35,028 bases of DNA from Spirogloea muscicola (Eukaryota > Streptophyta > Zygnematophyceae > Spirogloeales > Spirogloeaceae): contig WELB01000088.1 in assembly GCA_009602725.1 (NCBI GenBank), positions 541,982 to 577,009 of the forward strand. Reading direction: 5' to 3'. Positions within the stretch are counted from its first letter, which is position 1. The number at the start of each line of letters is the position of its first letter. Below are positions 1-35,028 of the stretch, piece after piece. The notes under the pieces are model-generated. The model saw only the letters and a program-made list of their open reading frames with translations. It was not told the DNA's origin and made no database searches. The translations under genes were made by a program, and so were the position numbers.

Positions 1-60
1 CCGCGCCGCCGCCGCCGTCGCCGCCGTCGCCGCCGCCGCCGCCGCCGCCGCAGCCGCAGA
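1..60 (+). repeat. GCC/GCN trinucleotide repeat in the 5' leader of eIF2-beta
   Basis: Nearly pure CCG/GCC triplets run up to the ATG at 62. They probably form the transcribed leader or core promoter of the downstream gene. The window edge cuts the region, so its full length is unknown. Confidence 0.6.
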
Positions 61-61
61 T

Positions 62-2553
62 ATGGAGATCGATCTAGCTCCCGCGGAGGCACTCAAGGAG
101 GAGCTCAAGGAGGAGACGTCGACCTCGGTTGGTTCTGCCGTCCTTTTTGCGCTTGCCCCCGCCGCTGACAGCAGCTTGGCTGGCTCCCGACGTTCTGACG
201 AAGGGCCCGACGCGGCGCGCCCGCAGATCGGCGCGTTCGACCCGAGCAAGAAGAAGAAGAAGAAGAAGGTCCGCATGGCGGATGACGAGGAGCAGCCCGA
301 CGTTACCAAGGTGGCCGAGAACCTCGAGGCCGTCTCATGTATGCACAGCGAGAGCTGCCCCCGCGCGCGACGCCGCTGCCGCTGCAGGCTTGGCATCGAG
401 CGGCCTGCATCTCCACCTATTGTTTCTGAAGAGGCTCTGCCGAGCTCCTTGCCTTTGCTCTTTGCTCATCATGTATGGGTTTCAGGGCCAGCTTTGCTGC
501 CACAGCACGCACAGGAGTGCTCTGTCAGGGGAGGTGGTTGTCAGGGAAGGTGGTTGTCTTACGATTGTCTTGCTGACGACCACGCGATGGTGGCACAGTG
601 TCTGAGCCTCCGAGTGACGCCCTCCTGGGCCTGGGCTTGAAGAAGAAGAAGAAGAAGAAGCCGGTGAGCTCTGCTAGCAGTGCCAGGACGCTTCAGCTGT
701 GGCTTGCTATCAGCTCTTTGTCGGCCTCGAAGCAACATGCTGGTGCGACTGGTAACAGCTTCCGTCTCAGACAGTCCCAGTTGTCATGCAATCATCGCCT
801 TGGCACCCTTTCACGAGGAATGTCGAGTCGATTGTAGGCTGGTGATGGGGCAGATGAGGGAGTGGGAGACCAGGCAGAGGCAAATGGTGTAGAGGATGGC
901 ACTGCCGAGGCAGAAGAGGGCGCAGGCGAGGGCCTTGGCGACCTGTCTTTGCTGAAGAAGAAGAAGAAGAAGGTACCCCGAGATGCGGAGGAGTTGGATG
1001 CTGCAGTGGCAGCCCCTGAGGATGGCGCTATGGAAGAGGAGGATGACAAGGGTGAGCTATACCTTCGGAAGCCACTAAGCACTTTGTGCACTGCGTGTCT
1101 CAGCGCACCATGCATGACTGTAGCTGTTGCAGAGCTGTGTTTTGTGTCTGAGCACTTTATGAGTGCCTAATTAGATTGGAGCATGTTTGAGTGATGACTC
1201 AACAGGTCTTGATGACGAGGAGGATGAGGACTTTGAGGAAGGTGAGGGAATCGAGCTGACAGTTGGTCTACCATGGGAGGGTTCTGATAGGGACTACAAG
1301 TATGAGGAGGTGAGGGTTGCTCCATCTTCATGTCACAGGTTTACATGTAGATTTTGCAGACAAGAGCAGGCATTCCGTGTTTCTAGCTATAGCTGGCAGG
1401 ACAATCTGGACACGCATGCTGCAGGCTTGCCATGTGAATCACGTCCCCTTGTACTCCTGCCTGAGTAGCTGACATGTGACCCCATTGCTGACTTATGTCC
1501 ACCTCAATGAGTGCAGCTCCTCGATAGAGTCTTTGACATCTTGAGAGAAAATAATCCCGAGCTAGCGGGCGAGAAGCGCCGTACTATCATGAGGCCACCC
1601 CAGGTGCTGCGCGAAGGGACCAAGAAGACGGTTTTTGTCAATTTCATGGACCTCTGCAAAACGTAAGGCGTTCTGCTTGTGATGTGCTGGCAGATGTCCT
1701 TAGGCCCTTCTACTGGCACGCTGTCACACTTGTGGCTTCAAAGCAGGCTGCCTGACTTGCAGCTGTCTTGTCGTTCCATTATTACACCATCATTGAGCTT
1801 GCTGTAACACAAATTTGCGTGAACGTTTGCAGCATGCATCGGCAGCCCGAGCATGTCATGGCTTTCCTCCTTGCTGAGCTGGGTACAAATGGTTCCCTTG
1901 ATGGCCAACAACGACTTGTCGTGAAGGGTCGCTTTGCTCCAAAGAACTTTGAGGGAATTCTTCGGCGATATGTCAGTAAGTGTCTACTACCTCCTAGTAT
2001 GAACACTGGCTACATTTGCGAGGCAAAAGATATATTGTTGCTGCTTAATGATGCAGAAGCTCTGAGCAGGACACACACATCAGCATTTTTGGTTGGCGTT
2101 GTGGAGCTATCGGGCTATTTATTTAATGTGAACATTGATGCAGATGAATATGTCATGTGCAATGGCTGTAAGAGTCCTGACACAATCTTGTCCAAGGAGA
2201 ATCGATTGTTCTTCCTCCGCTGCGAGCAGGTCAGTGCATAATCATATACTTCAATGACGTTCAAGTCAGCTGGGTAGTTTAACAAATGCAGGGTCAATGT
2301 CACGAACGCGCCTTGGCTATAGATCCTGTATCTGCTTTGCTCACGCTACACGCCTGTACAAGCCTTGCAGAAGCCATAGGCTGGGCAAACGAGACCATAT
2401 AGTCAAGATGTTGGGATGAAGGCTTGGATGATCGGCAGTCACATGCTCACGAGTCTGTCGGCCATCTGTGGTGGTCAGTGTGGCAGTTCTCGGTCTGTGG
2501 CACCCATCAAGGCAGGTTTCGTGGCCAGGGTTGGGCGGCGTAAAGCTTCCTGA
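62..2553 (+). CDS. EIF2S2: Eukaryotic translation initiation factor 2 subunit beta (eIF2-beta)
   Basis: eIF2-beta is part of the eIF2 trimer that brings initiator Met-tRNA and GTP to the 40S ribosome. Predicted exons are 62-338, 599-663, 838-1051, 1206-1309, 1517-1662, 1833-1975, 2144-2229 and 2479-2553. All junctions are GT..AG and in phase, giving 369 aa. Three lysine blocks (about residues 62-69, 106-112 and 153-159) are the K-boxes known to bind eIF5 and eIF2B-epsilon; each sits in its own exon (1, 2 and 3). An acidic stretch follows ([13 protein letters not shown]), then the conserved core ([18 protein letters not shown], then [19 protein letters not shown]). The C-terminal C2-C2 zinc ribbon has Cys322, Cys325, Cys343 and Cys346, split across the last intron, and the protein ends in VGRRKAS. 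It is longer than plant forms (about 270 aa) because of the N-terminal half. The least certain part is exon 1, which could hide a small intron. Confidence 0.95.
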
Positions 2554-3728
2554 TTGGTTAATTGTAGCTGCCCTTTCCTACTTGGTATGTCATTCTGTCT
2601 GCTGCAACAATTGAGCTCAGAACTTGTTTACCTGGACTTAGAGCAGAAAGGGAGGGCTTTCTCTTTGCTCCAGCAGCTAGCGTGCTTGCCAACCTCTTTG
2701 GTCTGCTGCGGCAACCTCGACCAGAACTTTGCTGCGATTAGGGCATATCTGCCGGCATTTGTTTGTTTTGCTATCAACCTAGTCGTACATACATCATGTG
2801 AGCTCAAGCAGAGGCTTGGCCCTATGTGGCATGGCCGGATGGGTTTTCATCCACTTTTCAAAGCTAACAGAAGAAGTGACTGCCTGTGCCAGTAGCGTAG
2901 AGTACATGTATAATCTGCAGTGTTACAGAGCTGCATCCTGGACAATGATTTCAAGCCACCCCTTGTAGGAAGTTTTGCTTCCCTCAACTGAAGAGGGGAA
3001 ACTGAGTTTGCATCTGGAGACTTTGCTCACGGCAGCCTTACCATGCTTTGATACTTTGCCCAAGTGCTCCCAAATGGAACGTTCGCACAAGGGCTTCCTG
3101 GTATGCTGGTAACAATCAAGAGTGCTGATGTAGAAGAGGAAGATGCCTGACGATGCTGACCTGGCCGTGGTACTTGATGTGCACTGGCAGCCCAAGCTGG
3201 GTGGCCCTGGGTCAACTAATTCCTTCTGTCAGCTCTTTGTAGAGAGTATGTTGGTCCTGTCTGCTTGCAAGCACTGGTCGACAGCGTCCTGTGCCTCGTG
3301 GAGGTGTCCGTATTTGCCAGTTGCTGCTCTTATGGGTTTCCAATGTTTCAAAGCAAAATTGATGGGTAATTGTGGTGATTGTGCATTGCCTACTGTCTGG
3401 TACGATGTCTAATCGGGCAGGCCACAGCTTGGCTGCTTCTGCATTTTGAGCAGGCCGACACCCTGCCTTCTTTCAGGGGGTTACTCCCCCTGAATTCGTC
3501 GATTTTGGAGTACTGAGCGTCCATTTGCAGAAGTAATGTCATGCTTTGCATCCTTAAGCCATTTTCCCTTGTCTGCTCTTTGGGGCTTTGGGCTTATGGG
3601 TGGCCTCTTGTAGCCATCGCCTTACTGCAAGAAAGAGATCGTGTATTAGAAAGAAATGTAGGCCAAATGGCCAGGTACAAAGGCAAGCACATCTAAAAAT
3701 CTACATAACCTACAGCAGATTGACCCGC
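2554..3728. other. Intergenic stretch with no recognisable gene
   Basis: The open frames here are short, overlap on both strands and resemble no family I know. The first few hundred bases are probably the eIF2-beta 3' UTR. The stretch holds one strong hairpin at 3473-3493. Near 3588-3625 there is a degenerate match to the GGGCTGG..CAGCC module that is abundant at 16-28 kb. Confidence 0.5.
3473..3493. repeat. Perfect 8-bp inverted repeat
   Basis: TCAGGGGG and CCCCCTGA flank a 5-nt loop (TTACT). It could fold as RNA from either strand. Function is unknown. Confidence 0.6.
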
Positions 3729-3925
3729 TCAATAACCACGGGTCAAAACATAAAGGTCACTACTCGATGCATGAATACTAGATGCCAGGAACGGAGCCCT
3801 TCTGCCACCTACTAGAGCTCGCCCAGCTTTCTGGTGCAAGGCACTAGCCTGAGCACGCTGCAAACAGGCCGAAACTCGACGTCGCAAGAGCGACAGATAT
3901 GCAGCTGGCAAGCCCATCTCAGCCG
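3729..3925 (-). mobile_element. Element A/B ORF C-terminus, 5'-truncated retroelement remnant
   Basis: On the minus strand this reads a C-terminal segment containing SACLQRAQASALHQKAGRAL and ending SDLYVLTRGY plus stop. It matches the end of the 445-aa ORF at 22531-23868 (SLSLQRSQALALHQRAGRAL ... SDLFVLTRGY). No reverse transcriptase or upstream part is attached. Positions 3815-3925 recur unchanged at 19484-19594. Confidence 0.75.
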
Positions 3926-4309
3926 AAATCTTACTGCAAGAGCGGTTTCTTTCGTGAGTGGCATTTAAAGTCATGTCGGCTCGGGCGTCGACCGCCTGAG
4001 TGGGAGCGAAGTATCTTGACGGTGCGAAAGGAGGACCGCTCCGGCTTCTCCGCACGGCCCCGCCATTTGGCAAAGCCGCTGCCACGTGCAATGGAGGCGT
4101 AGCACCAAAGTGGCTGGGTTTTGGATAAGGCCCGGGGGCATACATTCGCGCACCGATTCAATCAGAGGCATCGGCCAAGAGTGGAGCACAAAGCTGGAGG
4201 GGTTTTGGGAGAGCCTTGGGCCGACGTGGCGGCCGGCCACAGTGCCCTGCGCGCGCACTGGCCTGCGAGAGATGCCGCGCATAGAAGAAGAAGGGGGTGG
4301 TGGAGAGAG

Positions 4310-4490
4310 ACATGGCGAGCGGCGGCGAGTGCGCACTGGAGGAGAAAGTGGAAGAGGAAGCAAAGAGAGACAGAGGGAGAGAGGGCGAGGGGGAGAGAGA
4401 GAGAGGTGGAAAGTGAGGGGAAGATGGGGGGAAACAGAGAGAGGGGCAGATGATGCAGAGAGTAAGAGAAAGAGAGGGAACGAGAAAGTA
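4310..4490 (+). repeat. GA-rich low-complexity DNA
   Basis: A purine-rich GAGAGA/GGAGA tract. It produces spurious open frames on both strands (Arg/Glu-rich on plus, Ser/Leu/Pro-rich on minus). No coding signal is seen. Confidence 0.8.
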
Positions 4491-4503
4491 AGCTCATCCC
4501 AAG

Positions 4504-4539
4504 AAGAAAGTGCTCGCCCATTGAGAATAGGGGCTGGAA
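4504..4539 (-). mobile_element. 36-bp truncated element B insertion
   Basis: On the minus strand this is the last 36 nt of element B, from TTCCAGCCCC to GCGAGCACTTTCTT. It is flanked by CCCAAG at 4498-4503 and 4540-4545, a 6-bp putative target-site duplication. The terminus is the same as in the longer copies at 24565-24646 and 27133-27764. Confidence 0.6.
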
Positions 4540-4759
4540 CCCAAGGGGGTGAAACTGTGAGAGTAGCTTCGAAACCCTGTGCATGCCTTTGGGCTGGCCA
4601 CTCCCAGCCACCAATTAATGTTCTTCTGATTAATGTGGCCGCGCTTCGAAGCTTCGAATGGAATGAATAAGGTCCGAAGGGGCCGGTGGGGAGTGAGAAA
4701 GAGCTTTTACCAATTTTCGACAATGGCTATGAGAGGCCAGCCCAAAGAAATGTACAAGG

Positions 4760-4820
4760 AGAGAGGGAGGGAGACGGGGAGAGGGAGAGGGGGAGGGAGA
4801 GAGAGAGAGAGAGAGAGANG
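4760..4820 (+). repeat. GA microsatellite with one unresolved base
   Basis: A (GA)n tract with an N at 4819, lying about 100 bp upstream of the psaN start codon. It may be part of the psaN promoter or leader. Confidence 0.8.
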
Positions 4821-4915
4821 CGAAAATCAGGCCTGTTGTAGCCAGTCAGCAGGCTACTAGCCCCACCAGCCGTGTTGCCCCACTTTCCTGCACCCCGCCC
4901 GCCGCAGCTGCAGCC

Positions 4916-5945
4916 ATGGCCACCACCTCAGTCTTCTTCGGGCAGGCCGTCGCTGCTCCCTCTGCCTTGGCCCTCAACAATCTCAAGGTAGGCGTGCAAT
5001 TTGATGTGTAAAATTCCTTCAAAACACAGCGTCGTGCTGCAATTCTGCTACCCACTTCTTAGCCTGCAGCCCGACGGAGAATCTCCTAGCTGGAAGCGGT
5101 CCGCATCACTAAAGCGCGGCGGCAGTGCTCTTACCCCCTGACTACGCATGATGATTATATGTGCCACTTCTTCTGAGTTGTCCAGACCAAGCTGGAGAGC
5201 AGCGCTGCGTCTGTGCCGGCGCTTGCCGTCCGGGCGTCTGCCGAGGAGCCATCTTCGCGGCGGCAGGTCCTGAGCCTGGCGGCTGGCGTGCTCGCTGCCG
5301 GAGCCCTGTTCGCCACCCCCGCCAAGGCCGGCCTCATTGAGGATCTACTGGCGACGAGCAAGGCTAACAAGGTCACGCACTAGCCCTCGGAGCAGGACGC
5401 AGGCCCTTGGCAAGTAGGTGCTTTCGCCAGCCTTCTCAGGCCGTGGAAGGAAGCAAGGCCTTTGTGGTCATATGCTCTTGGCGGTGTATCATTGCAGGAG
5501 TTGAACGATGCCAAGCGGCTGGCGACTGTTGGCGCCAACACGGCGCGTGCCTACACTGTGCAGCAGGGCACCTGCCAATTCCCTAACAACTTCACTGGTT
5601 GCGATGATCTGGCAAAGCGCCAGGTTCGCCCTCTGCTCCAGCATTACCAGACTCTGCATTTGGCTCCAGCGTTCTCAGGCAGCAGCTTTGAGATGCAAGT
5701 AAGAAGTGAGTCAGGGGGCTCCAAGGTTGTGTTCTCATATGCCTTGTGGTGCTTGAAATTCACGAATGCAGAATGTCAAGTTCATCACGGACGACTTGGA
5801 CCTGGAGTGTGTTGGTAAGGAGCCCGGCAAGTGTGCATCCAACAACCTATGGAACAAGAATCTGCCCGCGCCCAAGTTCAAGCAGGCTTCTGCCAACCGC
5901 AAATCCTCCCAGGGAAAGCCAACCACTGTTGCTCAGCCGTCGTAG
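4916..5945 (+). CDS. psaN: Photosystem I reaction centre subunit N, nuclear-encoded precursor
   Basis: PsaN is a small lumenal subunit of photosystem I near the plastocyanin docking side. Exons are 4916-4987, 5186-5371, 5498-5623 and 5772-5945, all phase 0, giving 185 aa. Residues 1 to about 45 look like a stromal transit peptide. Next come the twin arginines at 49-50, a hydrophobic Ala/Leu/Gly stretch, and a thylakoid processing site AKA|G at 70-73, so a Tat-route lumen signal is expected. The mature part begins GLIEDLLATSKANK. It carries the family's four cysteines (112, 121, 141, 149) in TCQFPNNFTGC and LECVGKEPGKC contexts. The last ~30 residues after the fourth Cys (Lys/Ser/Gln/Pro-rich) form a tail I do not associate with plant PsaN. 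The third intron donor region is ordinary; the second intron uses GTCACG. Confidence 0.93.
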
Positions 5946-5970
5946 GCCTGCACTTCATGCGCCTCAAGGC

Positions 5971-6010
5971 TTGATTGACACTGCACATGCTTGATTGACA
6001 CTGCACATGC
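5971..6010 (+). repeat. 20-bp tandem duplication
   Basis: Two exact copies of TTGATTGACACTGCACATGC lie head to tail, starting 26 bp after the psaN stop, in its 3' UTR. Confidence 0.95.
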
Positions 6011-6619
6011 AAGATATGTCCAAAACATTCGAGAAGTGCGACTTTTGTGAGTTTCTTAGGCTATCTCCAGCACTGTTGTGGGAGTGCACCCTGTACAATG
6101 TGAGTTGGTCAATGACAGGGCAGGTAGCACCTGCTTGGCACAACGGTGCTAAGAGCCAGTCCTTCCTTTTGCAGCTATCTCAGCTGCGCGTTGTGCTTGC
6201 TTTTTGGTAGGCTTTTGGCACTGGGTGATTGTCAGGGTGCCCCCTTGTGCTTGCAACGTAAGCTCTTTGCAATAACAATAAGGCCATAAAATCTGCTAGA
6301 ATTTGCTGCTCGAGCTTGACCAGGGGATGGGCTTCAGTACTGGCATCTAAGAAATGGGCATGCCTGAATAGGCCGTCGCAAAGAGGCCGTCGCAATGTAA
6401 AGGCTGCACATCTGTGGGCTAGTGTCTGACAACTGTGTCCAAGTAAGCAGCATAGGCAGATGAACATTAAAGTCAGCGTGCTTATGGCATGCACGACTAT
6501 ACAGCAGTATAGCTCCAGTAGGTAGTAGCTCTTGGATAGAATCCAGCCAAACCTGGCACTTGGGAGGGGGTTTGTGTGAATATGACAAAGCAGCACGCTT
6601 GATCGGTGGACTAATCTAT
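6011..6619. other. 3' UTRs between convergent psaN and SNX2 genes
   Basis: This is non-coding space between two gene 3' ends. No open frame here has family similarity or a plausible splice partner. I see no repeat other than the 20-bp duplication next to psaN. Confidence 0.5.
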
Positions 6620-9600
6620 TTACACAGCCTTGTCACTTGCTGAGTCCAACCCAGCAGCCTCCTTCGCTATGTCGCCCCATTCAGCAACACTCAGGTCTGC
6701 AAATGCAATCTGGCACAGGCATCCACCGAACAGAGTGAGGCTGATTAAAGAGTTGGTGATGCATGTTAAGTGCAGTAGAAGAGAACCATTGAATATGCAC
6801 CAGATATGAAGTTTCTTATCTACAAGGAGCACTAGCCAATCCCTGACACATGGTGTACCTGTGCCTGGATAAAGCCGTCAAGCATGCCATGGAAATCAGC
6901 ATGACGCTCCACTTCAAAGCGTTCAAATTCACCCCGATTTCGTTCCTGAATCATGGGGACACGTCATAAGAGAGCCTGAGCAAGCGATTGAAGTATCAAC
7001 AGTCCCGCTCACTCTGCGTGCTACTCAACTGCTGATACTCTTCCAGTGAGAGCAGTACATCCATCTAGCAGCACTAGCTAGAGCGAAACACCTGCAACAT
7101 GGGGTGTGCAACATGCACATAGCCAGCATACAATGATACGGTTGTATTCCAGTTGAGCAGCCTCGGACGCCTTCTCAGTCTGTTCCACCTCTCTGCCCAG
7201 CTCTGCAATGCGCCGTATTCGTGCCTTGTCTCCTCCAAAAACCTTGGACTGAGCAGCTTCGAGCTTCTCAAGCTTTGCTTTCTTCGAGGCAAGGTCTGAC
7301 GACAAAGTCTGCACTGTCAGCAAAGCCTGTCCTCGATCAGTGAATGCCGCATGAAGTCCCTGCATGAAGCCCAGGTACTCATGTAATTGGACCTGCAATA
7401 CAGAGTCCAAGCTGGTTATTGATGATGAGATATGATATATGATGGCCTCCTTATTTTCTCAGAAGCTCCCTGCATCATGAAGCGGGTACAGGGTGCTCCC
7501 TTTGAGCACATTGCAGAGTACATGATCATGCCATCTTATGCTTGCTCGAGAAAGCTACTCCTCCCCGCAAGGACATACCAGCTGCTGTACAATCTGGGCA
7601 GTTGCTTCTCTGGAGTGCCTGCTGATTTTGATGGCTGCATTGCCAGTCCTCTTGCAATCAGCAGCATGAATACGGTGGACGGAGGGCGTGGTTGACACAG
7701 TAGCCTCCTTGACTTCGAATTTGGAGAGCTTGAGCAAGGCCATCCCGAGGTGAGCCATGACTTCTCCAAGCTCCTGCTGTGACTTTGTAAAGGCTTCTGC
7801 TTGTTGAGAAGCCTCTCCAAGGCGAGCCTCCAAGTCGAGTAGCTTCTCCTTCTTTTTAATATATTCGTTATCCTCCTCTGCACTTGCCGGCTGCAGTAAG
7901 ACAATGTAAGTGAGATGCTAAACGAGAAATCCCAACTGTCAGAAGACAGCCGTTTCTGAATACTGTCAGGCCTCTGCTACAGCTATTAAGAGTCGTGTTG
8001 CAAATGGCAATCAATGAAGTCATATAAGCTGACCTACCTTGGACCCCACCCATTCATTTGTAACAGACTGTTTCAGCTCCTTGAAAAGGCGGACAAGGTC
8101 CCTACCACCCTTGGCAGGTTGAACAGCATCCCTTGGCTGAATAACAATTGATGACTCTCCAAAGAGCTGGGAAACGATGCAGGCTTGTATCAGACCACTT
8201 GCTTTATTACGAGTCTGAAAGCTTGCTCGCAAGTTGACCAGATGGACAAGGAAGGAAGCGCTGGCCCTGTCTAATGAGGCATCTGCTGGTGGACCTGCTA
8301 TTTGGTATATTTTGCTCAATGTCTAGTTGCAATGTCATCTGCTGCACACACAAGTTCCACAAATTTGCAGGAGCTCTAGCAATAAGTAGACAGTAGCCTT
8401 GACTTCAAGATGTACCATGAAGAAGGGAAGCCCATGGGAAGGTGTAGGGTACACAGTCATACCTGCCTGGGAAGGTTGGCAGCCCCGTCCAACATGCGAG
8501 ATGCCATATCAACATTCTGAGGCAGGGGCAACTTTTCCGGAGACTCAAGGAATATACGAAGCTCCTCCGCTTTTCGTAGAACAGGATGTGCAGCCAGTCG
8601 CCGCAAATACCTCTCAAGTGCCAATCGTCTCATTTCCACAAATTCTTTGCTCTGCATGACCTGCCAGAGAAGTAGGTGACAACAGCTGCGAGTCAGCTCA
8701 AGACTTGACTGAGATGAGGCTCTGGCCACGTCTCGTAAGATCCTACCAAGGCAGCAGTCAAGCAGCTCAAGTTGGTGCGTCATTCGAAGATAGCTCTGAC
8801 ATGAAGCTTGTTTGCATTTCACCTGGCTCTCCACAACACTCTTATCAGGCCTTGGAGGGATGAAGTAGCCCCGATAGCCTTCAGCAAGCCTGTCTGCCAG
8901 AGTAACGAAGTCCTTGAATCTTCTCCTTACCAATACCTCTTCACTGCAACATACAGATAGAAGTCTAAGTGACAAGCAAGAAGCAACCATTCTGCTGTAA
9001 TGCTGGCATGCTTCAGTGTTACCACTGATAATATAATCAGCTCTCCACGACTGTAGATCTATAGCAGGTACATCACAATAACTCCTCACCTTTTGGATTC
9101 TGAAATGTCTATTCTTGTCGTTACAAGATATGTGAAGTATGTGTTGCCGCCTGGAACAAGAGAGCTGTTGGGATCCACCACCTTCTGTGGGTCTGAGACT
9201 GTTATCATAAGTTTCTGCTTTGATTGAAATAGAGATAAAGCCCCAGTACGTTTGGGAGCTCCATTGGCTGCAACAGTAAGCAAAGCCAATGTAGCATCAG
9301 CATTGCTGGCTTGCAGCAGAGCATGCAGCCCCTCACATCGCAAAGACTGCTGTCCAAAAGCCCAGCACAACAACAGCATTATGTAAACCATGCACTTTGT
9401 CCTCCATTCACTGAAGTGTACAAGATGGCAACTCCACGTGCACGTTGCACTTGCAAGGTCCCCACTACTCGATGAGACAAGGAGACTCTTAGTGCAGTAC
9501 ACTGACTCCATCTCCCAACTTGAGCAAAAAGAGAAGGATGACTGAACGAGTAGCAAGCGTATGACGGGAGGATCCACAACCCAGCTGTTTTCTACACTTG

Positions 9601-10434
9601 GACAGCAAGCTTGACATCAATACCTCGAGCTTCACCAGAATATGGGGCAGATATTGCATCTGCATATGAGGGAGGGTCGACAAGATCGTCCTCAAAAGGC
9701 ACACTCACAAGTTCTGGCGGTGACCTGTAGACAAGCATAGGGCTCTGGATGACATCACTGAGCTGATCACTCTGGCTTGCATTTAGCGGCCTAGAACCTT
9801 CACATTGTTTGCCAATATCTGTTACCAGAGCAGGACAACCTGCTACTGATCACATCCAAGGCAATACTTGCGAGCAGAGGATAGGCACTCAAGGAAGCCA
9901 GGCCAAAGTCATGAGCATGTCAATTCAACAACACTGATGCTCAAGGCATGCACAAATCAAAGTCAAGCTTGCTGATGTTGTGCCTGGAGTCTGACAGCGG
10001 GTCACTTCCAGTCACCGAGCCGGTGCTCTTGCTAGTCATACTGCTCCGATATTCAGAAGCTGCAGGGCCTGCCAGACGCAGCACGCACACCAACTAGAGA
10101 TAAATGCGGCTGAAGTGCTATTTCAACTACAACGCGGTTTTCTCCTGTCAAGCATGGCTAAGTCAGTAAGTCCTGATACAGCATTCTGTAAAGTGCTGCA
10201 AGTTAAGATGATCCCTCCATCAAGTGCGAAGAAGCTCCCTAGCTTTCCTTAGCGTATCTGTCAAATATTTGCCGTCTTCCCTCTTGATCGGCAGAAAGCA
10301 ACAAGGCTAGCTGAGGTGGAGGCATGCGGAGCACGTCCTGGGGCAGCGCCGGCAACCTGACCTGTTGTTTGATCGAGAGCCAGGCTCTCCATTCCATCTT
10401 CAGCCTCAGCACCGCTATCATTTGGCCCCATCAT
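6620..10434 (-). CDS. SNX2: SNX2-like sorting nexin (PX-BAR)
   Basis: Sorting nexins of this class bind PI3P on endosomes through a PX domain and bend membrane through a BAR domain, with retromer. In transcript order the exons are 10434-10362, 10059-10006, 9818-9624, 9267-9090, 8943-8823, 8660-8463, 8166-8038, 7890-7579, 7392-7132, 6945-6859 and 6709-6620. All phases fit and give 565 aa, close to Arabidopsis SNX2a/b. The PX domain is about residues 129-250: ITVSDPQK, VPGGNTYFTYLVTTR, then VRRRFKDF (basic PI3P-binding face) and YRGYFIPPRPDKSVVESQV. The linker motifs LPLPQNVDMASRMLDGA and VQPAKGGRDLVRLFKELKQS are hallmarks of plant SNX2. The rest is helical, charged BAR sequence. Exons 1-2 (MMGPNDSGAEAEDG..., then the exon at 10059) are inferred from phase only. 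An alternative start is the ATG at 10039. Confidence 0.9.
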
Positions 10435-10729
10435 GTCGCCCAAACGGGCAAGCGCCTCCAACGGGCCGACTACGGCCGAGGCCTGGAACGCGTCGCGTGC
10501 TGCACACGTACGCAAGGCTGCCCTACGAGAACCCGGCCCGAGCGATCACGCTCACTTCGCCCTGGCACTTGCTCAAGTGGGCGCCCCTGCCGCCTCCGTT
10601 GCCACTGCCGCAGAAGGCTGCAGAATGCTTCAGGAGACAGGGTCAACTGTGGCTTCTGGTGAGTCGAGCTCCTGCGCTTGGCGGCTGCCGGCAAGCGGAT
10701 GGCACGACGCGCTGTCGCACGTCCAGACC

Positions 10730-10775
10730 AGGAGAAGGCGCGCCGTGTGCATGAAATGAAAGGGAGGTTAGGACA
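10730..10775 (-). mobile_element. Fragment of element A 3' tail
   Basis: Read on the minus strand, this matches the repeated tail segment with CCTCC, TTTCATTTCATG and GCGCGCCTTCTC. The same segment is seen at 23960, 25965, 26790 and 27905. Confidence 0.6.
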
Positions 10776-10975
10776 GCGGGAAGTAGGAAGGGCTCGGGAC
10801 CCACCAGGTCCGCAAGTGGCATTCGGCTGCCGTCACAAGCACCAACTTCCCGACGTCGGCTGCCCTTTGAGCGGTGCACCTTACAAGCCAACCTTGGGCT
10901 ACTGCTCTGCACGGCACTGCAGCGGCTGCGGTGTCCCACCCGACGGTGGGAGAGTGGGCCTGTATCTGTGCCCTG

Positions 10976-11046
10976 GTTTAGTTTGCCCTAGACTCTGCCT
11001 GAACAATGTATCGGCGTGAATTGGCCTCCATGTCATTTGATGGACC
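10976..11046 (+). mobile_element. Fragment of element A 3' tail
   Basis: Contains the tail core GACTCTGCCTGAACAATGTA followed by a TGAATTGGCCTCCATGTCAT-like segment. The same core occurs at about 16811 (-), 20547 (-), 23931 (+), 25921 (+) and 27876 (+). There is no coding part attached. Confidence 0.75.
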
Positions 11047-11497
11047 CCACGCGCTTTCCCTCCTGGACGAGCCTTACATCGGAAGAGCCGTTCCTTCCAT
11101 GACTTGTAACGGGTCCTCAGCCAACAAACAACGACGGCGAAGCTCGCAGAGCGCTGCCCGTCTTGCGCGCCCCCGCAGGCCGCCTGCCCCGCGCCCAAGC
11201 CACGGAGAGCGCCCGCGCCTGCGGATTGAACGAGCATCATCGTCCCTCAAGGGGCTGAGAGCCTGGTCGTAAGGCACGCCTGGGCGGACCAGGAGGCCAT
11301 CATGCAGCCCGCTGCGCCCTGCATCACAAGAGCGGACCATTGCTAGCAGGCGGATGCGATCGTGCCCTGCCACAGACGCAACCCTGTGTTCAAGAGGCCT
11401 TCAAGGACGTCAGTCACGATCAGCAGCATCATGATAGGGCGCTAGTGTCCAGCCTTGAGATATAGAAAAAATAGGAGGGGCTGCTCCCTGTTTCCAC

Positions 11498-14400
11498 ATG
11501 GCCGTTGCAAGGAACTCGGCAGAGGAATCACTGGACTCTCCAGGCGATGAGGACTTTCGGTCAGCTAAGTCCTTCTACAGCGGGGGTTTTAGCACCCCGA
11601 GGGCTGAGAGAGATGCTAGCCTTTTGAAGGTGATGATGTCGTCCATAAGGTCAGCCACAGTTTCACCACTGCCTCAAGTTTGCCAAGATGATTGTGTTAC
11701 AAGGCCTTGTGTCTCTACAAATTCCTCAAGCACGTGGCTGCCTGAGGTAGAATAGTGTCAAGCACTTATAGTTGCAATGCACTACTAGTACGTGCCAGCA
11801 GGACATGTGATAGTGCGACCTTAATGCTCTTGTGTATGAGATAACAGGCATTAGTGGGCTGCTCTAGTGCTTCGACACGCAGGAGCTCTAGCAATTGGCT
11901 TCTGAGTGAATTAGCCCGTAGTAAAGAGGAAAATGAGTCAACTTAAGTATGCCAGTACATTACTGTCTTGTGTGTTTCATGTTGTCAGCTTTTCAATGTG
12001 CACTGGTGCAACAAGTGGCCTAGCTGCCATGTAATACAAGGTCAAGTCATCCGCTCTTTGTGCAACCATTGCTAATTGTGACTCTGCCTTCCATTGACAC
12101 CTAGAATGGTGCCGGAAGTCGCTGTAGAGACCCCTACTTCCGCTTCCAAAGAAGCTCCCACAGAAGCAGATGACGATGCTGTGTCCCTACTCCACAGGTG
12201 AGGTGCAAATAAATTAGCTGCAATCTGATTGCAATCTATTGAGCGAAGCTGCTGTGTTTCCTTGTCATCTCTAGGCCAGGCGCTGGTAGTCACTGTAGTT
12301 ATCCCTGAGAGGTCAATCTGTGCTCGTAAATTCGCCCTTTATTTTCCTGTTTTCTTCTCCACGGGGTCATGAAGCTGAAAACCTGATCATAATCATATCA
12401 TAATGCTTCATGTCCCTAGTAGCAAGTTGAGCGGGGAGCTTGACTATGATGATCTGGTCTTCTCGCCTGTCAGTTATCCAAGTCATCAGGTAGGCCCAAC
12501 TACTTCTGTGATCCTGTTCAGTAAGTCAAGCAAGCCCTGTGCACAGCTCTGAGTCATAATCTGCTGAGTGCAGGTCAATGTGACCAACCAGCAGAAGGAA
12601 AGGCAAACCTGCACCAAGTATGCCTTGAGCAGAGCAATCATTGTTTCATAGCGTGCATCAGAAGGTAAGGAATGAGCTATACTTTGTCATTGATTTCTGT
12701 AATTTCACTGTACTTTGTGTGGCAGACGCCCTTTTATCGCCGTTGCTTTGGATTCCTGCTGAAGCGACCACTCGTTGGGGTTATGATACTTGCAGCAATT
12801 ATAGTACTCTTAGTTGCTGGCCACAGTGCACAACATCTGCCAGCCTGCCACAATGTGTTACTCACAGGTAACAAGGTATATCCAAGTAGCTCACAGCGGC
12901 AATGAGATTGCTAGATGTATTCATATTATCTAGCTAAGCGTGGTCCTTCCCTGCAAATACTGACTGCCGTGAATAAATGTCTGGTGCAGTGCCCTCTGTG
13001 GCAGATATGTCTTTGAAAGAGAAACTTGGGCAGATGATCATTGCCAGTATGGTTGACCTGAATGACGGCGAGGACATAAGTAAATACTGTCTCGGAGCAG
13101 TGACAAGCCGGCCTGGCGAGCCACCCCGATTCGGAGCATCAGCAAAGGACTGGGCAGACATGACTTCACTGTACCAAGCCAGGGCTTTGAGTACAAGATT
13201 GAGGATTCCAATGATTTATGGTGTTGAGGCTAATCATGGACATGGCTCCGTTCACGGCGCAACAATCTTCCCCCACGCAATTGGGCTTGGAGCAACTGGC
13301 AACCATTCGCTACTTCAGCTTGTGGCCTTTGCAGGTCAGCGCCAGCCTCCTGGTTCACCAGCCAGAGAGTAGGTTTTTGTCACGACCTCTGAGCAATGCC
13401 AGCATCAGGTTGTGATGAAGAAGTCACAGAAGTCTGGTCTCTGATGAATGTACCACCGAGGTTCTGAACTTGCACTAGCACCATAGTGCAGTGCACATAT
13501 AAATGAGGTAAGCTAGTGCAGTTGCATGCATAAGGCTAGCAACAATTCAGATTGTCTACTTTCTGCATAGTCATGGCTAATGTCAATGTTTCTTGCACCT
13601 AGCAGTTGCTGAAGAGATGGCTGCCACAGGCATTCGTTGGAATTTTGGCCCTATGCTTTCCACTTGCCTGGATCCACGATGGGGAAGATGTTACGAGTGT
13701 TTTAGTGAAAGCAAGCACCTAGTATCAGCCCTAAGTACGCAGCTGACCGGATTCTCAGGGGATCCAACCAGCATAGAGATGTCAGAAACGAGAAGGTAAG
13801 TCTCTTAAGGCCTTCAATCAAGGCAGAACTTGGTTATAGACGAATCGGTGTATGTAAAGAGCTTCACTTACTAAGTATATCTTTGGTCCTCTGTGCAAAA
13901 TTCATTTGCTACTTTGTAAGCCAACACCATCAGCGTTCAATGGACTCGGCAGCTGGGATTGGGGTGCTCCTAGAAGCAGATGTTGGGGGTCAAGGACGTC
14001 TATCTCCCACTGACCAACTTCTAACCACGTCTCACAGGGAGTTGGTGGCAACCTGTGGAAAGTTCTTCTACGGAGCAGGGGGTACAGCAAATGCTTTTAC
14101 CAATGGAGACACAGAAGGCTCAGATGCATTCGTGCGATCTCTAGACTTCCTCTCGTTCTTTGATGCACGGGTGAGGTAAGATTTTGGTGAGGTAAGAAAT
14201 TGACGAGATGATCAGGGCAGTGCATGCAATCTTGCAAAATGGGGTCAATATGTCTAGTTGTTGGTGGCCCTTTATATATGATATCATAATGTTGTGGTAA
14301 TCTTAAGTACTCTCGGCACTTTGTATGTAATGCCGTACCGATTATGTCACAATCTGCTGGGTTAAGAGGAATGTGTGCGACATCCTTGCATACAAGAGCA

Positions 14401-16275
14401 GGACTACGAGGAGGGCAGTCTGTTTCTCAAGTAAGTGTATTGCAGTGCTTACTGAGCTCATTCCTGGTATGCAGGGGCATCAATTCATTCATGCTTAACA
14501 ATGGCAGCATCAACGGGTCATCTGTGCATGGCAACCCCTACTTCGCAGATATTTTGCGAAAGCAGTTGGGCTTTGAAGGGCCGATTGTATCTGCTCATGG
14601 GGGACTCAAGAGCATCCCAGGAGATTGGGCTACTCAGGTATGTTTACCCTTCTCCATGCTGTGTCTAATGCTCGCAAGTAGCAAATGCTCGCAAGTCGTC
14701 AACATATGACACAAAGAAAAAGCTGGTGGAGTGAATATCTCCTGGCTGCAAGTCGGAGGTGACACTACTTCAGTGCTCAGAGATAACAAAGTTCACCAAT
14801 GGGCTGCATCGACAAGACTTCCTGTATCACATGGACTAAATCTGATGCAGGTCCGCAAGGTAGTCAATGCTGGCATTGACATGATCCAGCCTGGACCTGG
14901 TCAGTACCTCCGCCTATTACAGACCCTGGAAACTGAGGTCAAGGAAGGCCGGATTAGTGAACTCCAAGTGGATGCTGCTGTGCAGCGAATCTTGAGCATG
15001 AAGACTGCCCTCGGTCTTTTCGAGAGTCCTTGCTCTCCTGGCCCATATGAACTGGCCTTGGACTCAGTAGGTTCTGCACAACATCGTCAAATTGCCAAAG
15101 AGTATTCCCTGCTCTTATCATGTCAAATGTGTGGACTCATCTGGCTAGCACAAAGTCATAAGCCTTGAATCTAGCGCGTACTTATAAAGTGGCATCTGTC
15201 TCTACCACTATTCCCCCTTTTGCTTATTGTTGTGTTGGTAGAGTAGAGGCCGCGCGCGACGTTTTAGATTATGTGAATGGAGCTTGTTTTCAGGCAGGTG
15301 TACTTAGCCATGTCAGGCAGTACAGAGCATTCACTAGTCCTGGATGCCAATAAAATCAGAGCGATGAGCACTATGCCTCATGGATGTGAACTTGTGGTCT
15401 GCACAGGTGACTAAGCATTCCTCTCTGTTACCTTGCAGAGCTGTTCGTCAATCCTTGGTACTTCTTAAGGATGGCGGCAATGGGAGGGACAAGCTCCTAC
15501 CTTTGGAAACACGGGGCAAAACCTACTACTTGACTGGAAGCCATGCAGACAACCTGGGATACCAATGTGGTGGCTGGACACTCTCTGTGCAGGGCAGCGG
15601 AGGTCCTATCACAATTGGTAAGGCATGATAAGAGCAGATGACATCATGAAGAAGCTTTGGGTCGCATCTGCGCTGATATAGCAGTGTTCTCATGCTCCCT
15701 TTACATCAAGGAGCACATCAAACTCGGGTGGGACTGATTGGATGTTTGTTCTCCATACCTCAGGGACCACGGTGCGCGAAGCATTTGAGACTATTCTGGG
15801 AAGCAGCGCAAAGCTCATCTATGAGTTGCAACCATCGAGCAACATTTCTGCAGACTACGGGGTAGTGGTCATTGGGGAGACACCCTATGCAGAGACTTCA
15901 GGAGATGAAGCAAACAAACCCAAAAGCGAATGCCTGCAGCTGAACAGCGCTGCTCGAACTACCATCAGCACAGTGTGCAGCTCTATGCCATGCATCCTTG
16001 TGTTGATTACTGGCAGGCCGCTAATTGTTGAAGATCTCCTAGAACTCGTGCACACCCTTGTAGTTGCATGGCTGCCCGGAACAGAGGGCCTCGGTGTGGC
16101 CGAAATGCTACTCCAAGAAGATCTGGACTTCACTGGCATGCTCCCAGTCACGTGGCCCAAGTCTGTTTCGCAGCTACCATACACAAACTCTCGAGCTGGA
16201 GCCCCTCTGTTCCCGTTTGGCTATGGGCTGACCAAGGCGGGGAGCCGCCTTCAAAGACCCGAAGGGCACCATTGA
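11498..16275 (+). CDS. Membrane-anchored GH3-family (beta-glucan exohydrolase-like) protein with altered active site
   Basis: Exons: 11498-11649, 12105-12197, 12420-12489, 12574-12642 (least sure), 12726-12867, 12990-13334, 13606-13795, 14038-14175, 14475-14637, 14851-15101, 15439-15617 and 15764-16275, about 767 aa. A cytosolic, acidic/Ser-rich N-terminus precedes one membrane helix (about residues 140-165, VGVMILAAIIVLLVAG), so it looks like a type II membrane protein. The GH3 fold follows plant/barley exohydrolases: GVEANHGHGSVHGATIFPHA, WNFGPMLSTCLDPRWGRCYE, GIDMIQPGPGQY, SHADNLGYQCGGWT, VVIGETPYAETSGDE, ITGRPLIVEDLL and AWLPGTEGLGVAEML. The nucleophile motif usually reads VISDWEGI; here it is IVSAHGGL, with Ala near residue 440 in place of Asp. 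The KHFVGDGGT motif reads KFFYGAGGT. The acid/base-region motif is kept. Hydrolysis is therefore doubtful; a binding or regulatory role is possible. Confidence 0.88.
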
Positions 16276-16750
16276 TGTTACCACTATCCTCTTTCACCTT
16301 CGACTGCACTGTGCCTGCATCATCGGTCGGTCAGTTGTGTTGCATAAGGCTGTGTTAAGTAAGGCTGCAGTGTGCAGTGGATCATAACGGGCTATTCATA
16401 CAATATAGCAATCGAGAAGTCCTCACTATGCTTCGACCGTCGCAAGTTGGGGGGCCCAAAGTGTGGCAGTCAATGTGCAGAAGCAATAACAGGGGCATGT
16501 GCTAAATCAGGGACTCAGTAGAAGAGAAAATCGAAGTACGCGGGCGGTGTGCATGAAGTTAGAGGAAGGCCAATCTGAGCCTTACAACGCCCTGCCCTGG
16601 TAATGTGCTGCCTAAGGGAGTCTCCAAGGTAGAAGAATTGCTCGCCATAAAAGAAGTGGCACTCACGATGGGGGCAAGGGCTGCGAAAAGCCAGCCCAAA
16701 AAGAACAAAGGCTAGGGGCTGGGAACGGTCAGCCCAAGAAGAATGAACAG
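16276..16750. other. GH3 3' flank and start of the repeat cluster
   Basis: The first ~230 bp are probably the GH3 3' UTR. From about 16530 onward there are minus-oriented repeat modules, including hairpin forms such as GGGCTGCGAAAAGCCAGCCC near 16678 and a related one near 16718. No gene is seen. Confidence 0.5.
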
Positions 16751-16754
16751 GGGT

Positions 16755-17700
16755 TCGGAGGAGAGAAGGCGTGCGGGGTGCAAGAAATGTTGGAGGCCAA
16801 TTCAAGCCGATACATTGTTCAGGCAGAGTCTAGGGCAAACTAAACAGGGCTACATAATATGGGGACCGAAATTAAGGTGCCCAAGGTGAACAGCACAAAT
16901 CCAACAAGCTAGGTTGGGGAGCTGGAGCGCCGCCACGAAAGCCGGAGGCCTGACTTAGAGCGCGCCCTGCAAGTTGATGAAGAGCCAATGCTTGCGAGCG
17001 CTGCAAACTAAGTGAGAGCCGCATTCTATAATATGCAACTAAGGCCTGCGGAATGCTGGAGTGGACCAAGCTGCCCCCCCCGACTTCGACGTCGCGCATC
17101 AATCAGCCGGGCCAGATGCTGGATCAGGGAGGACCGATTTATGCCATAGATTCGGTAATTATCCATGGCACACGGATGAAGATGGTTCCCTCGGGGATGG
17201 TTGTTGTCGAGCCGCTCCCTCTTGCGCTCCGCGCTGGACGTTGCCCAGCCAGACACGGTTGACGTGGGTGCGCCAGCTTTGTATGCGTCAATCAGTACCA
17301 CGTCCAGGAGCAGACGAGGCCCACCGCCCCAGGGGGTGGCGACCACGTCCAGAAGCCGCACGTATGGTTTGCCGCGCATTGAGGAGATTGGCATGATGCC
17401 AGACACCTCCATCGCCCGATGATACCCCGCCTCTCGCACAATTCCAAACGTAAGTGTCCCTGAGTAAGTCGTGGGAGGCAATGCGCTCACCCCCCTCAAC
17501 ACATCTCAGCATATAAGCAACTAGCTCGAGATCGTCATCGGCAATGTGGCCACACTCTCACTGGCGGGTGCCAACCAAGCAAGGGGGGGTGGAGGCCGAG
17601 GTGGTGGTGGAGCGCTGGAAGCGGACACACACGCAAAAGCACATTTGTATAGCTCGGCCGTCTCGTACGGCGTGGCTGTCGGGGTGATCCAGGCACGGCC
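16755..17700 (-). mobile_element. Element A copy, 5'-truncated and frameshifted
   Basis: On the minus strand this is a close relative of 22531-24000. Its tail (CTCTGCCTGAACAATGTA core, then ATTATGTAGC) lies at 16790-16870. The coding C-terminus lies upstream to about 17700 and includes the CCHC region and endonuclease-like segment (LLLDVVLIDAYKAGAPTSTV, identical to the intact copy). An extra base around 17445-17455 shifts the frame between LLRDT and FGIVREAGYH. A second shift lies near 17070, and the terminal LTRGY codons are changed. It is a dead copy. Confidence 0.82.
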
Positions 17701-17724
17701 GCTCAGGCCCGCTATCCCCCCACT

Positions 17725-17900
17725 GCCGAGAGCGGGCGGTGGTCGCTGCTCGGTTCCCCGCCTGGCGCGGTGCCCGCCACCTCAGCGCGGCGCGAGCGCC
17801 CCCCCTCCGAGGGGCGCCCGCGCCCGACTCCCGGCTTGGGGCGGGCAGGCCCTCGACGCGGCGCCCTGGGCCCCGGCAGGCGCCGCCCATTCAGCAGCCT
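17725..17900. other. GC-rich island
   Basis: About 170 bp of very GC-rich, CpG-dense sequence, much richer than its surroundings. Open frames exist in several frames because stops are rare, so coding cannot be claimed. It abuts the 5' end of the truncated element A copy and may be an older insertion or part of another element. Confidence 0.4.
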
Positions 17901-18044
17901 TGCAACGCCCCCACTCGGGTCACAGGCAGTCGCTACACTGCACGGCACGGCAATAAATGCTTGCGGGACGCTATCATGCCCCAAGCCACCGGCCCGACTA
18001 CAACAACATGCGTCTACCAGCTGAGTCAAGCAGTGGAGTAGTGA

Positions 18045-18165
18045 CTAGTGCATACCGTAGCCGCCATAGATGTTCATATCGCGTGAATGAAAGGGGTCTC
18101 CCCGGAGTTGATCCTTGCAGTGCCGCTCTTTATATCCGCATGCTTTGTCGCCAGCCAGTACAGTC
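18045..18165 (-). mobile_element. Divergent fragment of the element A endonuclease-like region
   Basis: The minus strand reads KERHCKDQLRGD ... DMNIYGGYGM. This parallels KERHYHDHPRGD ... AMDIYGGYGV in the 445-aa ORF. It is a short, older relic of the same family, separate from the copy at 16755-17700. Confidence 0.65.
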
Positions 18166-18169
18166 GGCG

Positions 18170-18780
18170 TGAGTGCCCCTAATGCCACGACATCATCCAA
18201 ATAGAAGAATGAAAATGGGTGGGGGCTGCAAAAAGCCAGCCCAGAAAGAATGGACAGCATTTCCCCAATGAGTTACCTGGTTTACTAAGCTCCCCTCCGC
18301 TGTAGTCTCCTGCATAGCTGTGTGGTTTAGGCCCTTTATGGCTCTTTGAACATTGTCCATTCTTCCTGGGTTGGCTTTCCCAGCCACCTGCTTAAGTTGG
18401 GCGAGCTTCTTCCAATGAGAGAAAGACTCTTGGTATGCGTCCCAAGTAAAATGCGTCACAGCTATTGCACAGCTCGCGCCGCCTTCAGAAGAAGACTCCT
18501 TCCAGCTCTATTCTATGGGCTGGCGTCTCCCAGCCACCGCCCTCTCCTGGAAGCGTCGTTTCTCTTCCAGAAGGAGGGCGATGGCTCTGATTGCAGTGCC
18601 GCTCTTTGGATAAAGTTGCTCTTCCGGAGTATGGCTGTGAGCTGCTTTGGGCTGGCTGTTCACAGCTCTCGCCTTCATTCCCTTCTCTGCCAATTTCGTT
18701 TTTGGGGTTTAGGCTTAGGTTTAGGGTCGATCACAGCACTGGAAGAGTCTCAACTCTGCACACCCCCTTGAGAGAGCCAC
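18170..18780. repeat. Stretch of GGCTGG/CAGCC modules in mixed orientation
   Basis: Several repeat modules sit here, for example near 18226 (minus sense), 18366 (plus) and 18522 (plus), each with a GGCTGG..CAGCC self-complementary core. No complete gene is seen. The open frames on both strands are Ser/Leu-rich and look like translated repeats. Confidence 0.55.
18704..18726 (+). repeat. Short degenerate telomere-like repeat
   Basis: GGGGTTTAGGCTTAGGTTTAGGG contains about three imperfect units of the plant/green-algal telomere motif TTTAGGG. It may be chance, a relic of telomere-associated elements, or a repaired break. Confidence 0.45.
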
Positions 18781-19450
18781 TTGTTCAAACCCCCCCTTCA
18801 CGAAAAGGTCGAGGTCGAGGTCGGATGACCATTACGTGGCGGAGGTCGCCGGGCGCCCAGCCGCCACACCAGCAGCACGTGCGGAGATTTGGCGGAAACG
18901 TGCGACAGCGGAGCGCCAGCTCGGCGCTCCGCCTGCCGCAAGGCGGGAGCAGGTGCGCGCCGCGGTGGTGGACGAGAAGAGAAGCAAGGCAACTGCTCCC
19001 ACTCCCATTGCTTGCGACTGGCTTACCGAGCGCAGGCGGCCCGGGCAGTGCGGGCGCGCCCGCTCTGGACGCCGCCAGCGGTGGCACGCGGACGCGCAAG
19101 CGCAAGGCCACTGCGAGTGTGCTGCACGAGCACTGCCGGCTGCAGAGATTCCGCAGCCACTTGCGACCTGCCTTCTTCGTCGCAACCTCCAACCTGCAAG
19201 CTCGCGCTGCGAGGAGAACAACAGCGGCAGTGCGTCAACGCTGGCGCAAGCATGGGGGTGCAATCAGCAACTGCGGGTGGCTGCCACAAGCGCTGCACCG
19301 CGTACGCCGAGGGCATAGCGGGCACGCCGCCAAACAAGCCCGCCATGAGTTGCTGACTCATCCTGTGCCTGCAGGGACTTTGCAGGCGGCTGGACCGGCA
19401 TTCAGTTGCACCGCCGATTCCTGAACGCGAGCAAACAGCACTGCCGCTCT
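18780..19450. other. GC-rich region with a long open frame of unknown nature
   Basis: A plus-strand frame stays open from about 18591 to 19424 (277 codons). Other frames on both strands are also open over 130-160 codons, as expected for GC-rich DNA. The product would be Arg/Ala-rich, with no motif I recognise and no start context or splice support. It ends just before the assembly gap. I describe it but do not call a gene. Confidence 0.35.
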
Positions 19451-19466
19451 CCCAGGTATGTTTGCA

Positions 19467-19483
19467 NNNNNNNNNNNNNNNNN
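19467..19483. other. Assembly gap (17 N)
   Basis: A run of 17 unresolved bases. It lies directly next to the exact 111-bp repeat at 19484-19594, so a repeat-induced assembly join is possible. Confidence 0.99.
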
Positions 19484-19594
19484 GAGCTCGCCCAGCTTTC
19501 TGGTGCAAGGCACTAGCCTGAGCACGCTGCAAACAGGCCGAAACTCGACGTCGCAAGAGCGACAGATATGCAGCTGGCAAGCCCATCTCAGCCG
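19484..19594 (-). repeat. 111-bp exact duplicate of 3815-3925 (element ORF fragment)
   Basis: I read the two stretches as identical from GAGCTCGCCC to CATCTCAGCCG. On the minus strand they encode the SACLQRAQASALHQKAGRA segment of the retroelement C-terminus. The flanks differ on the right. On the left the comparison is blocked by the N gap. Confidence 0.9.
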
Positions 19595-20049
19595 GAAACA
19601 CATCTGCGCGTCGAGTGTAGCCTAGATTGGCAATGTTTTGAAGCAGAGTGTGGAAGCGAGGACCCAGACAGCCAAAGATGTCGATTGCAGCTGGCAGGAG
19701 TTGATCGAAAGAAGAGGGGCTGGCAAAACTTTACGGGCTGGCTCTTCACAGAAGAAGTGCTCGCTGATAGATAAAGCGCGGCCAGATTGACTGGTGGCTG
19801 GGAAAGGCCAGCCCAAAAGATTGGACAAGGTCCGAGGGAGCTTGAGTGCGAACGACTAGGACTGAGACATCAGCCGGGGAACGCTCAGTAACCTCTAGAC
19901 AGGAGATGCAGATCCGAGTAGCTAGCGATAGAGAAGAGGGGCAAAACCAGCCCAAAAAGAATGGACTGTGTCCAAAGCCCAAAACGGAAAAACGAAAAGG
20001 TGCCGAGAAAGGACTGCACTACAAAACACAAGACGATGCAGAGGGACAT

Positions 20050-20270
20050 TCAGTACCCACGAGTGAGCAACATCAAGTAAGAGTAGCTCGCTGCAGGGAA
20101 AGAGGCACTCCGCCGAGACCCAGAGGCAGCAGCCAGAGCACGGCCTGCTCGCGCGAGGACGGCGTAGGCGAGAGAAAGAAAGCGCGGCCAGATTGACTGG
20201 TGGCTGGGAAAAGGCAGCCCAAAGAGAGAGAAGGCGCGCGGGGCGCATGAATTGAAAGGAATGGACAAGG
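20050..20270 (-). mobile_element. Element B-like C-terminal fragment and tail
   Basis: The minus strand ends ARAGRALAAASGSRR, then SYLMLLTRGY plus stop, like RAGRALAAASGSGQG ... SDLRLLSRGY at 27642. Tail modules lie further upstream on the same strand. Nothing upstream of the C-terminus is preserved. Confidence 0.7.
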
Positions 20271-20334
20271 TCTGAAGGAGCCGGAGTGCGAAGGACTAGG
20301 ACTAAGACATCAGCCAGGGAACGCGTTGGAACGA

Positions 20335-20370
20335 AACCGCCAGGCGCATACGGAAGACTTAAGCGAGCAA
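20335..20370 (-). mobile_element. Tiny element B coding fragment
   Basis: The minus strand matches the SLAQVFRMRLAVS segment of element B, with one stop codon. It directly abuts the foldback at 20368-20460. Confidence 0.5.
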
Positions 20371-20460
20371 AGAGCTGCTTCTAAGGTCTGCCAGAGGCGC
20401 TGACCGGCGGCGTCGAAGTTGGGCAGCGCCCCTGGCAGACCATAGAAGCAGCTCTTCTTT
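20368..20460. repeat. 93-nt foldback with a 32-bp near-perfect stem
   Basis: Arms 20371-20402 and 20424-20455 are inverted copies (AGAGCTGCTTCT..GGTCTGCCAG) with about 30 of 32 positions paired and a ~21-nt loop. The size and pairing resemble a plant or Chlamydomonas microRNA precursor. An inverted-repeat relic of the surrounding elements is equally possible. Confidence 0.6.
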
Positions 20461-20484
20461 GGGGTCGACGGCTGTGAAATGCTA

Positions 20485-20640
20485 GACCATAGAGAGAGAA
20501 GGCGCGCGGGGCGCATGAAATGAAATGGAGGCCAATTCAAGCCGACACATTGTTCAGGCAGAGTCTAGGGCAAAGTAAACAGGGCTACATACTACGGAAA
20601 CCGAAACCAAGGTGCCTAAGGTGACATCAGTACCACAACA
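20485..20640 (-). mobile_element. Element A 3' tail fragment
   Basis: The minus strand carries the ordered tail blocks: the CACCTTAGGCACCTTGG-like block, the TATGTAGCCCTGTTTA block, the GACTCTGCCTGAACAATGTG block, then GGCCTCC and the CATGCGCCCCGCGCGCC block. No coding part is present. Confidence 0.75.
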
Positions 20641-20799
20641 GAATGGTCAAGGTCCAAAAAGGCCTGCAAGTGTCTCAATCACAGCTAAACAAGTCGCCGT
20701 AATTTGACAAAGAAAGAGAAGGCGGGCAGACCGCACTTTGGCTGCTTCTTCTGGGTTTGTCGGGGTAACTCTTATTGCGCCTTCCGGCCCTGTCCGACC

Positions 20800-21075
20800 T
20801 TGTCCATTTCTTTGGGCTGGCCTCTCACAGCCACTGCCATCGATTTGGAAGAGCTATTTCTTCTTTCCAGCCTCCCTTTCATTTCATGCGCTCCGCGCGT
20901 CTTCTCTCTCTCTCTTGCAGCTGCATCTTACTCCAACTTGCGGCTGCTGAGCAAGGGTTACCGAGCTTCTCTCTGTTACCAAGCTCCCGTTTGCTGTAGT
21001 TCCTGCAAGGCAATTGGCGCCTTTCTCGGACCTGAATGTTGCTCACTCGTGGGTACTGGGCTTCCTTCTGCAACG
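20800..21075 (+). mobile_element. Mixed element tail modules and a C-terminal codon block
   Basis: A GGGCTGGCCTCTCACAGCC module near 20814 is followed by a tail block (TTTCATTTCATGCGCTCCGC near 20876). After it comes a short coding block whose translation (SNLRLLSKGY) mimics the element C-terminus, then another near 21036 ending LLTRGY. These are fragments of at least two copies. Confidence 0.6.
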
Positions 21076-21156
21076 TCTACGTGTTTTGCAGTGTTTTGTT
21101 GTGTAGTCCTTTTTTGGCTCCTCTCTCTTTGGCTTTCGACATTGTCCATTCTTTTT

Positions 21157-21175
21157 GGGCTGGCTTTGCCAGCCC
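21157..21175 (+). repeat. Perfect GGGCTGGC/GCCAGCCC stem-loop of the element tail
   Basis: An 8-bp perfect stem with a 3-nt loop, the cleanest example of the hairpin shared by the element tails in this window. A GGGCGAGCACTTCTC-like terminus follows at about 21186, in the same order as in element B. Confidence 0.7.
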
Positions 21176-21285
21176 GTCTTCTTTATGGGCGAGCACTTCT
21201 CTGTCAGCCCCTATCCTTATCCAGCCCCTATCCTCTATGGGTGAGCCCTTCTCTCTTTCAGGGGGATAGTTTCCCGGCAGCTAGT

Positions 21286-21571
21286 CTGTCGGATTTGAGG
21301 CTCCTCACTCGTAAGTACCGAGTGGTCCATCCTCCCCCCGTTCTGACATAGCTTCTTCAGGCCCCTTCGTAGCTGCTAAGAGGAAGTGGCACTCCCAATA
21401 GGGGCAAGGGCTGTGAAAAGCCAGCCCAAAAAAGAAGTCAAAGGTTCGAAGGGGCCAAAGAATACTTAGCAGCTACGAAGGGGCAAGAAGAAAGGGCCTG
21501 AAGAAGCTATGGCAGTACGGGGGGAGGATGGACCACTCAGTAGTTACGAGTGAGGAACCGCAAATCCGCTG
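21286..21571. repeat. Large inverted repeat, ~95-bp arms
   Basis: Arm 1 (about 21286-21380) and arm 2 (about 21465-21571) are reverse complements with a few mismatches and one 10-12-nt indel. A spacer of about 84 bp itself holds a tail hairpin module. The arms include part of the C-terminal coding block (SDLRLLTRKY on plus). It looks like two copies of the same fragment inserted head to head. Confidence 0.8.
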
Positions 21572-21831
21572 AGCATTTTTGGCCCCTTCAAACCTTTGTC
21601 AGTTCTTTTCGGGCTGGCTTTTCACAGCCCTTGCCCCCATTGCACTTTCTCCAGTGGGAGTGCCACTTCTCTCCTCAGCCCCTCCTCTGTGGGCGAGCAC
21701 TTTCTTCACAGCTACTGCTCTGGACGCGCCCTTTCAAAAGAAAGCGCGGCCAGATTGAATGGTGGCTGGGAAAGGCCAGCCCAAAGGAATGGACAAGGTC
21801 TGAAGGAGCCGGAGTGCGAAGGACTAGGACT

Positions 21832-21983
21832 GCTTAGCAGGGGTACTGAGTGATTCGTAGCTGCATTGTGTCTCAGTGTGCTTGTTTTTCTTAGCGCTTC
21901 CCCTGGCCCCCTTCTCGTTCTCTGTTCATTCTTTTTTGGGCTGGCTTTTCCAGCCCCTATCCTCAGTGGGCGAGCACTCTCTT
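21832..21983 (+). mobile_element. 152-bp 5'-truncated element B insertion
   Basis: Begins at the last codons of the element B ORF (GCTTAGCAGGGGTACTGA). It then has the full B 3' UTR with the CTGGCCCCCTTCTCG block, the hairpin at 21938-21956 and the terminus GGGCGAGCACTCTCTT. It interrupts a minus-oriented tail that is uninterrupted at about 20270-20305. The flanks are CTAGGACT (21824-21831) and CTAGTCCT (21984-21991), an 8-bp putative target-site duplication with two differences. Confidence 0.75.
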
Positions 21984-22012
21984 CTAGTCCTAAGACATCA
22001 GCCAGGGAACGC

Positions 22013-22101
22013 TCAGTAACCTCTAGTCAGGAGATGCAAGTCTGAGTAGCAAGCCTGCGGAAAGACGTCGCCCTGACGGAAGCCGGAGGCCGCCGCCAAA
22101 G
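22013..22101 (-). mobile_element. Element C-terminal fragment interrupted by an element B copy
   Basis: The minus strand reads AAASGFRQGDVFPQ, then SDLHLLTRGY and a stop. Immediately upstream on that strand lies the 3' end of the B copy at 22102. The order suggests that B landed inside this older copy. I could not find the other half or a target-site duplication. Confidence 0.6.
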
Positions 22102-22470
22102 AAGAAAGTGCTCGCCCATTGAGAATAGGGGCTGGAACAACCAGCCCGAAAAGGAATGAACAGAGTACGAGAAGGGGGCCAGGGGAAGCGCTAAGAAACA
22201 GAAACAAAGCAGCTACGAGACACTCAGTAACCCCTGCTAAGCAGCCGCAGATCAGAGATGCTGGGCTCCTGGAAGTGGGTCCCCTGGCCAGAGCCAAAGC
22301 TCGGCCTGCGCGCAAGTGAACTGCGAAGGCAAGGGACCGCTGCATCGAGATGGCCAAACGCATTCGGAAGACTTGAGCGAGGGACCCGGCGATATTGAAG
22401 CCGGGCTGCTCGCCCTGCTGCCCGAGGCGGCGGGCCGCTGCACGCCGCGCAAGGCGGTGAGGCAAGTCAA
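22102..22470 (-). mobile_element. Element B copy, 5'-truncated
   Basis: On the minus strand it carries LARRAAARR, then AGSLAQVFRMRLAISMQRSL and HLRAGRAL, parallel to element B at 27133. The B 3' UTR follows, with the hairpin at 22129-22147, and it ends GCGAGCACTTTCTT at 22102. The last coding part has shifted frame relative to the 27-kb copy. Confidence 0.75.
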
Positions 22471-22530
22471 GCGAACTGTGAACCTTGTCTATTCTTTTCT
22501 GAGCTGGCATTTCACAGCCTCCCGTTCCCT

Positions 22531-23868
22531 TTGCGGACTGTACCCCCCACCACGGCACTAAACGCCATCTACTCTACCGTGGACTCCAGACTCCAACAGG
22601 CTCTTCACGGCCTGGTGGACCATCCCAATTTGTCCGCCACGCCGGCTGCCATCCTCCAGTGTACCCTTCCTACCAGCATAGGCGGCCTTGGGTGCCGTCC
22701 ACTGGCTCGCCTGTCCCAAGCAGCTCACCTGGGTTGCTGGGCCCAAGTGGCCTCCACCATCTCCAGTCGCTTCATCCTGAGGGGCCAGGCTGTTTTAGCA
22801 CCCGCTATAGCGGGTGTTGCAACAGGGACCAGGCCCTTCCAGCTTTCCCTAACCGCAGCACTGCATGACCTCTCGTGCTCCCTACCAACACTTGCCGAGG
22901 GTCATGCAGATTTTGCGGCATGGGCACGCTGTTCCGATAGGAAAGCGCAGGCTCACTACACACACGCTGCGGACGTGCAGGCCGCCTCCGACTTGAAGGG
23001 ACTGCTCAAGGACGATAGACGTGGCCTTACCCGGCTCCTTTCAATCGGCTCCCCGGGCGCGTCGGAGTGGCTAAACGCTCTGCCGATCTACGAGTCCCTT
23101 CGGCTTTCTGACAACCTTTTCCGCACGGCGCTCCACCACCACCTTGGCCTCCCCCCCCCTTGCTTGGCTGGCATCCGCCAGTGCGAGTGTGGCCACATTG
23201 CCGACGACAAGCTCGCCTTAGCTTCGCACATGCTGAGGTGTGTTGAGGGGGGTGAGCGCATTGCCTCCCACGACCTACTAAGGGATACCATGTTTGGCAT
23301 TGTGCGAGAGGCGGGATATCATCCGGCGATGGAGGTGTCTGGGATCATGCCAATCTCCTCAAGGCGCGGCAAGCCATACGTGCGGCGTCTGGACGTGGTC
23401 GCTACCCCGCGGGGCGGTGGGCCTCGTCTGCTCTTGGACGTGGTACTGATCGACGCATACAAGGCTGGCGCACCAACGTCAACCGTGTCTGGCTGGGCCA
23501 CGTCCAGCGCGGAGCGCAAGAAGGAGCGGCACTACCATGATCATCCTCGAGGGGACCATCTTTACCCGTGTGCCATGGATATCTATGGAGGCTACGGCGT
23601 GAAATGGTCCTCCCTGATCCAGCATCTGGCCCGGCTGGTTGATGCGCGTCGTCGAAGTCGGGGGGGCAGCTTGGGCCACTCCAGCATTCCGCAGGCCTTA
23701 GTTGCATTTTATAGAATGCGGCTCTCGCTTAGTTTGCAGCGCTCGCAAGCATTGGCTCTTCATCAACGTGCAGGGCGCGCTCTAAGTCAGGCCTCCAGCT
23801 TTCGTGGCGGCGCTCCAGCTCCCCAAGTTAGCTTGTCAGATTTGTTTGTGCTCACCCGTGGGTACTAA
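22531..23868 (+). CDS. Retroelement (element A) C-terminal ORF: post-RT region, CCHC finger, endonuclease-like domain
   Basis: A 445-codon frame without an ATG at its 5' end (it opens with TTG), so it is a 5'-truncated insertion lacking the reverse transcriptase. The N-terminal part (LPTSIGGLGCRPLARLSQAA) resembles the stretch following the RT domain in LINE proteins. Residues about 217-237 hold C-x-C-x12-H-x3-C (CECGHIADDK..HMLRC). Then come SHDLLRD and a region with RRLDVVATP and LLLDVVLIDAYK (about 283-312), which fits the acidic residues of a PD-(D/E)xK restriction-like endonuclease, as in early-branching LINEs. The C-terminus is helical, basic and ends SDLFVLTRGY. Of the copies in this window it is the best preserved. 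The family assignment comes from motif order and is not a database match. Confidence 0.65.
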   Translation: MRTVPPTTALNAIYSTVDSRLQQALHGLVDHPNLSATPAAILQCTLPTSIGGLGCRPLARLSQAAHLGCWAQVASTISSRFILRGQAVLAPAIAGVATGTRPFQLSLTAALHDLSCSLPTLAEGHADFAAWARCSDRKAQAHYTHAADVQAASDLKGLLKDDRRGLTRLLSIGSPGASEWLNALPIYESLRLSDNLFRTALHHHLGLPPPCLAGIRQCECGHIADDKLALASHMLRCVEGGERIASHDLLRDTMFGIVREAGYHPAMEVSGIMPISSRRGKPYVRRLDVVATPRGGGPRLLLDVVLIDAYKAGAPTSTVSGWATSSAERKKERHYHDHPRGDHLYPCAMDIYGGYGVKWSSLIQHLARLVDARRRSRGGSLGHSSIPQALVAFYRMRLSLSLQRSQALALHQRAGRALSQASSFRGGAPAPQVSLSDLFVLTRGY

Positions 23869-24010
23869 TGTCATCTTAGGTACCTTAGATTAGGTCTCCG
23901 TATTATGTAGCATTGTTTAGTCTGCACTCGACTCTGCCTGAACAATGTATTGGCTTGAATTGGCCTCCCTTTCAATTCATGCGCCCCGCGCGCCTTCTCT
24001 CTCTTTGGAA
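23869..24010 (+). mobile_element. 3' tail of the element A copy at 22531
   Basis: It directly follows the stop codon. The blocks in order are TACTAATGTCATCTTAGG, GGTCTCCGTATTATGTAGC, CTCTGCCTGAACAATGTA, TTGAATTGGCCTCC and CATGCGCCCCGCGCGCCTTC. The same order recurs in the other A tails. There is no poly(A) run. Confidence 0.75.
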
Positions 24011-24500
24011 GAGCTCACTTTCTGAACGGGAGTGGCTGCAAGCGAGACGGGGGCTGGCGGGCCAGGCCAGGAAAGCGGGACGGCAGCGGGGCGCAAAGGA
24101 AACAGCTTTCAATGTAAGGCAGTCAGAAGAGATGGCCGCGAGATGGCCAGCTCAAAGGAGTGTTGTACATACAGAACTGCCCGGCGCGGGGCCCGCCGAG
24201 GTGCTGCTGGGGGACAGGCGCCACGCCGGGCACGGCCTTGACCACTTATCCGCCGTGTCGGGGCCGCTGCCACCCGGCGGCCGGGCGACGGCGCCAGGCC
24301 CTGCCACGCGGCGTCGGAGGAGTGACCATTCGTGGCACACTGACCGATATGTGGATGGCCCACTCACATGTCATGTCTAGTCATACAACAGTACATCACC
24401 AGGTGGCGGCAACGTTGCGCAGGTTGCCAGCCCCGCCAAATTCGGGGAGCCGGCTTCGTCTTGCGGCAGCCAACCCCGGCGCTTTTGAGGGCCCTTTCCT
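24011..24500. other. GC-rich stretch with no recognised gene
   Basis: The plus frame 23913-24380 and several minus frames are open, but compositions are Arg/Ala/Gly/Pro-rich and no family motif appears. It may be the body of another element or host DNA between insertions. Confidence 0.4.
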
Positions 24501-24564
24501 TTCCCCTGCTTTCGGAGTTCGGGAGAGCCACTTTCCCATCTTGTCCACTTTTCTCTTTGGGCTC

Positions 24565-24646
24565 CCTGGCCCCCTTCTCGTACTCTGTTCATTCTTTTTC
24601 GGGCTGGTTGTTCCAGCCCCTATTCTCAATGGGCGAGCACTTTCTT
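24565..24646 (+). mobile_element. 82-bp element B insertion with a 17-bp target-site duplication
   Basis: It comprises only the end of the B 3' UTR: CCTGGCCCCCTTCTCG, the hairpin at 24601-24619, CTCAATGGGCGAGCAC and TTTCTT. The flanks CTTTTCTCTTTGGGCTC at 24548-24564 and 24647-24663 are identical over 17 bp. This is the clearest evidence in the window for the B 3' boundary and for insertion by target-primed reverse transcription. Confidence 0.88.
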
Positions 24647-24864
24647 CTTTTCTCTTTGGGCTCACCTTGTCCATGCTTCTCTGACCGGCACTTGCCGACT
24701 AGAGGTTGCTGAGCGTCCAGTCGCAGAGAAGTGAGCTCTTCGAAAGGGGGCGAGGGCTGTGAAAGAAAAGTGAACTCTTCCAATTCCATGTGCACTGCAC
24801 GCCTTTCTTCTTTCCTTAGAATGGAAGAGCTGCTCCCAGTTGGGCTGGCCTTTCACAGAAAAGA

Positions 24865-24925
24865 GAAGGTGCTCGCCCATTGAGAAGAGGGGCTGGCAAA
24901 GCCAACCCAAAAAGAATGGACAATG
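24865..24925 (-). mobile_element. Element tail module with hairpin
   Basis: On the minus strand it reads GGGTTGGC-TTT-GCCAGCCCC, then CTCAATGGGCGAGCACCTTC. The C-to-T change in the left arm converts a C-G pair to a U-G wobble in the sense RNA, so the stem is kept. Confidence 0.65.
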
Positions 24926-25014
24926 TTCAAAGCCAAAGAAAGAGGTGCTGAAAAAGGACTACACTACAAAGTGCAAGATGGTGCAGAGGGAGATGCAGAT
25001 GGCTGCTCAGTATC

Positions 25015-25085
25015 CACGAGTGAGCAACAGCAGATCAGAGTAACTCGGAGCAGGAGAAGCGGCACTTTGCCGAGACCCGGAAGCA
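25015..25085 (-). mobile_element. Short element C-terminal codon block
   Basis: The minus strand of CACGAGTGAGCAACAGCAGA encodes SDLLLLTRG-like codons as in the other element ends, followed by degenerate tail sequence. It is a relic. Confidence 0.45.
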
Positions 25086-25684
25086 GCAGCCAAAGCACGG
25101 CCAGCCCGCCAGCCCTTGCCCCCCCCTTGAGGAAGAGCTTCCATCCTTCACAGCCGTCGCCCCATGTACTGAAGAACATCGTATGTGGGCTGGCCTGTCA
25201 CAATCGTTGTCCTATTTAGAAGCGCTTTTCTCGTCAAACAACAGAAGCTCTTCCAGGGACGGTGGCTGTGAAACGAGAAGTAGGCTCTTTTAAAGGGGCG
25301 AAAGCTGTGGAACAAAGAGCTCTTCTCAAGTAAGGCGATGGCTGTAAGAGGCCAACCCAAAAAGTATGAAAGGGCAGGAAAGTGCAAAACTACGATGATA
25401 TCCCATGACTTACACGGATGGGCGCTCATCAACCTCTAGTCAAGTAAACAGAGGGCGGGAGATAGTTGCGGTGAAAGGCCAGCCCCGAAAGGTTGACCAA
25501 GTGAAGGAGGAAGTTGCTGCAGAGAAAGCGCGGCCAGATTGACTACAGAGAAGCACTGCGTCCATCCTCCAGACCGCTATGGTGGCGGTCGGACTGCCTA
25601 GCGTGGTGCTTGCGTAGCCAGCCACTTGGGGCAATATCGTCTCCTGAATGGAGGAGGCGACCAGAGGCCAGCCACTCATGATAG

Positions 25685-25708
25685 AAGAAGGGCTCGCCCA
25701 TTGAGAAT
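25685..25708 (-). mobile_element. 24-bp element B terminus flanked by a 7-bp duplication
   Basis: The minus strand reads ATTCTCAATGGGCGAGCC, then CTTCTT, which is just the last 24 nt of element B with one change. ATGATAG at 25678-25684 and 25709-25715 is an exact 7-bp direct repeat. It looks like an extreme 5'-truncated insertion. Confidence 0.6.
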
Positions 25709-25844
25709 ATGATAGCAGACCAAGCACCGCCAGCTCCGGGACGGGCACAACCGGGGCATACAGCTGGCGCCCCGCCACGACGACCCTGCCACCTCGTTCC
25801 TTTGTTTTGGTATCGGGTTGAATTGTTATTCTACTTGCACCGCG

Positions 25845-26165
25845 TGTTTAGGTCTTCAGCTCTTTAGTTTAGGTCTTTAGTTTAGGTCTCCGTATTATGT
25901 AGCCTTGTTTAGTTGCACTAGAGTCTGCCTAAACAATGTATTTGATTTGAATTGGCTTCCCTTTCATTTCATGCGCCCCGCACGCCTTCTCTCTTCTCTG
26001 TCTTTGGGCTGGCTTTCACAGCCATCGCCCCTTATCTATGAGTTTCTTTCCTCACTCATTTATCAGCGTGCTGGTGCGCACATGCGAGGCCACTGGCTCC
26101 CATGGCAGTGCTCTTGCTCTGCAAATTAGCCTGTGAATCTGTATGTGCTCACTTGTGGTAAAAGG
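25845..26165 (+). mobile_element. Element A tail followed by another degenerate element end
   Basis: The tail blocks are in order: GTCTCCGTATTATGTAGC, then the CTGCCTAAACAATGTA block and the CATGCGCCCCGCACGCC block. They are followed by a GGGCTGGCTTTCACAGCC module near 26007. A decayed C-terminal block lies at about 26065-26160 (CAGCGTGCTGGTGCG, then CTGTATGTGCTCACTTGTGG). Repeated GTTTAGGTC units precede the tail at 25848-25888. Confidence 0.65.
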
Positions 26166-26770
26166 TGCATGTTGCACATGCCATGAATGGGAGGTCACAT
26201 CAAGCCAATTCATAGTCAAAGCAGAAGCTGATGCAAAGGTTGGGGCTACGCGAAGCGAGCATTGTATACTTAGTGGGATTAAGGTAACAGAGTGAACGCC
26301 GCCTGAATGGGATTCTTCAGTCGTGGCACTAGAGTCCCCCCTCGGGCTGTGCATTCGCCCTGTTTCTTTAGCCCCTCGTCCTTAGCCTATGGCTTCGCCT
26401 TGTGGTGCCCCAAACTTTTGCACTAGCCAAATGCCTAGAAGATGTAAGGCAATGGCTGTGAGAGGCCAGCCAAAAGGAATGAACAAGGTCTGACAGGGTC
26501 GGGAGGCGCAAAGACCTGAACAGTAAGTACTGTCTCTCGGCTTGGCCTCCCTTCAATTGATGTGCACTGCGAGACTTCTCTCTTTCACTTCTCTCTTTCA
26601 CAGCCACCGCCTCGTCATAAGAAAGAGGCGCTCCTGTCACTACTATCATCGAAGGGCTGGCCATTTGCAGCCATGGCCCCCCTTCTGGACAACTCATTGG
26701 CTTGAAGCTTGAAGTTGGCCACCCTGTGATTTCATGCTCACCGCGCCTTTCCATTTTCTGGACAAGCGTT
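26166..26770. other. Mixed unique and repeat-derived DNA
   Basis: No gene is recognised. Modules with GGCTGTGAGAGGCCAGCC (near 26454, minus sense) and GGGCTGGCCATTTGCAGCC (near 26656, plus) are present, plus a decayed tail block near 26550. Confidence 0.45.
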
Positions 26771-26774
26771 CTTT

Positions 26775-27121
26775 TCTTTGAATTGGCCTCCCTTTCAATT
26801 CATGCGCCCCGCGCGCCTTCTCTCTTCTCCCACGCCAGCCCCACGCAATCGGCTTGGCCCCGCATGCCCCCGCACTCTACCCCACCATCCGCCGTCGGCT
26901 CCGCGACGACCACGCGCTCTCACGCGCCGTACGCTCGCTCCGCCGCTTGGCGCCGCCAGCCCCGTTGTTGCGCAGCGGCCGGCTGGCCCTGTTCCCCGTC
27001 GCATTTCGGCACTAGCAGACCTTGTTTGTACGTTCCTTCAATCATTTGGGCTCCAGCTCCCCAAGTCAGCTTGTCGGATTTGTTTGTGCTCATCCGTGGG
27101 TACTGATGTCACCTTAGGCAC
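26775..27121 (+). mobile_element. Element A tail fragment, GC-rich insert, and an element A ORF end
   Basis: An A tail block (TTGAATTGGCCTCCC .. CGCGCGCCTTCTC) at 26779-26826 is followed by about 180 bp of GC-rich sequence. Then comes the extreme end of an A ORF (APQVSLSDLFVLIRGY, stop at 27104-27106) with its tail starting ACTGATGTCACCTTAGG. This tail is split by the B element that follows and resumes at 27776. Confidence 0.7.
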
Positions 27122-27132
27122 CTTGGTTTCGG

Positions 27133-27764
27133 CACAGGGCCGACGGTCTCCATGCCAGGCGTGTAGACCTGGTGGCCACCCGACAGGCCGGCGGGCCACG
27201 TCTTCTCCTGGACGTGGTGACTACTGATGCCTATGACCGCTCACACCCAGCCAAATGTGCCACCACGGCTGGGTATGCGGTCGCCTGCGCTGCTCGGGCC
27301 AAAGAGCTGAAGTACGCGGATCATCCGCGGGAAGACGAGTTCTTCCCGTTGGCCATCGACACACATGGGGCGCTGGGCGCTCGGTGGCTCGAGCTGCTCA
27401 CCCAGCTCGCCCGCCACACCATCGCCCGGCGCTTCCATGGGGAGCCGGTTGACTTCCCTGCAGCCGGGTCGCTGGCGCAAGTGTATCGAATGCGCCTGGC
27501 CGTCTCGCTGCAGAGGTCCATGGCCCGGGCGCTGCACCTTCGTGCCGGCAGAGCCCTCGCTGCTGCCTCTGGCTCTGGCCAGGGGACCCACTTCCAGGAG
27601 CCCAGCATCTCTGATCTGCGGCTGCTTAGCAGGGGTTACTGAGTGTCTCGTAGCAGCTTTGTTTCTGTTACTTAGCGCTTCCCCTGGCCCCCTTCTCGTA
27701 CTCTGTTCATTCTTTTTCGGGCTGGTTATTCCAGCCCCTATTCTCAATGGGCGAGCACTTTCTT
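27133..27764 (+). mobile_element. Element B copy, 632 bp, nested in an element A tail with an 11-bp duplication
   Basis: Flanks CTTGGTTTCGG at 27122-27132 and 27765-27775 are identical. The interrupted A tail reads on across the insertion (CACCTTGG ... TTTCGGTTTCCGTATTATG). The insert is 5'-truncated within the endonuclease-like domain: the frame from about 27136 to 27642 reads RRVDLVATR, GGPRLLLDVVTTDAY, then SLAQVYRMRLAVSLQRS and SDLRLLSRGY. The 3' UTR has the CTGGCCCCCTTCTCG block, the hairpin at 27719-27737 and the terminus GCGAGCACTTTCTT. B is clearly diverged from A in protein sequence and tail. Confidence 0.88.
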
Positions 27765-27775
27765 CTTGGTTTCGG

Positions 27776-27965
27776 TTTCCGTATTATGTAGCCCCTCGTC
27801 CTTTGTTGTTTCTTTTTTGGGCTGGCTTTTCCTATTCTCAATGGGCGAGCACTTTCTCTGTTTAGTTGGCCCTAGACTCTGCCTGAACAATGTACCGGCT
27901 TGAATTGGCCTCCATTTCATTTCATGCGCCCCGCGCGCCTTCTCTCTTTGGGCTGGCTTCTCAGA
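27776..27965 (+). mobile_element. Remainder of the interrupted element A tail, with a second small insert
   Basis: It continues with TTTCCGTATTATGTAGC, then about 70 bp containing a B-like module (GGGCTGGCTTTTCC, CTCAATGGGCGAGCACTTTC). It resumes with TGTTTAGTTGGCCCTAGACT, the CTGCCTGAACAATGTA core and the CATGCGCCCCGCGCGCC block. The small insert has lost the right arm of its hairpin and shows no clear target-site duplication. Confidence 0.7.
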
Positions 27966-28695
27966 GCCATTTCTTTCTGAGCCATATTTGCCTTCCAGTA
28001 GAAGCGAGCTGGTCATCGAGGCTAATTCGCGCCACTGCGCTGTCGGGCCACTGGCGCCGCCGCTCCGGCAGCTCGCCGCCGCGCCGCCGCGCCGCCGCAG
28101 CTTCCGCCCATTCCACCCCCACCACTCCCAACGACCGCCGCCCGCACGCTGGCGCCCTTGCCGCCCCCCGCCTCGCGCTCCCCTACGCCCGCGGGACGCC
28201 ATGTCCCGAGCCCCCAGGCCTCTCTCCTGCCCGTGAGCTCGCGCCCGGCCTGGCCTGCTTCGGGAGCCTCGTGACGCTTACTTACTCTCCGGATGCAAAG
28301 CACGGCTACGCAGGACGCTGCCTCCTCAGCAGAATCTCGCTGCGTGCCAGACTTTCCGAGCGCAATGTCATGAATGTGCTGCCTTGGCCCTGCCTTGCTT
28401 AAATGCACAGGAATACGGGCTCAGCAGCCTCATCGAGGTCTCTGCAATCCTCCTCAGTCCTTTTGAGCGGAGCTTGATGTGTGCACCTAGCAGTGCGTCA
28501 TGCGTGTGAAGCAGGCACAGCAGGCACAGTAGATACTGCAGCAGCTGAGAGCTCCTACCATCTTGCCAGATCCCCGTAGTCAACTGGTCTACCTGCTCGC
28601 CAAGGTCTAATGGAGCACAGAGAGGAATAATCTTCTACTATTTCCCCTACGCCAGATTGACAGTGCCTGCAGCAGGCAGCCTGCCTGGCAGGGTG
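27966..28695. other. GC-rich island and 5' flank of the methyltransferase-like gene
   Basis: 28020-28210 is very GC-rich (repeated CGCCGC). The rest to 28695 probably contains the promoter and leader of the next gene. No other gene is recognised. Confidence 0.45.
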
Positions 28696-31600
28696 ATGAC
28701 CCCCACTGTCAGTCGACCTCAGGCTCGCAAGCCATGGTGGCAGAGGCCCCTCATGCTGGCCGGGCCAGCGGCTGCTTTGATCGTGCTTCTAGTATTCGTT
28801 GGCAATCTGCGGCTCAATTGGCCTGCTCCAGCTGTGCAAAGGCAGGCCGACTTGGAGCAGCCAAGCCTCAGCTTGGCTTCGGGTGCCGAGTATCTTCGAC
28901 ATTCCCTTGAGGAGCGCCTGGCAGGTATACAAGCCTGCCTCTGCTGCACATGAGGCCTTACAGATTCAGCAGATTGTCTGCTAGTTTGAGCATGTCATAT
29001 CATGCAATTGCAGGCTCTAAGGCCACCTGTGGGAGCCACATGCAGCAACTCTTGAATACTTTGTTTAGCCTCAGTTGCAACAGCCAGAAGTGCATGACAG
29101 TGCACCTGCCAGCACTTACCATGTGGCACCTGCGCAGCACAACATCCGCGTGCCAGGATAGCCATTTGTCTTGCTGGAAGTGGCAGGTGCATTTAATATA
29201 TTCTCTGATTCTCAGTGACAGATTTCCAATGCAGTCTTAGAAGTACTTATACATCGAGAATTTCTAAAGGCTGTCTTACACGTAGACCAAACAGGCACAA
29301 AGCCGACATAGCACTGCACAGAGGGGTGGTTGCTCTCTTGACTGACTTATCAAGCTGTGTCACAGGCCGTTGAGTTGTTTCTTTGCCTATATCTTGTTGC
29401 AGCCGGGGACATCCTGACCGACTCAATCTAGTAAAGCCCAGCTTGATAATGGGCATTTAAATATTTGAATTTGATGTGCAGGCACCTGGAGGTCACTGGG
29501 CTTGCTTTGAAGACTCACGTCCTTGACGGCTTTCGCAACTCTGATGTCTTCATCAGTTCCCTTGCCGACGAATTCACGAATCAGTGGACAACGCTGCGAG
29601 GAGCTAACATAGTAGACATAAGGTAGGCCTTGTCTTGTGATCTTCACTTCTATCCCCGGTACCCTATGCACGTGTCATGTACTATCTGCATAGGATGTGT
29701 TGACCTTCCTGTAGGTTCTGTTGAGGCTTAGAAGAATCTCTATTTACCCTGGTACAGCTGCCAAGCCTTTCTTAAGTTGGCCTATCCTGCCCTAAGCAAG
29801 TCCTAGCACGCAATTGAGGCTCCACCCAGAGGTCGCAGGTTACTGTCCGAAGCCAAACAGGATGAGGCCTTCAAGCTGGAGTCCCAGCTCCTGGTTAATG
29901 GAAGCAGAGGCCTCCGGCTGTACCTCTTCAGTGAGTGCCTGCTTGTCATTTGACATGAAATGGAAAGCAAGTAAATCTATGAAGTAGGAAGGCCGTTTGT
30001 TACTTCACCTTTGACCTGGAATGAGAGCACCTAGTGATGGCTTAACTGGTCAATGTGGTGCTGCATTGCCTACATTGACAAACTCCCTGAATGCCAAGGT
30101 TTCACAAACTCCACAATCTGCAACTTTAGCATGTATGTGCCAACCCCTGCCTAAGTACATTGCAAGTTGCTGTTGATGTCCCTCCAACAGAGGAGTGCGC
30201 CGAGATGATTCTAGAGCAGGAGGTGGCCACAAGTATCTTGTATACGTGGATCGTGACTGCAGAAGCTGACCAATACTGGTCGGGCTGGCCGCCGCTGCCT
30301 CCTGCCGCTGAGGAGGAAAGGTACTACATCCCCTCGGTTGCTCAGGAGATGGGCTACAATGATCACGCTGGCATAGGGATGCGAGACGAAGGCATGGAGG
30401 TGCTAAAGCGAGTGAACGTACTGCTTGATCTCAATGGCCAGGTAGTGTTCTTCGCTTAGCGCTCCTTACCCTGGCTTCATCAGGAACAAAACGTATTTGT
30501 AGTGGTCTCTATGAAGGCTTGCAATTTGAGATATTTATGATTATGGAGGCTTAGCAGGCTATGCTCAAACAAGCGGTGATCTGCAATGTCATTGAGAATT
30601 TTCAGCAGTCCTTGGTCTGCCATGCTTACTGCAGACCGGTCCCCACCTCAAGCCTTGGTGCTCCGTATTGGAGTGGGCTCCTACAGCTCACTTGTTGTCC
30701 TGCACCTTGTCAGGTCATGTTGATGCACGCTCCTTCCTCCCATCTTCCTCCATTGTCAGGGTGACAAGCAAAGGCCTGACCGAGTCTTCCGTGGCCTGCT
30801 CGAGGCTAGAGATGTCAAGCCTGCATTCGCCGACTTTCCCTTCTGCCAACTCACCACCTTGGAGGAGAGCAGGACAACATCTGGCGGTCGGATGCCAGTT
30901 GTCTTTGTCATGGGGGACTCAATCGCGTGGAACGGCCTTGTCTGTGCTCCCTGCTGGCGTTATACGCACGGCTACGATGCCTGGGCCCTTGTCACCAAGC
31001 AAGAAGGTGTATACAGCTTGCAGACCTTTTACTGATCAGACATTCAGATGCCCTGCTCACTAAGTAAACCGATTGTGAGCAGCTCACTAAAGATTTGCGG
31101 TCTCATCAATCTCGTTCTCTTTCTCTTATATGCTCTTGTACTGGTAGTAGTGCGATCTTCACAATAAGCACACAGTGAGAGGAGATCAATATCTTCTGTT
31201 GTCTTTGGCAGGTCACTGGGGCTTGGCACTGCACTCGTGCCAGTACTCGGCGATGAAGATTTGCATGAGTAAGATGGCCTGGGGCTTCAGGTGGCAGGCG
31301 CAGTTTGAGAGGGTGGCTGGACAGGCAGCGGAGCGTTTGCGAGCAGCTTTGGCAGAGCGAAGTGTCAGGCAATGCCAGGCTGACTGGTCCCAGATTTCAT
31401 CTGCCCTCAGGTCGGTGGTGTCATGCTTCAGTGGCCAGTGTGACTAGCCATAACTGCTAGCAGCTCATACTGCTACTTGAGAGTTCGATTGTAAATCCAT
31501 GCAAGTCCTTCCATATGTATGACTATGCCAAGAGCAGCCTCCATAGGACACGCTCATCTGCAACTGCTGGAGGGAGGGACTCCTCTACCTTACAGCGTGT

Positions 31601-33188
31601 GTTCTTTGTCATGCTAGGAACACTGGCGTGCTTCCCATCTCAACTCTGTGTGCGTGGGGAAGGCTTGGTTCACCTGTGCGATTTCGCTCTGCAACTTCTA
31701 GCTTCAGCATTTTCAATTTTGGACTCAACAAGAAGAGCATCGTTTACAGCACTGGTTGTCATGCAACCCTTGACATGGGCCTGCAGAATTTTGACACATC
31801 TTCTCTTTGCACTGTCTGTTGCTATTATTGTGTTTGTGATCGCAAGAGTCTTGCACTGTAATATAGAGTGACGGTAAGTTCCACCTGCATGGGCTACTTC
31901 TGTCGTAGTATCAAAGCAGGGTATAGTGCCACCTTTACTGACACTTCCATATCCTTTGCAAAAATGTAGGCTTTGTTGACGATCTTGCGTGGGAGAAGCA
32001 TGTCATCAGTAAATACAAGTGTAAAGTGTACGGACTTGAGGACCCAAATCTGATCAGGCCCTTCCTGGAAAGGAGCGCCAAAACGATTCCAATCGAGTGG
32101 CTACATCAGCCATACCATCTAGAGGCACCGGTAATGTTCTGTAGCAGTGCTTGCTTGCCTGCCTTATGCATGCGTATTTGCAAGATTGCGCTTATAGTAA
32201 ACATATGAGTTCTGCTCATTATTCACGTCATGAATTGCACATTGACTGCTGAGCTTGCACAGGAAACGGGTAATGCCACTCTTTTGACGGACAAGGAACC
32301 AGCACAAGCATCAAGCCGGTCACTTCAGCAGATACTGATTGAGTTGCGGCACAAGAAGGTGCATTCAGTCTTACAACCATCACGCTAGGCACTAAGGGTG
32401 CATGTAAGAAGATCCACATGTAAATTGCAATGTCTGCATGCACTTTGTCCAGCTTAGTATGGCAGCAATCTAACTGCATTTCTGGGCTTGCTTGTTTCTA
32501 AAAATCGTGGGCGTCATTAAGAACAAGGACATGCTGCTGATGACTTTTGCACCAATGTCAACTCACTTGGATTCTACTTGAGTCCGTGGTAAGCAGGTGG
32601 ATGTCTTGAATCTGGCCATTGGCACCCGCATCCATTCTGTTGTGGCTGATTGGTCAAGGAGTGGGTGGTCACCACCATTCTGTCAGGTATTTGCTAAAAC
32701 TTTCTTACATCCACAACAATGTGCCCTTGAAATACTTATTCATGGCGGTAGCAACAAAGAGGTCTTGTGTTTGGAGTGCCTGGCAGCCCTGCATTTTCTG
32801 TCCATAAAATCTGAATACGGTCCGACCTCTAGGCGGCAGTACATGTGTTTCCATTCCCTAGCTTGCATGCCTGTCGCAGCTGCCTGTTGCAATGATGAGG
32901 ATCTCATGTGGTTGTCAATTATTGGTTAGTTTTGCAATGAATCACTTCCGGGTTGGCATAACTCAACAAGCTGCCAGGATTCTGATTTCTCCTTTGGATG
33001 TATCAATCTTTCCTTGTTCTCAGCTCATCGTGCACTTTCATGGCACGAGGCACGCTCTCGATGATGCGCTTGAGACTATTAGTCGCCTTGTCGACCTGGG
33101 TTTCACAAAGGCTGCATGTGACCTTCAAGATCGCCATGGCAACGGGGATTGCCTCTTATTTAAGGCGAATGTCTGCTTCTCATTGTGA
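28696..33188 (+). CDS. Membrane-anchored methyltransferase-domain protein (METTL24/Methyltransf_22-like)
   Basis: Predicted exons: 28696-28924, a possible 29403-29430, 29482-29622, 29839-29930, 30191-30441, 30760-31006, 31212-31410, 31618-31754, 31970-32130, 32263-32358, 32597-32686 and 33024-33188, about 600 aa. A short basic N-terminus precedes one membrane helix (PLMLAGPAAALIVLLVFVG), so it looks like a type II Golgi/ER protein. The middle 350 residues (FKECAEMILEQEVATSILY ..., MPVVFVMGDSIAWNGL ..., HWGLALHSCQYSAMK) I do not recognise. The C-terminal third follows the SAM-methyltransferase pattern: SIVYSTGGFVDDLAWEKHV (glycine loop), KCKVYGLEDPN (acidic residue after strand 2), VDVLNLAIGTRI (usually DVLKIDIEG) and LIVHFHGTRHALDDAL (usually Q-hVEIH). 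The phase between exon 1 and 29482 is not resolved: the candidate exon (AGDILTDSI) would create a stop at the junction. Confidence 0.72.
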
Positions 33189-33683
33189 TTCTTTCATCCG
33201 CTTGCTCAGCAACCTCAATGATCCTAGCTATGCGATGATTCTGTCCGATGACACTTAGTGCTTGGCAAAGATACATCCTCATTCACATTTTAGAGAACAA
33301 GGGGTGCTCAGCATGTGGCTCAGCCTGGCGGTGGTGTGCCTGCTTGCGTCAGTTGCTTCAGATACCTTGATCTGCATCATTGATTGCATACCTTACTAGT
33401 AGCCATATCATGCATCACCATGATAATATTTGAATGCGCTTGAGCTTACCCAATGACCTCATGCTCATCCAATGACCTACTGTAGCGCACCACAGTAAAG
33501 CCCAACTGCGTTGACTAGCTGGGCTCCTGGTGGAGCAGTGGGCCTCGAGGGCCGACCAACACCTTAACAAGGCACGCGGCTAGCGTGCAAGAGTGGCTAC
33601 CTAGACATGGTGACAGCTGGGGGCTCGCTAGCTGCAGAATACTGCACATATACAGAACGCACTAAATCTGAAGCAAAGTAATG
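33189..33683. other. 3' UTRs between convergent genes
   Basis: Non-coding space between the methyltransferase-like gene and guanylate kinase, both ending here. A small direct repeat (CCAATGACCT) occurs at about 33450 and 33470. Nothing else stands out. Confidence 0.55.
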
Positions 33684-34849
33684 TCACAGCTTGACAACCT
33701 TCTGTTCTACTCGCGCCCTTTCTGCATCAATAATGGAGCAGATGGTGGCAACTGCCTCATCCATCTGCTTATCCTTGTTGACAACAACGTAGTCAAATTC
33801 GCCTAATCGCAGCAATTCCCTCCGGGCGGTCGCCATCCTCACAATGATCTTCTCAATCGACTCTGTCTTGCGCTCCACAAGCCGCCGCACAAGCGCCACC
33901 TCGCTTTCAGCGACCAGGAAGATGAACACAGCATTATTGCCCAGGACGGCCCGAACGGTTGCAGCTCCCTGGACGTCCAATCTGAGAATGACATCGGTCC
34001 CTTGCGCCAGCGCTTTGCGCACCTGACGTGCGTCATGAGCATACTGGCAGGTCAGTTGCAGGCAACATTCTACCGAACGGCAGCGCTATATTTATGCAAA
34101 CTTTCCCTTCTTAGTCAGAGTTGACGGCTAAGGTATGGCACTGTATCAGTGTCGGCGTGACACAAGCACCTGCTGCTTGGGAATGCCCTTGTGATCGCCG
34201 TAAACAATGGCGTGCTCCAGCAGCTCATCCTCGTCAATCATCTCCTGAAAGGCTGCCTTTGACACGAAGAAGTAGTCGGATCCATGCACCTCCCCGGATC
34301 GCTGCCGCCGCGTCGTCGCTGTGACCACAAAGTAGAGGTCGTTGCGAAGCTCCTGTAGCCGCTGCAGGGCCTCACTGCAGCAGCAGCCGGTCAGGCTGAG
34401 AGACGTGGCTGGCTCTGCGCCGGCACTGGGACAAGCGAGAAAGCAGTGGCAATGAGGCCCCCGGCAAAAACTGAAGCTGGCCCCTGCTAAGCCACGAGCG
34501 TGGTAGTGTTCAATCTGGGCTCCTTGGTGCAGAGACAGCATGTTACAACCCGCACCTTGATGACGGCGTCCTTCCCAACACCACTCGGACCGCTGATGAC
34601 GATGACCAGGGGTTGGGTCGCGAGGACCTGTGGGCCGTGGTCCAGCGGCGAGCCTAGCGCCCTCTCGAGAGCCTCAAGCATCGCCACCTGCCAAGCGACG
34701 GCAACGTGGGTGCCCATCTCAGGCTCCATCAAAGGCAGGCATGTATGGGGCCTCATGGGCCCTTCACATGGACGAGCCGGCTGGCGACTTGCTTGTGCAG
34801 GAAGGCGGGGCTTTGTGGCGTTGGAGGCGACATTGGCCATGGTAGCCAT
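33684..34849 (-). CDS. GMK: Guanylate kinase, probably organelle-targeted
   Basis: It converts GMP and ATP to GDP and ADP. Exons in transcript order are 34849-34556, 34361-34170 and 34022-33684, all phase 0, giving 274 aa. The P-loop GPSGVGK is at residues 87-93, directly before exon junction 1. The GMP-binding part in exon 2 reads VVTATTRRQRSGEVHGSDYFFV, followed by ELLEHAIVYGDHKGIPKQQ. Exon 3 has VRKALAQGTDVILRLDVQGAATVR and the C-terminal RMATARREL ... FDYVVVN segment. The ~70 residues before the kinase core begin MATMANVASNATKPRLPAQ and lack acidic residues, which fits a plastid or mitochondrial transit peptide. The frame is open upstream to at least 34864, so the start is a choice of the first clear ATG pair. 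It is convergent with the methyltransferase-like gene. Confidence 0.9.
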
Positions 34850-35028
34850 CACAGGAGACACCAATGCAGGCTCCGGGCTCTGGGCCTAGGGCAGCGCTCG
34901 TGCCTCCATGGTGCCCTCGCCAGCGGTGGCAGCGGCGGCCGCGGCGGCGGCGACGGCTCCATCGCGGTCGCTCGCGAAGCGCTGCTGCGGGCCGCGCCTC
35001 GGCGAGCTCCGTGGCCAACCAGGCGGCG
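34850..35028. other. GC-rich 5' flank of guanylate kinase
   Basis: Contains GCG/GCC triplet repeats near 34935-34960 and no recognisable exon. It is probably leader or promoter. An alternative upstream minus-strand frame (Arg-rich) is open to 35018 but looks compositional. Confidence 0.45.

Follow-up and report, generated by a model that had tools for sequence, protein, structure and literature searches.

Gene Structure and Domain Organization

The window analyzed here is a stretch of 35,028 nucleotides from the genome of Spirogloea muscicola (contig C88, positions 541982-577009), in an assembly of 153 Mb and 471 contigs. Splicing of the window DNA yields a GH3-like gene of 11 coding exons (11498-16275, forward strand; Table 1), which encodes a 745-residue protein and in which every junction is AG/GT. 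Two Pfam families, both of them GH3 domains, are found in this protein: Glyco_hydro_3 (PF00933, residues 161-481, 153.2 bits for a cut-off of 27) and Glyco_hydro_3_C (PF01915, residues 523-732, 89.6 bits for a cut-off of 31). No GH9 catalytic domain was detected among its Pfam matches.

The original prediction, made from the DNA letters, had described a membrane-anchored GH3 pseudoenzyme with twelve open exons and good splice sites. The open frames and splice sites stand, while the count has to be lowered to 11 coding exons. The segment in which the prediction placed the missing nucleophile (14475-14637) is exactly exon 8, with AG/GT at its edges, and the exons at 12990 and 14038 are located where it had put them. 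The only candidate noticed for a twelfth coding exon, the stretch at 12574-12663 in intron 3, was rejected on account of its in-frame stop; it is possibly a cassette (poison) exon. Identity among the genomic copies reaches 96-98% over 12574-12618, the remainder of intron 3 being also high (87-97%).

Table 1. Coding exons of the GH3-like gene and a conserved intronic stretch (window positions; ExoI residues in 1EX1 numbering).
Feature	Position	Strand	Content
Exon 1	11498..11649	+	Start codon; acidic/Ser-rich N-terminal tail (putatively cytosolic); donor GT; kept in 3 copies; dN/dS 0.12-0.22
Exon 2	12105..12197	+	Tail; acidic dileucine-type motif DAVSLL, residues 75-80 (putative signal)
Exon 3	12420..12489	+	Tail; YxxPhi-type motif YDDL, residues 91-94
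Conserved stretch, intron 3	12574..12663	+	Splice-like ends; outside the coding model; reading on from exon 3 meets an in-frame TAG at 12649
Exon 4	12726..12867	+	Basic RRCFGFLLKR, then predicted transmembrane segment LVGVMILAAIIVLLVAGHS
Exon 5	12990..13334	+	GH3 barrel start; GVEANHG; Asp95 to Glu232 at 13226-13228
Exon 6	13603..13795	+	Barrel; DPRWGR kept; Arg158 = Arg296 at 13686-13688
Exon 7	14038..14175	+	Barrel; GKFFYGAG; Lys206 kept, His207 to Phe341, Asp211 to Ala345
Exon 8, loop	14475..14637	+	NNGSINGSS; Ser252 to Asn386, Tyr253 to Asn387; sequons at 387 and 391
Exon 8, nucleophile segment	14475..14637	+	SAHGG; Asp285 to Ala418, Trp286 to His419, Arg291 to Ser424
Exon 9	14851..15101	+	GH3 barrel end; PF00933 runs to residue 481
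Exon 10	15439..15617	+	GH3 C domain start (PF01915); Trp430 kept = Trp562; Trp434 to Val566
Exon 11	15764..16275	+	GH3 C domain; acid/base Glu491 kept = Glu619 at 15892-15894; stop codon

The Active Site Compared with Barley ExoI

The closest solved relative of the protein is the barley exohydrolase ExoI (PDB 1EX1; phmmer, E ~1e-122, residues 157-734, ~40% identity), with which it has in common the two GH3 domains over their full length; ExoI clamp mutants are also among the top rows of the search. In ExoI, Asp285 is the nucleophile and Glu491 the acid/base residue, Trp286 and Trp434 form the +1 clamp, and Asp95, Arg158, Lys206 and His207 are among the glucose contacts (PMC6527550). In the spliced frame, exon 8 contains GPIVSAHGGLKS, which phmmer aligns without internal gap to ExoI GFVISDWEGIDR. 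Asp285 thereby corresponds to Ala418 (codon GCT, 14593-14595), as had been predicted, and Trp286 to His419 (codon CAT, 14596-14598).

According to this residue map, which is an alignment at ~40% identity, 7 of the 11 active-site residues listed differ from ExoI in all three genomic copies of the gene: His207, Asp211, Tyr253, Asp285, Trp286 and Trp434 are replaced, and Asp95 is Glu. Position 418 is thus Ala in 3/3 copies and both residues of the aromatic clamp are lost (His419 and Val566). The replacement of Trp434 was absent from the original list, whose other readings (KFF, GAG, GVEANHG and NNGSING) were all recovered in the spliced protein. Arg158, Lys206, Trp430 and the acid/base Glu491 (Glu619) are retained in 3/3 copies, in agreement with the claim that WGR and the acid/base region, which reads GETPYAETSGD, had been kept.

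Retaining GH3 enzymes require an Asp nucleophile. Because this Asp, the clamp and most of the glucose contacts are gone, hydrolysis by the GH3-like protein is very unlikely and, judging from its sequence, it is probably not a retaining glycosidase. The ExoI variants W286A and W286H are described as folded but inactive, and the next paragraph of the same source places both among mutants with decreased kcat, so that some W286H activity may remain (PMC9508125). An alternative exon restoring SDW, which the original prediction had named as an observation that would overturn it, was sought at the DNA level and rejected, no SD[W/Y/F] motif being present in a contiguous reading of the three forward frames between 11401 and 16400. 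The former Tyr253 loop carries NGS sequons at 387 and 391 in 3/3 copies, and glycosylation of Asn387 and Asn391 could block the pocket.

Genomic Copies and Selection

Two further copies of the gene are present in the genome, on C302 and C247 (83-91% DNA identity by piece). Both have 745-residue frames in which every exon and splice site is kept, without stop or frameshift, and the three proteins are identical at all 13 pocket and neighboring positions checked. A single sequencing error is therefore very unlikely, and an assembly error unlikely, as the source of the substitutions that the three copies share. The three proteins differ from one another at 77 positions, all of them outside the 11 of the pocket, but the pocket neighborhood as a whole does not vary significantly less than the remainder (6/87 vs 51/491 variable positions, P = 0.21).

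Pairwise dN/dS among the three copies is 0.18-0.20 overall by NG86 (bootstrap 0.12-0.26) and 0.23-0.24 by YN00. Selection is thus purifying overall (0.18-0.24 by two methods), and the neutral evolution against which the original prediction asked to be checked was not seen. By region (NG86), values are 0.15-0.19 for the GH3 parts, 0.09-0.20 for the tail and 0.61-0.84 for the short transmembrane part. Exon 4 stands at 0.75-0.86, with few changes, and exon 8 at 0.73, 0.29 and 0.35, values derived from 2-4 synonymous and 2-5 nonsynonymous changes; these are too few, so that constraint is demonstrated for the whole gene and not for exon 8. Nine of the ten introns (46-86% identity) show lower identity than any exon (88-98%), and intron 3 (89-93%) falls in the exon range.

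The left flank of the gene (1-10976) is collinear with C302 over 1-3626, 3980-4405 and 4826-10976, and the first 3.6 kb of the window also match C31; no match of C247 to this flank was found among the 38 of 3054 candidates that were scored. This flank contains an eIF-2B/IF5-domain frame (1768-2241, forward strand) and a PX-domain frame (8457-9089, reverse strand). A stretch of ~300 bases at 3631-3928, with >30 copies at 96-100% identity among the matches listed from across the genome, is probably a young mobile repeat. Genes present in threes include the window gene, another GH3 gene, which we take from its motif to be NagZ-like, GH9 genes and Dicer (three Dicer_dimer loci found). A genome triplication and three DCL2/3/4 copies have been reported for this zygnematophyte (PMC7994812).

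An Intact Paralogue and the Origin of the Gene

The same genome contains an intact ExoI-like GH3 gene, found by a DNA search in two copies only, on C81 (locus L011, 3335-6209, reverse strand) and C236 (locus L012, reverse strand). None of the 11 active-site residues is replaced in this gene, which has SDW and the two Trp of the clamp, and the dN/dS of the pair (0.16 by NG86, 0.14 by YN00) is lower than that of the window copies. A signal-peptide-like start is seen in one of the two copies, the start of the other not having been found.

Three intron positions, with their phases, are common to the window gene (10 introns) and the C81 gene (8 introns). In a tree of 26 rows, four of them other GH3 proteins, the window clade joins C81/C236 at 99/93, and barley ExoI stands next to both at 98/96, among bacterial ExoI-type proteins; 7 of the 23 inner branches of this tree are open, and the tree program issued a long-branch warning. 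The stem branch of the window clade is long compared with that of the intact paralogue (1.22 vs 0.57). The common introns and the 99/93 grouping with an intact paralogue indicate that the pocket loss is derived. Most likely, an intact, intron-bearing ancestor would have been duplicated, after which one line changed fast, lost the pocket and was later conserved.

Clamp enzymes were described as absent from the unicellular green algae sampled, Chlamydomonas being named, and the Trp clamp as having emerged, among plants, with land plants (PMC9508125). The full clamp of the C81/C236 gene in a streptophyte alga implies that the clamp is older than land plants in the plant line.

Bacterial Relatives and the Extent of Pocket Loss

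Thirty bacterial rows were available for comparison, comprising two distant Treponema proteins and 28 loci cut out of a second search with matches in 114 of 296 genomes; L020 and L040 are one gene, and some rows are near-copies of each other. The two Treponema proteins came from a collection of genome contigs, and a collection of viral contigs gave no match; the collections searched hold no eukaryotes and thus have no bearing on algal orthologues. Asp occupies the nucleophile column in 27/30 rows. Two of the others (L041 and L044) are gaps, their extracted frames being cut at stops, and the row with Ala (L048) is an upstream neighbor of the matched gene, which itself has SDW. Positions 1-1125 of L048 encode the terminal part of a bacterial GH3-like protein in which SAW stands for SDW, adjoining this GH3 gene; judged from its sequence, SAW is possibly an independent loss of the nucleophile. 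The Asp95 to Glu change is mild, Glu being found at this column in 12/30 rows.

The intact rows of the ExoI clade number 19 (barley ExoI, C81, C236 and 16 bacterial rows, L022-L037), and Asp285 is present in 19/19. With one gap allowed, 89 positions are invariant in these rows, and the window protein keeps 75 of them. The losses are concentrated in the pocket (5/8 invariants lost vs 9/81 elsewhere, Fisher P = 0.002; P = 0.013 within the barrel alone), with P values that assume independent positions, and the 19 rows include several near-copies. When each intact row was left out in turn, 0/19 lost a pocket invariant. Retention is highest in the C domain (27/28 non-pocket invariants).

Predicted Membrane Anchor and N-Terminal Tail

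A hydrophilic tail occupies the first ~110 residues. It is followed by RRCFGFLLKR and then, from residue 121, by the strongest hydrophobic segment of the protein (hydropathy maximum 2.53; the C domain has a lower peak, 1.79 at residue 646), in support of the membrane anchor that had been proposed, which remains a predicted one. Under the positive-inside rule, a basic flank predicts the orientation of a membrane protein. The basic stretch before the hydrophobic segment therefore points to a type II topology, in which the GH3 part would be in the lumen or outside the cell.

DAVSLL and YDDL fit the acidic-dileucine and YXXPhi patterns of sorting signals. Acidic dileucine-type motifs occur in 9.5% of shuffled tails and YxxPhi in 65%, which makes YDDL weak as a signal alone; both motifs together, which with the hydrophobic segment would give a KORRIGAN-like layout, occur in 6%. 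Their reading as sorting signals is suggestive only. Rice GH9A (KORRIGAN) proteins are described as having N-terminal tails of 71-73 residues with LL and YXXPhi, followed by one transmembrane domain and a glycosidase domain (PMC3537678). The window protein would resemble them in this layout, its own signals being sequence matches only, and differs by its longer tail, by a GH3 instead of a GH9 domain and by its lost catalytic residues.

A Putative Pseudoenzyme and its Possible Roles

Taken together, these data make it likely that the gene encodes a GH3 protein of the plant ExoI branch that is maintained by selection though catalytically dead, and that is anchored in a membrane by its N-terminus. 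Its assignment as a pseudoenzyme, the central claim of the original prediction, can be held with high confidence: three copies of a protein under overall purifying selection lack the nucleophile and the greater part of the -1/+1 pocket, an intact paralogue exists in the same genome, and ExoI W286H is described as folded but inactive (PMC9508125). One point against it is that the acid/base Glu, Arg158 and Lys206 are all retained, although a pocket wholly freed from constraint would have no need of them.

Conservation of the fold and of the C domain, together with the anchor and the tail, suggests that a ligand or a partner is bound. The most likely job of the GH3-like protein would be to hold onto or sense the end of a glucan, or a partner protein, on the cell surface or on wall-trafficking membranes without cutting, while its putatively cytosolic tail (DAVSLL, YDDL) would steer its traffic as in KORRIGAN. 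A glucan-binding or sensing role, also proposed originally, is a reasonable but tentative suggestion. Bolder, and unlikely on present evidence, is a new class of membrane receptor derived from a GH3 exoglucanase by removal of Asp, His, Trp and Tyr, with NGS-I-NGS sequons in the Tyr253 loop, a trafficking tail and an anchor, which, kept in triplicate, would serve as a wall-glucan sensor or glucan-cargo receptor.

Somewhat less likely still, the protein might regulate the intact paralogue or act as its partner, in a complex with this secreted ExoI-like enzyme or in competition for its substrate. In its favor, both genes are present in the genome and retention is highest in the C domain; however, ExoI-type enzymes are not known to form dimers, and the intact gene has, in one of its two copies, a signal-peptide-like start instead of an anchor. 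It is very unlikely that the protein is still an enzyme, acting on a different glycoside by means of Glu619 and either water or another residue. The equivalents of the acid/base Glu, Arg158 and Lys206, kept in 3/3 copies, would fit such altered catalysis, but the nucleophile, Trp286, His207, Asp211, Tyr253 and Trp434 are all replaced, the Asp is found in every intact row of the ExoI clade, and the change of Trp286 to His alone is reported to inactivate ExoI (PMC9508125). Furthermore, SAHGGLKS offers no Asp or Glu in 2/3 copies, the C247 copy reading SAHGGLES (Lys to Glu). That the pocket was lost in a gene on its way out is scarcely credible and was rejected, since the long stem branch and the higher dN/dS of exons 8 and 4, on few changes, are set against low overall, GH3 and tail values and against three copies with intact frames and splice sites.

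The preferred reading, a pseudoenzyme retained for binding, has counterparts in other glycosidase families. Klotho is a membrane-anchored, GH1-like pseudo-glycosidase that lacks catalytic residues and acts as a co-receptor; it differs from the window protein in being an animal protein of type I topology and GH1 fold. Klotho-type pseudo-glycosidases became receptors. In plants, no chitinolytic activity was detected for CTL proteins, which are reported to bind glucan chains, and CTL1 is reported to matter for wall assembly, such pseudo-glycosidases having become wall-assembly factors (PMC10960159). CTL1 is thus, like the window protein, a plant glycosidase-like protein without detected activity, but it belongs to GH19 and not GH3, and the part of PMC10960159 drawn on here mentions no membrane anchor for it. 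Compared with ExoI itself, the window protein has lost the nucleophile, the clamp and other pocket residues and adds the predicted anchor and the ~110-residue tail. Keyword searches of the literature, judged on the abstract openings of the best matches, returned no GH3 pseudoenzyme. Since this GH3 case occurs in three natural copies, in a genome that also contains an intact sister gene, and since a reference structure has been solved, it offers a clean setting for studying the conversion of a digestive pocket into a module for binding or sensing.

Elsewhere in the genome, the chlorophyll a/b-binding family has 68 matches at exon level. For one LHCII-type frame, the first PDB match is 9vfj, followed by many plant-type LHCII chains, moss and seed-plant chains, as we take them to be, ranking above most Chlamydomonas ones.
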